Source: Deltaproteobacteria bacterium
Lineage (GTDB): Bacteria > Myxococcota_A > UBA9042 > DTJE01
Direction of reading: 5' to 3'
DNA length: 64,000 bases
Assembly (NCBI GenBank): GCA_029547805.1
Contig: JAKPOP010000003.1
Location: forward strand, 310,001-374,000
Under the pieces are notes generated by a model. The model searched no databases, was not told where the DNA came from, and saw only the letters and a program-made list of their open reading frames with translations. Made by a program: the position numbers and the translations under genes. Positions 1 to 64,000 of this stretch are shown here, one piece after another (position 1 is the first letter of the stretch; the number at the start of each line of letters is the position of its first letter).

Positions 1-1076
1 TGGTGGCCTTCTGGGCCCCCAGTGGCTTCCAGGAGGGCCGCTTCGCCTTCGGGCTTTACGGGGTCGGCTTCGCGGCGGTCGGGATGCTGGCGACCCTCGG
101 AATCACGCTGGCCACCGACGCCTATGGCCCCATCGCCGACAATGCGGGCGGCAACGCCGAGATGGCCCACCTGCCCAAGGAGGTCCGGCAGCGGACCGAC
201 GCCCTCGACGCCCTCGGCAACACCACGGCGGCGACCGGCAAGGGGTTCGCCATCGGGTCGGCGGCCCTGACGGCCCTGGCGCTGCTTGCAGGCTACATCG
301 AGGAGGTCCGGATCTGGATCGGCCGCATGGCCGACAACCCCTCCATCGGCGAGGCGGGCTACTACATCCGGGGGCCGATCCTCTTCGTCAAGGGGCATCT
401 GGCCGATGCCTCCCAGGCCGCCCTGGCCAGGGCCGCCGAGATGAAACTGACGGTCGTCGGGACCTATGACGCCACGATGGCGGACTTCATGCGGGCCTTC
501 GACGTCACCCTGATGAACCCCGCCGTGATCGCCGGCGTCTTCATCGGCGCGATGATGGTCTTCTTCTTCTCGGCCCTGACGATCAAGGCCGTGGGCCGCG
601 CTGCCGGCTCGATGGTCGAGGAGGTCCGGCGCCAGTTCCAGGAGCGCCCGGGGATCATGGAAGGCACCGAGCGGCCGGACTACGCCCGATGCGTGGCCAT
701 CTCGACTCAGGGGGCGCAGCGGGAGATGGTCCTCCCGTCGCTGCTGGCCATCATTGTCCCCATCATCGTCGGCATCCTCTTCGGGGTCACCGGCGTGCTG
801 GGCCTGCTGGTCGGAGGCCTGTCCACCGGCTTCGTCACCGCCGTGATGCTGAACAACGCCGGCGGGGCCTGGGACAACGCCAAGAAGTTCATCGAGAAGG
901 GCAACTACGGCGGCAAGGGGTCCCAGGCCCACAAGGCCGGCGTGGTCGGCGACACCGTGGGCGACCCCTTCAAGGACACAACCGGCCCGAGCCTGAACAT
1001 CCTGATCAAACTGATGTCGATGGTCTCGGTGGTCTTCGCCGGGCTCATCGTGGCCTTCGGCGGCCTCTTCGGCTGA
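1..1076 (+). CDS. hppA: Membrane-bound ion-pumping pyrophosphatase, C-terminal part (K+-dependent type)
   Basis: The 5' end lies before the window and the reading frame runs from base 3. The product hydrolyses pyrophosphate and pumps H+ or Na+ across the inner membrane. The visible 357 residues carry the family motif [18 protein letters not shown] near residue 73, several hydrophobic helices, and the C-terminal [20 protein letters not shown] segment. Membrane pyrophosphatases with Ala (not Lys) after GNTT, and Gly three residues later, belong to the K+-dependent class, which includes the Na+ pumps; this protein has Ala and Gly. Whether it moves Na+ or H+ cannot be decided because the N-terminal half is missing. 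It ends 62 bases before the next gene and no strong terminator is visible. Confidence 0.96.
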
Positions 1077-1112
1077 ACCCGATCGGTCTTCCTCCCGGGT
1101 CCTCCGGTGGCC

Positions 1113-1118
1113 TACAAT
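1113..1118 (+). promoter_or_regulatory. Candidate -10 box TACAAT
   Basis: TACAAT lies 21 bases before the ATG at 1139. No convincing -35 element is found 16-18 bases upstream. The same hexamer occurs ahead of rpmE, there with a good -35, and ahead of recN, which supports it being a real -10 box. Confidence 0.35.
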
Positions 1119-1138
1119 GAGAGGGCACAGGGGTCCCG

Positions 1139-2764
1139 ATGGAAGACATCTCCCGTTTCCTGCGCCACCATGTCCCCTGGAGCGAGATGCCCCCTTCCTC
1201 GATGGACCGGGTGGTTCGGGGCATCGAGATCCTCTACCTGCCCCGCCAGGCCTCGCTGGGATCGCGATTCGGTCCTGGTGACGGGGGACTGATCCTCCTG
1301 CGAAGCGGATCGATCCGGTTTCCTTCCGATGGACTGCCACGCTCCCTGGAAGTGCTGGGCGAGGGGGACTTCCTGATCCTGGACGGCCGGCCGGAACTCC
1401 CCTCTCTGGACCAGATCGTCGCGGAGGAAGACAGCCTCCTCTACCATCTCCCGGGAGAGGTCCTGGCCCCCCTCGAGGATCACCCGGCGATCCGATGCTG
1501 GGTCCGGTCGAGCCCGACCCGGCGCCTTGCTGCGATGATCGCCCGGGACCTGCCGCCGAAGCCGGAACCCGGGAACGAACTGTTTCCCGACCATGAGGGC
1601 GGCGCCAGCCACGGGGCTTCCCCATGGTCGCCAAACCCGGCCACCGCGGACCTTCTCCGGGTCCTGGCTGCCATTGAGGAGGTCGGGCGATCCTCCGACG
1701 GGAACCCGTTTCCCCGACTCCCCCTGGCCCATGGTTCCCTGCATCCGCCCTCGGCGGCGCTGGTGCATCTCTGGGAACGGCTTCCGGAAATCGGCACTCC
1801 AGACGCCCTGGGTGCCTGGACCGAGGCGGCAGCGGCCACGCTGGCCGGGAGGCGCCCCGGGAACCTCGACGAGGCCTCCCGGGCCTTCCTGTGGTGCCGC
1901 GTGGCGGATGCCCGGCTCCGGAAGGCCATGGACCTGGCCGGCAGGGACGATCTGCCCCGATGCCCCTGGGCCCTGCTGACCACGGCCCCGACAGACCGGT
2001 GCACCTGGACCCCGGGCATGCCCCTGGTGCTGGTCTCCAGGGACGCCTCCGACCAGGACCGGCGGCGATCCGAGGCCTTCCTGGAACGACTGGAGGGCGT
2101 CCTGGCGTCGTCACGCCTCCCGGGCAGCACCCGCCTCCCAGATCGGTCCATCGCGGGACGCTGCCTGGACGATGGCGCGGCGGCGATCGTGGCTTCCGGC
2201 AGTCTGGACCTGGCCACCGAGTGGATCGATGCCAGGCCTGTGGACGGGCCCCTGGACCCGGGCGATTTCCAGCGCCTTCTGGGAATCGCATTGAGAACGC
2301 CGGAGGCCCTGCGGCGCTCCCTGTCCCACCTGCGGGTCCTCCTTCCGACGGGACTGGTCCACGGGATGGTGTCGTGGCCCGATGGTCGCCTCAAGGAGGC
2401 CATCCACCTGGAGGACCACCTCTTCCTGCCCCTCCGGGAACTGGCCAGAATCGCCGCCGTGGCGGGCGGCGAGGCGCCGGCCCTCTCGACGCCGGCACGC
2501 TGGGCCGAGGGGGCCCGGCGCGCGGTCGTCCCGGAGGATCTGGCCCAGGCTGCGATGGGGGCCTGGATCTGGGCCCTCGACCAGGAGGTCCGGCTGGAGG
2601 ACCCCGATGAGGATCCTCGAGACCGACCCGCCAGCAGGACCCTGCGTCCCGCAGACCTGTCCCCCAGGGACCGATGCCTGCTTCGGGACGTCCTGGTGAC
2701 CATGCACCGGCTGGCCGACTGGCTGGGACGAGGACCCTGGTCGGAGGGCACATGGCGCTACTGA
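1139..2764 (+). CDS. Cyclic-nucleotide-binding-like / DUF294 protein with degenerate nucleotidyltransferase domain
   Basis: This 541-residue soluble protein looks like a CBS-less member of the cNMP-binding/DUF294 family. Residues about 15-120 resemble a cNMP-binding beta-roll, but the phosphate-binding cassette with its arginine is not evident. Residues about 270-420 align with the DUF294 nucleotidyltransferase core, and 430-541 with the helical DUF294 C-terminal domain (the LSPRDRCLLRDVLVTMHRL tail is typical). The catalytic GSxGRxE...DxD motif is replaced by TTAPTDRCTWTPG around residues 281-294, so it is probably catalytically dead. Its stop overlaps the exonuclease start by 13 bases, indicating translational coupling. 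A pseudo-enzyme regulatory partner of the active homologue at 3485-6382 is inferred. The fold assignment rests on pattern reading, not a profile search. Confidence 0.7.
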   Translation: MEDISRFLRHHVPWSEMPPSSMDRVVRGIEILYLPRQASLGSRFGPGDGGLILLRSGSIRFPSDGLPRSLEVLGEGDFLILDGRPELPSLDQIVAEEDSLLYHLPGEVLAPLEDHPAIRCWVRSSPTRRLAAMIARDLPPKPEPGNELFPDHEGGASHGASPWSPNPATADLLRVLAAIEEVGRSSDGNPFPRLPLAHGSLHPPSAALVHLWERLPEIGTPDALGAWTEAAAATLAGRRPGNLDEASRAFLWCRVADARLRKAMDLAGRDDLPRCPWALLTTAPTDRCTWTPGMPLVLVSRDASDQDRRRSEAFLERLEGVLASSRLPGSTRLPDRSIAGRCLDDGAAAIVASGSLDLATEWIDARPVDGPLDPGDFQRLLGIALRTPEALRRSLSHLRVLLPTGLVHGMVSWPDGRLKEAIHLEDHLFLPLRELARIAAVAGGEAPALSTPARWAEGARRAVVPEDLAQAAMGAWIWALDQEVRLEDPDEDPRDRPASRTLRPADLSPRDRCLLRDVLVTMHRLADWLGRGPWSEGTWRY

Positions 2765-3462
2765 CCTCCAGGATACGACGCCTCCTCGGCCCTTCGCCGG
2801 GAGATCCTTTCCCGTTCCCCCCGCCGGACCTCCCGGAGCCGCCCCACCTTCCCGACGGGACGCCCTGGCGGCAGGTTCCCTTCCTGGCGCTGGACCTCGA
2901 GACCAGCGGGCTGGACCCCGCCACCGACGCGATCCTTTCCATCGGGACCGTCCCCCTGGACGGGGATCGAATCCGGCCGGGCCAGGCCTGGAGCAGCCTC
3001 GTCGCGCCCCCGTCCGGCCATCCCATTCCTGAGAGGTCGATCCGGATCCACCACCTGCTTCCGGACCGGCTGCTGGGCGCGCCACCGCTGCGACAGGTGA
3101 TCCCACTCATGCTGGACCGCCTGCGGGGCCGCGTCCTGGTCGTGCACGTCCAGGCCGTGGACCACGGCTTCCTGAACCGGGCCTTCCTCCGGACCTACGG
3201 CGTCCCATTCCGGTGGCCCCTGGTCGATACGGCACGCCTCGCTTCCTTCTTTGCCGAACAGCCGCTCCTGGGAAGCGGAACGGGCCCTCACCGATCCCTC
3301 CGGTTGCCCGACGTCGCCAAGGCACTGGGAATCCCCGTGGACCGGCACCACGAGGCCCTTGGAGACGCCCTGCTGTGCGGCGAGGTCCTGCTGGGCCTCG
3401 CATCCCGGCTCGAAAACATGGGTCGCGGCACGATCCGAGACCTGCTGCGAGCCGGGACATGA
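2752..3462 (+). CDS. DnaQ-like (DEDDh) 3'-5' exonuclease
   Basis: A 236-residue protein similar to the DNA polymerase III epsilon exonuclease domain. It has the DEDDh signature: Exo I ALDLETSG with Asp48 and Glu50, an Exo II segment VVHVQAVDHGFLNRAF, and Exo III HHEALGDA with His200 and Asp205. About 40 extra N-terminal residues precede the domain. The ATG at 2752 is chosen because it sits just before the stop of the preceding gene and gives a full-length domain; a longer in-frame extension lies inside that gene. Exonucleases of this kind recur beside DUF294 proteins and ActP-like symporters in other bacteria, so a role in that signalling module (for example degrading an oligonucleotide or nucleotide tag) is possible but unproven. 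It is unlikely to be the replicative proofreader. Confidence 0.85.
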   Translation: MALLTSRIRRLLGPSPGDPFPFPPPDLPEPPHLPDGTPWRQVPFLALDLETSGLDPATDAILSIGTVPLDGDRIRPGQAWSSLVAPPSGHPIPERSIRIHHLLPDRLLGAPPLRQVIPLMLDRLRGRVLVVHVQAVDHGFLNRAFLRTYGVPFRWPLVDTARLASFFAEQPLLGSGTGPHRSLRLPDVAKALGIPVDRHHEALGDALLCGEVLLGLASRLENMGRGTIRDLLRAGT

Positions 3463-3484
3463 CGGACCGACCCGGGAGGTGGAG

Positions 3485-6382
3485 ATGGACATTCGCGGCT
3501 TTCTCCTGCGCATCGTGCTTCCCACGCTGCTGGCGGTGGTCCTCTTCATCGGGCTGATCTTCGGCATCCTGCTGCCAGACTTCGAGCGGAGCCAGCTGGA
3601 TCGCAAACGGGAACTGATTCGGGAACTGACCCGGTCCGCCTGGTCGGTCCTCCAGGAGGTCCTCGCCGAGGAACAGGAGGGGCGCCTGTCCCCGGAGGAG
3701 GCGCGCAAGGTTGCCGCCCGGCGCATTCGCGACCTGCGCTATGGTCACGAGGGAAAGGACTACTTCTGGATCACCGACATGACCCCCCGGATGATCATGC
3801 ATCCCTTCCGGCCCGACCTCGAAGGACAGGACCTGACCGAGTTCCGGGACCCGAAGGGCAATCCCGTCTTCGTCGCGTTCGTGGAGCGGGTCCGGGAATC
3901 GGGCAGCGGCTACGTGGACTACGTGTGGCAGTGGAAGGACGACCCGGGGCGCATGGCCCCCAAGGAGTCCTTCGTGATGGGCTTCGAACCCTGGCAATGG
4001 GTGATCGGGACCGGCATCTACACCGAGGACGTCAAGGCGGAGATCGCCAGCCTCACCAGCCGGCTCGTCCGCATCTCCCTCCTGCTGGTGTCGGTCGTCG
4101 TGCTGATCCTGGTCTTCGTGTCCTTCCAGAGCCTCCGGATCGAGCGGCGGCGCAGCGAGGTCGAGCAGGCCCTGAAGTCCTCCCACGACCGTTTCCAGGC
4201 CCTGGTGGAATCCTCCGCGAACGGGACGGCCCTGGTTCTGGAAGGGACCTGCGTCTATGCCAACCCGGTGCTGGAGCAGATGGTCGGGTCTGAACCCGGA
4301 GGACTGGTCGGGCGCCGCCTCCAGGAACTGATGGAGACCGAGACGGAATCCCCGGTCTCCCCGCAACCCACCGAGGCCGCTCCCCCTCCCGAGATCCCCC
4401 GGGAAGTCCGACTCCGACACGCCTCGGGGCGACCGGTGGACGCCCTGGTCCGGACGACGCCCATCTCGATGGAGGGACGGTCCGGGGTGATCCTGGAGGT
4501 CCGGGAGATCGGGCGGACACCCGGGAGTGGACTGACGGAGGGGATGGGCCTGGAAGGGACTCCCGCGCTGGAGACGGCCCTGCCCCTGGGGGTCTTCCAG
4601 GCCAGGCCTGGCCGAAAGGGCATCCTGCTGTCGGCGAATCCGGCGGCTCGACGGATCCTGGGATACGGGACGGCCGAGGAACTCCTCGGCATCTCCCTGA
4701 TGGACCACTGTGCCTTCCCAGAGGACCGGGACCGCATCTCCCAGGCTCTCGCCACCCATGGCATCGTGTCGGGCCTCGAGGTCCCCATCCGCCAGCGGCA
4801 GGGCCGCCTGCGGCGGGTACGCCTGTACGCGACGATGGTCCAGGACCCCAAGACCCGCCAGCCGGTCCGGGTCGAGGGACTCCTGGAGGACGTGACCGAG
4901 AGTTCCCTTCGAGAACAGGAGCGCCAGCGGATCATCGACGAGGCCATGGAGGACCATCGGCGCTGGGAAGCCCCCGTGTCGGCCCTGGCCGCCCCGCCGG
5001 AGTTCTGTCGGATCGAGGACCCGGCCTGGAAGGCCGCCGCCCGGATGGCCCAGGTCCAGCGAGATGCCCTGCTGGTCCAGGGCCCCGATGGGGACTGCCT
5101 GGGGATCGTGACCGATGGGGACCTCCGGCGCCGGGTGCTGGGAGAGGCCCGGGACCCGGACCTCCCGATCTACCGGGTGATGACGTCCCCGGTGGAGTGC
5201 ATCGCGCGGGATGCCCCTGCGGTCGAGGCCCGAGTCCGGCTGTCCCGGCAGGCATTGCGGCACCTGGTGGTCCGGGGGACCGGTCCGGAGGTCCTGGGCA
5301 TCGTCTCGCTGGACGATCTCGCCCGGGGCGGCATGCACCCGGTGGCAGACCTCCTGGAAGGGATCGAGACGGCCCGCACCGTGGAGGAGGTCGTTCAGCA
5401 ACGGCAGAGGCTCCCGGCCCTGGTGGACGCCTCCCTCCGGACCGGCGGCAGTCCCGACGGAACAGCCCGCCTGATCACGGCCGTCGCCGACGGGGTGACC
5501 CGGCGCCTGCTGGATCTGGCCCTGGCCGAGGCGGGGCCCCCGCCGGTCCCCTTCGCCTTCCTGGTCCTCGGGAGCCAGGGACGTCACGAACAGACCCTCG
5601 TCACGGACCAGGACAACGCCATCCTCTTTGGAGAAGTCCCCACCGAGCGCCTGGACGGGGTCCGGGAGTGGTTCCTGCGTCTGGGACGCCGGGTATGCGA
5701 GGACCTGGATCGCTGCGGTTACGCGCCTTGCCCCGGGGGCATGATGGCCCGCAATCCCCAGTGGGTGCAGCCGCTGAACGCCTGGAAGGACCTCTTCACC
5801 CGCTGGATCCGTGCCAGCACGCCCCAGGACCTCCTGGCGGTCAACATGTTCTTCGACTTCCGGCCCCTCGCCGGGTCCGGGGACCTGGCATCCGGCCTCC
5901 AGTCCCACATCTTTCAGGAGATGGAACGGACCCCTGCCTTCTTCGGACTCCTGGCCCAGAACGCACTGCTGTACAAGCCTCCCCGGGGTCTCTTCGGCAA
6001 GATCCTGACGTCGGCCGAGGGAAGTCCCACGGGTCACGCCTTCAACATCAAGGAGGCCGTGCTGCCGCTGGTCAACTTCGGCAGACTCTACGCCTTGCGT
6101 CACGGCGTTCAGGACACCACGACGCTCGGACGCCTCGAGGCGCTCCACCGCCGCGGTCACCTGTCGTCCCAGACGTACCGGGACTGCCATGCCACCTACC
6201 TGCTCCTGATGGAGATCCGGCTCCGGCACCAGGCGGCCTGCATCGCCCAGGGTACCCCTCCCTCCAATCTGGTCGATCCTCGAGAACTCGCCGACGTTCA
6301 GGAGGGAGCCCTCCGGCGAGGATTGGGACAGATTGCCACGCTCCTGCGCAAGATCTCCTTCGATTTCCTTGGACATTCATGA
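3485..6382 (+). CDS. Membrane sensor: Cache, two PAS, CBS pair, DUF294 nucleotidyltransferase
   Basis: A 965-residue protein starting at the ATG at 3485 after GGGAGGTGGAG. Order of parts: a membrane helix (about 9-30); an extracytoplasmic single Cache domain (about 35-185, with YFWITD, HPFRPDLEG and WVIGTGIY); a second membrane helix (about 195-218); PAS 1 (about 235-340); PAS 2 (about 365-480); a CBS pair (about 497-615); the DUF294 nucleotidyltransferase with intact LGSQGRHEQ (Gly696-Arg700) and TDQDN (Asp708, Asp710); and the helical DUF294 C-terminal domain. Single Cache domains of this type are known to bind short carboxylates in other bacteria, which fits the adjacent ActP-like symporter. 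The output is a predicted metal-dependent nucleotidyl transfer whose target is unknown. It carries no kinase, GGDEF or receiver domain. Confidence 0.85.
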   Translation: MDIRGFLLRIVLPTLLAVVLFIGLIFGILLPDFERSQLDRKRELIRELTRSAWSVLQEVLAEEQEGRLSPEEARKVAARRIRDLRYGHEGKDYFWITDMTPRMIMHPFRPDLEGQDLTEFRDPKGNPVFVAFVERVRESGSGYVDYVWQWKDDPGRMAPKESFVMGFEPWQWVIGTGIYTEDVKAEIASLTSRLVRISLLLVSVVVLILVFVSFQSLRIERRRSEVEQALKSSHDRFQALVESSANGTALVLEGTCVYANPVLEQMVGSEPGGLVGRRLQELMETETESPVSPQPTEAAPPPEIPREVRLRHASGRPVDALVRTTPISMEGRSGVILEVREIGRTPGSGLTEGMGLEGTPALETALPLGVFQARPGRKGILLSANPAARRILGYGTAEELLGISLMDHCAFPEDRDRISQALATHGIVSGLEVPIRQRQGRLRRVRLYATMVQDPKTRQPVRVEGLLEDVTESSLREQERQRIIDEAMEDHRRWEAPVSALAAPPEFCRIEDPAWKAAARMAQVQRDALLVQGPDGDCLGIVTDGDLRRRVLGEARDPDLPIYRVMTSPVECIARDAPAVEARVRLSRQALRHLVVRGTGPEVLGIVSLDDLARGGMHPVADLLEGIETARTVEEVVQQRQRLPALVDASLRTGGSPDGTARLITAVADGVTRRLLDLALAEAGPPPVPFAFLVLGSQGRHEQTLVTDQDNAILFGEVPTERLDGVREWFLRLGRRVCEDLDRCGYAPCPGGMMARNPQWVQPLNAWKDLFTRWIRASTPQDLLAVNMFFDFRPLAGSGDLASGLQSHIFQEMERTPAFFGLLAQNALLYKPPRGLFGKILTSAEGSPTGHAFNIKEAVLPLVNFGRLYALRHGVQDTTTLGRLEALHRRGHLSSQTYRDCHATYLLLMEIRLRHQAACIAQGTPPSNLVDPRELADVQEGALRRGLGQIATLLRKISFDFLGHS

Positions 6383-6446
6383 CCGTATTGGTCCGGATAT
6401 GTGTCGTTACGCCCCGTTTCGCCTTGTTTTCGCGACGGATTTCTTC

Positions 6447-6476
6447 TTGACACTGCTTTCCCTTCCTCCGTATAGT
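6447..6476 (+). promoter_or_regulatory. Sigma70-type promoter for the symporter-porin operon
   Basis: A perfect -35 box TTGACA (6447-6452) is followed by 18 bases and the -10 box TATAGT (6471-6476). It lies in the 167-base gap between the sensor gene and the DUF485 gene, which is AT-richer than its surroundings. It would drive the genes from 6550 to 10020. This is one of the best promoter matches in the window. Confidence 0.75.
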
Positions 6477-6549
6477 CCGGTCCCATGATGACGGCTCGGT
6501 CCGCCGTGTTGGGGCCGCCGTGTCAACACCTTCCACAGAGGAGAGTGCC

Positions 6550-6837
6550 ATGCTTCATGAACCGGCGGCGAAACAGGGTCCCGATCCCGCTTCCAGTTAC
6601 AAGGCCCGGTTGGGGGTCTGGATGTTCGTGATCTACTCTCTGGTCTACGGCGGATTCGTCGCGGTGAACCTCCTGGCCCCGGCGGCCATGGAGGCCACCG
6701 TCCTGATGGGCATGAACCTGGCCGTGGTCTATGGCATGGGGCTCATCGTCCTCGCCCTCGTGCTGGCCCTGGTCTACAACGGCTTCTGCCAGGCCAGGGA
6801 ACGGGAACTGGCCGGCACCGGACAGGGAGGAGAGTGA
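6550..6837 (+). CDS. DUF485 small membrane protein (symporter partner, YjcH-like)
   Basis: A 95-residue protein with two hydrophobic helices (about 27-47 and 58-82 from the ATG) and the DUF485 pattern of a Pro-containing loop between them and an R/E-rich tail. The ATG at 6550 is preferred over the GTG at 6520 because AGAGGAG lies about six bases before it. DUF485 genes, like yjcH beside actP in E. coli, regularly precede sodium:solute symporters. The stop is one base before the symporter start, so the two are co-translated. A role as accessory or stability subunit is inferred from context. Confidence 0.85.
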   Translation: MLHEPAAKQGPDPASSYKARLGVWMFVIYSLVYGGFVAVNLLAPAAMEATVLMGMNLAVVYGMGLIVLALVLALVYNGFCQARERELAGTGQGGE

Positions 6838-6838
6838 C

Positions 6839-8722
6839 ATGGACTGGATGCCCATCATCATCTTCCTGGCCTTCGTGGCCTCGGTGCTGGGTCTTTCGTT
6901 CTTCTTCGCCCGCCGGACCCGCTCTGCCGCCGGCTACTACGCCGCGGGAGGCACGATCCACTGGTCCGTCAACGGCATTGCCTTCGCCGGAGACTACCTC
7001 TCGGCGGCCTCCTTCCTGGGCATCTGCGGCATGATCGCCACCGCGGGGTACGATGGCTTCCTCTACTCCATCGGGTATCTCGCCGGGTGGATCGTCGCCA
7101 TGTTCGTGGTGGCGGAACCGATGAAGCGCCTGGGACGCTACACCTTCACCGATGCCCTGGACTCCCGCTTCAACAGCAAGGGGATCCAGCTGGCCGCGGG
7201 CATCAGCACCCTGATCGTGAGCATCTTCTACCTGATCCCCCAGATGGTCGGCGCCGGCGTGCTCATTACCCCGCTGCTGGGCCTCCCCCACGCCGTCGGG
7301 GTCGTTCTGGTGGGCACCATCGTGATCATCATCGTCGCCACCGCCGGCATGACCTCGACGACCTACGTCCAGTTCCTGAAGGGCGGACTGCTGGTGGTCT
7401 TCAGCCTCGTGGTTGTCATCGCGGTGTTGTTCCGGGGGCTCTCGACGGAGCCGGACCAGGGAGGCCGCGTGCCCTTCCACAAGTACGCGACCCTGGACGC
7501 ATCGGAGACCGAAGGCCGGATGGCCATCCAGGAACCGGGCTGGGAGGTGGCCGGGACCGCCGAGGCCGGCGGGACGACGTACGTGAAGGCCGTGAAGGAC
7601 GGCAGGACCTGGTGGTTCAAGAAGGTCGTCGAGGACGGCGCGGTCCGCCTCCAAGAGTGCCAGTACGAGGCGGAGACGCCCTCGGGTCGAGTGGTGAACG
7701 GCGAGGCCGGGGGCACGCTCCGACAGGCGGGCAATCTGGTCTCCATCGACGGATCGACGGATCCCACCGGTCCCCTCGGACCCGCCGAGTTCCTGGCCAG
7801 GATGAGCAGCCCCAAGACCCGGGTTCAGCTCTTCAAGCAGGCGAAGTTCCAGGCAGGTGACGACAAGGTCATTGCCTATTGCCCGACCATCGCGTCCGGG
7901 AACAAGTTGTTGAAGCCGGGACAGAAGTTCAAGGTCGAGGGGACCCCTCTCCAGAAACTGGACTTCGTGAGCCTGATGCTGGCCCTGTTCCTGGGAACGG
8001 CGGCCCTGCCCCACATCCTGATCCGGTACTACACCGTGCCCTCCCCGGCCGCGGCCCGGAAGTCCACCATCGTGGCCATCGCGGCCATCGGCTTCTTCTA
8101 CGTGCTGACGCTCTACATGGGCCTGGGAGCCATGGTCAACGCCGTCGTGAATCCCGCGGACAACAACATGTCCGCCCCGCTGCTCGCGCGGTCCTTCGGC
8201 GGGCTCCTCTTCGCCGTGATCTCGGCCATCGCCTTTGCGACGGTGCTGGGCACCGTGTCCGGGCTCATCGTCGCCGCCTCGGGCGCCGTGGCTCACGACC
8301 TGATGGACCGCTTCGGAGGCATGCATCTCAGCGACAAGGCCAAGGTGAAGGCCGGCAAGATCGCCGCCATCGTGGTGGGGATCTTCGCGATGATCCTGGG
8401 CATCGTCTTCCACGGCATCAACGTCACCTTCCTGGTGGGCCTGGCCTTCGCGGTGGCCGCCTCGGCGAACCTCCCGGCCATCGTGATGATGCTGTTCTGG
8501 AAGAAGACGACGGCGAAGGGCATCGTGGCCTCCATCCTGGTGGGAATCGGGACCGCGGTGGGCATCATCCTCTTCTCCCCCACGCTGTGGACGCTCTACG
8601 GGCTGAAGGGGGCCGACGCCCCGATCCCCTTCGAGAACCCTGGCCTGTTCAGCATTCCCGCATCCTTCGTGACTCTCGTGATCGTGTCCCTGCTGACCCA
8701 GCCCAGGAACCGGACGGAGTAG
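6839..8722 (+). CDS. actP: Sodium:solute (cation:acetate-type) symporter with large loop insertion
   Basis: A 627-residue SSS-family inner-membrane transporter starting right after the DUF485 stop, with GGGAGGAGAG as ribosome site. The N-terminal helices carry GIAFAGDYLSAASFLG and TAGYDGFLYSIG, which match ActP-type acetate/carboxylate permeases, and ALPHILIRYYTV is also typical. Between helices, residues about 200-370 form a charged soluble insertion (from RGLSTEPDQGG to KVEGTPLQKLDF) longer than the corresponding loop of E. coli ActP (family about 550 residues). The substrate is likely a short carboxylate such as acetate, by homology and by the Cache sensor upstream. The symbol is assigned by family resemblance, not orthology. 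Confidence 0.88.
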   Translation: MDWMPIIIFLAFVASVLGLSFFFARRTRSAAGYYAAGGTIHWSVNGIAFAGDYLSAASFLGICGMIATAGYDGFLYSIGYLAGWIVAMFVVAEPMKRLGRYTFTDALDSRFNSKGIQLAAGISTLIVSIFYLIPQMVGAGVLITPLLGLPHAVGVVLVGTIVIIIVATAGMTSTTYVQFLKGGLLVVFSLVVVIAVLFRGLSTEPDQGGRVPFHKYATLDASETEGRMAIQEPGWEVAGTAEAGGTTYVKAVKDGRTWWFKKVVEDGAVRLQECQYEAETPSGRVVNGEAGGTLRQAGNLVSIDGSTDPTGPLGPAEFLARMSSPKTRVQLFKQAKFQAGDDKVIAYCPTIASGNKLLKPGQKFKVEGTPLQKLDFVSLMLALFLGTAALPHILIRYYTVPSPAAARKSTIVAIAAIGFFYVLTLYMGLGAMVNAVVNPADNNMSAPLLARSFGGLLFAVISAIAFATVLGTVSGLIVAASGAVAHDLMDRFGGMHLSDKAKVKAGKIAAIVVGIFAMILGIVFHGINVTFLVGLAFAVAASANLPAIVMMLFWKKTTAKGIVASILVGIGTAVGIILFSPTLWTLYGLKGADAPIPFENPGLFSIPASFVTLVIVSLLTQPRNRTE

Positions 8723-8787
8723 AATCGGTCACTCCGCCAGAGGGAGAAGACGGCAACCACGGGGAGAGAAGCACAGGAGGTGGACTC

Positions 8788-10020
8788 ATGCAACGCATCG
8801 CATCGTTCCTCGGCCTGGTCCTGGTCCTGGTGGCCGTGTCGCTGCCCGCCCGTGCCTGGAAGTTCGAACTGGGCGAACACACCAACCTGAACATCGACTA
8901 CCTGCTCCAGGTCCAGGCGCAGTTCGCGGAGGACGGGGCGCCCAACAAGACCGACTGGAGCAAGGACTTCTTCCTCCGTCGGTCCCGGATCCTGCTGTTC
9001 GGGGACCTCTGGAAAGGGATCTCCTTCTTCATGGAAACGGAGCAGGCGAACTTCGGGAAGGGGGGCAACTGGGATCAGCCCTTCTTCATCCAGGACGCCT
9101 TCGTCTCCTTCAAGCTCCACGAGGCCTTCATCGTGGACGTGGGCATGATCCTGCTCCCCTTCAGCCGCCCCAACATGCAGGGGGCCGTCGGCCTCAATGC
9201 AATGGACTACCACGTGGACATGATCCGATTCCCGGCCGGGGGCCACAAGGTCTGGCGGGACGCGGGCATCCAGTTCCGGGGCTACGCGGCGAAGAAGAAG
9301 TTCCAGTACCGCCTGGGCGTGTTCAACGGGGCCCAGAACCAGGTGCTGGCCCGGGATGCCAAGGGAGAGGCCATCAAGGACAAGGACGGCAAGGTCGCCC
9401 TGGCCTCCAATCCCGAGGACTGGCCCCGGTTCACCGGCCATGTCCGGTACGCGATCCTCGGGACCGAACCCGACTTCTTCCACAAGGGCATCTACTTCGG
9501 CCAGGCCCCGCTGCTGTCCCTGGGGGCGGGCTTCGACCTCCAGATGGACGCCGCGATGAAGGCGGCGCCGGTGCTGGACGCCTCGAAGGCCATCACGACC
9601 CCCGGCCGGACCACCCACGCCGTGGGCGTCTCGGCGGACCTGTTCCTGGACATCCCCTTCGGCAAGGACTTCCAGCACGAGTTCGTGACCCAGGTCGCCT
9701 TCTTCTGGTACGACCACGGCAAGGACCTGGTCTATGCCAAGGACGGGACCTCCTCCCTGGTGGCCGCGAAGGCCAGCGGCATGGGCCTCCTGACGGAGAT
9801 CGGCTACCGATGGACCTTCTTCGAGCCGGTGCTGTCGGTGGACTGGTTCAAGGGCGACCGAGCCAGCAACGACCTGTTGTCGGTACGGGGCGGCCTGAAC
9901 TTCTGGATCCGGAAGCACGGCGCCAGCGTCAAGGCCGAGTTCGCCGCCACGAAGGCCGGCAAACTGGGGGATGCGCCCTGGACCAAGGCCTTCACCACAC
10001 AGGCCCAGTTGTTCTTCTGA
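8788..10020 (+). CDS. Phosphate-selective-porin-like outer-membrane beta-barrel (OprO/OprP family)
   Basis: A 410-residue protein with a Sec signal peptide (cleavage after SLPARA, about residue 23) and alternating amphipathic strands ending in Phe (TQAQLFF), as expected for a 16-strand barrel inserted by BAM. Motifs such as FFLRRSRILLFGDLWKGISF and the loop before MDYHVDMIRFPAGGHKVWRD resemble OprO/OprP porins. The ATG at 8788 follows AGGAGG with a 7-base spacer. Placed 65 bases after the symporter, it probably supplies the outer-membrane route for the same solute. Phosphate specificity should not be assumed. Confidence 0.85.
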   Translation: MQRIASFLGLVLVLVAVSLPARAWKFELGEHTNLNIDYLLQVQAQFAEDGAPNKTDWSKDFFLRRSRILLFGDLWKGISFFMETEQANFGKGGNWDQPFFIQDAFVSFKLHEAFIVDVGMILLPFSRPNMQGAVGLNAMDYHVDMIRFPAGGHKVWRDAGIQFRGYAAKKKFQYRLGVFNGAQNQVLARDAKGEAIKDKDGKVALASNPEDWPRFTGHVRYAILGTEPDFFHKGIYFGQAPLLSLGAGFDLQMDAAMKAAPVLDASKAITTPGRTTHAVGVSADLFLDIPFGKDFQHEFVTQVAFFWYDHGKDLVYAKDGTSSLVAAKASGMGLLTEIGYRWTFFEPVLSVDWFKGDRASNDLLSVRGGLNFWIRKHGASVKAEFAATKAGKLGDAPWTKAFTTQAQLFF

Positions 10021-10060
10021 TTCCTCGTCATCGGACGTTCCCTCCCGCAGTCGCCGCCCC

Positions 10061-10082
10061 GGGCCCCCACGGAAGTGGGCCA
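10061..10082 (+). terminator. Possible hairpin after the porin gene
   Basis: CCCAC (10066-10070), loop GGAA, GTGGG (10075-10079), extendable by a bulged GG/CC pair. It lies about 45 bases after the porin stop. There is no T-run, so it is a weak terminator candidate or an mRNA 3'-end stabiliser. Confidence 0.3.
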
Positions 10083-10110
10083 CTGGAGGCCCCGATCGAC
10101 GCCCCCTCCG

Positions 10111-10139
10111 TTGACGATCCCGGGCATCTGGAATAGATT
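10111..10139 (+). promoter_or_regulatory. Sigma70-type promoter for the antiporter pair
   Basis: The -35 box TTGACG (10111-10116) is followed by 17 bases and the -10 box TAGATT (10134-10139), about 90 bases before the antiporter start. The spacing is ideal. It separates the antiporters from the porin operon. Confidence 0.6.
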
Positions 10140-10230
10140 GGCGCCCCGGAGCCCGCCATCACGCATCTCCGGTCAGAGGCATCCCGGTCATGCCCCGGTG
10201 ATCGCCTGATGTTTGAAGGGAGGGTCCCTC

Positions 10231-11496
10231 GTGGAGATGTCGGCCTGGGTCATCGTCCTGCTCGGTCTGATGATCTTCCTCGCCCACCTGTTTTCGGGCA
10301 TCTTCGAACGGACCCGGATCCCCGACGTGCTGCCCCTGGTGCTCATCGGTCTCCTGATCGGTCCGGTGCTGGGCCTGCTGGCCCCGGATCGGCTCGGCGC
10401 AGTCGGGAATGTCTTCACCACTGCCACCCTGGTGCTGATCCTGTTCGAGGGCGGCCTGGACCTGAACCTCGGCGTCCTGGCGAGGTCCCTCTCGGGCGGT
10501 GTCCGTCTGGCCCTGGTCAACGTCCTGGGGGTCACCGCCATCGTCGCCCTGTTGGCCCACGAGTGGCTCGACATGTCGCTGCTGCCCGCCCTCACGCTGG
10601 GCACCATCTCGGCAGCGACCTCGTCGGCGGTCATCATCCCGATGGTCTCCCGGCTGCGAATCACCGATGCGACCCGGACGGTCCTGGTCGTCGAGGCCGC
10701 CCTGAGCGACGTGATCTGCATCGTCCTGGTGCTGGGCTACCTGGCCGCCATCGGCCAGGAGCGGGTCATCGGGCCGGCCATCCTGGGTCGAATGATCAGT
10801 TCCCTGCTGATGGCCCTTGGCATCGGCGGGCTGGCGGGAGTCCTCTGGTCCCTGTTGCTGGAACGGGTCCGGAGCCTCCAGACCTCGATGATCACCACGC
10901 CGGCCTTCGTCTTCGTGGTCTTCGGCCTCACGGAGATCCTGGGTTTCAGCGGGGCCATCGCCTCGCTGACCTTCGGGTTCGTGCTGGGCAATACGGAGTC
11001 GGTCCAGCGGGGCTTCCTCTGGCTCGGGAAGGACGTGCGGGTCGGCCATCTGCTCCAGGGTGAGCGGGACTTCTTCGCCGAACTGGTCTTCGTGATGAAG
11101 ACCTTCTTCTTCATCTTCATCGGCATCCAGATGCCCCTCCGGGAACCGGACCTGATCCTGGCGAGCCTCGTCCTCGTGACCGCCACCCTGCTGATCCGGA
11201 TCCCGGTGGTCCGGGTCGCCTGCCCCTGCAGGATGGCGATGCAGGACGCCTCGATCGCCTCGGTGATGGTGCCGAAGGGCCTCGCCTCGGCGGTGCTGGC
11301 CGCCCTGGCCGTGGAACATCACCTGCCCCAGGCCGAGACGGTCCGGGACCTGTCCTACGGGGTGATCCTCTTCAGCATCGCCGTCACGGCGGTGATGGCG
11401 TTCCTGGTGGAACGGGGATGGACCTCGCCGCTGTTCCGACTGCTGTATCGGGGAGAGCCTGCACCGGAGGAGGCCCCCGACAAGGAGGCTCCATGA
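10231..11496 (+). CDS. Monovalent cation:proton antiporter (NhaP / CPA1 type)
   Basis: About 421 residues with 12 or so hydrophobic segments. It exchanges Na+ or K+ for H+ across the inner membrane. Characteristic parts are LVLIGLLIGPVLGLL, ILFEGGLDLNL (the conserved FEGGL helix), the unwound-helix region SAATSSAVIIPMV, and EAALSDVICIVLV, where the ND/DD ion-binding site of the family reads Ser-Asp. The GTG at 10231 is chosen because GGGAGGG lies six bases upstream; TTG at 10213 and ATG at 10237 are alternatives. Its stop overlaps the next antiporter start (ATGA). CPA1 members act in pH, Na+ or volume homeostasis; the ion is not determinable here. Confidence 0.85.
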   Translation: MEMSAWVIVLLGLMIFLAHLFSGIFERTRIPDVLPLVLIGLLIGPVLGLLAPDRLGAVGNVFTTATLVLILFEGGLDLNLGVLARSLSGGVRLALVNVLGVTAIVALLAHEWLDMSLLPALTLGTISAATSSAVIIPMVSRLRITDATRTVLVVEAALSDVICIVLVLGYLAAIGQERVIGPAILGRMISSLLMALGIGGLAGVLWSLLLERVRSLQTSMITTPAFVFVVFGLTEILGFSGAIASLTFGFVLGNTESVQRGFLWLGKDVRVGHLLQGERDFFAELVFVMKTFFFIFIGIQMPLREPDLILASLVLVTATLLIRIPVVRVACPCRMAMQDASIASVMVPKGLASAVLAALAVEHHLPQAETVRDLSYGVILFSIAVTAVMAFLVERGWTSPLFRLLYRGEPAPEEAPDKEAP

Positions 11497-12806
11497 AACG
11501 GACCGGCTTGCTGCTGGCGATTCTCCTCTTCCCGGCCGCGGCCCTGGCCGCCGGCGACGCCCCCTCGCTCCCATTGCTCGGCGCTCTGGTGGTGATGCTG
11601 ATCTCGGCGAAGCTCCTGGGCTCCCTGGCCATCCGCCTGCGGCAGCCGGCCGTCCTCGGGGAGTTGCTGGCCGGCGTGATGCTGGGCAACCTGGGTCTGG
11701 TTGGCGTTCACGTCTTCGCCCCGATCGCGACCGACGCGTTCATCGACATGCTGGCTCGCCTGGGGGTGCTGCTGCTGCTGTTCGAGGTCGGCCTGGAATC
11801 GACCGTCCGGGACATGATGAAGGTCGGTCCCTCCTCGCTGCTGGTCGCCATCCTGGGGGTCGTGACGCCGATGCTGCTGGGGTGGGGCGTCGGGGCGTGG
11901 CTGCTCCCGGACCAGTCCACCTACGTGCACGTCTTCCTGGGGGCCACGCTGGCGGCCACCAGCGTGGGGATCACGGCCCGGGTCCTGAAGGACCTCGGGC
12001 GTTCCACCAGCCCCGAGGCCCGGGTGATCCTGGGAGCGGCGGTGATCGACGACGTCCTGGGCCTGGTCGTGCTGGCCGTCGTGGCGGGCATCATCGCGGC
12101 CGCCGACCGGGGAGAGTCGCTGGGGCTGTGGTCGCAGGCATGGATCCTGGGAAAGGCATTGATCTTCCTGGGGGGATCCCTGGTCATCGGGTCCTTCCTG
12201 TCGCCTCGTGTCTTTCGGGTGGCCTCCCGGCTCCGGGGCGGTGGCCTGCTGCTGACCATCGCGCTGGCCTTCTGCTTCCTGCTGTCCCTGCTGGCGGGCC
12301 TTGCGGGCCTGGCGACCATCGTGGGGGCCTTCGCCGCGGGTCTGGTCCTGGAGCCCGTCCACTACCAGGACCTGGCGCACCGGGAGGAACACTCCCTGGA
12401 GGACCTCCTGCACCCCCTGGCGACCTTCCTGGTCCCGATCTTCTTCGTCCAGATGGGGGCCCGGGTGGACCTGCGGGCCTTCGCCTCGGCAGATGCCCTG
12501 GTCCTGGCGGCGGTGCTCACGATGGCGGCCATCCTGGGCAAGCAGGTCTGCAGCCTGGGCGTGCTGGACCGCTCCCTGCACCGCTGGGCCATCGGCGTCG
12601 GCATGATCCCCCGAGGGGAGGTGGGGCTGATCTTCGCCTCGATCGGGATGGGGCTGCGCCTGGAGGGGAAGCCGGTCGTCAGCGATGTCGAGTACTCGGC
12701 CATCGTCATCATGGTGATCGTGACGACCCTGGCCACCCCGCCCCTGCTGGCCCTCCTGCTGGGCCCCGCCGGCCCCCGGACTCCAGATCCGCCGCCCGCG
12801 GAGTAA
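11493..12806 (+). CDS. Kef-type cation:proton antiporter (CPA2)
   Basis: A 437-residue inner-membrane antiporter with an N-terminal hydrophobic, signal-like segment ending in ALAAG. Family marks: LRQPAVLGELLAGVMLG, LLFEVGLESTV, SVGITARVLKDLG, GAAVIDDVLGLVVLA (Asp-Asp ion/proton site), and GMIPRGEVGLIFA. It ends soon after the last helix and lacks the C-terminal RCK/TrkA-N domain of KefB/C, resembling NapA-type Na+/H+ exchangers. The four-base overlap with the preceding antiporter implies co-expression. The stop is 20 bases from the end of the convergent gene. Confidence 0.88.
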   Translation: MKRTGLLLAILLFPAAALAAGDAPSLPLLGALVVMLISAKLLGSLAIRLRQPAVLGELLAGVMLGNLGLVGVHVFAPIATDAFIDMLARLGVLLLLFEVGLESTVRDMMKVGPSSLLVAILGVVTPMLLGWGVGAWLLPDQSTYVHVFLGATLAATSVGITARVLKDLGRSTSPEARVILGAAVIDDVLGLVVLAVVAGIIAAADRGESLGLWSQAWILGKALIFLGGSLVIGSFLSPRVFRVASRLRGGGLLLTIALAFCFLLSLLAGLAGLATIVGAFAAGLVLEPVHYQDLAHREEHSLEDLLHPLATFLVPIFFVQMGARVDLRAFASADALVLAAVLTMAAILGKQVCSLGVLDRSLHRWAIGVGMIPRGEVGLIFASIGMGLRLEGKPVVSDVEYSAIVIMVIVTTLATPPLLALLLGPAGPRTPDPPPAE

Positions 12807-12826
12807 AGGGCCGTTCCGTCTCCCGT

Positions 12827-15800
12827 TCAACCACCGATGACCAGCCGGCAGATCACGGGGTGGTGGTCGAAACACGGAAAGTCGGCCACCGGAGGAACCC
12901 CTTCCGTGACCCCAGGGATCACGCACATCCCCTCCAGGTGATCCGAGATCTGGTGGTCGATGTTGAACAGGCCCCCGTAGGAAGGTGGCGCGTCAGGCCC
13001 GACCTCGGTGACGAAGTGGAAGGGCGTCCCCGGGCCGACGTGGTCCTGCAGGAATGCCGCGCTGGGGTCGGCATCGGCCATCCGGCCAGGGTCGGTGTTG
13101 AAGTCGCCCAGGATCAGGTGGACCTCCCCGTCGGCCAGGGGACGGCCATCCCCCCGGTCCTCGAAGACCTGCCGGAACTGCCGGACCCGGCACTCCTGGT
13201 CGTCGGGCTGGATCCCCGAGGACCCGTGGACCGAGATCAGGGTCAGAGGTCCCTGGCCGTCCCAGCGATCCACCACGCCCCGGGCCACCCGGGCCCCCTT
13301 GCCGCAGCCCTCGACCGTCGTCCCCTCGAGCCCCTCCAGGCAGAGGTCCTCCTGGCAGCCCCGGAACCGGCCGAACCGCCGGTGCACCGCGGCACACTTG
13401 TCGGGCTTCCCGGAGTGGCAGGCCACCTGCCAGCCAGGACCCAGGACCCGCTGCATGACCGTCCGTGTCCCTGGGGTCCACTGCTCGCAGACGAACCCCG
13501 GCCATGCCTCCGGGGGAATCGCGGCGCAGTCCTCGGGATGGAAGACCTCCTGGAAGGCCACCACGTCCGGTTCGCTGTTCTCCAGCCACGCCCGGACCGC
13601 CTCCATCGCAGGCAGGAAGGCCAGGCCGTTCCCGTACCACCGGTCGGCCACCCGGGCCTCCTCCGGGCCGAAGCCCCCGGCAGGGGCCTGGGGGTCGTAG
13701 AGGGTCGTCCCGACGTTGAAGGTGACCGCCCGGAAGGACTCGGGGGCGGCCGGGGTCCCCAGTCGCAGTTCCCGGTCCAGGTCGAGAAAGAGCCGGTGGT
13801 CGGCGGCCCGGATGTCGTATCGGGTCCCGTTGAAGGAGGCCCGGACGAAGGGGTTGTCGTAGCGGTCATCCCACCGGAGCGGAACCTCCTGTCCATCGAC
13901 CCGCAGCGGTTCCTCCCACCCGAAGGTCACCCGTCCACGCCGGGGTGAATCCCAGATGACTCGGTAACCATCGGGAAGCCCGTTGCCATCGAGGTCACCC
14001 AGGGGTTCGGCCTGGACCTCGCTCCCGGCCATGGCCTGCTGGAACGCCTCGAAGTCGCCCCACTCCTGCCGGTTCCCGAGCCGCACCAGCCACGCGGTCT
14101 GGGCCCCAGGGGCCACCAGGTCGAAGGGCTGTCCCCCGTTCCGGAAGACCTCCGGCTGACCCTCGCGCCAGGAGGGCTCCCGAAGGGACCAGAGGGCCAC
14201 GTATCCCTCCCCCTTCCGGCCGAAGGTCCAGTGGTCCCGACGGACCACCTCGTCGAAGTGGGCCACCGGGAAGTAGGCATGGGTCTCGTCCCGCCAGTCC
14301 ACCGCATCGAGGCCCAGGGGCCTGCGCTCGAACTGAGGCGCATAGAGAATCACCGCCAGGTCCCCCGACTGTCCGATGCGCGGCAGGGACCCGTCCCCGG
14401 TCCAGTAGCCGCCCCCATGCTCGTCGTAGGCCTGCCAGTTCCAGTCGGTCGGCACAGGATCCCCCGGGGCCACCGGCAGGGATCCGGGATGCTGGGTGAA
14501 GACCACGGCCCTCTCAGACAGGGTCGCCTGCCAGGCGTGGACCTGCATGGCCGGGCTGCCCTTGCGGTAGTCCTGGACGCTCGAGAGCATGCCGTCGGGG
14601 CCACGCCAGGTCCGCACGAAGGCCTGGGTCAGCAGGCCCGTGTTGAAGACCCGCCAGAACATCCGGTAGAGGGGATGAAGGTCCCGCATCAGCACCTCCA
14701 CCGGCTGGGACAGGTCCAGCAGGCCGGCGACGGACCCCAGGGCATCGAAGGAACCGGTCCAGAGGTCGTGGCGGGTGGCCACCTCCAGGGTGACCGGGAG
14801 GACCGGCCAGGCGGTGAAGGCCCCCATCGCCCACCAGACCGAGAGGTGTTCCTCGCCCCAGGTCAGGCCGTACGGAGGCGGCGGGACCGGGTCGTCGGGG
14901 TCCTCGGGGGCCTCCTCCGGAATCGGGAGCCCGACCCGCTGGCGGTTCTCGAAAGGACCCCGCCAGCGGGCGATCTGCACCAGAACGTCCGGCATCACAT
15001 AGCGGTGACTCCGGGCAAACAGCACCGCAGCGCCCGGGGCCGGTCCGGTCCAGGGTTCGTCCGCGTCGTCGAAAAAGAGTTTCACGGCATCGAAGGTGTC
15101 CTGGGTCACGGCGGCGGCCTTGTCCTTGATGTAGGACCGGCCGTGGGTGACCCCGAAGTTGCCCCGGTGGACATTCAGGGCCACATCGAGCCACACCAGG
15201 TCCAGCACGATGGCCGCCTTGCGGCGGACCTCCGGGTCCTCGGCCCACTCCACCAGCGTGATCAGGGGATTCATGTCCCAGTTGTAGTACACGTCCGACA
15301 GCCACTCGGAGAAACCCCACCGGGCCCGCTCCGACAGCCACCGGAGGATCTCCCGGCGGGCCCGGTCCCGGTGCCAGGCCCCGGTCTCCCCGGTGACCGT
15401 GAATCTCCGGTCCGGGAACCGCTGCCCGACCAGGTACTCGACGGTCCGAAAGACCAGTTCGTGGTTCTCGGACCAGTACCACATGCGATCCTTCACGGGC
15501 GCCCCTTCCCATTCCCGGGGTGGTGTGGGGTCGCTGAACCAGTACTTGAACCCCAGCAGGGCCTCCTCGACCCGTTGCCACAGGGCCGGCGAGAGGGCCT
15601 CGTGGCCAGAAGCGGCCAGCAGCAGGTTCACCAGCCGCAGGGCGTCGAAGTCGCTGGTGTCCTCCAGGCGCCACATCTTCTGAAAGACCCGGTCGTAGGC
15701 ATCGTCCGGCACGATGCCGGGGGGAACCGCCGGCATCCCCAGGCGATCGGCGCAGGCGAGGTGGGCCAGCAGGTGCACGGGATCCCCGACCCGGAGCGGG

Positions 15801-16159
15801 GTCTCGCAGGCATGGGCCAGCAGGGCCCGTTGCCGGGCCATCTGCCATGCGGGGATCGCCTCCGGTATGGGGGGAAGGTCCGGGATGCCCGGGTCCCCCT
15901 CGGAGTCGAGGCCTGGGTCCTCCGGGGTCCCCTCACCCGCCAGGTCCAGGGGCCCGTCGTCGCCAGGCTCCGAATCCCCTCCCGGGCCCGGGTCCTCGGC
16001 GGTCCCGTCCGGTCCATCGCCCGAGGCGTCCCCCGGGTCGGTGCCCTCGGCGTCCGGCCACCCGGTTCCGCTCCCGCCGCCGCACCCGACCAGCAGGATC
16101 AGCGCCAGCGCCACCCCTCCCGCGGGCCATGCCCTGCCCTTCCCGATCTCCCTCGCCAT
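12827..16159 (-). CDS. Lipoprotein: large helical N-terminal region fused to endonuclease/exonuclease/phosphatase domain
   Basis: About 1110 residues. The ATG at 16159 follows a G-rich ribosome site and gives a lipoprotein signal ending LLVGC (Cys26). A linker rich in Asp, Pro and Gly follows to about residue 90. Residues about 90-500 are Trp/Arg-rich and helical (for example MWYWSENHELVFRTVEYLVG, WNMDP-like YYNWDMNPLITL), reminiscent of alpha/alpha-toroid polysaccharide lyases, but I cannot assign a family. Residues about 800-1110 are an EEP-type phosphodiesterase with FRAVTFNVG, PDVVAFQEVF, LISVHGSSG, ILGDFNTDPG and FDHHPVICRL, covering the Asn, Glu, Asp-Asn and Asp-His catalytic positions. 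A surface nuclease or phosphodiesterase acting with a glycan-binding or glycan-cleaving module is inferred. Confidence 0.7.
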   Translation of the reverse strand: MAREIGKGRAWPAGGVALALILLVGCGGGSGTGWPDAEGTDPGDASGDGPDGTAEDPGPGGDSEPGDDGPLDLAGEGTPEDPGLDSEGDPGIPDLPPIPEAIPAWQMARQRALLAHACETPLRVGDPVHLLAHLACADRLGMPAVPPGIVPDDAYDRVFQKMWRLEDTSDFDALRLVNLLLAASGHEALSPALWQRVEEALLGFKYWFSDPTPPREWEGAPVKDRMWYWSENHELVFRTVEYLVGQRFPDRRFTVTGETGAWHRDRARREILRWLSERARWGFSEWLSDVYYNWDMNPLITLVEWAEDPEVRRKAAIVLDLVWLDVALNVHRGNFGVTHGRSYIKDKAAAVTQDTFDAVKLFFDDADEPWTGPAPGAAVLFARSHRYVMPDVLVQIARWRGPFENRQRVGLPIPEEAPEDPDDPVPPPPYGLTWGEEHLSVWWAMGAFTAWPVLPVTLEVATRHDLWTGSFDALGSVAGLLDLSQPVEVLMRDLHPLYRMFWRVFNTGLLTQAFVRTWRGPDGMLSSVQDYRKGSPAMQVHAWQATLSERAVVFTQHPGSLPVAPGDPVPTDWNWQAYDEHGGGYWTGDGSLPRIGQSGDLAVILYAPQFERRPLGLDAVDWRDETHAYFPVAHFDEVVRRDHWTFGRKGEGYVALWSLREPSWREGQPEVFRNGGQPFDLVAPGAQTAWLVRLGNRQEWGDFEAFQQAMAGSEVQAEPLGDLDGNGLPDGYRVIWDSPRRGRVTFGWEEPLRVDGQEVPLRWDDRYDNPFVRASFNGTRYDIRAADHRLFLDLDRELRLGTPAAPESFRAVTFNVGTTLYDPQAPAGGFGPEEARVADRWYGNGLAFLPAMEAVRAWLENSEPDVVAFQEVFHPEDCAAIPPEAWPGFVCEQWTPGTRTVMQRVLGPGWQVACHSGKPDKCAAVHRRFGRFRGCQEDLCLEGLEGTTVEGCGKGARVARGVVDRWDGQGPLTLISVHGSSGIQPDDQECRVRQFRQVFEDRGDGRPLADGEVHLILGDFNTDPGRMADADPSAAFLQDHVGPGTPFHFVTEVGPDAPPSYGGLFNIDHQISDHLEGMCVIPGVTEGVPPVADFPCFDHHPVICRLVIGG

Positions 16160-16220
16160 CCCGAACCCCCTGCCCCTGCGGGGCCGTGCCTGTCGGGAAG
16201 ATACCACGGGGAGGCGGTCA

Positions 16221-18539
16221 TCAGGGCCAGGGACGGCCCTCGATGAAGGCCGCTGGACCCTGGTCCAGGCTGTTCTCGATGATGGCCCGGAAGCCTGCGT
16301 AGTCCGGGTGGATCCCGTCGGGGATGTGATCCGCGGGGCTCGGGTGGGTCCACCAGCCCCCCGGGAAGGGCGCGTAGGCCGGCGCCGGGCCGGGCCGGGG
16401 CGCCGCTCCGGGGCCGTAGCCGAACAGGGAGTCTCCGAAGACGTGCTGCATCAGGCCCATGTTGTGGGCGTACACCATGCCGGTCGTGGCCTCGCCGACG
16501 GCCCTGCCCCGGGCTGCCAGTTCCACCAGGCCCAGGTTGAACTCTGCCATGTCCATCCCGGGGAAGCCTCCCCCGAGGGCCTCGATCAGCAGGTAGTTCA
16601 GGTAGTCGTAGCCGATCAGCACGACCCGAAGGTTCGGCCTCCCCGTCCGGACGATGTTCACGAAGGCCTGGATGTCCGCCTGGATCCGCCCCAGGGCCAG
16701 GTACCACCCCCAGGCATCCTGGAGCCCCAGGCCTCCGGCACAGGCCCGCAGGTAGTCGTTGCCCCCCAGCGTGAACAGGAGCATCCCCGCCGGTGGGTCC
16801 ATGTCCAGGGCCAGCGCAAGGGCGGACATCAGGCCCAGGTCCGACAGCCACCCTGCCACGGTGGAACCGGGCTTCGAGGTGGTCTCCCAGGTGACCGCCA
16901 CCTCCTCGTATCCCCGGGCATCGAGGGCATCCCGGAGGGGCAGGATGAGGCCCGTGGACCAGGAGTCCCCGGCCAGCACGACGCGGCGCATGGCCAGGCA
17001 CTGGGGGTTCCGACCAGGCTGGCAGCGCCCGCCGTCACAGACATCCCCGGCCGTGCAGGGGTCCCCGTCATCGCAGGCGCGGATCGCAGCCAGATGGACG
17101 CAGCCGGTCCGGGGGTCGCAGGCATCGTCGGTGCACGGATTGCCGTCATCGCAGGAGGTCACGTCCCCGACGCAGGTCCCGTAGATGCACCGGTCCCCGG
17201 CCGTGCAGGCATCGCCGTCGTCGCAGGGGGTCGCCCCAGGCAGCCGGTCATGGAGGCATCCCAGGGATCCATCGCAGGAATCGGCCGTGCAGGGATTCTC
17301 GTCGTCGCAATCGGCCGGCCGTCCCGGGACGCAGAGGCCCTGGAGGCACGAATCGCCCACCGTGCAGGCGTCACCGTCCTCGCAGGAAATCCCCGACTGG
17401 ACCCGGTGAATGCATCCCGAGGTCCCGGTGCAGAAGTCCAGCGTGCAGGGATTCCCGTCGTCGCAGGCCGTGGCCCGGCCCTGGCAGGTCCCTCCCAGAC
17501 AGAAATCCACGTCCGTGCAGGGATTCCCGTCATTGCAGGGGGACCCGTCGGCCGCCCGATGGACACAGCCCTCGTCCGGGATGCAGAGGTCCTCCGTGCA
17601 GGGGTTCCCGTCGCGGCAGTCCAGCGGGGTGCCGACGCATCGCCCCGTCTCGCAGTGGTCGTCCTCCGTGCAGAGGGAACCGTCGTCGCAGGCACGGCCA
17701 TGGAGGGGCCGATGGGCGCACCCCACTCCCGCCTCGCAGGAGTCCTCGGTGCAGGGATTGCCGTCATCGCAGAGGTCGGGCCGCCCCGTGCAGGATCCGT
17801 CGTCCGGGCACGCATCGTCCACCGTGCAGGGGTCCCCGTCATCGCAGGGGATCCCTGGGGTCACGGCAGCACGGCACCCGGCGGCCGGGTCACAGGAGTC
17901 CACGGTGCAGGGGTCCCCGTCATCGCACCGGGCCGGCGTCCCCCGGCAGACCCCCAGGATGCAGCGGTCCTCGACCGTGCAGAGGTCCCCGTCGTCGCAG
18001 GACTTCCCGGTTCGGGGGTAATCGACGCAGCCCCGGGAGGGGTCACAGACACGGCCGGTGCAGGACCGTTCGTCCTCGGGGCACTGGACCGGAGACCCCC
18101 TGCACCGCCCTCCCCGGCACGCGTCCTGATCCGTGCACGCATTCCCGTCGTCGCAGGGCGAGGCCTCGGGCTGGTCCTCCAGCACGCAGGCCCCCTCGCG
18201 GCAGGCCCAGGATCGGCAGGCCGGCGCCGCCCCCTTGGCCGATTCGCAGTCCGACGACATGCCGCAGGGGACGTCCTCGATGTCCCTGGCCTCGGGGTCA
18301 TCCCCGGTGTCGGAGGCATCCACTGCCGGGCCCGGATCCAGGACCGCACCCGGGTCCCGGGAACCCGATGCGTCACCCTCCATGACCTCGGAACCGTCCC
18401 AGGCATCCCCGATTCCCAGGTCCGCCAGGGGACCGAGGTCGGGAAGGGACGGCGTTCCTCCCCCGCAGGCCCCGGCCAGGAACAGGGCGCCCCACAGGGA
18501 CAGGACACGCCAGGATCGGAATCCCTGTCGAGACTTCAC
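16221..18539 (-). CDS. Lipoprotein with about 15 CTDC Cys-rich repeats and a C-terminal SGNH hydrolase
   Basis: About 772 residues. The GTG at 18539 gives a signal ending FLAGAC (Cys25); a longer upstream reading exists but has no signal. After an Asp/Gly/Pro linker, residues about 100-515 hold roughly 15 repeats of the form CDDGDPCTVDSC (Dictyostelium-type CTDC repeats, Pfam Dicty_CTDC-like). Residues about 516-772 form an SGNH/GDSL-like hydrolase with VLAGDSWS (nucleophile Ser), the block II Gly region, LGGNDY, and DGIHPDYAGF (Asp-x-x-His). The likely activity is an ester or acetyl-ester hydrolase presented on a disulfide-rich stalk outside the cell. The gene is divergent from 18634-21039, with a shared AT-rich promoter patch between them. 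Confidence 0.82.
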   Translation of the reverse strand: MKSRQGFRSWRVLSLWGALFLAGACGGGTPSLPDLGPLADLGIGDAWDGSEVMEGDASGSRDPGAVLDPGPAVDASDTGDDPEARDIEDVPCGMSSDCESAKGAAPACRSWACREGACVLEDQPEASPCDDGNACTDQDACRGGRCRGSPVQCPEDERSCTGRVCDPSRGCVDYPRTGKSCDDGDLCTVEDRCILGVCRGTPARCDDGDPCTVDSCDPAAGCRAAVTPGIPCDDGDPCTVDDACPDDGSCTGRPDLCDDGNPCTEDSCEAGVGCAHRPLHGRACDDGSLCTEDDHCETGRCVGTPLDCRDGNPCTEDLCIPDEGCVHRAADGSPCNDGNPCTDVDFCLGGTCQGRATACDDGNPCTLDFCTGTSGCIHRVQSGISCEDGDACTVGDSCLQGLCVPGRPADCDDENPCTADSCDGSLGCLHDRLPGATPCDDGDACTAGDRCIYGTCVGDVTSCDDGNPCTDDACDPRTGCVHLAAIRACDDGDPCTAGDVCDGGRCQPGRNPQCLAMRRVVLAGDSWSTGLILPLRDALDARGYEEVAVTWETTSKPGSTVAGWLSDLGLMSALALALDMDPPAGMLLFTLGGNDYLRACAGGLGLQDAWGWYLALGRIQADIQAFVNIVRTGRPNLRVVLIGYDYLNYLLIEALGGGFPGMDMAEFNLGLVELAARGRAVGEATTGMVYAHNMGLMQHVFGDSLFGYGPGAAPRPGPAPAYAPFPGGWWTHPSPADHIPDGIHPDYAGFRAIIENSLDQGPAAFIEGRPWP
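17010..18180 (-). repeat. CTDC Cys-rich repeat array (about 15 units)
   Basis: Tandem coding repeats of about 25-30 codons, each with Cys-(Asp/Asn)-Asp-Gly-x-x-Cys-Thr and a following Cys. Units are divergent at DNA level, so the array is old rather than recently amplified. Boundaries are approximate. Confidence 0.8.
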
Positions 18540-18569
18540 GACGCCGGTCCTCGAACTCCAGGTGTTTTC

Positions 18570-18577
18570 ATTATAAT
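18570..18577. promoter_or_regulatory. Palindromic -10 element ATTATAAT serving both divergent lipoprotein genes
   Basis: ATTATAAT is its own reverse complement and offers a perfect TATAAT on each strand (18572-18577 on plus, 18575-18570 on minus). It lies 31 bases from the GTG at 18539 and 57 bases from the ATG at 18634 in an unusually AT-rich patch. No good -35 is visible on either side. Confidence 0.6.
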
Positions 18578-18633
18578 CGAGCCGTTCCCGTTCCGAGACA
18601 TGAGGCGCTGTTCCTCGGCGACCGGAGGCGATC

Positions 18634-21039
18634 ATGAGAGCCCCGATGACCCGGTGCCCCCGCAGGATGACGATGGCGACCCTGCTGGTCCTGGCGCTTG
18701 CCCGATGCGGCGGTGGCGGGGACCCGTCCACCGATGGCGAGTTGCCGTCCACCGGGGACCTGGCTGGGGATTTCCGGGACGTGCCGGTACACCTGCCCGA
18801 TGGAACGGACCCCGGCGGTCGCCCCGAGACGTGGTGGGAGGACCTCCCCGGGGACATCCCCGATGCCTCCGACCCGGTCCTTCAGGACCCGGGGCAGGAC
18901 CCGGGGGGAGATCCGGGGGGGGATCCGGGCCCCACCCTGGGAAACATGGGAGACCCCTGCTCCACCATGCAGGACTGCCGCAGCGGCCTGTGCCTGGAAA
19001 CCGGCGCCGGAGGCATCTGCACGGACCTCTGCCTCGACCGCTGCCCCGAGGGCTGGGTCTGCCGGGGCACGCCGATCTCCGGGTCCGACCCGGTCTTCAT
19101 CTGCGCCCCGTCCTTCTGGGCCATCTGCCTGCTCTGCGAGTCCCAAGGCGATTGCCGGACCGACCAGGGCGCCTGCCGAGACCACGGGGCCGACGGAAAG
19201 CGATGCTCCGTGCCCTGCGATGATGGCCATCCCTGCCCCCGGGGATTCCGGTGCGATCCCGATGCCGATGGGCAAGGGTGGTGCCTGCCCGAGACCGGGA
19301 GTTGCGCCTGCCGGACCGAGCGGGACCGCGGCCGGGAGCGGGCCTGTCAGGTGATCAATGCCGAGGGGTCGTGCCCCGGCACACAGCAATGCCTGGGAGC
19401 AGACGGCTGGTCCCCCTGCCAGGGCCAGGAGCCTGCACAGGAGGTCTGCAACGGTCTGGACGACAACTGCAACGGCCTCCAGGACGAGGGCTTTCCGGAC
19501 CAGGACCGGGATGGCATCGCCGACTGCGTGGACCCGGACATCGACGGCGACGGCAGTCCCAACGCAGAGGACAACTGCCCGGACATCCCGAACCCCAGGC
19601 AGGAGGACCTGGACCAGGATGGCCTGGGGGACCCCTGCGACCCCGACCGGGACGGCGACGGCGTGCCGGACGTCCAGGACAACTGTCCCGAGGCCCCGAA
19701 CCCCGGGCAGGAGGACCTGGACCTCGACGACCTGGGGGATGCCTGCGACCCCGACCGCGACGGCGACGGCGTGCCGGACGTTCAGGACAACTGCCCCGGT
19801 CATGCCAACCCGGGCCAACGGGACCTGGACCAGGATGGCCTGGGCGATGCCTGCGACCCCGACCGCGACGGCGACGGCCTGGACGATGGGGAGGACAACT
19901 GCCCCGGTGCCCCGAATCCGGGACAGGAGGACCTGGACCTCGACGACGTCGGGGATGCATGCGACTCTGACCGGGACGGCGACGGAGTGCCGGACCTCCA
20001 GGACAACTGTCCCGGTCACGCCAACCCGGGCCAACGGGACCTGGACCAGGACGGCCTGGGGGACCCCTGCGACCCGGACCTGGATGGCGACGCCATCGCC
20101 AACGACCGGGACAACTGCCCCGAGACCTACAACCCCGGACAGCAGGACCTCGACGGGGACGACCTCGGTGATGCCTGCGATGCCGATGACGACAACGACG
20201 GGCTGCCGGACCTGGAGGACAACTGCCCCGGGACGCCCAACGCGGACCAGGGCGACTGCGACGGCGACGGTCCGGGAGACGCCTGTGACCCGGACGACGA
20301 CAACGACGGGTTCCTGGACCTGGTGGACTGCGGCCCCTGCGACCCCTCCCGCTACCCCGACGCCTCGGAGGTCTGCAACGGCCTGGACGACAACTGCAAC
20401 GCGGCCATCGACGAGGACACCGCGTGGCAATGCGGCGCCTATGCCTGCGGTGGGGTCCTGGGCTGCCTGGGGGCCTGCCAGGGATCGGGGGAGTGCCGGG
20501 AGGGGTTCTTCTGCGACGGAAACGACCTGGACCGGGATGGACGACGGGACGAGTGCCTCCCGAAGGTCCCCCCGGGGGGATCGTGTTCCAGCGCCTGGGA
20601 GTGCTCCCAGGAATACTGCGCCAACGGGCACTGCTGCGGCGCCGTGGGCGACCTCTGCTGCGCATCCGACGGGGACTGCGGGGGACTGAACCTGCCCCCG
20701 ACCTGCGATGCCCCGGGGCAGTGCCGGGGTCACCGGACTGAGGGCTACTGCAATGAGGCCTTTGCGTGCCGCACCCGGGCGGTCGATGACCCCTCGGGGT
20801 GCACCGGGGCCCTCTGTTTCGTCGGACGGTACTGCGACGGCGCCACCGTCCGGGAGAATCGCGCCTGCGGGTCCAACGGGGCCTGCGACCAGCACGGGGC
20901 CCTGATCCAGAACTGCGTCGGATGGAACTCGTGCTGCGACTACGGGTGTTCCAACGGGTCCTGCTGGGCCGCCTTCCGGACCGGAGATGCCCTGTGTGTC
21001 CTTCTCTGCGTGAACAACCCCATCGCCTGCATCTGCTAG
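18634..21039 (+). CDS. Secreted Cys-rich protein with thrombospondin type 3 and MopE-type repeats
   Basis: An 801-residue exported protein. The ATG at 18634 follows GGAGG. The signal ends LALARC (Cys25); Arg at -1 is atypical for a lipobox, so lipidation is uncertain. An Asp/Gly/Pro linker and Cys-rich segments follow. Residues about 270-285 hold EVCNGLDDNCNGLQDEG, a MopE-type putative metal-binding motif (repeated near 572). Residues 302-553 are seven 36-residue thrombospondin type 3 repeats (DRDGDGVPDVQDNCP pattern), which bind Ca2+ in known proteins. The C-terminal part has many Cys pairs (YCANGHCCGAVGDLCC) and ends in CVNNPIACIC. A Ca2+-stabilised surface or adhesion protein is inferred; no enzyme domain is visible. 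Confidence 0.82.
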   Translation: MRAPMTRCPRRMTMATLLVLALARCGGGGDPSTDGELPSTGDLAGDFRDVPVHLPDGTDPGGRPETWWEDLPGDIPDASDPVLQDPGQDPGGDPGGDPGPTLGNMGDPCSTMQDCRSGLCLETGAGGICTDLCLDRCPEGWVCRGTPISGSDPVFICAPSFWAICLLCESQGDCRTDQGACRDHGADGKRCSVPCDDGHPCPRGFRCDPDADGQGWCLPETGSCACRTERDRGRERACQVINAEGSCPGTQQCLGADGWSPCQGQEPAQEVCNGLDDNCNGLQDEGFPDQDRDGIADCVDPDIDGDGSPNAEDNCPDIPNPRQEDLDQDGLGDPCDPDRDGDGVPDVQDNCPEAPNPGQEDLDLDDLGDACDPDRDGDGVPDVQDNCPGHANPGQRDLDQDGLGDACDPDRDGDGLDDGEDNCPGAPNPGQEDLDLDDVGDACDSDRDGDGVPDLQDNCPGHANPGQRDLDQDGLGDPCDPDLDGDAIANDRDNCPETYNPGQQDLDGDDLGDACDADDDNDGLPDLEDNCPGTPNADQGDCDGDGPGDACDPDDDNDGFLDLVDCGPCDPSRYPDASEVCNGLDDNCNAAIDEDTAWQCGAYACGGVLGCLGACQGSGECREGFFCDGNDLDRDGRRDECLPKVPPGGSCSSAWECSQEYCANGHCCGAVGDLCCASDGDCGGLNLPPTCDAPGQCRGHRTEGYCNEAFACRTRAVDDPSGCTGALCFVGRYCDGATVRENRACGSNGACDQHGALIQNCVGWNSCCDYGCSNGSCWAAFRTGDALCVLLCVNNPIACIC
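19537..20292 (+). repeat. Seven 108-bp thrombospondin type 3 coding repeats
   Basis: Exactly 7 x 108 bases. Units 2-3 and 4-5 are near-duplicates as pairs, giving a 216-bp higher-order repeat (compare 19796-19850 with 20012-20066). Confidence 0.85.
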
Positions 21040-21074
21040 TCCTGCGGGAGGTTCGGCTGCCCGGCGCCCCCGCC

Positions 21075-21096
21075 GGGCCCGATTGACATCGGGCCC
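21075..21096. promoter_or_regulatory. 8-bp inverted repeat with TTGACA in the loop
   Basis: GGGCCCGA (21075-21082), TTGACA (21083-21088), TCGGGCCC (21089-21096). It lies between the thrombospondin-repeat gene and the GH3 gene. It may terminate the upstream transcript (no T-run) or place a perfect -35 hexamer inside an operator-like palindrome; the weak GAGACT at 21105-21110 would be the -10 with a 16-base spacer. Confidence 0.45.
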
Positions 21097-21139
21097 CGAC
21101 CCGTGAGACTCCCTGGGGTTCCTGGTCGGAAGTCCGGCG

Positions 21140-22948
21140 ATGAAGGTCCGAGGTCCCTGGTGCGGAAGCATTCCGGTCCTGCTGGCATGGCTGGTCCTTG
21201 GCCAGGGATGGTCCTGCGCCCGGGAGTCCTCGGGTCCTTCCGGTCCGACGGACCCGGATGCCTTCGACCCCTCGGCGGTCGCCCGGTCCTTCTGTCCCCA
21301 GGACCCGGACCAGGTCGAGGAGGCCCTGCATCGGATGTCCCCCCTCCAGCGCATCGGCCAGCACCTGGTGATCCCGCTCTACCGATCCGGGAGCACCGTC
21401 GATGGCCGGACCCGGGATCGCCTGCACCGGTACTTCCCCGGTGGGGGCTTCGTCAGCCAGATCACGGGCGTCGCGATGAACGACCACGAATCCACCGCCC
21501 GCTTCCTCCACGACGTCCAGCAGGCGGCCCTGGAGACCTCGGGCGTCCCCCTGCTGGTGGCCGCCGACCAGGAGGGCGGCGTCTACAGCGTGATGCAGCA
21601 CATGATGGGAGGCACCGACCCCATCGGTCCGACGGCGATCGGATCCACCGGATCCCCCTGGGTCGCCTTCCGCCAGTTCGCGATGATGGGACGCGAGATC
21701 AAGGCCCTCGGGATCCATGCGGACTTTGGCCCGCTGCTGGACACCCATGACCGCCCCGACAACGGCAACCTGAACACCCGGACCTTCGGGCCCGACGTGG
21801 ACCTGAACGCCACGCTGGGCGTCGCGGCATGCCTCGGCCTCCAGCACGAGGGCGTGATGCCCGTCGTGAAGCATTTCCCAGGCGACGGCATGACCGCCGG
21901 CAACACCCACCACGAGTTCGTCGTGAACACGGCGTCCCGGGAGACCCTGGAGGCCCGGCTCCTGAAGCCGTTCCGAGCGGCCTTCCAGGCAGGGTGCGAC
22001 GCCGTGATGATCATCCCGGCCCGCTACGACGCCCTCGACGCCACCCGTTCCGCCGTCACCTCCCGGCCGGTGATCACCGGCCTGCTCCGGGGGGAACTGG
22101 GGTTCGACGGACTGGTGGTCACCGACGACCTGGGCATGCACGGGGCGATCCAGGGCCTCGCCCCCGGGGAGATCCCGGGCCTGGAGGCCCTGAAGGCCGG
22201 GGCGGACCTCCTTCTCTACGTCTCCCCCCAGGACCCGGAGATCGACGCCCTGGTGGCGGCCATCGCCCAGGAACTCGAGACGCGACCGGACTTCGCGGCG
22301 GAGTTCGAGGCATCGACCCGCCGGATTCTGCGTCACAAGCAGCGGTACTGCCTGCTGGACCGGCCGCTCTACCCGGAGGAGGACGACATCGCGCTCCTGC
22401 CGTCCCGCATCGGTCGCCCCGAAGATGGGGCGATGTCCCGAGCCCACGCCGAACAGGCGGTGGTCCTGTTGGAGGACGACGGAATACTGCCCCTGCAGGG
22501 ACGCCGGGTGATCTGCACCGGGCCGGCGGCCTACCTGCCGGACCCGGCCTCCGGCTGGTCCTGGGTCAACGAGCGATCCTTCTGCGAGTCCCTGCGCCTC
22601 CGGGACCCGACCGTCCGGTTCCAGGACTTCCTGGTGGAGGGGACCGAGGAGGCGGCCGCCGGGTGGGTCGAGGACCATGGAACGGATGCCGACGACGTCG
22701 TCGTGGCGACCTTCCAGGCCTTCTTCTCCCCGGCCCAGGAGGCCCTGCTGGACCGCCTGGCCGCCGGGTCCCTGCCGGTGGTTCACGTCATGCAGGGAGT
22801 GCCCTTCGACTGGTGGATCTCCCGGGGCCGGGTTGCAGCCGCCATGGCGCTGATGGGCGGTCTGCCGGTCCTGTGCGACGCCGGGGCGTCCCTGATGTAC
22901 GGCGACATCACCGGGACGGGAACGATGCGCTGGGAGGCCCCTCGCTGA
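21140..22948 (+). CDS. Glycoside hydrolase family 3 (beta-N-acetylhexosaminidase-like), exported
   Basis: A 602-residue exported enzyme; the signal ends around GQGWSC (Cys26), a weak lipobox. The GH3 catalytic barrel spans about residues 60-400. It has VAADQEGG, the substrate Lys-His of VVKHFPGDG (Lys244-His245; NagZ usually has HG instead of DG here), the TAGNTHHE loop that carries the general acid His in NagZ-type enzymes, and the nucleophile in GLVVTDDLGM (Asp329). A second domain of about 160 residues follows, as in two-domain GH3 proteins. It probably removes terminal GlcNAc (or a related sugar) from peptidoglycan or chitin fragments outside the inner membrane. Convergent with the gene ending at 22964. 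Confidence 0.85.
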   Translation: MKVRGPWCGSIPVLLAWLVLGQGWSCARESSGPSGPTDPDAFDPSAVARSFCPQDPDQVEEALHRMSPLQRIGQHLVIPLYRSGSTVDGRTRDRLHRYFPGGGFVSQITGVAMNDHESTARFLHDVQQAALETSGVPLLVAADQEGGVYSVMQHMMGGTDPIGPTAIGSTGSPWVAFRQFAMMGREIKALGIHADFGPLLDTHDRPDNGNLNTRTFGPDVDLNATLGVAACLGLQHEGVMPVVKHFPGDGMTAGNTHHEFVVNTASRETLEARLLKPFRAAFQAGCDAVMIIPARYDALDATRSAVTSRPVITGLLRGELGFDGLVVTDDLGMHGAIQGLAPGEIPGLEALKAGADLLLYVSPQDPEIDALVAAIAQELETRPDFAAEFEASTRRILRHKQRYCLLDRPLYPEEDDIALLPSRIGRPEDGAMSRAHAEQAVVLLEDDGILPLQGRRVICTGPAAYLPDPASGWSWVNERSFCESLRLRDPTVRFQDFLVEGTEEAAAGWVEDHGTDADDVVVATFQAFFSPAQEALLDRLAAGSLPVVHVMQGVPFDWWISRGRVAAAMALMGGLPVLCDAGASLMYGDITGTGTMRWEAPR

Positions 22949-22963
22949 GGTCGTCGTCCCCTG

Positions 22964-25900
22964 TCACCGGCAGTTCCGGTCCCCGAGGCCGTTGAAGGTA
23001 TCGACCGGGAAGCCGTCCCACTCCGGGGCCGGGTCGAAGACATCGCCGCCATTCCGGTCCCCCTGAACGACCTCGCACTTGCGCCGGATCGTGTTGTCGG
23101 CCGTCGAGACCAGGCCGGTTCCCCACTCGGTGGACGGCCGGAACCCGATCTGCCCGATCACGTCCAGGACGACCTGGTCGGGACCCAGCAGTTCCACCGC
23201 ATCGTCGCCGTTGAAGGACAGGCTTCCGGAAAGGCCATTGCACAACGGCAACAGGAGACTGCCGGCCTGGGAGTTGCACAGCACGAAGGTCGCCCCCGGG
23301 TCCAGGACCCCCTGGGTCCCCAAGGGGATCGTGCTGGTCGGACTGGTGGCGCCATTCGCGTAGACCCGCACGATGATTTGCGACAGGGGCACGGCCACGG
23401 ACCCGGCGTTGAAGACCTCCACGGCCTTGTTGTTGCTGGACCCCTCCACGTACTCGCTGAAATACAGGTTCGTGAAGGTGATCATCTTGCCCGCGTCCTG
23501 CGGGTCATAGCCATCGGCGCTGCCGTCCCCCCGGCCCTCGCTCCGGGCGTCCTTGTCACAGAGGACGAAGACGCTGCCATTGTCCCCGCTGAACCGGAAG
23601 GCATAGTCCGCTCCGGGGGGCGGGGACCCGGGAAGCAGACCCAGGTACTCGTCGTTCGAGGCCTCGTAGGACGGACTGTCGGGGCCGTAGGCCATGTTGC
23701 CCTGGGCCGGGAACCAGGACCAGCCCCCGTCGTCCGGGTGGCTTCCCGAGGGGCCATACCCCACCTCTGCCACCAGGGGCGGATAGAGGTCCGTGCCACC
23801 GGTCGCCGTCGTGACCCCGGGGACGTACACCCGGCCGAAGACCGTGGTCGGCGCCCCCTCGACCGTGGTGATCTGGAGCGGCCACTGGAGGCGGCACCAC
23901 GCCACCGTCACCAGGCAGCCTTGCTGGTAGCGGCACGACGGGTCCCAGCAGTCGGTCCGGCCGTCCTGGTTCTCGTCCACCCCGTCGAAGCAGTCGGTCT
24001 CGGGGCAGTCGGGGTGGGCGGCGCACTCCGGGAGCCAGCAGGCCCGTCCATGGCCCAGGCACGAACCGTCGGCCTCGCAGGCCTCGGCGATCGTGCAGGA
24101 ATCCCCGTCGTCGCAGGCGTATCCCGCACAGTCGGGACGATCACAGGCTGAGACCCCAAAGGTGCAGACCCCCTGCCCGCCTCCCTGGTACAGGCAGCGG
24201 GAGGACACGGTGCAGAGGTCCCCGTCGTCGCAGGCGTGGTTGCCGCACTCGGGCCGACCACAGTCCACCAGACCTGACAGGCACCGCCCCTGGAAACAGA
24301 CGTCCCCGAGGGTGCAGGCGTCCCCATCGTCGCAGTCCTGATCGGACAGGTCCACGCTGCGGCATCCGGTGGGTGCGGGCCCATCCCCGCAGGAATCCTG
24401 CGTGCACGGATTGCCGTCGTCACAGACGGCATCGTTGGGCTCCACCCGGCAACCCGTCGCCGGATTCCCGTTCAGGGGGTCGCAGAGGTTCGCGGTGCAG
24501 GACAGCCCATCCTCGCAGGCGGCGTCCTGCGGCACGTTGGCGCACTGTCTCGCAGCGACATCACAGAAATCCAGCGTGCACGCGATGCCGTCGTCGCACA
24601 GGCTGGCGTCCGCCGTGTTCCGGCAGCCGACCCCCGAGACACAGGCATCAACAGTGCAGGGCACTCCGTCATCGCACTGGTCATCCTGTGGCGTCTGGAT
24701 ACAGTCCCGTTCCGGGTCGCACCGATCCAGCGTGCAGGCGGTCCCGTCATCGCACAGGCCATCCTGGGCTTCGTGGACACATCCGCCCTGCAAGGGGTCG
24801 CACCAGTCCCGCGTACAGGCGATGCCGTCCGTACAGAGGGTGTCGTCGGGCTCCCACTGGCAACCATCGTTGGTACACTGGTCGTGAGTGCACGCAATTC
24901 CGTCGTCGCAGAGGAAGTGGTTCGGGACGCTCTGGCAACCCGTGCCGGGGTCGCAGGAGTCCACTGTGCAGGAGGTCCCGTCGTCACAGGAGATCTCGGT
25001 CCCCTTGCAGCGCCCATCCACACAGAGGTCCCCCTCGGTGCAGAGGTTCTGGTCATCGCACCCATAATCTCCCGTCAACGGCGTGTGGAGGCACCCGGTG
25101 CCCGGATCCCCTCCGTTGGCCCCCAGGCAGGCATCCGCGGTGCAGACGTTCCCATCGTTGCATCGCCCATCCAGCGGCGTCCACTCGCACCCATGATCGG
25201 TACACCGGTCGTTGGTGCAGGAGGCCCCGTCGTCGCAAAGGTCGTTCTGGGCGTCGTGGCGGCATCCAGCCCCCGCCACGCAGGAGTCCTTCGTGCACGC
25301 CACGCCATCGTCGCAGGGATCCACGTCCGACCCCTCGCATCGTCCCTGCTGGCACAGGTCGACCCGGGTGCAGGGGTCTCCGTCGTCGCAGTCGCCCCCG
25401 CTCAGTCCCTCTCGCACGCATCCCTGAGAGGCATCGCAGTACTCCGCCGTGCAGATGTTCCCGTCGTCGCAGAAGTCATCCACCGGGATGTGCTGGCAGC
25501 CGATGTAGTCCTGGCAGACGTCCTCGGTGCATGCCACCTGGTCGTCGCAGGGGTTCGGATCCCCGCCGATGCACGTACCATACAGGCACTGATCGTTCAA
25601 CGTGCAGGGATTGCCGTCGTCACAGGAGTCCTGGTTGTCCGGGAAGACACAGCCGCCCTGGTCCGGGTCACAGACGTTGTCCGTGCAGGAATTCCGATCG
25701 TCGCATCGGCTATGAACGGGGTCGTTCCGGCATCCCGTCTCCAGGTCGCAGTAGTCGTCGGTGCAAGGAATGCCATCGTTGCAGTTGAGTCCAACACCCA
25801 GGCAGGCCGTGCCCAGGCAGATGTCATTGACCGTGCAGGCATTGTGGTCGTCGCAGGGCTGCCCGTTACGGACCACCTGACGGCAGCCGCCCGCGCTGAT

Positions 25901-28843
25901 GTCACAGAAATTGTCGGTGCAGTCGTTGCCATCCTCGCAGGCCGAGTCCCTCGCCACGTGCACGCACCCCACACCCTCGACACAGGAGTCCTCGGTGCAG
26001 GGGATGCCGTCATTGCAGTCCTTCGGACCCCCGGACACGCACTCCCCTCCGACGCATCGGTCGCCGGTCGTACAGAGCCGTCCGTCCTCACAGGGCGCCG
26101 AGTTGTTCGGGTTGTAGCAACCGGTCACCCGGTCACAGAGGTCGTCGGTGCAGGGATTCCCGTCATCGCAGCGCAAGGCGGTCCCAGGAACGCACTTCCC
26201 GGTCACGGGATCGCAGGTCTCGACCCCATTGCAGACGTCCTGGTCATCGCAGGCGACGGGCACGCCGGCCACGCAGCCCCCCGACAATGGGTCGCAGGTC
26301 TCCAGGCCATTGCAGGCGTCGCCGTCGGAGCAGTCGATCGGCGTCCCTTCGCACCGCCCGTCGGCCTGGCACTGGTCGTTCACGGTGCACAGGTCCCGGT
26401 CATTGCAGGTGGTCCCGACCAGCGGCATGTGTCGGCAGCCCAACGTCGCGATGCATTCGTCCAGCGTGCAGAGATTGGCGTCGTCGCAGTTCAGGGGCGT
26501 CCCGCTTTCACACTGGCCCGTCGTGGGATTGCACGACTCCAGACCATTGCAGAGGTTCCCATCGTCGCAGTGGATGGGAGTTCCCGGAACACAGAGTCCG
26601 GTCATCGGATTGCAGGTCTCCAGGCCGTCACAGGCATCGTGGTTCGAGCACTCCACCGGGACATGGGTCACCTCCCCGGTGCCGGGGTCGCAGGAGTCCA
26701 CCGTGCAGAGGTCCCCGTCGTCGAGGGACACCGGTTCGTGGAGGCACTCCCCGGTCCCGGGCTCGCAGGAGTCGATCGTGCAGAAGTCGCCCTCCTCGCA
26801 ATCCTTCGGCAGTCCCTTGCAGGTGGCCTCCTCGGTGCAGGCATCCTCCACCGTACAGGGGTCGCTGTCGTCGCAGAGAGCCTGGATCCCCTGCTGGACG
26901 CATTCTCCCGTCTCGGGGTCACAGAGGCCCTCGGTGCAGGGATTGCCGTCCTCGCAGGCCACGATGCTGGTGCACTGGCCGTCGCGGCAGAAGTCCCGGG
27001 TGCAGGCCCGTCCGTCATCGCAGGAGGCCTCATTGTCGGGCTCCGAGAGACAGCGCTGCCCCTCGGGGTCGCAGGTCTCCTTCGTGCAGGGATTGCCGTC
27101 GTCGCAGACCCGAGGCGTCCCCGGCTGACAGACCTTCTGGGCACAGATATCGCCCACCGTGCACCAGTTCCCGTCATCGCAGGGATCCGTGTTTGCCTGG
27201 TGGATGCATCCCCCGCGGTCGGCGTCACAGGAATCGGTGGTGCAGGGGTTGTTGTCGTCGCAGGGGTCCCGGGGACCGGGCCTGCAGCGCCCGTCGGTGC
27301 AACGGTCCCCGACCGTGCACGAGTCTCCGTCATCACAGGACGCCTCGTTGAAGGGGAACACGCAGCCCAGCGATGGGTCGCAGAGGTCGTCGGTGCAGGG
27401 ACTGGCATCCCGACAGGTCTTCAAGGTTCCCGAACGGCACTGCCCATCCTCGCAGAAGTCGTTCTCGGTGCAGAGGTTCCCGTCCTCGCAGGCCCCGGAC
27501 CGGGGCTCAAAGACACACCCCACCGCCGGGTCGCACCGATCGGCGGTGCACTCGTTCCCGTCGTCGCACCGCAGGGGTTCCCCGACGCCCACGCAGGTCC
27601 CGGCCTGACAGCGGCTTTCCGTCGTGCAGGCGTTCCCGTCGTCGCAGGGCCGGTCATCGGAGAGGTTCGTGGCGATGCACTTCCCGGTCCCGGGGTCGCA
27701 GACGGCGGTGCGGCAGGGGCCCAGCCCGGCAGCATCACAGGTGATCACGGTCGTCGGGTCCACCCGGCAGATCCCCTCCTGGCAGGTCAGGATCCCGTTG
27801 CAGCGATTGCCGTCCTCGAGGGACTCGCAGTCCCCATCGACCTGGCAGCCGCAACGAGGCGTCAACCGGCCCAGGCAGGCCCCCTGACGGCAGGTGTCCG
27901 CCTCAGTGCAGGCGTTGCCGTCGTCGCAGGGGGCCTCGTTGAAGGCATGGAGGCAGCCCTGACGGGCATCGCAGGTGTCGTCGGTGCAGGGGTTGCCGTC
28001 GTCGCAGGAGACGGTCGTGGTCCCGACGCAAAGGCCCTGCTGGCAGTGATCCCCGAGGGAGCAGGAGTTGCCGTCGTCGCACGGTGCGCCTTCCCCGGCG
28101 GGCACCTCCTCGCACTTCCCGTCCGCGGGGCGGCAGCGGGCCTCCATGCATGGGGATTCGGGGGGCGGACAGTGGACCACCGAATCGAGATCCAGGATGC
28201 AGACCCGCTGAACGCATCGCAGCACGCCGTTGCAGAGATCGCCATCCTGGGGGCACTCCTGATCGGCTTCGCAGGCGCAGGCATTCGCCCCTCCGACGCA
28301 CTGGCCGTCGCGGCACTGGTCCCCCTCGGTGCAGGGATTCCCGTCGTCGCAGGCCCCATCGACGGGCTCATGGGTGCAGGTCCCCTCGGTGGTGCATCGG
28401 TCGGCGGTGCAGGCATTGCCGTCGTCGCACTCCGTTGGCACGCCGACGCAGGCCCCCTGGCGGCACTGGTCCGCCGTCGTGCAGGGGTCCTGGTCATCGC
28501 AGGTCGTTCCATTGGGCACGGGGGCGAAGCGGCAGGTGCCATCGGACCCGCAGAAGGGTTCCTGGCACGGTCGGCTCCCCTGCTCCAGCAGGACATCGCA
28601 GTCCCTGGTCGTCTCGCAGGGGATCGTCGTGACGGTGTCGGTGCCTGGATCCGGCGTCTCCTCGCGCCAGGCATCGCCATCCATCGCGAGGTCCATGCCC
28701 AGGTCCGGAAGGGCCGGGTCCGTCCCCGGGTCTTCGATCCCCGGGTCGGTGACGTCGCTCCCCCCGGACGACGAGGAACACGAACCCAGGCCAACAGCCA
28801 GCATCGCCAGCATCAGCAGGTAGCGCACAGGGTGCCGACACAT
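22964..28843 (-). CDS. Giant lipoprotein with about 50 CTDC Cys-rich repeats and C-terminal lamin-tail-like domain
   Basis: About 1959 residues. The ATG at 28843 follows an excellent AGGAGGTGAT site and gives a signal ending GLGSC (Cys22), then an Asp/Pro/Gly linker. From about residue 80 to 1590 I count about 51 repeats of the CDDGNPCTxDxC type (Dictyostelium CTDC-like), each with paired Cys residues. Residues about 1640-1780 form a separate domain with ITTVEGAPTTVFGRVYVPG and GDNGSVFVLCD. The last 170 residues look like a lamin-tail domain: FSEYVEGSSNNKAVEVFNAG and a DDAVELLGPD turn. No catalytic motif is seen. It is probably an extended disulfide-rich cell-surface rod or adhesin. Periplasmic disulfide catalysis would be heavily required. 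Confidence 0.85.
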   Translation of the reverse strand: MCRHPVRYLLMLAMLAVGLGSCSSSSGGSDVTDPGIEDPGTDPALPDLGMDLAMDGDAWREETPDPGTDTVTTIPCETTRDCDVLLEQGSRPCQEPFCGSDGTCRFAPVPNGTTCDDQDPCTTADQCRQGACVGVPTECDDGNACTADRCTTEGTCTHEPVDGACDDGNPCTEGDQCRDGQCVGGANACACEADQECPQDGDLCNGVLRCVQRVCILDLDSVVHCPPPESPCMEARCRPADGKCEEVPAGEGAPCDDGNSCSLGDHCQQGLCVGTTTVSCDDGNPCTDDTCDARQGCLHAFNEAPCDDGNACTEADTCRQGACLGRLTPRCGCQVDGDCESLEDGNRCNGILTCQEGICRVDPTTVITCDAAGLGPCRTAVCDPGTGKCIATNLSDDRPCDDGNACTTESRCQAGTCVGVGEPLRCDDGNECTADRCDPAVGCVFEPRSGACEDGNLCTENDFCEDGQCRSGTLKTCRDASPCTDDLCDPSLGCVFPFNEASCDDGDSCTVGDRCTDGRCRPGPRDPCDDNNPCTTDSCDADRGGCIHQANTDPCDDGNWCTVGDICAQKVCQPGTPRVCDDGNPCTKETCDPEGQRCLSEPDNEASCDDGRACTRDFCRDGQCTSIVACEDGNPCTEGLCDPETGECVQQGIQALCDDSDPCTVEDACTEEATCKGLPKDCEEGDFCTIDSCEPGTGECLHEPVSLDDGDLCTVDSCDPGTGEVTHVPVECSNHDACDGLETCNPMTGLCVPGTPIHCDDGNLCNGLESCNPTTGQCESGTPLNCDDANLCTLDECIATLGCRHMPLVGTTCNDRDLCTVNDQCQADGRCEGTPIDCSDGDACNGLETCDPLSGGCVAGVPVACDDQDVCNGVETCDPVTGKCVPGTALRCDDGNPCTDDLCDRVTGCYNPNNSAPCEDGRLCTTGDRCVGGECVSGGPKDCNDGIPCTEDSCVEGVGCVHVARDSACEDGNDCTDNFCDISAGGCRQVVRNGQPCDDHNACTVNDICLGTACLGVGLNCNDGIPCTDDYCDLETGCRNDPVHSRCDDRNSCTDNVCDPDQGGCVFPDNQDSCDDGNPCTLNDQCLYGTCIGGDPNPCDDQVACTEDVCQDYIGCQHIPVDDFCDDGNICTAEYCDASQGCVREGLSGGDCDDGDPCTRVDLCQQGRCEGSDVDPCDDGVACTKDSCVAGAGCRHDAQNDLCDDGASCTNDRCTDHGCEWTPLDGRCNDGNVCTADACLGANGGDPGTGCLHTPLTGDYGCDDQNLCTEGDLCVDGRCKGTEISCDDGTSCTVDSCDPGTGCQSVPNHFLCDDGIACTHDQCTNDGCQWEPDDTLCTDGIACTRDWCDPLQGGCVHEAQDGLCDDGTACTLDRCDPERDCIQTPQDDQCDDGVPCTVDACVSGVGCRNTADASLCDDGIACTLDFCDVAARQCANVPQDAACEDGLSCTANLCDPLNGNPATGCRVEPNDAVCDDGNPCTQDSCGDGPAPTGCRSVDLSDQDCDDGDACTLGDVCFQGRCLSGLVDCGRPECGNHACDDGDLCTVSSRCLYQGGGQGVCTFGVSACDRPDCAGYACDDGDSCTIAEACEADGSCLGHGRACWLPECAAHPDCPETDCFDGVDENQDGRTDCWDPSCRYQQGCLVTVAWCRLQWPLQITTVEGAPTTVFGRVYVPGVTTATGGTDLYPPLVAEVGYGPSGSHPDDGGWSWFPAQGNMAYGPDSPSYEASNDEYLGLLPGSPPPGADYAFRFSGDNGSVFVLCDKDARSEGRGDGSADGYDPQDAGKMITFTNLYFSEYVEGSSNNKAVEVFNAGSVAVPLSQIIVRVYANGATSPTSTIPLGTQGVLDPGATFVLCNSQAGSLLLPLCNGLSGSLSFNGDDAVELLGPDQVVLDVIGQIGFRPSTEWGTGLVSTADNTIRRKCEVVQGDRNGGDVFDPAPEWDGFPVDTFNGLGDRNCR
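24060..28620 (-). repeat. Array of about 51 CTDC Cys-rich coding repeats
   Basis: Roughly 75-100-base units, each encoding Cys-Asp-Asp-Gly-x-x-Cys-Thr plus one or more further Cys. Spacing between units varies and a few units are degenerate (for example LDDGDLCT lacking the first Cys, and the DACNGLETC type). Edges approximate. Confidence 0.8.
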
Positions 28844-28888
28844 GCCATCACCTCCTGGATCGCCCATCCGCCCAAGGAACATGAGGCA

Positions 28889-28917
28889 AGTCTATCGGAG
28901 GGAAGATACCGAGGCAA
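28889..28917 (-). promoter_or_regulatory. Candidate promoter of the giant lipoprotein
   Basis: On the minus strand, TTGCCT (28917-28912), 17 bases, TAGACT (28894-28889), about 46 bases before the ATG at 28843. A five-pair hairpin GAGGC-AAA-GCCTC (28911-28923) overlaps the -35 and may end the SMUG1 transcript or modulate this promoter. Confidence 0.4.
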
Positions 28918-28954
28918 AGCCTCCCCGGCGAATGGCGCCTCCGGAGCCGATATC

Positions 28955-29680
28955 TCAGGGATCGATGCCCTGGGCCCGGAGGTCCGCCTCGAAGGCCGCC
29001 TCCCACCCGCGATTGGCCTTGGGACTGGCCGGACTGGGATGGAGGGCATGACCCACGGCGATCCCCGAGTCCCCCCGCAGCGCTTCCCGGGCCCGGGCCT
29101 CGGCAAAGCCGCCGATGCCCACGACCCGCCGGGCGCCCAGGGCCAGGACGACCTCCCGCAAGGCCCGGTCGCAGGGGGCGAAGAGGGCGGCTCGCTCCGT
29201 GGCCGGCAGGGCGTCGGGGGTCCGGTTCCGCCCCGAGGACTCCAGGAAGACCAGGGGGCAGTAGTTGGCCACGAAGAACCGTTCGAAGAACCGCTCCGGG
29301 GTTCCGTAGCGACGCATCGCCCATCCCCAGAGCCGCTGTCCGCTGACCTCGACCCTGCGGCAGGCCAGGCCCTCGATGGGACGCCTGGGGTGCTGCACCG
29401 GCGGGGCCTCGATCGCCTCCCGGATCCCCAGCCAATCGACCACCACCGGCACTGCTCCAAACGGAACGCCCGTCTGTGCCATCCCGAAGGGGCCGGGATT
29501 CATCCCCAGCAGGACGGCCTCGACCCCCCTCCTGGCATGGCGCCGGCAGTAGGCTTCCCACATTCTCCAGGCATACTCCAGGGGGTTCAGCACCAGGGCC
29601 GTGGGCGGGCCGAACGTCAGGGCCGCCACCTCGCGCCTCAGACGGTCCGAGGCGTCCAGAATGCGCTGCGCCGGGTCCAT
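28955..29680 (-). CDS. smug1: SMUG1-type uracil-DNA glycosylase
   Basis: A 241-residue base-excision repair enzyme that removes uracil (and some oxidised uracils) from DNA. Motif 1 reads GMNPGPFGMAQTGVPFG and motif 2 HPSPASP, which match the eukaryotic SMUG1 signature nearly residue for residue; the Asn of GMNP positions the catalytic water. The ATG at 29680 follows GGGGAGG five bases upstream. It is 52 bases downstream of the GH31 gene on the same strand, probably co-transcribed but functionally unrelated. Family 1 Ung has a different motif (GQDPYH), so this is not Ung. Confidence 0.93.
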   Translation of the reverse strand: MDPAQRILDASDRLRREVAALTFGPPTALVLNPLEYAWRMWEAYCRRHARRGVEAVLLGMNPGPFGMAQTGVPFGAVPVVVDWLGIREAIEAPPVQHPRRPIEGLACRRVEVSGQRLWGWAMRRYGTPERFFERFFVANYCPLVFLESSGRNRTPDALPATERAALFAPCDRALREVVLALGARRVVGIGGFAEARAREALRGDSGIAVGHALHPSPASPKANRGWEAAFEADLRAQGIDP

Positions 29681-29732
29681 CGCGCCTCCCCTGCCATCGT
29701 GGTCGATCGGGCCGTCCGAGGCAGCCGAGGGA

Positions 29733-32423
29733 TCACTCGGGGAAGAGCACCTGCGCCCGATCCCCGGCGCCGGGGACCCGGACCCGGAGCACTCCGGGCG
29801 CAAAGAACCACCCGGGTCCCTCCAGGGCTTCCAGGTCCTCCAGGCTGGCCGCCTTCACTGCGGGACCGCTGTCGAAGCGCACCAGCAGCGGCGGTTCCTC
29901 CCCGACGGCCACCACCTCGAAGATCGCCCCCTTGCGGTACTCGGTGCCCGGCACCAGGCCCAGCAACAGGCTCGGAGCAATCCAGGACTGGCTCAGGACG
30001 GTCCCGTCATACACCGAAACGTCCTCCGCCGGACCCGGGAAGACCCGGACGTAGAGGAGGCCCGCATCGGTGGCCAGGGAGTCCACCCGCTCCGGTTCCA
30101 GGGTCGGAGCGATGGCGTCGATCGTGGGCCGGAGCATCGGAATCAGGCTTCCCTCCCGCTGGAAGAGTGGCAGCTCGGTGAGGTCCGCCGCGACGGTCGC
30201 CTCGATGCCGCCCCTGGAGCCACCGTCGAAGACCTCCCCGGTGAACCAGTGGCGCCAGCGACCCGGAGGCAGCACCACGGTCCGTTGCCGCTGGCCCTCG
30301 GTGACCACTGGAGCCACCAGCAGGCTCGGTCCGAAGAGGTAGGTGTCCGACGGGTGGCGGCCCATCTGGGGATGCTCCAGGCCCAGGGGACGCTCAATGG
30401 GGTAGCCGGTCCTGGCGATGTCCTTCGCGAGGGTCCACTCGTAGGGAAACAGCCGGAGGTGCAATCTGGCGAACTCCCGATAGTTGTCCAGCAACTCGGT
30501 GTCGGGAGACCCGTCGGGCAGCGTGAACTCCCAGGGAACATTGTTGCTGGAGGTCCCGACCTGCATCACGGACGACAGGGCGGTCTGCTGGTACCAGCGC
30601 ATGAAGGTCTCCCGGCTCGGCGGGGAGTGGCGATAGCCGCCGGTGTCCGATCCGAAGAAGGGGAAGCCCGAGGGACCCAGGGAGAGGCCGTAGATCAGCG
30701 ATGCCGGGAGGCCCCCGACGTAGGCATAGCCCTTCGAGTCGCCGGGAATCGGGTCCCGGTGCCGGGCGAAGCTGGCGTCCAGGTCCCCGGGCCAGATCAC
30801 GCTGACGTTCACCTGGTCGCCCCAGGAGCCGGCGCGGCACAGCAGGAACCCGCCGTCGGCCGGCAGGGTCTCGGCATAGGCCCGGTGGTAGAGGAGTCTC
30901 CAGCGGCTGTGCATGGTCCGCTCGTCGGTGCCATCGGCGAACTGCCAGACGCTCCGGATGCCCAGCAGCCCGGGCACGATGTCCTCGCCGTAGTCCAGTT
31001 TGAACCCCTCGATGCCCATGTCCGTGTAGCGCCGGATCAGCGTCTGCCACCAGGCGAAGGCCTCGGGGTTCGAGAGGTCAATGGGGTCGCTCCAGTGGTT
31101 CAGGCGCAGGCCGCTCACCGGCGGGAAGTAGCCCTTCTGACGGGCCTCCTGGGCCAGGGCGATGGTCTCGGGTGAGGACTCCCGGCCCTCGCTGAGGTAG
31201 GGCGTGTGCCAGAGGGCCATCCGGAAGCCCAGGGCATGCGCCTCGTCGATCATCGCCTGCGGGTCCGGGTAGTGGTCCCGGTGGAAGTCGAAGGAGTTCA
31301 CACCGTTCGCATAGGGGCGGTCGATCCAGTAGGCCGTGGTCGGGAGGTCCAGTTCCCGGATCGTCCGTAGGTCCTCGATCACGGCCTCCTGGCCGTCGAT
31401 CTCGTCCCGCCAGAGGATGGGACCCAGGCCCCAGCGGGCCGGCAGCAGGGCCTGGCCCGTGACCTCGTAGTAATGCCGGGTGATGTCCCGGGGATGGGCC
31501 TCGGCGAACAGGTGGAACTCGACTCCCCTGGCCGTGTCGAAGGCCGTTCCGAACACCGCGTCCACCCGGTCCTCCTCGGTCCGGGCGACGTCGAAGGCCC
31601 CGGGATGCCGGGAGGCGACGAAGAGGCCCCATCCCTCGGTGCCGATCAGGAACGGGATGCCGACGTGGGCCTCGTTGTAGCGTCCCTCCAGAACGTCGTC
31701 GGCCTCCAGTTGCATGGCCCGGAGGGTTCCCCGATGTTCCACCTGGTCCAGCCACGCCCCGAGGCCGTAGAAGGCCTCGGTCGGCCTGACCTCGGGCCGG
31801 ATGCTGATGAATGCCACCCGGTCGCTGGCGGGGGTCCAGAACAGGCGGAACCGACCGGGAGCGGGGGCCTCGATCTGAAGGGTCGCCCGGAGGTCCGTGC
31901 CGAAGGTGAGGTCCAGCATGACCCGGTCTTGCTGGACCTCGGTGATCCGCAACCGAGAGACCGTCTCCCACTGGAGGCCGTCAGGAGGGGTATAGGCCGG
32001 GTCCTGGGCGACCAGGGGCCAGGGGTCGTACGAGACGGCCTCGTCCAGCTCGTCCACGACGCCCAGTCGCAGGCCGTCGGCCGGGATCTGGAGCACCCGC
32101 TTGCCCCCGACCCAGAGGGACAGGGTCCGCTCCTCCCGGGAGACCACCAGTTGGGTGTCGGTTCCCAGCGTGGCCTCCTCGGGCCCGGGGTCCTCCAGGC
32201 CCTCCTCCCCCACCGGATCCCGTCCTTCCTCGGGCGGAAGGTCCGGTGGCAGGTCTCTCCCATCGGGGAGGTCCAGGGGTCCCGTCTCCCCCGGAACGTC
32301 CGGACCCTCATCCCCCGGCACTCCGGGGTCGGTCCCCGGGTCGAGCGAGGCATCGGCAGACCCGCCGGCCCCTCCCCCGCAAGCCACCATCCAGGCCAGA
32401 CCGATCCACGCCAGGCGTCTCAT
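29733..32423 (-). CDS. Lipoprotein glycoside hydrolase family 31 (alpha-glucosidase/alpha-xylosidase type)
   Basis: An 896-residue exported enzyme; ATG at 32423 after a GGGAGGGGG site, with a very short signal ending WMVAC (Cys15) and an acidic Asp/Pro/Gly linker to about residue 75. The N-terminal beta-sandwich (about 80-310) precedes the catalytic barrel. The nucleophile is in GFKLDYGED (Asp477) and the likely acid/base is the Asp of IWPGDLDASF about 65 residues later. FGSDTGGY and the C-terminal domains are also GH31-like. It retains glycosidic configuration and cleaves alpha-linked glucose, xylose or a related sugar; which one cannot be read from sequence. Together with the GH3 and GH84 lipoproteins it suggests external glycan degradation. 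Confidence 0.92.
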   Translation of the reverse strand: MRRLAWIGLAWMVACGGGAGGSADASLDPGTDPGVPGDEGPDVPGETGPLDLPDGRDLPPDLPPEEGRDPVGEEGLEDPGPEEATLGTDTQLVVSREERTLSLWVGGKRVLQIPADGLRLGVVDELDEAVSYDPWPLVAQDPAYTPPDGLQWETVSRLRITEVQQDRVMLDLTFGTDLRATLQIEAPAPGRFRLFWTPASDRVAFISIRPEVRPTEAFYGLGAWLDQVEHRGTLRAMQLEADDVLEGRYNEAHVGIPFLIGTEGWGLFVASRHPGAFDVARTEEDRVDAVFGTAFDTARGVEFHLFAEAHPRDITRHYYEVTGQALLPARWGLGPILWRDEIDGQEAVIEDLRTIRELDLPTTAYWIDRPYANGVNSFDFHRDHYPDPQAMIDEAHALGFRMALWHTPYLSEGRESSPETIALAQEARQKGYFPPVSGLRLNHWSDPIDLSNPEAFAWWQTLIRRYTDMGIEGFKLDYGEDIVPGLLGIRSVWQFADGTDERTMHSRWRLLYHRAYAETLPADGGFLLCRAGSWGDQVNVSVIWPGDLDASFARHRDPIPGDSKGYAYVGGLPASLIYGLSLGPSGFPFFGSDTGGYRHSPPSRETFMRWYQQTALSSVMQVGTSSNNVPWEFTLPDGSPDTELLDNYREFARLHLRLFPYEWTLAKDIARTGYPIERPLGLEHPQMGRHPSDTYLFGPSLLVAPVVTEGQRQRTVVLPPGRWRHWFTGEVFDGGSRGGIEATVAADLTELPLFQREGSLIPMLRPTIDAIAPTLEPERVDSLATDAGLLYVRVFPGPAEDVSVYDGTVLSQSWIAPSLLLGLVPGTEYRKGAIFEVVAVGEEPPLLVRFDSGPAVKAASLEDLEALEGPGWFFAPGVLRVRVPGAGDRAQVLFPE

Positions 32424-32661
32424 GTCCCCCCTCCCGTCCCGGAAACGACCCAGGATCCCCGGGATTCATACCATTGGCCGCCTGGGATGCCCAGTCCGAT
32501 TCCAGCCTCCAGGACGACCGCCCCCTCGGCCCTGCCCGGCAGGCCGCGGATCCCCGTCGCCTGGTTGGAACTGTTGTGACTGGTTGTTGCGCCTTGTCAT
32601 CCGGTGACGGTCCCTGTTGTGCTACCCTTGCGCGCCACGCCGGCCGGGGGGGCGACAGGCC
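32424..32661. promoter_or_regulatory. Divergent intergenic region with candidate -10 boxes
   Basis: Towards the GH31 gene (minus), TGGTATGAA (an extended -10, TATGAA at 32470-32465) lies about 42 bases before the ATG. Towards the transporter (plus), TGCTACCCT (TACCCT at 32623-32628) lies 34 bases before the TTG. Neither has a good -35. Nothing else is recognisable. Confidence 0.35.
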
Positions 32662-33561
32662 TTGGACCGCACCTACCTGGGAGAAATCCTCTCGATCCTG
32701 ACGGCGGTGGTCTGGTCCCTGGCCGTGGTGCTGTTCCGCCGGGCCGGGGACTTCCTGTCCCCGATGGCACTGAACCTCTTCAAGGGATGGATCGGCTTGA
32801 CGCTGGCCGTGGCGACCCACCTGCTCACGGGAGGGGCCCTGTTCCCGGGCCAGCACCCCGGGGAGATTCGGGATGCGGCGGTGCTCTTCGGGAGCGGGGT
32901 CATCGGCATCGGCATGGCCGACACGCTGTTTTTCGCCGCGCTGAACCGCCTGGGCGCCTCGCGGCTCGCCATCGTGGACTGCTCCTACAGTCCCTTCGTG
33001 ATGTTCTTCTCCTTCGTGATGCTCCAGGAGCCGGTCTCGCCGTGGCTGCCGGTGGCGGCGGTGCTGATGGGCCTGGCCATCGTGGCCGGGACCTGGGAGC
33101 CCCGGGCCTTCGACCCGGAGGCCTGGAAGCGGGAGAAGGGCGGCATCGCCATCGCCACCGTGGCTGTGGCCCTGATGGCCTTCGCCATCGTACTGGCCAA
33201 GCCGATCCTCGACCGGAGCCCGGTCTGGTGGTCCCTGTCGATGCGCCTGGCGGGCGGGGTCACCTTCCTGCTGGGCATGGGAGCCCTGCCGCGATACCGG
33301 CGAAACCTCCGGGCGGCCCTGGTGCCCCACCGGGCATGGATCCCGGCCCTGGTGCCCGCCATCCTGGGAACCTACCTGGCCATCTACCTGTGGACCCGGG
33401 GCATCCAGTTGACCTACGTGAACATCGCGAGCGTGCTGAACCAGTTGTCCAACGTCTTCATTCTGCCCCTGGCCGCCCTGATCCTGAAGGAACGAATGAA
33501 GGCCCGTCACTGGCTCGCGGTGCTGCTGGGCTTCGGGGCCGGGGCGCTGGTCTTCCTGTGA
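32662..33561 (+). CDS. EamA-family drug/metabolite (DMT) transporter
   Basis: About 299 residues forming ten hydrophobic helices in two EamA repeats (about 5-140 and 155-295). Typical segments are LTAVVWSLAVVLFRRAG at the start and the helix 9-10 region IASVLNQLSNVFILPLAALI followed by LKERMKARHWLAVLLGFGAG. An inner-membrane exporter or importer of small metabolites; the substrate is unknown. The TTG at 32662 is chosen because the upstream TTG at 32617 lies within the putative -10/+1 region and adds a Pro/Arg-rich stretch with no hydrophobic character. Convergent with the alcohol dehydrogenase, 25 bases apart. Confidence 0.85.
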   Translation: MDRTYLGEILSILTAVVWSLAVVLFRRAGDFLSPMALNLFKGWIGLTLAVATHLLTGGALFPGQHPGEIRDAAVLFGSGVIGIGMADTLFFAALNRLGASRLAIVDCSYSPFVMFFSFVMLQEPVSPWLPVAAVLMGLAIVAGTWEPRAFDPEAWKREKGGIAIATVAVALMAFAIVLAKPILDRSPVWWSLSMRLAGGVTFLLGMGALPRYRRNLRAALVPHRAWIPALVPAILGTYLAIYLWTRGIQLTYVNIASVLNQLSNVFILPLAALILKERMKARHWLAVLLGFGAGALVFL

Positions 33562-33586
33562 CCCCTCCCGGCGAGGCAGGCACCGG

Positions 33587-34735
33587 TCAGAGGGCCTGTG
33601 CCAATATCTCCCGGAGGTCCTCGAGGCTCAGGGACACCGGATTGGCCTTCATGCTCCCGGCCCGGCTGCCGGCCTGGGCCAGCGCGTCGAGGTCCGAGTC
33701 CCGGACCCCCCAGGCCCCCAGGCGGGGGATCCCCAGGGTGTCCACCAGGCCCTGGAGCACCGTCACCGCCTCCTGGACCCCCGCCTGCGGGTTCCCGGTC
33801 AACAGGCGCCCCAGGTCCCGATAGCGCTGCTCCGTGCGCCGGTCGCCGACCTCCCGGGCCTTCCGGTGGTTGATCCGGACCACCGGCCAGATCAGTCGGG
33901 CACAGAGGGCGCCGTGGGGAGCCGAAAATCCCCCGCCAATCGCCGCCGCCAGTCCATGGGCCGCTCCCAGGCCGCCGTTGGCCAGGGCCAGCCCTCCGAA
34001 GAGGCTCGCCAGGGCCATCTCCTGCCGGGCCTCCCGGTCCGATCCGTCCCGAAAGGCCCGGGGCAGGGCCTCGACGGCCCGGGGGATCGCCTCCCGGCAG
34101 AGGGCGTCGGTGAAGGGATGGGCCCGGGCGCTGGTGAAGGGTTCCACCAGTTGCACCAGGGCATCCATGCCGCACCAGGCGGTCACCTCCGGGGGCACGC
34201 CCTCGGTGAGGTCGGGGTCCACCAGGGCCATCGCAGGCAGCAGGAAGGGACTTCGGAGGCTCGCCTTGACCCGGGCCTCGGGCACGGCCAGCACGGCGTT
34301 CCGGGTCACCTCGGAACCGGTGCCGGCGGTGGTGGGGATGGCCACCAGGGGGACCGCCGGGCGCTCCATCGGCCGCCCCAGGCCCACCACTTCCAGGTAG
34401 TCCATCGGGTCGCCGGGATTGCCCAGCAGGCCGGCCACGGCCTTGCCCAGGTCCAGGACCGACCCTCCCCCCAGGGCCACGACGCCCTGGCACCCCTCCT
34501 CCCTGGCGGCCCGGACCGCCTCCCGGGCATCGTCCACCGTCGGTTCTCGGAAGACCCGGACGATGAAGCAGTAGACCCCCGCCTGCTGCAACGCCTCCTG
34601 GACCCGGGGATGGCGGCCGGCATCCCGACCGGTGACCAGCAGCACCCGGCGGATGCCCCGAATCCCCTCCGGGGCCGCCAACGAGACCCCTGGACCGAAG
34701 CGGACGTGCCGGGGAAGGAACAGGTCGAAGGTCAT
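33587..34735 (-). CDS. Iron-containing (group III) alcohol dehydrogenase
   Basis: A 382-residue NAD(P)-dependent oxidoreductase acting on an alcohol/aldehyde pair. It has the GGGSVLDLGKAVAGLL coenzyme loop, IPTTAGTGSEVTRNAVL, and metal-ligand positions in the C-terminal half: VDPDLT, GMDALVQLVEPF (Asp and a Gln where many members have His), AHGLAAAIGG and FSAPHGALCARL. The ATG at 34735 overlaps the upstream monooxygenase stop in ATGA, so the two are translationally coupled. The exact substrate is not predictable; the pairing suggests handling of a small carbonyl compound. Confidence 0.9.
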   Translation of the reverse strand: MTFDLFLPRHVRFGPGVSLAAPEGIRGIRRVLLVTGRDAGRHPRVQEALQQAGVYCFIVRVFREPTVDDAREAVRAAREEGCQGVVALGGGSVLDLGKAVAGLLGNPGDPMDYLEVVGLGRPMERPAVPLVAIPTTAGTGSEVTRNAVLAVPEARVKASLRSPFLLPAMALVDPDLTEGVPPEVTAWCGMDALVQLVEPFTSARAHPFTDALCREAIPRAVEALPRAFRDGSDREARQEMALASLFGGLALANGGLGAAHGLAAAIGGGFSAPHGALCARLIWPVVRINHRKAREVGDRRTEQRYRDLGRLLTGNPQAGVQEAVTVLQGLVDTLGIPRLGAWGVRDSDLDALAQAGSRAGSMKANPVSLSLEDLREILAQAL

Positions 34736-35040
34736 GGCCGTTCCCCGGAGACCGGAATCTCCCGGTACCAGGTCCCCTTCCGAGGCTCGGCCATCATCGG
34801 CTCCACCGTCTCCCGCCAGCGGGCATAGTGGGCCGTCGCCTTGTGGGCCGCCGGCGCCTCCCGGTCGCGGTAGCACTCCACCAGCACGAAATGGCAGGGG
34901 TCCTCGGTGCCCTGGAGCACGTCGAACCGCAGCACGCCGGGCTCCTGGCGACTGCACCGGGCATTCTCCCGGGTCGCCTCGATGAAGGCCTCCAGGCACT
35001 CCTCCCGGACCCGCACGTGGACCAGCACCGTTTCCGACAT
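34732..35040 (-). CDS. LsrG-like antibiotic biosynthesis monooxygenase (ABM) fold protein
   Basis: A 102-residue small dimeric ferredoxin-like-fold protein. The core PGVLRFDVLQGTEDP, the HKATAHYARW segment and VEPMMAEPRKG closely follow the pattern of E. coli LsrG (FDVLQ, HKTTPHY, EPLMTGPR), an isomerase that processes phospho-AI-2, and also YgiN-type quinol monooxygenases. No lsr kinase or transporter genes are nearby, so an AI-2 role is unlikely to be complete here. It forms a two-gene operon with the iron alcohol dehydrogenase by ATGA overlap. Confidence 0.85.
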   Translation of the reverse strand: MSETVLVHVRVREECLEAFIEATRENARCSRQEPGVLRFDVLQGTEDPCHFVLVECYRDREAPAAHKATAHYARWRETVEPMMAEPRKGTWYREIPVSGERP

Positions 35041-35086
35041 GGACGCCTCCTTCGAAGCCGCACCTCGTTGCAGAGGCGGCGTTCCC

Positions 35087-36766
35087 CTATCCCGAGGTCG
35101 CCGCGTGGAGCCTCCGGTAGATCGAGAAGATGAAGGCGGCCGAGATCAGGCAGCAGACCACGAAGACCGCCCAGACGGTCCAGAGGGGAAACCGGACCCA
35201 CATGAACGACCCGACGAAGAGCAACTGGTTGCCGATGGCCGTCGCCCCGAGCCAGCCGCCCTGCATGAGGCCCTGGAAGCGCGGCGGCGCCACCCGGGAC
35301 ACGAAGGACAACCCCATCGGGCTCAGGAAGAGCTCGGCCACGGTCAGGATCAGATACGACCCGATCAGCCACTGGGGCCCGACCCGTTCGGGAGAGGGGG
35401 CCCCGTTCAGGTCCGCCGGCGAGGGCAGGCCCAGGGATCCCAGCAGCAGCACCAGGAATCCCACAGCCGCCAACAGCATCCCGATGCCGATCTTCAGGGG
35501 GGTGGACGGCTCCCGCTCCCGTGCCCGCAGCCAGCCGAAGAAGGCCACCACCACCGGGGTCAGGAAGACCACGAAGAAGGGGTTGAACTGCTGGAAGGTC
35601 TCTGCCTCGATGGGGGTCACCGGACCGTAGGACCGGATCAGATACCAGGAGGCCGCCCCGCCGGCCCCCAGGATCCCCAGGCCACCGACCCGCCGGGCCA
35701 GAGTCCGACCGCGGCCCAACAGCATCACGGCCCCGATGATCATGGCCGCCAGGGACACCAGTCCTCGGATGTCAAAGAGGTAGGCCATGCCGGTCCCGAC
35801 CTCCTTGACCGTGAAGTCCCGGGCGAAGTAGGTCAGCGTCAGCCCGTTCTGATGGAAGGACATCCAGAAGAAGATCACCACCAGGAAGACCAGTCCGAGG
35901 GCCGTCAGCCGCCGTTTCTCCTCCTGGGGGGACATGGGGGTTGCGCCCTGGGAACCACCCTTCGCGCCACCCCGCTCGGGCAGGACCCGCTGGAACAGGA
36001 CATAGACCGCCAGCGACACCAGCATCGCCGCCGCAGCGATGGCGAAGGCGTAGTGGTACCCCGTCGAGAAGGCGTCCAGGTATCCCCGGGCAAAGGCCGC
36101 CAGGTCCGTCACCTCGCCGCCGGTGACCTTCCGGGCCAGGTCCTGGAAGGTCGCGGTGTCGGCCAGTTCCCCCTTCAGGAACCTGTGGCACAGACCCGGG
36201 AGTCCCCCGTCGTACCCGTAGCCCTGCTGGGCCAGGGCCCAGTTGCGGATGCTCCGGGCCGCGTTGGGAGCGAACATGGCCCCGATGTTGATCCCCATGT
36301 AGAAGATGCTGTAGGCCGAGTCCCTCAGTTTCCCGTAGGCCGGGTCGTCGTACATCTGGCCCACCAGGGCCTGGAGGTTCCCCTTGAAGAGCCCGTTGCC
36401 GAAGGCGATGGCCAGCAGGCCCGCCAGCACCACCGGCAGGGGGCTCCCGGGGACCGACATCACGAGGTAGCCCCCCATCATCACCACCAGCCCGGCCAGG
36501 ATCGTCCTCCGGTAGCGCCCGGTCCGGTCCGCGATGTAGCCCCCGAGCAGGGCCAGGGCATAGATCAGGAAGTAGAAGACGCTGTAGATGATCCCGGCAT
36601 CGTCCTCCGCCAGGCCGTACCGGGCCTGCAGGAAGAGGACCAGGATCGCCATCATCGTGTAGAAGCCGAACCGCTCGCCCATGTTGGCGAAGAACGCCAC
36701 CAGCAGCCCTTTCGGATGTCCCTGGAGCACCGCTTCCTCCCGGGTGAGACCGGGCGATGATTCCAT
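35087..36766 (-). CDS. POT/PTR family proton-coupled oligopeptide transporter
   Basis: A 559-residue MFS transporter with about 14 hydrophobic helices. It begins with GHPKGLLVAFFANMGERFGF; the family's ExxERF motif here reads NMGERF, so the first Glu, used in proton coupling in typical members, is Asn. GGYIADRTGRYRRTI matches the POT loop 2-3 signature, and GINIGAMFAPNAA matches helix 5. An insertion of about 60 residues (around 190-250) sits between helices. It likely imports di- or tripeptides. The 120-base gap upstream separates it from the divergent glycosyltransferase. Confidence 0.9.
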   Translation of the reverse strand: MESSPGLTREEAVLQGHPKGLLVAFFANMGERFGFYTMMAILVLFLQARYGLAEDDAGIIYSVFYFLIYALALLGGYIADRTGRYRRTILAGLVVMMGGYLVMSVPGSPLPVVLAGLLAIAFGNGLFKGNLQALVGQMYDDPAYGKLRDSAYSIFYMGINIGAMFAPNAARSIRNWALAQQGYGYDGGLPGLCHRFLKGELADTATFQDLARKVTGGEVTDLAAFARGYLDAFSTGYHYAFAIAAAAMLVSLAVYVLFQRVLPERGGAKGGSQGATPMSPQEEKRRLTALGLVFLVVIFFWMSFHQNGLTLTYFARDFTVKEVGTGMAYLFDIRGLVSLAAMIIGAVMLLGRGRTLARRVGGLGILGAGGAASWYLIRSYGPVTPIEAETFQQFNPFFVVFLTPVVVAFFGWLRAREREPSTPLKIGIGMLLAAVGFLVLLLGSLGLPSPADLNGAPSPERVGPQWLIGSYLILTVAELFLSPMGLSFVSRVAPPRFQGLMQGGWLGATAIGNQLLFVGSFMWVRFPLWTVWAVFVVCCLISAAFIFSIYRRLHAATSG

Positions 36767-36886
36767 GAAGGAACGAGGCCGGTCAAATCCGGGGAGGGAC
36801 TCAGGAATCGAAGGCCCCTCCTGGGGATCGATGCCCCGGAACGGGCCGCATCCAGCCTTTACGGGAAGACGAATCTCGGCGATGCT

Positions 36887-37678
36887 ATGGTGCCCGAAGG
36901 ATCGGGGTCACCCGTGTCCACGCCGCTCCGGGAACTGAGCATCGTGATCCCCGCCTACAACGAGGCGGATCGCATCGATGCGACCCTGGTCCAGGTGCTC
37001 CGGTTCGCCACGTCGGCCATCGAGGACTTCGAGATCCTGGTGGTGGACGACGGGTCCCGGGACGACACGGCCTCCCGGGTCGAGGCCTTCGCCCGGAGCG
37101 ACGCTCGGGTGCGCCTGCTGCGGAACGACCGGAACCGGGGAAAGGGATTCACGGTCCGCCACGGGGCTCTGGAGGCCTCGAAGGCCTACGTCCTGTTCAC
37201 CGACGCCGACAACTCGACCCCCATCGAGGAAATCCGGAACCTGGCCCCGATGGCCCATCCCCGGGCCCTGGTGATCGCCTCCCGGGCCCTGTCCCGCTCC
37301 CGGATGGAGGTCCCCCAGCCGTGGCATCGTCGTCTCATGGGCGTCACCTTCCGGTTCATCGTCCAGGCCCTGGTCGTGCCGGGCATCCAGGACACCCAGT
37401 GCGGCTTCAAACTGTTCGGACGGGAGGTGGTCCAGGCCGTCTTCCCCGACATGGCCACCGACGGCTTCGCCTTCGACGTGGAGGTGATCGCCCGGGCACT
37501 GCGCCTGGGGTTCGACGTGGTGGAGGTGCCGGTCCGCTGGATCGACGACCGTCGGTCCCGGGTCTCCCCGATTCGGGACTCCCTGCAGATGCTGCGGGAC
37601 GTCTGGCGCATCCGACGTCAGATCCGCCGGCTGTCGCCCGCGCCGGCGCCCGTTTCCTCCCCTCCTGGCAAGGTCTGA
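36887..37678 (+). CDS. GT2 glycosyltransferase (dolichyl/polyprenyl-phosphate glucosyltransferase type)
   Basis: About 263 residues, a soluble GT-A enzyme. It shows LSIVIPAYNEADRI, ILVVDDGSRDDTA, the metal-binding DxD in VLFTDADNSTP, and QDTQCGFKLF with GFAFDVEVIARA, the pattern of DPM1/ALG5-like enzymes that transfer a sugar from a nucleotide donor to a lipid phosphate. The ATG at 36887 has no ribosome site and overlaps a TGCTATGGT -10-like box; the GTG at 36914 preceded by a G-rich stretch may be the true start. The C-terminus is basic and may contact the membrane. The 3' end overlaps the convergent lipoprotein gene by 61 bases. Confidence 0.88.
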   Translation: MVPEGSGSPVSTPLRELSIVIPAYNEADRIDATLVQVLRFATSAIEDFEILVVDDGSRDDTASRVEAFARSDARVRLLRNDRNRGKGFTVRHGALEASKAYVLFTDADNSTPIEEIRNLAPMAHPRALVIASRALSRSRMEVPQPWHRRLMGVTFRFIVQALVVPGIQDTQCGFKLFGREVVQAVFPDMATDGFAFDVEVIARALRLGFDVVEVPVRWIDDRRSRVSPIRDSLQMLRDVWRIRRQIRRLSPAPAPVSSPPGKV

Positions 37679-39942
37679 GGAACCGTCCCGTCGAGGCACC
37701 GGATGTCCTCCTCGGATAGCGCCTGATCCCACAGGCTCACGTCGTCCAGGCCCCCCACGAACCGGTCCAGGTTCTCGGCGTCGGCGAAGACCCGGATGCG
37801 CCAGGGGAACGAGTTCCCGAGCAGCATCGGTTCCTCCACCCGGTCCACCTCGACCCCGTGGAGGAGCAGGCGCAGGATGCCCGTCCCGGCGTCCCAGGTC
37901 ACGACCACCCTGGTCCAGTCCCCCGCCGGGGCCTGCCCGGACACCGAGTGCACGCGGCCCGTGTCGTCGTGGAGGTCCACCCGGATCCGCCCTTGGTCCC
38001 ATGCGACCCGGAGGGCCCCGTGGCGGCAGGGTTGGCTGCCGTAGATCGTCCCGGCCCCACAGTAGGGACTGCCGGGGATCGCCGCGCCGCCGGTCCCCAG
38101 CCCCGGAAGCGGCCGGAACGAGGTCGGGTACGGCCCCGCCGGTCCCCCGCGATAGACCCGGGCCTCCAGGTCGTGACGAGTCCCATCCCAGGAACTGGGC
38201 ACGACCACCTCTGGCCAGCCGTCCCCATCGAGGTCCCCGGCCACCAGCCCGTGGTTGCCGTGGGCCGGCAGGTCCACGCGACGATCCGGGGAGAAGCCCT
38301 GCCGGGATCCGAAGTAGACCCGGGCGGGGACGTCCAGCGGGTCGATGGGCAGCCCGCGGTTGTCCTTGCGCCCATCGTAGAAATTGGCCATCAGCAGGTC
38401 GGGCCAGCCGTCCCCATCCAGGTCCGCCGCCGAGGCGTCGAGTCCCCCGAAGGAGGCAATCGCGACCCGGTTCCCGGGGGTGAAGCCACCGGGCCCCCCG
38501 GGGTAGATCCAGGACGAGACGTCGTATCGGTCGTCGGTGTAGTCCCCGGGTTGCCGCTCGTCGATGTAGGAGGACAACACGAGGTCCACGTATCCGTCCT
38601 GATCGAGGTCCATCGCGGTGTTGCCGTAGGACGAATCGGAGGGCAGAAGCAGGGGCGCGAGGGGATCAATGCCGCCGGGGCCATTCCAGAAGACGCGGCT
38701 CCAGTCGGGCGACGAGGCGTGACCCTGAAGGTTGCTGACCACGATGTCCGGCCGCCGATCCCCGTCCAGGTCGGCCACCGTGACCCCCCGGGGGTCGCCC
38801 CCGGGCAGTTCCAGGGACCGGCCAGGGTCAAAACCCCCGGGGGACCCGAAGAAGACCCGAGCGCCCTTCCCGTCCGTCAACACCCCGGCACCAAAGACGA
38901 TGTCCAGCCATCCATCTCCGTCCAGGTCCGCGATGGCGACCCCTCCGGATCCCGAATTGAGAGCCCCGGCCGGGTCCGGGACCGGCCCCTGGGGCGTTCC
39001 CCGGTAGATGTTGGTGCGCCAGGGGTCCTCCAGGCGATCCCACTGATGGGAAATCACGAGGTCCAGCCAGCCGTCCCCATCCAGGTCCCCGGCCGCCACC
39101 CCCGTGGCGGACCAGGTGGGCAACCGGATCGGCACCTGATCGAAGTCCCCGCCCCCCCGGTTCCTGTAGATGAACGAGTCCGTGCCAGACCCGGTCTCGT
39201 CGGAGAAGGCATTGGCCAGCACGACGTCCAGCAGGCCGTCCCGGTCCAGGTCCAGCAGGCCCGCCTGTTCGAAGACCGTCCGGGAACCAGGCACGTCTCC
39301 CGTTGGCGGCCGCATCCACAAGGCCAGCGTCCCGGCCGTCGTGAGGGCCCGGGGGCGTTCCACCGCAAGCCACCCGTCCCCCGCACCCGAGGCGGCGGCG
39401 CCCTGGACCCCGGGGATCGCCTCGAAGGGACCGGTCGGGACCGCGACGTGGCCGTTCCCCGTCAGGTCCCGGTAGACGCCCCCCTCCAACCGATCCAGCG
39501 ACCAGGCCGCCCAGGGGCGAGGCAACGGCCTGCACAGGGCCGGGAGGTCCTCCGCCGGTGGCCCGTCGGACAACGGGTCCGCCTCCGAGGTCCCGGTGTC
39601 CGCCGGGAGGTCGGCCGGTCCGCCTGGATCCCCGAAGTCTCCGGCGTCCTCGACCCCTCGGTCGTCACCCTCCGGGAGGTCGCCCCCCGGGACATCCTCC
39701 CGGGTGGGCAGTTCCCGGCTCCCATCCGGGACTGGGTCCCCAGAACCGAGATCGGTCAGGCTGCCGCCACACGTCACATCGGGACAGGAACAGCCCCCCT
39801 GGGCCCCACCGGTCGATCCGCAGCCGGTCCCGGCCAGGATGGATCCCAGGCACGCGATGGCGCCCCACGGGATGCCAGGGCGTCGGTACCTGCAGCCGAT
39901 GACCGCATCCCCAGGTCCCGTGCCGCCGTTTCCGCGACGCAT
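37618..39942 (-). CDS. Lipoprotein with FG-GAP propeller apparently inserted in a LamG-like domain
   Basis: 774 residues. The ATG at 39942 follows GAGGAGG six bases upstream; a longer reading runs back through the tRNA and is rejected. The signal ends ILAGTGC (Cys41; Cys31 is an alternative), then an Asp/Pro/Gly linker to about residue 130. Residues about 135-215 look like the first half of a concanavalin-type LamG domain (AAWSLDRLEGGVYRDLTGNG, GTLALWMRPP). Residues about 215-610 are FG-GAP/VCBS repeats (DLDGDGWLDLVISH type, Ca2+-binding loops) forming a probable beta-propeller. Residues about 625-745 look like the second LamG half (GDWTRVVVTWDAGTG, GGLDDVSLWDQAL). A carbohydrate- or protein-binding surface protein is inferred. 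Confidence 0.8.
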   Translation of the reverse strand: MRRGNGGTGPGDAVIGCRYRRPGIPWGAIACLGSILAGTGCGSTGGAQGGCSCPDVTCGGSLTDLGSGDPVPDGSRELPTREDVPGGDLPEGDDRGVEDAGDFGDPGGPADLPADTGTSEADPLSDGPPAEDLPALCRPLPRPWAAWSLDRLEGGVYRDLTGNGHVAVPTGPFEAIPGVQGAAASGAGDGWLAVERPRALTTAGTLALWMRPPTGDVPGSRTVFEQAGLLDLDRDGLLDVVLANAFSDETGSGTDSFIYRNRGGGDFDQVPIRLPTWSATGVAAGDLDGDGWLDLVISHQWDRLEDPWRTNIYRGTPQGPVPDPAGALNSGSGGVAIADLDGDGWLDIVFGAGVLTDGKGARVFFGSPGGFDPGRSLELPGGDPRGVTVADLDGDRRPDIVVSNLQGHASSPDWSRVFWNGPGGIDPLAPLLLPSDSSYGNTAMDLDQDGYVDLVLSSYIDERQPGDYTDDRYDVSSWIYPGGPGGFTPGNRVAIASFGGLDASAADLDGDGWPDLLMANFYDGRKDNRGLPIDPLDVPARVYFGSRQGFSPDRRVDLPAHGNHGLVAGDLDGDGWPEVVVPSSWDGTRHDLEARVYRGGPAGPYPTSFRPLPGLGTGGAAIPGSPYCGAGTIYGSQPCRHGALRVAWDQGRIRVDLHDDTGRVHSVSGQAPAGDWTRVVVTWDAGTGILRLLLHGVEVDRVEEPMLLGNSFPWRIRVFADAENLDRFVGGLDDVSLWDQALSEEDIRCLDGTVPQTLPGGEETGAGAGDSRRI

Positions 39943-39983
39943 GGGTGGCCTCCTCGAGCGAGGTCTCGTCTGTTCCGTGTGGG

Positions 39984-40068
39984 TGCCGGAGGTGGGAATC
40001 GAACCCACACACCCGCAAGGGGTACGGGATTTTGAGTCCCGCGCGTCTACCAGTTTCACCACTCCGGC
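39984..40068 (-). tRNA. tRNA-Leu (anticodon CAA)
   Basis: An 85-base class II tRNA. The acceptor stem is GCCGGAG / CTCCGGC with discriminator A at 39984. The anticodon arm is CGGGA-CTCAAAA-TCCCG with anticodon CAA (reads UUG). It has a long variable arm (GTACCCCTTGCGGGTGT) and a T-arm GTGGGTTCGATTCCCAC. The 3' CCA is not encoded (ACCCA follows). It stands 41 bases upstream of the lipoprotein ATG at 39942 on the same strand. Confidence 0.95.
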
Positions 40069-40208
40069 GTGGCCCCAAGGCGGGCGGATGATATCCCCGT
40101 CGGCTGGAGGCCGTCAAGGGAACCCTCGTCCCCAGGGCCTCCGCAACGTTCGATGCTCCTGGTGATTTCCGGGAAGGCCAGCCCCGGAACCGGCGGAGGA
40201 CTTCATTC

Positions 40209-41252
40209 TCAGGAACCGGTGATCGCCCCGAGCCTCCGGATCGTCTCCTCGGCCTCGGCCACGGTTCGTTCCAGCAGTTCCCGGACCCCAGGGATGTCCC
40301 GCACCAGCGCCACGTTCTGCCCCAGGGGAAGCACCCCCTCCCGGTCCAGTTCCCCGTCCACCGTGGCCACCCGGAAGGCGTGGAAGGCGTTGGCCAGGAA
40401 GGCCATCTGGTAGGCGGTCTTGGCCCCGGCCATCGCGACGCCCACCGCCATCTTGAACCAGGGAGCCTCCAGCATCCGGGCCACCTCCCGGCTGTTCCGG
40501 ATCGCCCGGAAGGGGTCGAATCCGCGCCGCAGGGCCTGGATCGCCGCTGGGGCCTTCATCACCCGACAGGGCTGTCCGTCGAACCGGGTGCTGTAGAGCG
40601 TATCCTCCAGGCCCTTCTCCAGGGAGACCTCCTTGCAGTGCGCGTGGATCGGGCTCTCCCGGGTCATCATCAGCCGGGTCCCCATCGCCACGCCGTCGGC
40701 CCCCAGGGCCAGCGCCGCGGCCAGGCCCCGCCCGTCGGCGATGCCTCCGGCGGCGACGATGGGAAGCCCCGTGGCCGAGGCCAGGGTCGGCACCAGCACC
40801 ATCGTGGTGGCCTCGCCTCCGTGGGCCGCGGCCTCGTGCCCGGTCACCAGCAGGGCATCCACGCCCCACCCTTTCGCCCCCAGGGCGTGCTTCTCGTTGA
40901 CCACCGTGGCGATCACCTTGCCGCCGTACTCCTTGGCCCTCCGGACCACCCAGTCGGCCTTGCCCATCGAGCAGTTGATCACCGGAACGCGCTCCTCCAG
41001 GAGCACCTCGGCATTGGCCTTCCCGGTGGGAAAGTAGAGGGTCACATTGGCACCGAATGGCTTCGAGGTCAGTTCCCGGGTCCGGCGCACCGCCTCCCGG
41101 GTCTCCCGGGGGCTCATGACCCCCGTGGCCAGCATCCCCAGGCCCCCGGCCTCCGAGACCGCGGCGGCCATCTCTGGCGTGGCGATCCAGGACATCCCCG
41201 ACAGCAGGATCGGGTGCTGAATCTGGAACATCTCGGTGATTCGAGTCTTCAT
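40209..41252 (-). CDS. Nitronate monooxygenase / 2-nitropropane dioxygenase-like FMN protein
   Basis: A 347-residue TIM-barrel flavoprotein. It begins with the class motif MKTRITEMFQIQHPILLSGM, and has ALLVTGHEAAAHGGEATTMV (active-site region), LPIVAAGGIADGRGLAAALA (FMN phosphate site) and GADGVAMGTRLMMTRES. Members oxidise propionate-3-nitronate or act as NADH:quinone reductases; which applies here is unknown. The start is preceded by a GGGGGCCCCCC stretch rather than a clear ribosome site. It stands alone, 140 bases upstream of tRNA-Leu. Confidence 0.9.
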   Translation of the reverse strand: MKTRITEMFQIQHPILLSGMSWIATPEMAAAVSEAGGLGMLATGVMSPRETREAVRRTRELTSKPFGANVTLYFPTGKANAEVLLEERVPVINCSMGKADWVVRRAKEYGGKVIATVVNEKHALGAKGWGVDALLVTGHEAAAHGGEATTMVLVPTLASATGLPIVAAGGIADGRGLAAALALGADGVAMGTRLMMTRESPIHAHCKEVSLEKGLEDTLYSTRFDGQPCRVMKAPAAIQALRRGFDPFRAIRNSREVARMLEAPWFKMAVGVAMAGAKTAYQMAFLANAFHAFRVATVDGELDREGVLPLGQNVALVRDIPGVRELLERTVAEAEETIRRLGAITGS

Positions 41253-41503
41253 GGGGGGCCCCCGACAAGTCGGGCGGATCCTAGCACGAAAGGGCCCGGT
41301 GCCGGGGACTGTCGGGAAGAGGGGTCGTCGGAACGATGCTGGCGGTCGCCACCGCGGAACGGAGACTGGCGTGATTCTGCCATGACCACGGCTTGTGGCC
41401 GATCGGCACCGCGTTTCCGGGCTTGTCCCTGTATCTGGAGGGACCGCACATCCCCCGACAACAGGACATGCTACCATCGCCCTCCGCTTCCCCGGAGGGA
41501 ACC
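41253..41503. promoter_or_regulatory. Divergent intergenic region ahead of the STAND ATPase
   Basis: About 250 bases, less GC-biased than the neighbourhood. It holds TGCTACCAT (TACCAT at 41472-41477) 27 bases before the ATPase ATG as an extended -10 candidate. No -35, repeat or small gene is recognised. Confidence 0.3.
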
Positions 41504-43645
41504 ATGACTGCACGCATCGTGGACTGCCCGACGCCCCGATGTGGCGGCAAGGCCGAGTTCCTCTCCACCGGTGGAATCTACCTGTGCATCCGGTGCGGCG
41601 GCAGGTTCGCCCCTGAGCAGATTCGCCTCCCGGCTGCCGCCAACGGCGTGACGCCGTTCCATGGGCGTGTCGAGGAGCGCGCAAGGCTGGAAGGGGCGCT
41701 GGAATCCGCAAGGAACGGTCGCACCCAGGTCGTTCTGATGCACGGGGAACCTGGCATTGGCAAGACGGCCTTGATGCGAGCCTTCTACCACGGGCTGGCA
41801 TCGCCCGCTTCGGACCCGGATGACTACTGGCCGGACGTGGTCGGCGAACTCTCTGAACTGTCGCGCGAATCTGCCGAACTCTGTGAGGCGAGGCGCGGCA
41901 AGAAGATGCCCTTCCTTTGGCTGGCCGGCCAGGCACCGTCGCCGCAGACCGAGGCCTGCCTCCCCCTCCATCCCTGGGAGAAGGCACTGGAGGGACTTCG
42001 CAACCTGCCGCTTGGGGCGAGTCCTCGCGGGAGGGCCACTGACGTCGCGAAGGTGGTGGGAAAGGGAGTTCTCGACATCGGAGCGGACCTTCTGGGCATC
42101 GGGCTGGTCAAGACCCTGGTCGAGACCACCGTTGGGGTTGGGAAGGCCATCGGAGGCAACGCCGAGGATCGCCTTGCGATTTCGGCCTTGGCACCCGAGA
42201 CGGCCCAGGCGATGCAGCAGGACATCGTGAGGGTCGTGGGCCTGCTGGCCGGCCATCCGGAGATCCCGGTGCTGGTCATCTCCCTGGACGACCTGCAATG
42301 GGCCGACGAAGCGACCACGGCCGCCATCGCCGCCTGCTGCCGGATGGCCGCCGGGGCACACTGGAAGTTGCTGCTCCTGCTGGGGTATCGGGACAATGAG
42401 GTCGCGGCCAATCGGTGTGCCTTCGCGCGGCTTCTGCCGGTTCTTCAGCGCTACGAGGGAGATGGCGGCTTCGACCTGATCGACCTGCCGATCCGCGAAT
42501 TGGACACAATGGCCTCGGAGGCACTGGTCCGGGACTACTTCCCGGCGGCAGGGCCGGATCTGCTCCAGTGGCTCGTGCTTGAGATCGGCGGAACACCGTT
42601 CTACCTGCACCAGTTCTGCAGCCTGCTGAAGGAACGCGGGGACGTCGTGGCCCCGGGTATCGTCCGCATCCCCGGAGGGGTTGGATCGCTGCGGCAGGGG
42701 GTCGCGGAGGGCCGGATTCCCGTCAAACTGGAAGCGGTCCTGAAGGAGCGCCTCGACCGCCTCGACGAGTCTCAACGGCATCTGCTCGCCTATGCCTCGG
42801 TCGAGGGCCGGTCCTTCACGGACACCTATCTGGAGCGAGTCGTCGCGCGACTCGAACCCGCCACCGGGAATCGCGATGCCATCCGGAGGCATCTCGAAGA
42901 CTGCGAGCGTCTTCACCGACTCATTCGATCCAGCATGGAGGCCTCGCCCGTTGGATGGCCGTTCGAGTTCCTGCATGACCTCCTCCATGTCGAGGCAGGA
43001 CGGCTGTTGTCTCCATCGGTTCGCGACACGTGCCTGGATGCCCTCCGGGATTGGTTGCTCGAACGGTGGAGGGACCCGGCCTTCGACTCCCTGCCCCTGA
43101 CAGAGCGTCGGCGCGTCCTCGACCGCCTGGTGGCGCTGGTGCCGGTTCGCGTACCGCTTCCTGAAGGGTTGGACCAACAACAACTGACCAGGCTTCTTCT
43201 GAATGCCTCGGACCTGTACCTCCGCACCGGGACACTGGACGCAGCAATTTCGACCCTTCTGCCTCTGGCCAGGGCCATTGACGCCGGCACGATCGTTCCG
43301 GGTACACGATGGAGCGGCCTCTGCTTCAGCCGGCTCGGCGACCTGATGCGGCAGCGGGGGGAGTTGGGGCAGGCGGAGGCGTTCTACCGCAAGGACCTGG
43401 CCCTGAGCGAGCGCCTCGCTCAAGACGAGGCCGACGCACAGGCCCAGCGCGACCTGGCGGTCAGTCTTGAACGGATGATCAGACAGTCGATCATGACAAA
43501 GAAGGCGGAGGAAGCCGGGAGGTTTCTCTCACGCATGCGATCCGTGGTCTCACGGCTTCCTGGGTTCATGCGGGGCCCCTTTGAAGAGAGCATCGTGGAT
43601 TTCAGCAAGGAGATTGCCTCTCTGGAACACGGGGATGGCGGTTGA
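41504..43645 (+). CDS. STAND/AAA-type ATPase with N-terminal zinc ribbon and C-terminal TPR-like helices
   Basis: A 713-residue soluble protein starting after GGAGGGAACC. Residues 8-31 form a Cys4 zinc ribbon (Cys8, Cys13, Cys28, Cys31). An Orc1/AAA_16-like P-loop ATPase follows: Walker A GEPGIGKTAL (Lys87), a 100-residue insertion, Walker B VLVISLDDLQWADE (Asp262, Asp263), and a downstream sensor-like segment LLLLLGYRDNE. Residues about 580-713 are helical and TPR-like (LGDLMRQRGELGQAEAFYRK). Such proteins act as signal-dependent switches; this one lacks a recognisable effector or DNA-binding domain. Codon use is clearly different, with many A/T-ending codons (a CAA run, TTG, CTT, GAA), pointing to horizontal acquisition. 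A defence or regulatory role is speculative. Confidence 0.8.
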   Translation: MTARIVDCPTPRCGGKAEFLSTGGIYLCIRCGGRFAPEQIRLPAAANGVTPFHGRVEERARLEGALESARNGRTQVVLMHGEPGIGKTALMRAFYHGLASPASDPDDYWPDVVGELSELSRESAELCEARRGKKMPFLWLAGQAPSPQTEACLPLHPWEKALEGLRNLPLGASPRGRATDVAKVVGKGVLDIGADLLGIGLVKTLVETTVGVGKAIGGNAEDRLAISALAPETAQAMQQDIVRVVGLLAGHPEIPVLVISLDDLQWADEATTAAIAACCRMAAGAHWKLLLLLGYRDNEVAANRCAFARLLPVLQRYEGDGGFDLIDLPIRELDTMASEALVRDYFPAAGPDLLQWLVLEIGGTPFYLHQFCSLLKERGDVVAPGIVRIPGGVGSLRQGVAEGRIPVKLEAVLKERLDRLDESQRHLLAYASVEGRSFTDTYLERVVARLEPATGNRDAIRRHLEDCERLHRLIRSSMEASPVGWPFEFLHDLLHVEAGRLLSPSVRDTCLDALRDWLLERWRDPAFDSLPLTERRRVLDRLVALVPVRVPLPEGLDQQQLTRLLLNASDLYLRTGTLDAAISTLLPLARAIDAGTIVPGTRWSGLCFSRLGDLMRQRGELGQAEAFYRKDLALSERLAQDEADAQAQRDLAVSLERMIRQSIMTKKAEEAGRFLSRMRSVVSRLPGFMRGPFEESIVDFSKEIASLEHGDGG

Positions 43646-43687
43646 TCCCCTGATCATCGGCGACTTCGGTGCGCCAACCGGCACCTT

Positions 43688-43710
43688 TGGGGCCCGCGGA
43701 AGTGGCCCCA
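43688..43710. terminator. Seven-pair GC hairpin between convergent genes
   Basis: TGGGGCC (43688-43694), 9-base loop, GGCCCCA (43704-43710), between the STAND gene and the formate-THF ligase end. No T-run follows on either strand, so it may be a bidirectional transcript end or just a stable hairpin. Confidence 0.4.
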
Positions 43711-43773
43711 CGCCAGAGATGTGCTGGGGCCGCACAACCGGCGGTCATGTCGGGCAGGTCGGTGCCAGTCCCC

Positions 43774-45447
43774 CTAGAACAGGCCCGTGATGCGGCCGTC
43801 GGAGGCGACGTCCACCTGGAGGGCCGCCGGCTGCCTGGGGAGCCCCGGCATCAGCATCATGGGACCGCAGATCGGCACCACGAATCCGGCCCCGGCGGAC
43901 ACCCGGACCTCCCGGACCCGCACCCGGAACCCCCGAGGACGTCCGCGCAGTTCCGGACGATCGGACAAGGACAATTGCGTCTTCGCCATGCAGATTGGCA
44001 GATGCCCATGGCCCCGTTCCTCCAGGTCCCGGACGTCCCGGGCCGCCCGGTCGTCCAGGTCCACCCCGTCGGCGCCGTACACGGTCCGGACCACCTCGTC
44101 GATCTTTTCTGCCAGACCCATCTCCAGCGGGTACCGAGGACGGAGGGGCGGGGGGTCCTTGGGCAGGATCGCCAGCAGTCGTCGGGCCAGGTCCTCTCCG
44201 CCGGCGCCCCCCTGCTCGAAGACGTCCGAGACGGCCCCGGGCACACCCCTGGCCTCCAGGCATGCGAAGACCGTCCGCTGCTCGGCCTCCGTGTCCGTCG
44301 GGAACCGGTTCAGGGCCACCAGCACCGGAACACCGAACTGCACCAGATTGTCCAGGTGTGCCTCGAGGTTCGGCAGGCCCCGTTCCAGGGCCCCGAGGTC
44401 CTCGGTCGCCAGGGCCTCCCGATCCGCCCCGCCCTGCCATTTCAGGCTGCGAATCGTGGTCACCAGCACCACCGCCGACGGGGCGAAGCCCCCGACCCGG
44501 CAGACGATGTCGAAGAACTTCTCGGCCCCCAGGTCCGAGGCGAAGCCGGCCTCCGTGACCACCAGGTCCGCCAGCCCCAGGGCCGCCCGGGTCGCCACCA
44601 CCGAGGAGGCGCCGTGGGCGATGTTGGCGAAGGGTCCGGCGTGGACGAAGGCCGGGACATGCTCCACGGTCTGCACGAGGTTCGGCATCAGGGCCTCCCG
44701 GAGCAGCACGGTCATCGCCCCGGCCGCCCCCAGGTCCGCCGCGGTGACGTCCTTCCCGTCCACCGTGCGCCCGACCACGATGCGCCCGATCCGCGCCTTC
44801 AGGTCCCCCAGGTCCCGGGCCAGGGCCAGGATCGCCATCACCTCCGACGAGGCCGTGATGTCGAATCCCGACTCCCGCGGCACCCCGTCCCCCTTGCCCC
44901 CCAGCCCGATCACACACTGGCGCAGGGCCCGGTCGTTCATGTCCACCACCCGCCGCCAGGATATCTGCCGGGCGTCCAGTTCCGGCGACCGCCGATGGAA
45001 CAGGTGGTTGTCCACCATGGCCGCCAGCAGGTTGTGGGCCGCCGTCACGGCGTGCAGGTCCCCGGTGAAGTGCAGGTTGATGGCCTCCATCGGCAGGACC
45101 TGGGACCGTCCGCCACCGGTGGCCCCGCCCTTCACCCCGAAGACGGGCCCAAGCGATGGTTCCCGCAGGCAGACCATGGCCCGGTGTCCCAGGCGCGCCA
45201 GGGCCTGCACGAGGCCCACCGACGTGGTGGTCTTGCCCTCGCCGGCGGGAGTCGGCGTCGTCGCGGTGACCAGCACCAGCCGCCCCCTCGGCTGCCCGGA
45301 CAACTGGCCGACGAATCCACCATCCACCTTGGCGACAACTTTCCCGTATGGGATCAGCGCATCCTCCGGGATCCCCGCCGCTTCGGCCACACGTCCGATG
45401 GGCCACAGGGGGGTTCCCTGGGCCACCTCCAGGTTGGTCACCACCAT
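43774..45447 (-). CDS. fhs: Formate-tetrahydrofolate ligase
   Basis: 557 residues, the normal family length. It makes 10-formyl-THF from formate, THF and ATP for one-carbon metabolism. The nucleotide site TPTPAGEGKTTTSVGL is intact, followed by REPSLGPVFGVKGGATGGG, INLHFTGDLHAV, and FDITASSEVMAILALA, all standard. The ATG at 45447 follows GGAGGA with a 7-base spacer. No methylene-THF dehydrogenase (folD) is beside it. It may serve purine/glycine synthesis or an acetogenic methyl branch; the window does not decide. Confidence 0.96.
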   Translation of the reverse strand: MVVTNLEVAQGTPLWPIGRVAEAAGIPEDALIPYGKVVAKVDGGFVGQLSGQPRGRLVLVTATTPTPAGEGKTTTSVGLVQALARLGHRAMVCLREPSLGPVFGVKGGATGGGRSQVLPMEAINLHFTGDLHAVTAAHNLLAAMVDNHLFHRRSPELDARQISWRRVVDMNDRALRQCVIGLGGKGDGVPRESGFDITASSEVMAILALARDLGDLKARIGRIVVGRTVDGKDVTAADLGAAGAMTVLLREALMPNLVQTVEHVPAFVHAGPFANIAHGASSVVATRAALGLADLVVTEAGFASDLGAEKFFDIVCRVGGFAPSAVVLVTTIRSLKWQGGADREALATEDLGALERGLPNLEAHLDNLVQFGVPVLVALNRFPTDTEAEQRTVFACLEARGVPGAVSDVFEQGGAGGEDLARRLLAILPKDPPPLRPRYPLEMGLAEKIDEVVRTVYGADGVDLDDRAARDVRDLEERGHGHLPICMAKTQLSLSDRPELRGRPRGFRVRVREVRVSAGAGFVVPICGPMMLMPGLPRQPAALQVDVASDGRITGLF

Positions 45448-45606
45448 CGGTCCATCCTCCAGACAACCCTGGTCTCCATGCTGCCCTGGCCCCCTCCTGG
45501 AGGTCAATGTCGGATGCCCGGACTTCTGGCGCCGGATCCCACTCCCGATCTCCCGCCATCTCCGGGGCCGTGATACGCTCCGCCCACCCGATGCGTGGAG
45601 GCCGGC

Positions 45607-46959
45607 ATGGCGGTCCTTTCCAAGGTGTACGTGAAGCGGCGCACCCGGTTCTTCGACTGGATGCAGGACGGCGTGGCCGTCTTCGCCTCCTGGCCGGTCT
45701 ATCCCCGGAACGGGGACGTGGAGCACCCCTACCGACCCGACAGCGACCTCCATTTCCTGACGGGGTTCGACGAGCCCGAGAGCGCCGCCGTGCTGGTCAA
45801 GAAGGGCCAGGAACGACGCTTCCTGCTCTTCGTCCGCCCCCGAGACCCGGAGATGGAGACCTGGGTGGGCAGCCGGGCTGGCGAGGAGGGGGCCGTCCGG
45901 GACTTCGGCGCCGACGAGGCCCACCCCATTGGCGAGTTCGAGTCCCGCCTGGGGGACCTCCTGACCAACCAGCCCTGTCTGTACCTCTCATTCGGCCTGC
46001 ATCCGGACCTGGACCGCAAGGTCCTGGCCATCGTGGAGCGCCTGAAGGGCGAGGCCCGACGGGGCATCTGCGGGCCGTTTCGAATGATCGACCCCCGGGA
46101 ATTCCTGCGCCAGGCGCGCCTCGTCAAGGACCGCGAGGAGATCGGGGCGGTGGAGAAGGCCTGCGACATCACCCGGGCGGGGTTCGAGGCGGCCTTCCGG
46201 GCCGTCATGCCGGGCATGCCCGAGCGGGAACTCCAGGCCGTCGTCGAGTTCGAATTCCGGCGGCGCGGGGCTGATCGGGTCAGTTTCGAGACCATCTGCG
46301 CCGGCGGTGCCCACGCGACGACGCTCCACTACATCCGCAACGACGGCCTCCTCCGGGACGGGGACCTGGTGCTTCTGGACGCCGGTGCCGAGGTGGCGAT
46401 GGCGTCGGGGGACATCACCCGGACCTTCCCGGTCAACGGCCGCTTCTCCCGCGTCCAGCGACGGGTGTACGAGTGGGTGCTCCAGGCCCAGGCCGCCGCC
46501 ATCGAGGCCATCCGTCCCGGCGCCACCTATGCCCAGGTGCACCAGGCGGCGCTGGAGGTCCTGGTGGAGGGACTCCGGGACCTGAAGGTCCTGCGGGGCA
46601 AGACGTCGGAACTGATCGAGACCGGCGCCTACCGCCCCTACTTCATGCACCGGATCGGGCACTGGCTGGGCATGGACGTCCACGACGTGGGGCCCTACTT
46701 CGTGGACGGCGCCTCGATTCCTCTCCAGGCCGGCATGGTGATGACCGTGGAACCGGGGCTCTATTTCGCGGATCGGCAGGACGTGCCACGGCCCCTGCGA
46801 GGCATCGGCATCCGGATCGAGGACGACGTGCTGGTCACGCCTCGGGGACGCCGGGTCCTCACCGAAGGGCTGCCGAAGACGGTGGACGAGATCGAGAAGG
46901 TGCTTGCGAGGCCCGGCGCCTGGTGGGGAGAGGTCCGCCCCCTGGCCCGGGAGTCCTGA
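45607..46959 (+). CDS. pepP: Xaa-Pro aminopeptidase (aminopeptidase P, M24B)
   Basis: A 450-residue cytoplasmic metallopeptidase that removes an N-terminal residue before proline. The N-terminal domain (FLTGFDEPESAAVLVK, LFVRPRDPEMETW) is that of AMP_N. The pita-bread domain carries the five metal ligands: Asp in LLDAGAEV, Asp in SGDITRTFP, His in MHRIGHWLGMDVHD, Glu in VEPGLYF, and Glu in GIRIEDDV. The ATG at 45607 is preferred over the in-frame GTG at 45595 because GGAGG lies five bases before it. TGATACGCT at 45571-45579 may be an extended -10. Confidence 0.95.
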   Translation: MAVLSKVYVKRRTRFFDWMQDGVAVFASWPVYPRNGDVEHPYRPDSDLHFLTGFDEPESAAVLVKKGQERRFLLFVRPRDPEMETWVGSRAGEEGAVRDFGADEAHPIGEFESRLGDLLTNQPCLYLSFGLHPDLDRKVLAIVERLKGEARRGICGPFRMIDPREFLRQARLVKDREEIGAVEKACDITRAGFEAAFRAVMPGMPERELQAVVEFEFRRRGADRVSFETICAGGAHATTLHYIRNDGLLRDGDLVLLDAGAEVAMASGDITRTFPVNGRFSRVQRRVYEWVLQAQAAAIEAIRPGATYAQVHQAALEVLVEGLRDLKVLRGKTSELIETGAYRPYFMHRIGHWLGMDVHDVGPYFVDGASIPLQAGMVMTVEPGLYFADRQDVPRPLRGIGIRIEDDVLVTPRGRRVLTEGLPKTVDEIEKVLARPGAWWGEVRPLARES

Positions 46960-46999
46960 CCCCCCGACACCACTCGCTGGGACTGTGCGAGGGGAGAGC

Positions 47000-49225
47000 A
47001 TGAGAAGACTGCTGGTGCCCTGGATCGCCCTGGGTCTCATCGCCTGCGGTGAGGGCTCATCCACGGCTCCCGACCTCCCCGACGCCGGAGAGGTCCGGGA
47101 GTCCACCTGCCCACCGGCGCCGTCCCTGGGAGAGGACCCGGTGGACCTGGCGCCGTGGTTCCGGATCCGGGCCTCGGGAACCCGTCCCCGGGGCCTCTGG
47201 CCCTATGAGTCGGAGGACGGTCCGGCGACGATCCGGGACGGTCGCCCCGACACCTCCTGGAAGGTGCCGGACGATGCCGAGGAGTCCTGGCTGGAACTGG
47301 ACCTGGTGCCCCTGCTGGGCAGGGCCCTGCCACTGGCCTCCATCGCGTGGCAACTGGACGGCGCACCCCCGGAACGGGTGGACGTGATCGGCCAGGGCAC
47401 CTGCGGCGGCCCGGAGGCGTTCCGACTCTCCTGGGAGAACCCCTCCATGCCGTTGGACCTCGGGAATCGCCCGGCGGGATGCCTGCGGATTGTCCTGCGC
47501 CCGTCGGGGCCCCTGGCCGTGGTGTCCCTGTCCCTCTCCTCCCGGGACGCCGACCTCGCCGCCCGGACCCTGGATGACCCTCCCCCGACGCCCCCGACCC
47601 CACCCCGATGTCGGGACAGCGGCGTGATCGAGGGCTTCTACGGGATTCCCTGGTCCTTCCGGGAACGGCACGACATGCTCCAGGCCATGGCCTCCCTGGG
47701 CCTGGGGACCTACCTCTATGCCCCCAAGAACGACCCGCTGCACCGGTCCCGGTGGCGCGAACCCTACCCGGACGACGAGCGGGCCCGGTTCCATTTGCTG
47801 GCCCAGGAGGCCCGGCGCCTGGGCCTGCGCTTCCTGTTCGGCCTGAGCCCCTTCATCGACTACCGAGATGACAAGACGGACTACCAGATCCTGCTGGAGA
47901 AGTGCCGTGCCTTCCTGGAAGATGGAGCCGACGGCATCGCCATCCTGGCTGACGACATCGAGTTCGAGACCAGCGTGCCGGTGGACGGGGCCATGGGGGC
48001 CATGCACGTCGCGGTGGTGCACCGGCTCCGACAGGACCTGGGCCTCCCGCCCGTCTGGTTCGTTCCGACGGTCTACAGCGACCGCCGGAGCGTGGACTGG
48101 CCCGGGGGGCGGGCTTATCTCCAGTCCCTTCGGGACCTGGACCCCGAGGTCGTCGTGCTCTGGACCGGTCCCAACACGGGAAACGCGACCCTGTCCGCCG
48201 CGGACCTCCAGGCGGTCACCGAGGCCATCGGACGCAAGCCCCTGATCTGGGACAATTTCTACGCCAACGACGGGGGAGATGGGTTCTTCGGGCGCCTCTT
48301 CCTGGCACCCTACCAGGGGAGGACCCCGGACCTGCCGGGGGCCACGGTCGGCATCGCCCAGAACCTCTCGATCCAGGGGGCCCTCTCCCGGCTGGCCCTG
48401 CGGACCTTCGGGGAGTGGATCCGGGACCCGGGAGCCCTGTCCCTCCCGGAACTCCGACGGCAGGCCGCCGCAGGGGAAGCGGAACAGGCCCGTTCCCGCG
48501 ATCCCGACGAAGATGCGGACCTGCTGGCCGGAGTGATGGAGGTCTTCGACGGCTTCTCCTCGGTCGATCCCCCCCGGGATCGGGCCATCGAGGCCCTGGC
48601 CGCAGCGGTGGTCGAATCCCTGGCCATGGACCAGGCGCCCGCTCCTGCCGCCGTGGGAGACCTGCTGGAAGCCCTGGCCTGGAGAGCCTCCCTGGCCAGT
48701 CGACTCCACCACTCGGGGGTCCAGGTGGACCTCGCCGACGAACTGGCCTTCCCCCTCGAAAAGGTGCGCCTGGAGGCCCGCATCGGCCGATGGGCGATGG
48801 GGGCGCTGGCGAAACGCCTCGGAGGCGACGACGCGTCGGACCTCCTGGCCCGTGCCGACGACGAGGCCCTGGAGTCGGCCCAGCGACGATACCTGGTGAG
48901 TCCCGATGCGATGGCGTCGCTCCTGGAGGCAGTCCGCCGGTTCCCGGCGCAAGACCTGGGATACCGATGGCTGACGCCGTCACCGCCGGCCACGACCTGT
49001 ATGGCAGGCGTCCCGCTGGAGTTCGAGGCGGGAGCCGAGGGGACCCACCTCCGAGTGGCCGGCCTCCCGGGGACCGTGCAGGTGGACCTCGGAAGGGTCC
49101 GCTGGACGCCACCCCACGGCGGACACTACGAGGGAGTCGGAGTCGTCTGGCGGGAGGCACCCGATCCAGGATGGGGGTTCTTCGACGTCGTCCTGGACTG
49201 CCGGGATCCCTGCCAGGATCCATGA
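47000..49225 (+). CDS. Lipoprotein beta-N-acetylglucosaminidase, glycoside hydrolase family 84
   Basis: A 741-residue exported enzyme with signal ending GLIAC (Cys16). Residues about 50-190 resemble a beta-sandwich binding module. The GH84 catalytic barrel begins at about 205 with SGVIEGFYGIPWSFRERHDM and has YAPKNDPLHRSRWREPY, the catalytic Asp pair in ILADDIEFE (Asp318, Asp319) and KPLIWDNFYAND. The family cleaves GlcNAc by substrate-assisted catalysis (bacterial NagJ-type, human O-GlcNAcase). Residues about 500-741 are a helical region plus a small C-terminal domain. It follows pepP by 40 bases on the same strand. Likely substrates are GlcNAc-bearing glycans or glycoproteins outside the cell. 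Confidence 0.93.
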   Translation: MRRLLVPWIALGLIACGEGSSTAPDLPDAGEVRESTCPPAPSLGEDPVDLAPWFRIRASGTRPRGLWPYESEDGPATIRDGRPDTSWKVPDDAEESWLELDLVPLLGRALPLASIAWQLDGAPPERVDVIGQGTCGGPEAFRLSWENPSMPLDLGNRPAGCLRIVLRPSGPLAVVSLSLSSRDADLAARTLDDPPPTPPTPPRCRDSGVIEGFYGIPWSFRERHDMLQAMASLGLGTYLYAPKNDPLHRSRWREPYPDDERARFHLLAQEARRLGLRFLFGLSPFIDYRDDKTDYQILLEKCRAFLEDGADGIAILADDIEFETSVPVDGAMGAMHVAVVHRLRQDLGLPPVWFVPTVYSDRRSVDWPGGRAYLQSLRDLDPEVVVLWTGPNTGNATLSAADLQAVTEAIGRKPLIWDNFYANDGGDGFFGRLFLAPYQGRTPDLPGATVGIAQNLSIQGALSRLALRTFGEWIRDPGALSLPELRRQAAAGEAEQARSRDPDEDADLLAGVMEVFDGFSSVDPPRDRAIEALAAAVVESLAMDQAPAPAAVGDLLEALAWRASLASRLHHSGVQVDLADELAFPLEKVRLEARIGRWAMGALAKRLGGDDASDLLARADDEALESAQRRYLVSPDAMASLLEAVRRFPAQDLGYRWLTPSPPATTCMAGVPLEFEAGAEGTHLRVAGLPGTVQVDLGRVRWTPPHGGHYEGVGVVWREAPDPGWGFFDVVLDCRDPCQDP

Positions 49226-49267
49226 TCGCAGGGACTGGAGGGGTCCGGTGGCCCCGAGGAGGATGAC

Positions 49268-50554
49268 ATGGCCGAGGTGCTGGCGTTGATCCTGGGCGGC
49301 GGCCAGGGGAAACGACTGTATCCCCTGACCCTGATGCGGGCCAAGCCCGCGGTGGGAGTCGCCGGGAAGTACCGCCTGATCGACGTGACCGTCTCCAACT
49401 GCATCCACAGCGGCATCCGACGGGTCTTCGTCATCACCCAGTTCCTGTCGGCGAGCCTCCACCGGCACATCCACGAGACCTACCGCTTCGACCCCTTCTC
49501 CGGGGGCTTCGTGGAGATCCTGGCCGCAGAACAGACGCCCTCCCGGGACTCCTGGTACCAGGGCACCGCCGACGCGGTCCGGGAGTCCCTGCGGCACGTG
49601 ATGCGCTACCGGTCCGACGCGGTCCTGATCCTGTCCGGCGACCACCTCTACCGGATGGACTACCGGGAGATGGTCGGGCAGCACCTGAGCCGCTCCGGCG
49701 ACATCACCCTGGCGGTCCAACCGGTCACGCGGGAGGATGCGCCCCGGATGGGCCTGCTCCGGGTGGACCGGTTCGGCATGGTCTGCGAGTTCGTGGAGAA
49801 ACCCAAGGACCCGGACGTGATCGAGCGCTTCCGGGCCCCGGCGGAGGTCCTTCATCGGTGTGGCATGGACGACGGGGAGCCTCGGTACCTGGCCTCGATG
49901 GGAATCTACACCTTCCGGCCCCACGTCCTGGCGGACTCCCTGGCAGACCCGTCACGGATGGATTTCGGCCGGGAGGTGATCCCGGCGGCACTGGGTTCCT
50001 ACCGGGTCCTTGCCCACCCCTTCGCGGGACACTGGGAGGACATCGGGACGATCCGGTCCTTCTTCGATGCCCACATGAAACTCCTCGCTCCGGAACCGTC
50101 CTTCAGGCTCTACCAGCCGGGATGGCCCATCTTCACCCACCAGCGGAACCTCCCTCCCGCCCGGGTGATGGACTCGACCGTGCGCAACAGCCTGCTGGCC
50201 GAGGGGGCCGACGTCACGGGCGCCACGATCCACGAAAGCGTCATCGGTGTCCGATCGATCGTTCGTCCCGGGGCGGTGCTGAACCAGGTGATCATGCAGG
50301 GAGCCGACTACTACGAGGGCGAGGAGCCCATGCACCACCTGGAGGAACCCCTCCCCGGAACGGTGCCGATGGGCATCGGCGAGGACTGCCGCCTCTCCCG
50401 GGTGATCCTGGACAAGAATTGCCGCATCGGCGCCGGCACCGTCATCGAGCCAAAGCCCGACGACGCGGAGTTCGAGGGGCCGAACTACTGGGTCCGGGAG
50501 GGCATCACCGTGATCCCAAAAGGGGCGGTGCTGGAACCGGGAACTCGCATCTGA
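49268..50554 (+). CDS. glgC: Glucose-1-phosphate adenylyltransferase
   Basis: A 428-residue enzyme making ADP-glucose for glycogen. It has LGGGQGKRLYPLT (nucleotide binding), RAKPAVGVAGKYRLIDVTVS, WYQGTADAVR, LSGDHLYRMDY, the Glu-Lys active-site region CEFVEKPKD, and GHWEDIGTIRSF, followed by a left-handed beta-helix C-terminus (STVRNSLLAEGADVTGATI). The length and all motifs are standard. It starts 42 bases after the GH84 gene with an AGGAGG site, so it may be co-transcribed. No other glycogen genes are in the window. Confidence 0.95.
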   Translation: MAEVLALILGGGQGKRLYPLTLMRAKPAVGVAGKYRLIDVTVSNCIHSGIRRVFVITQFLSASLHRHIHETYRFDPFSGGFVEILAAEQTPSRDSWYQGTADAVRESLRHVMRYRSDAVLILSGDHLYRMDYREMVGQHLSRSGDITLAVQPVTREDAPRMGLLRVDRFGMVCEFVEKPKDPDVIERFRAPAEVLHRCGMDDGEPRYLASMGIYTFRPHVLADSLADPSRMDFGREVIPAALGSYRVLAHPFAGHWEDIGTIRSFFDAHMKLLAPEPSFRLYQPGWPIFTHQRNLPPARVMDSTVRNSLLAEGADVTGATIHESVIGVRSIVRPGAVLNQVIMQGADYYEGEEPMHHLEEPLPGTVPMGIGEDCRLSRVILDKNCRIGAGTVIEPKPDDAEFEGPNYWVREGITVIPKGAVLEPGTRI

Positions 50555-50629
50555 CCCCCTCCACTTCCCGTCATCCGCGCTATCATCGGGCCGCCTTCAC
50601 CGGAAGGCCTCGGCAACAGGAGGACCCCG

Positions 50630-51559
50630 ATGTCCCGATCCGACCCCTACTCCCTGGGCGAGGAGTTCACCCGCCAGGTGTCCCGCTTCCAGCGGCCGGT
50701 CTTCCTGCTGGCCCACCATGACGACGAGATCCCCACCTCGGGCCTGCTCCAGCGCCTGGGCCCGGGAAAGCGGGTCGTCTGGGTCACCAACAGCGACGGG
50801 CTCTATACCGAGTCGGACCGCCCTCCGGCGGAATACGGCACCCTGCGCATGGTCGAGGGCACCCGGTCCGTGGCCCTCGCCGGCGTCCCCGAGTCCTCGG
50901 TGACGCAACTGAGTTTCTCCGAGGTGGAGATCTACCGCCGCTTCGCCTGGCTCCATGCCCGACACAAGACGATGTCCCAGGTGCGCCCGTTCTTCCAGGA
51001 GATCCGGGACCGCATCCGCCAGACCCTGCTGGAGATCAATCCCGATGCGGTCTTCACGCTGGCCTGGCAGGGAGGCCAGCCTGAGCACGACCTCACGCAC
51101 TTCTTCGGGATGCTGGCCCTCCGGGACCTTCAGCAGCGCACCGGAACCCGACCCGCCTTCTTCCACATGCCCGCCTACGAGTACCTGATCCTGGTCGCGA
51201 TGCGCTTCCACCCCCTCTATCGGGGCACCCGGATTCGCCTGCGGCTCTCCGCCGAGGAACTGGAGACCAAGAAGGCGATGGTCCAGTGCTATCCCTCCCA
51301 GGTCCGGCTGTTCGGGGACTTCCAGCGCCTGTTCCGGTGGACCGGACTCGTGGGCTACCTGGTCGGAGGCCCTCGATCCGTCGAGGAGTTCCTGTCCATC
51401 GAGGAGTTCGGCCCGGTCCCCGAGGGCCTGGACTACACGCGGAAACCCCACACCCTGGACTATTTCACCTACATGTTCGACGACTTTGAAGGGACGCCGG
51501 TGACGTTCTCCACGTCGGTTCGCCCCATCGTCGAGGACTTCCTGCGGGACCCGGGGTGA
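50630..51559 (+). CDS. PIG-L / LmbE family deacetylase
   Basis: A 309-residue metal-dependent N-deacetylase-like protein. The zinc motif reads AHHDDE (His29, Asp31, Asp32; typical AHPDDE with Pro replaced by His), and the third ligand region is QPEHDLTHFF. Family members deacetylate GlcNAc-linked substrates (GlcNAc-PI, GlcNAc-inositol, bacillithiol or glycan precursors). Adjacent GH84 and GlgC suggest sugar metabolism, but the substrate is unknown. CGCTATCAT at 50578-50586 is a possible -10. Convergent with the MopE-repeat gene, 16 bases apart. Confidence 0.88.
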   Translation: MSRSDPYSLGEEFTRQVSRFQRPVFLLAHHDDEIPTSGLLQRLGPGKRVVWVTNSDGLYTESDRPPAEYGTLRMVEGTRSVALAGVPESSVTQLSFSEVEIYRRFAWLHARHKTMSQVRPFFQEIRDRIRQTLLEINPDAVFTLAWQGGQPEHDLTHFFGMLALRDLQQRTGTRPAFFHMPAYEYLILVAMRFHPLYRGTRIRLRLSAEELETKKAMVQCYPSQVRLFGDFQRLFRWTGLVGYLVGGPRSVEEFLSIEEFGPVPEGLDYTRKPHTLDYFTYMFDDFEGTPVTFSTSVRPIVEDFLRDPG

Positions 51560-51575
51560 GGAGCCCGGGCCAGCA

Positions 51576-54500
51576 TCAAGGCACCAGTTTCTGGTTCCCG
51601 TAGGACCCCGCCACCCCGGCCACTCCCAGGCCACCGGAGGTGTTGCTGCTGAGTCCGCCGGACCCGCCGGACCCGCCGGTGTTGACGCCGTTGCCCAGCA
51701 CGAAGGTGTTCTGGGAGGCCCAGTTGGGCGAGAGGGCATTGATATTGTTCGCAAAGATGTCGAACGAGACGCCGCCGGCCCCGCCACCGCCGCCGCCCGC
51801 ATGACCGCCCCGGCCGCCGGACCCGCCCTTCGCACCGCCGAAGACGCAGAAGATCGGCCCGTTCCGGCTCGCGATGCCGCTCTCCGGTCCCCCGGCCCCA
51901 CCGTCCCCGCCGGGTCCGCCGTTGCCGCCGCGGCCGCCGGAGCCTCCGAGCCCCCGACGCAGGGAGTTGCCCGTGATCACCGGGACCTGGGCCAGGCTAG
52001 AGGGTCCCGCCCCGCTGAAGGTCAGGAAGATCGCGAAGGATCCGCCGCCGCCGGTGCCCCCGGTCCCCCGGGCCCCTGCGCAGCCCCCGGACCCGCCACC
52101 ACCGCCGCCGCCGCCAAAGTCGTCGTTCGAGGTGGACGACAGGTTGTTGCCGCCTCCGCCACCGCCACCGCCGCCGCCACTGCCGTGGACCCCGTGGGTG
52201 CCGTTGCCACCGGCATTGCCGGCCCACTCGTCCCCGGCCATGCCGCCGTCGGGACCCGAGGCACCCGTGCCGCCCGTTCCATCGGTACCCTGGGCACCCG
52301 CCCCTCCGTTGGTCCCGACCTCCAGCTGGTTCGACGTCGGCGTGCAACCGGACGTCGTGCCGTCATGTCCCCAGCCTCCGGGGCCTCCGGACCCACCGCC
52401 CGTCGGTCCGATCCCGGACGCGCCGCCCCCGGGACTCGGATTGGGCGTCGTGGACCCCTCCTGGCGGTTCCGGGCCGGACACGAGGTGAAGCCGCCGGCA
52501 CCACCGCTGACATTGGTCGTGCCGCTGCCGTCGGGGTTCTGGCAGACCTTGATCCCCGCCGCTCCCCCGGTCCGTCCGGTGTAGCCGCTCGAGGGGTTGC
52601 CCCAGCAGGAGGCCGCGTTCACGTTCGCCGCGTCCTGGCCCTTGGCGCCCGCGACGCCCGCCTGTCCCGAGGCGCCGTCCGTCCCCGGGAGGCCCGGAGC
52701 GCCATTTCCGGCCTGGATCACGTTGTTGCGCAGTTCCAGGGCCGAGGTGCAGTCCTTCAGCCACACCGCGTAGGAGTTCGCCCCGGCGGTCACCGGCGTG
52801 AAGCCCTCGATCAGGAAGCCCTCGACCAGGGTCGACGAGTTGATCCCGTTGCCAATCAGGGTCTTGGCGTGGGGACTGGCGACCGTGCCCCGGATCAGCG
52901 TGAGCGTCGAGGAGACATGCCGCTCCCAGGTGTCGCTCCGGTAGCCCCCCAGCAGCGACCGGCCGTTCTGGATCGTCACCGTCTCCAGGTAGAGGCCGTC
53001 GGCGACCAGGATCCGGCTGCGGCCCAGGGTCGCCGCCCGGGCCTGCCCCTGGCCGATGCTCTTGCAGGGATAGTTCCCGGTCCCGGTCCCCACCGGTCCC
53101 AGGCCACAGCCGGCGTTGTCCACGGCAGCCGGGTCGTTCACCGACACATAGACGGCCCCGGTGTCCAGCCCGAACTCGCAGCCGTCATCGGGAATGCCGT
53201 TGAGGTTGAAGTAGCCGTTCTGGCAGTTCAACCGACACTCGGGCACCGTCGGGGCCACGTCGCAGGTCCCATAGGCGTTCGGGAGACCGTAGATCACCGT
53301 GCAGTCCGTGAAGCAATTGCCGCAGGCCGTGTCCCGCCAGTACTTGCCGCCCGAGACGAAGCCGTCGTCGGTCACCCCGTCGCAGTTGTCGTCGAGGTAG
53401 TTGCAGGTCTCGGTCTGGGGAATCCCCGGCGTGGCATTGCACTGGATGCCGACGCCATCCCCCCGGCACTCCCAGGTCCCGGTCCGGAGGCAGACCCCCT
53501 GTCCGGCGGTGCAGACCGTGCCCTTCAGGGGCCAGTCCTCGTCCGTCAGCCCATCGCAGTCGTCGTCCAGGCCGTTGCACGACTCGGTCCCCGGTGTCCC
53601 GGGCACCGCGTCGCACAGAATCCCCGTCCCGTCGGTGCGACAGGCCAGCACTCCATCCCGGCGACAGACACCCTGGCCCGCCGAGCAGGCCTGCCCCTTC
53701 GTGGGCCAGTCCTCGTCCACCGACCCGTCGCAGTCATCGTCCAGGCCGTTGCACGACTCCGTCCCGGCCGTCCCCGGCACCGCGTTGCACTGGATCCCCG
53801 ACCCGTCCCCCAGGCAGGCGAGCACCCCGTCCCGTCGGCAGACCCCCTGGCCCACCGAGCAGACCTGGCCCTTCGTGGGCCAGTCCTCGTCCACCTGCCC
53901 GTCGCAGTCGTCGTCCAGGCCGTTGCACCGCTCCGTCCCGGCCGTCCCAGGCACCGCGTCGCACTGCACCCCGGTCCCGTCGCCCCGGCAGACGTTGGTC
54001 CCGATCCGCAGGCAGACCCCCTGTCCCACCGTGCAGGCCTGCCCCTTCGTGGGCCAGTCCTCGTCCACCTGTCCGTCGCAGTTGTCGTCCAGCCCGTTGC
54101 ACCGCTCCGTCCCAGGCGTCCCCGGCACCGCGTCGCACTGCACCCCGGACCCATCCCCCCGGCAGACGTTGGTCCCAAGCCGCAGACAGACTCCCTGCCC
54201 CACCGTGCAGGCCTGCCCCTTCGTGGGCCAGTCCTCGTCCACCTGCCCGTCGCAGTCGTCGTCCAACCCGTTGCACGACTCCGTCCCGGGCGTCCCGGGG
54301 CTGACATTGCACTCCAATCCCGTGCCATCACCGCGGCAGGCCAGCACGCCGTTCCGCTGGCAGACCCCTTGCCCCACCGAGCAGAACTGCCCCTTCGTGG
54401 GCCAGTTCTCGTCGATCTGCCCGTCGCAATTGTCGTCGCGGTCGTTGCACCGCTCCTCGGCGGGGAGGATTTCTTCCGCATCGCATCGCAGGCCCAGGCC

Positions 54501-57080
54501 GTCGCTCGTGCAGACGTAGACCCCGGCGGACCGGCACTCCCCCTGGCCCAGGAAACAGGGCTTCCCGAGGTCCACCCAGGCCTCGTCGGTCCGTCCGTTG
54601 CAATCGTCGTCGATGCTGTTGCATCGCTCGGGAGTGGGCAGCCGGGGAACCGCGTTGCAGACCACCCCGGTCAGCGACTCGTCGCACTGCCATGTCCCGT
54701 TCGCCGCGCAGGCCCCCTGTCCGACCGAGCAGACCCCTCCCAGGGCCGGCCAGTTCTCGTCCGTCAGGCCGTTGCAGTCGTCGTCCACGCCGTTGCAGGC
54801 CTCCGCCGCGGGGACCCGGGCGGTGCATCCGCCCCAGCCACGGGCCGGATCGCAGGTCTCCACGCCGACGCATCGCCCGAAGGCATTGGATGCCTCGCAG
54901 AGCCGACTCTCGCCGCGGTTCCGTTCCAGGCAGGAGCAGTCCCCCGACTCGGGAACGCACTTGTAGAAGGGGTTGCCCCCGGCATCGGTCGCCGCGCATC
55001 GATACCCCTGGGGACAGGGGCCCCGAACCGGGTCCTGCACCGGGTGCAGCGACGACGGGGAGCAGTCCCACAGGCAATGGGAGTCGCCCCGAGGCTGCAG
55101 GGCCAGGCAGACATCCCCGGGGACCTGGCAGGCGGCATCGGAGGAGCAGGGAAGGCACTGGGTGTCCGGCAGTGGGCTGCACGACAGCGGCGAGGACTTC
55201 CAGTAGCCGGGGTCGCAGGAGGCCACCTCGCAGACCGGTCGCTCGGGCACCGTGTTGCAGGTCATCGTCCCATGGGGCACCAGCCCCTCGCACGAAATCC
55301 CGCACCCGCCGCAATGGCCCAGCATTCCGTACTTGTCCGTCCCCGGGACCTTGAAGTCCTCGTCGGTCTGCCCGTCGCAGTTGTCGTCGAGGCCGTTGCA
55401 GGTCTCGGGCGCCGGGGTCGCGGCCTTGCAGTTCCAGCGGACCCCGGACGGCGTCGCCTCGCAGACCCACGGGGCGGAGCAGGTGTAGGTCCGGCCGCTT
55501 CCAGGGTCGGTCCAGGACTTCTGGCAGGGCTGGGACGGCGCCACGACCCCATCGTCGGTGAGGCCATTGCAGTCGTCGTCCAGGCCGTTGCAGACCTCCG
55601 GCGCCGGGGTCCGGGCGGTGCAGTTCACCCACCCCACCGCCGGGTCGCAGGTCTCGGTCCCACTGCAGGCCCCGAAGGAATTGCGCACCTGGCACACCCG
55701 CAGGGCCCCGGTGTTGGCCAGCGTGCAGTCGCAGGTCCGGGAAACGGGGATGCACTGCTGGATGTCCCCGCCAAAGGACTCGCACTCGTAGCCGTCCGGG
55801 CACTCGGTGCCCATCGGGGCCGTGGGCGAGCAGTCCCTGCCGCAGAACGATCGGTCGCCCATCTGGACGCAGCGGTCGGTCCCGAAGCCGCAGTTGGCGT
55901 CCTCGGTGCAGGGCAGGCACAGATTGCTGATGGCCGGGGAGCAGACCGACGGGGCCACTTTGATGTAGCCGTCCTGACAGCGTTCCACCTCGCAGGTGGG
56001 GGTTCCGCCCTGGACGGAGCAGGACACCTCCGTGGCGAAGGGAATGCGCCCCTCGCAGGACACCCCACAGACCCCACAGTTCTCCAGGGACACGTAGCGT
56101 CCCTCACCATCCACAAAGTCCTCGTCCGTCAGCCCGTCGCAGTCGTCATCGACGTAGTTGCAGGTCTCGGGAGCCGGTGTGGGCCCCACGCAGACCCATC
56201 CCGCCTCCCCCCGGCAGACCGGCGTGCCGGAACAGGCCCCGACGCCGGGAACCTCGTTCTGGCAGGTCTCCCCGGGACGGGCCGGATTGTCGTCCGCCAC
56301 GCCGTTGCAGTCGTCGTCCACGCCGTTGCAGACCTCCGTCATGGGTTCCCGAGCCGTGCAGCCCACCCATCCGAGGGCCACGTTGCAGGTCTCGTATCCG
56401 AAGCATGTTCCCACTTCGTTTTCCCGGACGCAGGTCCGTTCCTGGCCCTCCGAGGACACGCGGCAGGAGCAGGTCCCGTTGGCGGGGCGGCACTGGCGCG
56501 ATGGCTGGCCGTCCTCCCGGGTCATGTCCACGCACTGGTAGCCGTCGGGGCACTTGCCGCCGGTGCAGTCCCGACCGCAGAATCGCCCCTCGGGCAGTTC
56601 CATGCAGACGCCGTCGCCGCACTGGAGGTCGTTCTTGCAGGGCTTGCAGAGGTTCGCCCCCGCCGGGGTGCACAGAGAACGCACGTCGGGTCCCACCTGA
56701 TAGGCCCGACAGTACCAGCCCTCCGGGCACTCGGTCTCGCAGGTGATCGTGCAGACGAACCCATCGACGCCCTCGATGCAGGCGTTGCTCAGGCAGTCCC
56801 CATTGGACTCGCAGGGATAGTCCAGCCCGCCGGGAGTCGGAGGGACATCCTCGATGTCCGCTCCCAGGTCCGGCAGGGCGTCGGGCCAGAGATCCGGCCG
56901 GGGCCCCCAATCCCCAAGGTCCTCGGCATCCCCCGGGCCAATGACGTCCACCGGGAGGTCCGAGGGCGTCCCGTGGTCCGACAGACACCACAACTCCAGG
57001 GACAGAGGGCCCTGCCCCCCCTGGCACCCTGCCATCACGAGAGTCCCCAACAGCACCAGAGCGGAAGTCCTGGCCCTCAT
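51576..57080 (-). CDS. Giant lipoprotein: 13 MopE-type repeats, beta-helix segment, collagen-like and Gly-rich C-terminus
   Basis: About 1834 residues. The ATG at 57080 follows AGGGGGA; the signal ends LVMAGC (Cys19), then an Asp/Pro linker. From about 80 to 1270 the protein is Cys-rich, with 13 copies of the MopE-type motif (EVCNGLDDDCNGLTDDG), a putative metal-binding element first seen in Methylococcus MopE. Six consecutive copies sit in 58-residue units that are nearly identical. Residues about 1310-1470 have a pectin-lyase-like right-handed helix pattern (ILVADGLYLETVTIQNG). Eight Gly-x-y triplets follow (GAPGLPGTDGASGQAGVAG), then about 330 residues of Gly-rich sequence. No catalytic motif is evident. 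A metal-binding surface or matrix protein is inferred. Confidence 0.83.
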   Translation of the reverse strand: MRARTSALVLLGTLVMAGCQGGQGPLSLELWCLSDHGTPSDLPVDVIGPGDAEDLGDWGPRPDLWPDALPDLGADIEDVPPTPGGLDYPCESNGDCLSNACIEGVDGFVCTITCETECPEGWYCRAYQVGPDVRSLCTPAGANLCKPCKNDLQCGDGVCMELPEGRFCGRDCTGGKCPDGYQCVDMTREDGQPSRQCRPANGTCSCRVSSEGQERTCVRENEVGTCFGYETCNVALGWVGCTAREPMTEVCNGVDDDCNGVADDNPARPGETCQNEVPGVGACSGTPVCRGEAGWVCVGPTPAPETCNYVDDDCDGLTDEDFVDGEGRYVSLENCGVCGVSCEGRIPFATEVSCSVQGGTPTCEVERCQDGYIKVAPSVCSPAISNLCLPCTEDANCGFGTDRCVQMGDRSFCGRDCSPTAPMGTECPDGYECESFGGDIQQCIPVSRTCDCTLANTGALRVCQVRNSFGACSGTETCDPAVGWVNCTARTPAPEVCNGLDDDCNGLTDDGVVAPSQPCQKSWTDPGSGRTYTCSAPWVCEATPSGVRWNCKAATPAPETCNGLDDNCDGQTDEDFKVPGTDKYGMLGHCGGCGISCEGLVPHGTMTCNTVPERPVCEVASCDPGYWKSSPLSCSPLPDTQCLPCSSDAACQVPGDVCLALQPRGDSHCLWDCSPSSLHPVQDPVRGPCPQGYRCAATDAGGNPFYKCVPESGDCSCLERNRGESRLCEASNAFGRCVGVETCDPARGWGGCTARVPAAEACNGVDDDCNGLTDENWPALGGVCSVGQGACAANGTWQCDESLTGVVCNAVPRLPTPERCNSIDDDCNGRTDEAWVDLGKPCFLGQGECRSAGVYVCTSDGLGLRCDAEEILPAEERCNDRDDNCDGQIDENWPTKGQFCSVGQGVCQRNGVLACRGDGTGLECNVSPGTPGTESCNGLDDDCDGQVDEDWPTKGQACTVGQGVCLRLGTNVCRGDGSGVQCDAVPGTPGTERCNGLDDNCDGQVDEDWPTKGQACTVGQGVCLRIGTNVCRGDGTGVQCDAVPGTAGTERCNGLDDDCDGQVDEDWPTKGQVCSVGQGVCRRDGVLACLGDGSGIQCNAVPGTAGTESCNGLDDDCDGSVDEDWPTKGQACSAGQGVCRRDGVLACRTDGTGILCDAVPGTPGTESCNGLDDDCDGLTDEDWPLKGTVCTAGQGVCLRTGTWECRGDGVGIQCNATPGIPQTETCNYLDDNCDGVTDDGFVSGGKYWRDTACGNCFTDCTVIYGLPNAYGTCDVAPTVPECRLNCQNGYFNLNGIPDDGCEFGLDTGAVYVSVNDPAAVDNAGCGLGPVGTGTGNYPCKSIGQGQARAATLGRSRILVADGLYLETVTIQNGRSLLGGYRSDTWERHVSSTLTLIRGTVASPHAKTLIGNGINSSTLVEGFLIEGFTPVTAGANSYAVWLKDCTSALELRNNVIQAGNGAPGLPGTDGASGQAGVAGAKGQDAANVNAASCWGNPSSGYTGRTGGAAGIKVCQNPDGSGTTNVSGGAGGFTSCPARNRQEGSTTPNPSPGGGASGIGPTGGGSGGPGGWGHDGTTSGCTPTSNQLEVGTNGGAGAQGTDGTGGTGASGPDGGMAGDEWAGNAGGNGTHGVHGSGGGGGGGGGGNNLSSTSNDDFGGGGGGGGSGGCAGARGTGGTGGGGSFAIFLTFSGAGPSSLAQVPVITGNSLRRGLGGSGGRGGNGGPGGDGGAGGPESGIASRNGPIFCVFGGAKGGSGGRGGHAGGGGGGAGGVSFDIFANNINALSPNWASQNTFVLGNGVNTGGSGGSGGLSSNTSGGLGVAGVAGSYGNQKLVP
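53412..54455 (-). repeat. Six 174-bp tandem coding repeats (MopE units)
   Basis: Exactly 6 x 174 bases, each encoding 58 residues beginning with Glu-(Ser/Arg/Thr)-Cys-Asn. The element CCCTTCGTGGGCCAGTCCTC recurs at 174-base intervals (53695, 53869 and onward). High DNA identity indicates recent amplification or ongoing homogenisation. Confidence 0.88.
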
Positions 57081-57092
57081 GCTTCCCCCTTT

Positions 57093-57167
57093 CCGGCGAG
57101 GCGCCGGTCCATGTCCCTTGGTTCTCGTCTTCGATGTTACTCCCGCCATCCAGCAATGCAACCAAGG
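57093..57167. promoter_or_regulatory. Two inverted repeats upstream of the giant MopE lipoprotein
   Basis: A tight hairpin CCGGCG-AGG-CGCCGG (57093-57107) lies just ahead of the ribosome site. An 8-base inverted repeat CCTTGGTT (57116-57123) / AACCAAGG (57160-57167) is spaced by 36 bases, or about five helical turns from centre to centre. These could be an mRNA leader structure and an operator respectively. A weak minus-strand TTGCAT-N16-TAACAT lies between. Confidence 0.4.
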
Positions 57168-57282
57168 CCTCTGAAGACCGCAGCGGAAAGCAGTCGCCAC
57201 TGGGGTGCGTTTCGACTTCCGAGGACTTCCCAGGAAGGTCCGCTCTGGCTGTGGGACTGGTGGAACAGCCTCCGGGACTCCC

Positions 57283-58947
57283 TCAGCGGTTGTCCCCGGC
57301 CGATCCCAGCAGTTCGGCCGCGTGGGCCAGCACCGCCGGGGTCATCTCCCGCCCCCCGATCAGGCGGGCGATCTCCCGGAGGCGATCCGGGCCCTCGAGC
57401 CTCCGAACACGGGCGGTCGTTGTCCCGTTGACAACCTCCTTCTCGACGCCGAAATGGGCGTCGGCCCGGGCCGCGACCTGTCCGTGGTGGGTCACCACCA
57501 GCACCTGCCGCCGCCGGGCCGTCCGGGAAAGGACCTCCGCCATGCGTTCGGCAACGGCTCCGGACAGCCCCGCGTCGATCTCGTCATAGACCACCACCGG
57601 GGTCCCCACCGAAGACCGGAGCACCGAGTCGAAGGCCAGCATCAGCCGGGAAAGTTCCCCCCCCGACGCCACGTCCGCCAGGTCCCCGAACCCCATCCCG
57701 GGATTCGTCTGCACCTGGAACTCGACCCGGTCCAGTCCCCGTTCGCCCGGTTCCTGGGAATCGACCCGAATCTGCACGGAGGCCGCCGGCATGGCCAGTT
57801 GCCGCACCGCCTCGGTGACCCGTCGCTCCATCTCGGCGGCCGCCGCTCGCCTCCGCCCGGAGAGGGCCTCGCCCAGGCGATCCCGTTCCCGTCGCAGCCC
57901 CTCCAGTTCCCGCTCCCACTCGGGCAATCGGGACCCCACGGCCTCCAGTTCCGCCATCTCCCGCCGGGCCTCCTCCCGGGCGGCCAGCACCGCCTCCAGG
58001 CTGCCCCCGTGGCGTCGGGCCAGCGTCCGCAGGCCGTCCAGGCGGTCCTCGAGGCGGGCCAGTTCCCCGGGGTCCGACGCCAGCGCCGCTGCACGACGGG
58101 CCGCCTCCCGAGCCAGTTCACGGGCCTCGATCTGCATCGCCTCCAGGCGGTCCAGGACCTCCCGACTGCCCTCGTCCAGGCGCACCATCTCGCGGGCATC
58201 GGCCGTCAGGCGCCCCACCTGCTCGAAGACCGATCCGGCCCCCTCGTAGAGCCGCTCCTCGATGCGTCCCGCGGCCTCCCGGTACTTCTCGACGCCCCGA
58301 AGCAGCCGGATCCGGTCCTCGACCTCCCGGTCCTCCCCCACCCGGGGTTCCCACCGGGCCACCTGGTCCACCAGGTAGCGCAGGTCCTCCAGTCGCCGCT
58401 CCCGGTCCGCCTCGGAGGCCCTCCCCTGGGCCACCTGCCGATCGAGTTCCCGCCACCGTTCCCAGGCCTGCCGGTATTCCTGGACCAGGGGCAGACACTC
58501 CCCGAAGACATCCACCATCGCCAGGCGTTCCCGGGACGACGACAGGGTCAAGAAGGCGTGCTGGCCCGCCACCGAAACCAGCCTTCCCCCCAGTTCCCGC
58601 AGTTCCTTCAGCGTCGCCATGCGTCCCTGGATCCAGGCCCGGCTGCGTCCGTCGGCCCCCACGGTCCTCCGGAGGTGCACCTCGCCCTCCTCGGGCCCGT
58701 ATCCTGCCTCCTCGAAATCGGAACGAGCCGCCTCTGGCACCTCCAGGAACGCCTCGACCAGGGCCTCCCGGGCCCCGGGCCGCACGGTGCCCTCCTCGGC
58801 CCGCCCCCCCAGCAGCAGTTCGATGGCATCCACCAGCAGGGACTTCCCGGCCCCCGTCTCCCCGGTGAGGCAGATCAGGCCCCGGGGGAACTCGACCTCC
58901 AGGTCCTCGAAGACCCCGAGGTTCGCCACGTGCAGCCTGGACAGCAT
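57283..58947 (-). CDS. recN: DNA repair protein RecN
   Basis: A 554-residue SMC-like ATPase for double-strand break repair. The N-terminal MLSRLHVANLGVFEDLEVEF and Walker A GETGAGKSLLVDAIELLLGG are standard. A long coiled-coil region (about 150-380) follows, then the C-terminal ABC signature SGGELSRLMLAF and Walker B VVYDEIDAGLSGAVAERM. Length matches the family. The ATG at 58947 follows GAGAGGTGAGGA. No obvious LexA box is seen in the 250-base upstream gap. It lies head-to-tail downstream of prfA but with its own probable -10. Confidence 0.96.
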   Translation of the reverse strand: MLSRLHVANLGVFEDLEVEFPRGLICLTGETGAGKSLLVDAIELLLGGRAEEGTVRPGAREALVEAFLEVPEAARSDFEEAGYGPEEGEVHLRRTVGADGRSRAWIQGRMATLKELRELGGRLVSVAGQHAFLTLSSSRERLAMVDVFGECLPLVQEYRQAWERWRELDRQVAQGRASEADRERRLEDLRYLVDQVARWEPRVGEDREVEDRIRLLRGVEKYREAAGRIEERLYEGAGSVFEQVGRLTADAREMVRLDEGSREVLDRLEAMQIEARELAREAARRAAALASDPGELARLEDRLDGLRTLARRHGGSLEAVLAAREEARREMAELEAVGSRLPEWERELEGLRRERDRLGEALSGRRRAAAAEMERRVTEAVRQLAMPAASVQIRVDSQEPGERGLDRVEFQVQTNPGMGFGDLADVASGGELSRLMLAFDSVLRSSVGTPVVVYDEIDAGLSGAVAERMAEVLSRTARRRQVLVVTHHGQVAARADAHFGVEKEVVNGTTTARVRRLEGPDRLREIARLIGGREMTPAVLAHAAELLGSAGDNR

Positions 58948-58983
58948 TCCTCACCTCTCCCGGGCAGGCCCGCCGGCGAGCCG

Positions 58984-58989
58984 ATTGTA
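58984..58989 (-). promoter_or_regulatory. Candidate -10 box (TACAAT) for recN
   Basis: Minus-strand TACAAT 37 bases before the recN ATG, in the context GGCTACAAT. No -35 match is found at 16-18 bases. The rest of the 58948-59195 gap holds nothing recognisable. Confidence 0.4.
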
Positions 58990-59195
58990 GCCGAAGCGAT
59001 GCCCCAGGTCCCAGGCGACCTCCCTCCCCGATTTCCCCGTCCACCGCGACACTGTTCCCGCAACGCCCCTCGACAGGAGTGACAAGGGGTCCCCGGGTTC
59101 AGCCCCCCACATCGATGGATTCGACAGGATCGTTCCAGCGTTCCGGGAGGATGGCGGAGTTCCGGGGAGATGCCGGCCGAAGAGGCCGTCCCCGG

Positions 59196-60287
59196 TCAAT
59201 CCTCGCCCTGTCCCGCGCCCCGAGCCAGGGCCTGGGCGGCGAAGGAGGCCTGGAGGGCGGCGATCATCTCGTCCAGCTCCCCCTCCATGACCCGGTCCAG
59301 TTTGTAGAGCGTCAGGCCAATCCGGTGATCCGTGAGGCGATTCTGGGGAAAGTTGTAGGTCCGGATGCGCTCGCTGCGGTCCCCGGTGCCCACCATCGAA
59401 CGGCGGGCATCCTGTTCCTTCTTCTCCTGCTCCTGCCGGGCCAGGTCTGCCAGGCGCGTCTTCAGGACCCGGATCGCCTTGGATCGGTTCTTCTGCTGGC
59501 TCCGCTCGTCCTGGCACACCACGACGATCCCCGTGGGCAGGTGGGTCAGGCGCACCGCCGAGTCGGTCTTGTTCACATGCTGCCCCCCGGCCCCCCCGGC
59601 CCGGAAGAGGTCGATCCGCAGGTCCGACTCGTCCACCCGGACGTCCAGGTCCTCGGCCTCCGGGAGCACGGCCACCGTCACCGCCGAGGTGTGGATGCGC
59701 CCCTGGGCCTCGGTGGCCGGGACGCGCTGCACCCGGTGCACCCCCCCCTCGTACTTCAGGGCGCTGTAGACCCGGTGCCCCCGGATCATCGCCACGACCT
59801 CCTTGAGCCCCCCCAGTTCGGTGTCGTTCTGCTCCACCACCTCGACCTGCCACCGCTTCGCCTCGGCGTACCGGACGTACATCCGGAACAGGTCCGCCGC
59901 GAAGAGGGCCGCCTCCTCGCCGCCGGTCCCCGCCCGGATCTCCAGCACCACGTCGCGCCGGTCCAGGGGGTCCTCGGGAACCAGCAACTCGAAGAGCCGC
60001 TTCTCGACCTCGGCCATCCGGGCCCGGATGCGTTCGATTTCCTCCTGGGCCAGGTCCCGGAGGTCCGCGTCGTGGCGCACCAGTTCCTCGTTTTCCGCCA
60101 GGGCCTTCTGCAACCCCACGTATTCCCGGTAGACCTGGACTCGCTCCTCCAGGTCCGAGCGCTCCTGGGAGACCTCCCTCAGGCGATCCGGTTTCAGGTA
60201 GACCTCCGGGCGGCCCATCTCCTCCTCGAGGTGGCGATACCGCTCCTCGACCACCTGGAGCCGCCGAAGGGCGTCCGAGATCTCCAT
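59196..60287 (-). CDS. prfA: Peptide chain release factor 1
   Basis: A 363-residue RF1 that terminates translation at UAA and UAG. The codon-reading tripeptide is Pro-Ala-Thr in [17 protein letters not shown] (RF2 has Ser-Pro-Phe), and the catalytic GGQ lies in [20 protein letters not shown]. Length is normal. The ATG overlaps the stop of the DUF1385 gene in TGATG (one shared base), so translation is coupled. No prmC follows; the next gene downstream is recN after about 250 bases. Confidence 0.97.
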
Positions 60288-61375
60288 CAGGACTCCCCCT
60301 GGAATGACGCGATCCAGTGATCGAAGTCCCCGTAGTCCGCAAAGGCGCGAATCGCCTCCTCCCCCGTTCCGAAGGCCATGGGCTGCAACGCGGACCGCAG
60401 GGCCACGAGGGCCACCTCCTGCTGGTCCAGGGCCGGGGGCTTCGTCGTGATGCGCTGCACGAAGACTCCGGGGCCCGACACGATGCGCCCGAAGACCCCG
60501 TTGCGCTGCCGCCAGGCCCAGCGAATCACCTCGTAGGACAGCGCCGCGATGGGGATCACCATGGGCACCTTGATGGCGACGTAGATCGCCTGGTTCCAGG
60601 CCACCGATTCGGACAGGGAGGGCAGGAGGGGGAACAGGGCCGTGAAAACGAGGATGCTGACGGCGATCACCGTGACGATGAAGGCCGTTCCGCAGCGCTC
60701 GTGGGCGGTGGGGAACTGCCCCAGGGACTCGGGAGTCAAGGGGCGCCCCTCCTCGAAGGCATGGACCGCCTGATGCTCCGCGCCGTGGTACTGGAAGACG
60801 CGCCGCATCTCGGGCAAGCGTCCCGTCAGCCAGACGAAGGCCAGGAACAGTCCAAACTTCAACAGGCCGTCCACCAGGTGAAAGGACCAGGCACGACCCC
60901 CGCTGAGGGCCTCGCTGCCCAGCAGCCGCCCCAGTCCCCAGGTCAGGCCGTGGGGCAGCACCGCGAAGAGCACCAGGGCAAACAGGATGCTGGTGGCCAT
61001 CGAGGCCGCCAGGGCGAAGGGCCCGGCCTTCTTCCGGTCCTCCTCGGGCATCGCCTGGTCCGCCGAAAAGGACAGGGCCGACATCCCGTCGGAGAGCGTC
61101 TCCCACAGCACCGCCGCCCCCCGGATGCCCGGCTTCCCGACCCAGGGCCGCCTGTCCGCGAGCCGGGACGCCCTTCGCACCCGCACCACCAGGGACCCGT
61201 CGGGGCGCCGGACCGCCACGCTGGTCGCCCCGGGGGCCCGCATCATGACCCCTTCCACGACGGCCTGACCACCGACCGAGACCGGCTGTGAGGCAGGATT
61301 CGCGGGACGGCCCAGGGCAGCGGTGCAGCCCTGCCCGAGGCAGGCCGGACCGCGACGGGACGCGATGCCCAGCAC
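60287..61375 (-). CDS. DUF1385 (YqhQ-like) membrane protein
   Basis: About 362 residues with five or so hydrophobic segments. The DUF1385 signature is clear: [15 protein letters not shown] near the N-terminus, [15 protein letters not shown], and [16 protein letters not shown]. The function is unknown; the conserved His/Glu/Cys residues suggest metal binding. The GTG start at 61375 lies just after the rpmE stop, and its stop overlaps the prfA start. The rpmE-DUF1385-prfA order is conserved in many bacteria, supporting a translation-linked expression unit. Residues before VGGQ (about 33) may be non-native if a later start is used. Confidence 0.9.
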
Positions 61376-61379
61376 GCTG

Positions 61380-61598
61380 CTAGTTCCCCCGGATCACCGT
61401 GCGGCCCGCGTACTTCCGGTTGAACCGGTCCACGCGGCCCTCGGTGTCCACGATCTTCTGCTTGCCCGTAAAGAAGGGGTGGCAGGCCGAGCAGATTTCC
61501 ACGGTGTAGTCCCCGCGGGTCGACGAGGTCTCGATGACGTTGCCGCAGGCGCAGACGATCTTCGCGGGAACGTACTTCGGATGGATGTCCTTCTTCAT
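61380..61598 (-). CDS. rpmE: 50S ribosomal protein L31, zinc-binding (C+) form
   Basis: 72 residues. The Cys ligands CACG (16, 18) and CSAC (37, 40) mark the zinc-containing C+ paralogue, as opposed to the zinc-free YkgM type. It sits first in the operon rpmE-DUF1385-prfA behind a strong promoter at 61643-61671. Confidence 0.97.
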
Positions 61599-61642
61599 GG
61601 CGTCCTCCAGTACTCGGTCGGCATTCCCGACCGGGGCGCCGT

Positions 61643-61671
61643 ATTGTAGGCGCCGTCCCTTGCCCCGTCAA
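61643..61671 (-). promoter_or_regulatory. Sigma70-type promoter of the rpmE operon
   Basis: Minus-strand -35 TTGACG (61671-61666), a 17-base spacer, and -10 TACAAT (61648-61643), 44 bases before the rpmE start. Near-consensus and ideally spaced. Confidence 0.78.
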
Positions 61672-61807
61672 CCATGGTCCCAACGGACGGTCCTGGCTCC
61701 CGAACGCGACGGGGGACCCGAGGCCGCCGACCGGCAGGGTCCAGCAAAACCATCGTCAAAACGTCGGGTTGGTGCCGGCAATTCGGTGACCGTCCCTCAT
61801 TTTGATC

Positions 61808-61824
61808 TTGCGTCCGGGACGCAA
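61808..61824. promoter_or_regulatory. 17-bp perfect palindrome upstream of the malic enzyme gene
   Basis: TTGCGTCC-G-GGACGCAA: eight-base arms around one central base, 52 bases before the ATG at 61877, flanked by AT-rich sequence (CATTTTGATC and GGGAAATAAC). The size and symmetry fit a dimeric transcription-factor operator. No clear sigma70 promoter is seen around it. Confidence 0.55.
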
Positions 61825-61876
61825 CGGGGAAATAACAGCCGCAGGAACCGGGCAGCACCCGCCAGAGGAGGTCCCG

Positions 61877-63601
61877 ATGAAGTGCTTTTCCTTCCAGGTC
61901 GATCCGGTCACGGGAGAGGAGTTCTACGAGGTCCAGATCACCGGCCAGGCCCTGTTGAACCACCCGATCCTGAACAAGGGCCACGCCTTCTCCCGGGAGG
62001 AGCGCCACCTCCTGGGCCTCGATGGGCTCCTGGCCAACCGGGTGGCCACCCTGGAGTCCCAGACCCAGGTGAACTACGAGCACTACCAGCGTAAGACCGA
62101 GGACCTGGAGCGCTACATCTACCTGATGGAACTCCAGAACCGCAACGAGACCCTCTACTACGCCCTGCTGCTTCGGCATCTGGAGGAGATGATCCCCATC
62201 GTCTATACCCCCACCGTGGGCCAGGCCTGCCAGCAGATGAGCCACATCCAGCGCCGCGCCCGGGGCATCTACATCCACCCGGACAACCTCGCCTACGTGG
62301 ACCAGATCTTCGACCAGGTGCCCAACCCCGACGTCCGCCTGCTGGTCGCCACCGACGGCGAGCGGATCCTGGGTCTCGGGGACCTGGGGGCCGACGGGAT
62401 GGGCATCAGCATCGGCAAGGTCACCCTCTACGTCGCCGCCGGCTGCCTCCACCCGGCCTGCTGCCTGCCGGTCTGCCTCGACGTGGGGACCAACAACGAG
62501 AGACTGCTCAACGACCCCTACTACACCGGCTGGCGCCACCCCCGGCTGACCGGGAGCGACTACGACCAGTTCGTGGAGCGGTTCGTCGTCGCCGTGAAGC
62601 GGGCCTTCCCCCGGGCCCTGCTCCAGTGGGAGGACTTCGCCAAGCACCACGCCTTCGACCTCCTGACGCGCTACCGGGACCGCATCCTCTCCTTCAACGA
62701 CGACATCCAGGGCACCGGGGCGACGGCCCTGGCGGCGCTGGTCTCCGCCGCCCGCATCCGGGGCCGGAAGATGCGTGACATGACCTACGTGATGACCGGC
62801 TTCGGGGAGGCGGGGCGGGGGATCGCCGACAACATCCGCACCGCAATGGAGGTCGAGGGCCTCACCGAGGCCGAGGCCCGGGCCCGGATTTTCCCGGTGG
62901 ACCAGCAGGGGCTCCTGTTCCTGGACGACCCCCGGCTGGAGCCCCAGCAGCGCCCCTATGCCCGGGACCGGGCGACCGTGGCCGGGTGGGTCCTGGAGAA
63001 TCCCGACCGGGTCACCCTGCTGGACGTCGTCCGCAACGTCCACCCGGATGTCCTGATCGGGGTCACGGCCCGCCGAGGGCTCTTCGACCAGGCGATCCTC
63101 TCGGAGATGGCCGCGGGCTGCGACCGTCCGACCATCCTGGCCCTCTCGAACCCGACCTCCAAGGTGGAGTGCACCCCCGAGGAGGTGGTCCAGGCCACCG
63201 GAGGGCGCTTCCTGATGGCCACCGGCAGCCCGTTCCCCCCGGTGTCGGTCGGGGACCACACCCAGGCCATCGCCCAGTGCAACAACCTCTTCATCTTCCC
63301 GGGAGTGGGCCTCGGGGCCATCATCTCCGAGAGCCCCAGGGTCACCGACCGGATGTTCACCGCCGGGTCCCACGCCCTGGCGGACCTCGTGACCGCCGAG
63401 GACCGGGCGGAGGGCCGCCTGCTGCCCAGGATGTCCGACATCCGGGAGGTCTCGGCCCGGGTCGCCCTGGCCGTGGCCCGGGAGGCCCGGGACTCGGGAC
63501 TCGGGCGCATCCTGGACGATGAGGGCCTCGATCGCCTGGTGCGCCGGGCCCAGTGGACCCCCCACTACGTCCCCTACCGCAAGGCCCCCTGCCCTCGCTG
63601 A
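61877..63601 (+). CDS. NAD(P)-dependent malic enzyme (oxaloacetate-decarboxylating)
   Basis: A 574-residue enzyme of the long (MaeA/eukaryote-like) class converting malate to pyruvate, CO2 and NAD(P)H. Marks: EEMIPIVYTPTVGQACQQ (active-site Tyr), ATDGERILGLGDLGADGMGI, FEDF-like QWEDFAKHHAFDLL with the metal site FNDDIQGTGA, and the Rossmann loop MTGFGEAGRGIADNI, where Phe replaces the usual Ala of GAGEAG. ALSNPTSKVECTPEE is also typical. The ATG at 61877 follows AGAGGAGG. It links C4 acids to pyruvate and may be controlled through the 61808-61824 palindrome. Confidence 0.93.
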   Translation: MKCFSFQVDPVTGEEFYEVQITGQALLNHPILNKGHAFSREERHLLGLDGLLANRVATLESQTQVNYEHYQRKTEDLERYIYLMELQNRNETLYYALLLRHLEEMIPIVYTPTVGQACQQMSHIQRRARGIYIHPDNLAYVDQIFDQVPNPDVRLLVATDGERILGLGDLGADGMGISIGKVTLYVAAGCLHPACCLPVCLDVGTNNERLLNDPYYTGWRHPRLTGSDYDQFVERFVVAVKRAFPRALLQWEDFAKHHAFDLLTRYRDRILSFNDDIQGTGATALAALVSAARIRGRKMRDMTYVMTGFGEAGRGIADNIRTAMEVEGLTEAEARARIFPVDQQGLLFLDDPRLEPQQRPYARDRATVAGWVLENPDRVTLLDVVRNVHPDVLIGVTARRGLFDQAILSEMAAGCDRPTILALSNPTSKVECTPEEVVQATGGRFLMATGSPFPPVSVGDHTQAIAQCNNLFIFPGVGLGAIISESPRVTDRMFTAGSHALADLVTAEDRAEGRLLPRMSDIREVSARVALAVAREARDSGLGRILDDEGLDRLVRRAQWTPHYVPYRKAPCPR

Positions 63602-63743
63602 GCCCCCGGTCCCAGCCGCGCCCCCACGACCGCCTCCTCCGAAACACGATCGTGGCTACGGAGTCGTGAGCCTTGGCGATGATCTGGCGAACCGATAACG
63701 GAGGAAAGGCAGAGGAGGCAGGTCGGCAGGCGGGAGGATCGGC
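63602..63743. other. Convergent intergenic gap with a 10-bp palindrome
   Basis: The gap holds CACGATCGTG (63645-63654), a perfect 10-base palindrome, and the imperfect outer arms CACGAC / GTCGTG. No T-run or gene is seen. Confidence 0.3.
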
Positions 63744-64000
63744 CTAGAAGATCATGTCCAGGGCGCTGCGGTCCTGGGTCTTCATGGCCTCGATGCGGCC
63801 CTTGCCCTGGGGCAGCACGTAGTTGCAGAAGAACTGCGTGGTCAGGACCTTCCCGTAGTAGAACTTGGCCTCCAGGTTGTCCTGGCACAGTTTCCGCTTG
63901 TCGGTCACGCTGGTGGCGCCGTTCTGGGCGTAGATCTGGTTCAGGGCCGCCTCGGCCACCAGGGCCTGCTGGCAGAGCCCCCAGGCCACGATCAGGTCAC
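63744..64000 (-). CDS. Acyl-CoA dehydrogenase, C-terminal end only
   Basis: The reading frame is open to the window edge; the stop TAG is at 63746-63744. The roughly 85 visible residues (LEAKFYYGKVLTTQFFCNYV and the tail EAMKTQDRSALDMIF) match the extra C-terminal helical domain of long-form acyl-CoA dehydrogenases, where the tail typically ends in DMSALDIP-type sequence. The catalytic part lies outside the window, so substrate chain length is unknown. Confidence 0.75.
   Translation of the reverse strand, partial: DLIVAWGLCQQALVAEAALNQIYAQNGATSVTDKRKLCQDNLEAKFYYGKVLTTQFFCNYVLPQGKGRIEAMKTQDRSALDMIF

Follow-up and report, generated by a model that had tools for sequence, protein, structure and literature searches.

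A predicted surface lipoprotein from the Myxococcota in which an FG-GAP propeller is probably nested inside a LamG domain

In integrins, a vWA domain is inserted into a beta-propeller between blades 2 and 3 (PMC3192720), while in the prolyl oligopeptidase family a seven-bladed propeller (residues 77 to 404 in oligopeptidase B) is itself inserted in a second domain via two hinge peptides (PMC8533160). Sialidases and trans-sialidases combine a propeller and a jelly-roll lectin in one chain, and the lectin domains of the Vibrio cholerae sialidase flank its catalytic propeller (PMC12355970). Propeller blades of the FG-GAP type bear a calcium-binding DxDxDG loop (PMC8023676, PMC3123361). Here, we describe a protein that is related in plan to each of these systems. 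It is encoded in a 64,000-nucleotide stretch of a Myxococcota genome (contig JAKPOP010000003.1, positions 310,001 to 374,000; hereafter, the window). Like the sialidases, it has a propeller and a jelly-roll lectin fold in one chain; however, its propeller appears to lie inside the lectin fold, a nesting that is not seen in the V. cholerae enzyme. Whereas the integrin propeller is the host of an insertion, the propeller of the window protein would be the guest. The prolyl oligopeptidases differ in having an alpha/beta hydrolase as host and a propeller that gates an active site, while in the window protein the host would be a LamG jelly roll and no enzyme is recognized. Propeller insertion as such is therefore known from the prolyl oligopeptidases, and LamG as the host is a new variant; we found no description of an FG-GAP propeller inserted in LamG in the open-access literature.

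The minus-strand open reading frame (ATG at 39942, stop at 37618) encodes 774 amino acids, and all peptides quoted in an earlier reading of the DNA, made from the sequence alone, fall within it. Its product is predicted to be a lipoprotein at the cell surface (Table 1), and the N termini of two orthologues (L003, with LVQAGC, and L006, with VLGCLAC) also look, by eye, like lipoprotein signals. The linker that follows the putative lipidated cysteine has a net charge of −19 over residues 42 to 135. At its 3′ end, the gene overlaps tail to tail, by 61 bases (37618 to 37678), with a convergent gene for a family 2 glycosyltransferase (36887 to 37678, plus strand). A tRNA-Leu (caa) gene (39982 to 40068) lies just upstream on the same strand as the lipoprotein gene, and the same neighbors recur in this arrangement around L003, which belongs to the same genus and is labeled Myxococcota. 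A 725-amino-acid open frame (37858 to 40035, plus strand) runs antisense to the lipoprotein gene and looks like a by-product of high-G+C coding sequence.

Table 1. Features of the lipoprotein gene, with positions in the window
Feature	Residues	Positions	Strand	Basis or remark
Signal peptide	1-40	39823..39942	-	Hydrophobic stretch ending GTG-C41, lipobox-like, judged by eye
Lipidated Cys41 and low-complexity Gly/Asp/Pro linker	41-134	39541..39822	-	Predicted
LamG first half	135-228	39259..39540	-	Myxococcal LamG profile and PF13385 splice
Inserted seven-bladed FG-GAP/VCBS-type propeller	229-612	38107..39258	-	DxDxDG/R motifs, PF13517 and PF01839
Re-entry hinge	613-638	38029..38106	-	Conserved Cys628 inside
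LamG second half	639-754	37681..38028	-	PF13385 profile 51-150, 53.2 bits
Invariant Cys at N-terminal edge of LamG domain	137	39532..39534	-	Candidate disulfide partner of Cys749
Invariant Cys at C-terminal edge of LamG domain	749	37696..37698	-	Candidate disulfide partner of Cys137

The propeller spans about 384 residues, close to the roughly 390 given by the sequence-only reading. Its seven DxDxDG/R motifs (at residues 231, 286, 339, 391, 445, 507, and 570) are spaced 52 to 63 residues apart, and Pfam recognizes six FG-GAP_3 stretches, with PF13517 and PF01839 above the cutoff (120.9 and 86.0 bits, respectively). Seven blades of the DxDxDG type are shared with FG-GAP/VCBS calcium propellers such as those of integrin alpha, CRTAC1, and PVL-type lectins; in a profile search against solved chains, the nearest were CRTAC1 (9etn_A) and integrin alpha chains. 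In both structure models described below, the propeller stretch aligns to the seven-bladed lectins PLL and PHL with Z scores of 16 to 19, at low pLDDT. Calcium may stabilize the blades. Because propellers are also paired with LamG-like lectins in arabinanases and trans-sialidases, and Foldseek matches of a low-confidence model include trans-sialidases and the AbnA arabinanase besides CRTAC1, the nested module could be a glycosidase-type or lyase-type enzyme instead of an adhesin. We consider this rather unlikely, given that the sequence is of the FG-GAP/VCBS calcium-blade type and that no glycosidase or lyase family exceeds the Pfam cutoff (RGL11_C reaches 13.9 of 27 bits).

Judged by profile coverage, neither sequence flanking the propeller is a complete domain. 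With the intact protein as query, Pfam reports one Laminin_G_3 match (the concanavalin A-like lectin domain PF13385), covering profile positions 51 to 150 of 151 at residues 648 to 747, and no match is obtained with the first half (residues 135 to 228) alone. When residues 135 to 228 were joined to residues 639 to 754, with residues 229 to 638 removed, the score rose from 53.2 to 66.9 bits (+13.7; both values exceed the gathering score of 27.6 bits) and coverage grew from positions 51 to 150 to positions 3 to 150, so that both halves match in order. Equivalent splices raised the score from that of the whole protein in L003 (54.6 to 68.3 bits) and L006 (56.2 to 68.1 bits); in a planctomycete protein from Aeoliella straminimaris, the splice raised it from 65.8 to 81.7 bits, and all four splices extend from profile positions 3 to 5 to positions 150 to 151. 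Eight controls, in which the window N half was replaced by a shuffled version (five) or by a piece of the protein's own propeller (three), gave no gain (51.2 to 52.7 bits).

An independent profile of 240 positions, built from 25 uninterrupted myxococcal LamG domains of relatives' genomes, places the window N half at positions 13 to 105 and the C half at positions 134 to 228, and the splice forms one continuous match from 13 to 228. The splice scored 44.7 bits, against a maximum of 30.9 bits among 300 shuffles, and the N half alone scored 14.0 bits, where shuffles gave at most 3.4 bits; none of the 300 shuffles reached the real score, and the same held for the three other nested proteins. In hhalign, the alignment of N halves matched uninterrupted LamG with a probability of 93.5 (E value, 2.3e-7), and the spliced form did so with a probability of 99.6. 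The spliced profile aligned with the solved chain 4qvs_A in one unbroken stretch (columns 21 to 210; E value, 6e-13). The N-half profile also matched an uninterrupted viral LamG domain (L094) at the expected place (E value, 2.6e-6), and that domain aligns to positions 4 to 211 of the spliced model. Weaker support came from a profile built from uninterrupted LamG domains of viruses (37.8 bits versus 33.1 ± 0.4 bits, with a maximum of 36.6 bits among 200 shuffles). Most LamG domains of the relatives are uninterrupted, matching roughly 150 profile positions within some 450 bases; in the window protein, 410 residues intervene.

These comparisons show that the flanks are homologous to the first and second halves of a single LamG domain, correctly ordered and with hardly any part lost or repeated. 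Complementary, incomplete halves in order are what an inserted propeller predicts. The proposal of the sequence-only reading, that the flanks are two halves of one LamG domain and the propeller a loop insertion in a jelly roll, is thus borne out at the level of profiles; each flank corresponds to half of a LamG domain, which contradicts two complete domains or unrelated folds. In our assessment, it is very likely that the propeller is nested inside the LamG domain.

Structure prediction, proposed earlier as a check, was informative in part. AlphaFold was run twice, with alignments of 2 and 8 sequences, and gave mean pLDDT values of 45.4 and 52.1, respectively. The LamG C half reached 76 to 93, and the N-half strand 74-82 (GTLALWMRPP) reached 76 to 81, the top value outside the C half, while the rest was mostly below 55. 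The alignment for the second run included uninterrupted LamG rows, which biases that run towards LamG. With the one six-row set of contiguous LamG rows used for this run, the N half was aligned correctly by MAFFT, but sets that were larger or differed slightly put it in the propeller, which weakens the second prediction. Fold searches with the models were filled by propeller matches and gave no LamG structural superposition. Therefore, the C half and one N-half strand were predicted confidently, whereas the confidence of the remainder was too low for the pairing of the two halves to be read from the models; from the profile matches, we infer that they pair in one sandwich.

The halves of one LamG domain might also pair between two molecules, and such a domain-swapped dimer is compatible with the sequence. 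It is nevertheless very unlikely, as closure within one chain would be favored by the short hinge and by four invariant cysteines (Cys137, Cys628, Cys639, and Cys749), the only cysteines of the folded part that are invariant across all three orthologues. The hinge is 88% identical to that of L003 and 65% identical to that of L006, values that exceed those of either LamG half.

The full architecture was found in 3 of 377 Myxococcota genomes searched with a profile; these belong to a single family (one genus is represented by two species and a second genus by one), and others gave propeller-only matches. Together with two planctomycetes, this census, which counts sequence-detectable relatives, agrees with the earlier view that the two folds are combined here in a rare way; searches of the Myxococcota phylum and of the order and phylum of Aeoliella otherwise returned mostly propeller-only matches. 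In L162, a weak LamG-like match precedes a propeller, but the sequence there is not LamG-like and was not counted. No plasmid relative was found. Frames of about 710 to 740 amino acids with an FG-GAP match recur in L002 (G000:C9:145419-145643), L015, L016, and L007, relatives at the family and class levels, and may form one conserved family.

The planctomycete A. straminimaris (L004/L078) encodes a protein with the same order of LamG first half, FG-GAP propeller, and LamG second half, and the same nested pattern occurs in a planctomycete relative (L155) that is 43% identical to it. The Aeoliella protein differs from the window protein in its length (more than 2,000 residues) and its lack of the conserved cysteines, and the two are about 31% identical. 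Moreover, in both planctomycete proteins the propeller is located one hairpin later, after GGWALNLAP, with the profile broken at 116|113 instead of about 95|112 as in the Myxococcota proteins. Because the break points differ in distant phyla, two insertions are suggested, the alternative being a shift of a single insertion. In L155, the similarity to the Aeoliella protein is lost near residue 1100 of the frame, close to where the second LamG half ends, and a frameshift may be the cause.

Tandem LamG domains are common in the relatives (for example, in frames of 3,758 and 5,390 amino acids), and the flanks could accordingly be remnants of two LamG domains on either side of a propeller, each without the opposite half. 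That reading requires losses that complement each other exactly, however, since the N half ends at about profile position 105 and the C half starts at about 112 to 136, with no overlap or leftover, and such complementarity would be needed for the window protein with its orthologues and a second time for the planctomycete pair. A single inserted propeller per lineage is simpler, and we regard the two-remnant alternative as having a very small probability, slightly below that of the swapped dimer.

The identities among the three nested Myxococcota proteins range from 51 to 72%, and the L003 orthologue is about 73% identical to the window protein. By part, the identity to L003 is 87% for the propeller, 63% and 67%, hence alike, for the two LamG halves, and 41% for the linker, the least conserved part. 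The similar divergence of the halves speaks for the nesting, as do the four invariant cysteines. The corresponding dN/dS ratios are 0.13 for the propeller, 0.21 for the LamG N half, 0.39 for the C half, and 0.48 for the linker; the propeller and both LamG halves are under purifying selection between the window protein and L003. The dN/dS values against L006 are less reliable, as synonymous sites are near saturation. The L006 gene adjoins a MurD-like gene, a neighborhood different from that of the window and L003, and no operon partner or conserved neighborhood that points to a function was found across the three loci. An unrelated low-complexity N-terminal segment, with the LamG-like part confined to the C terminus, would explain why Pfam is blind to the N half alone, but this reading is largely refuted and has next to no probability in view of the 0 of 300 shuffles in four proteins, the hhalign E value of 2.3e-7, the correctly placed match to uninterrupted LamG at 2.6e-6, and the dN/dS of 0.21.

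The explanation that we favor, with a probability of roughly 0.75, is a surface lipoprotein with two binding modules, in which a LamG hairpin was opened for a propeller. A flexible acidic linker would carry one concanavalin-type LamG beta-sandwich at the cell surface, and a whole seven-bladed FG-GAP propeller with DxDxDG motifs would have entered the opened hairpin between the strands RTVFEQAG and ALRVAWD. When a propeller is closed, its first blade adjoins its last, and because its ends lie side by side, the propeller can replace a hairpin turn and leave the sandwich unbroken. Two short strands, in place of one flexible linker, would hold the propeller and yield a rigid two-module surface binder, and disulfides Cys137-Cys749 and Cys628-Cys639 could clamp the ends of the domain as well as the re-entry hinge. 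The protein may bind a glycan or matrix outside the cell; we give an adhesin or lectin function about an even chance.

Domain databases see half of the LamG domain, and the architecture is therefore easily overlooked in annotation. If the nesting is real, a closed repeat fold has in nature been fitted into the hairpin of a jelly roll, apparently twice and at different sites, which would provide direct material for studying how one domain can enter another and leave the host fold intact, as well as a natural rigid two-domain binder. We somewhat favor the view that propellers entered LamG domains on two or more separate occasions, in the Myxococcota and the Planctomycetota, at neighboring hairpins, in which case the rigid coupling of surface binding modules would be recurrent and selected.
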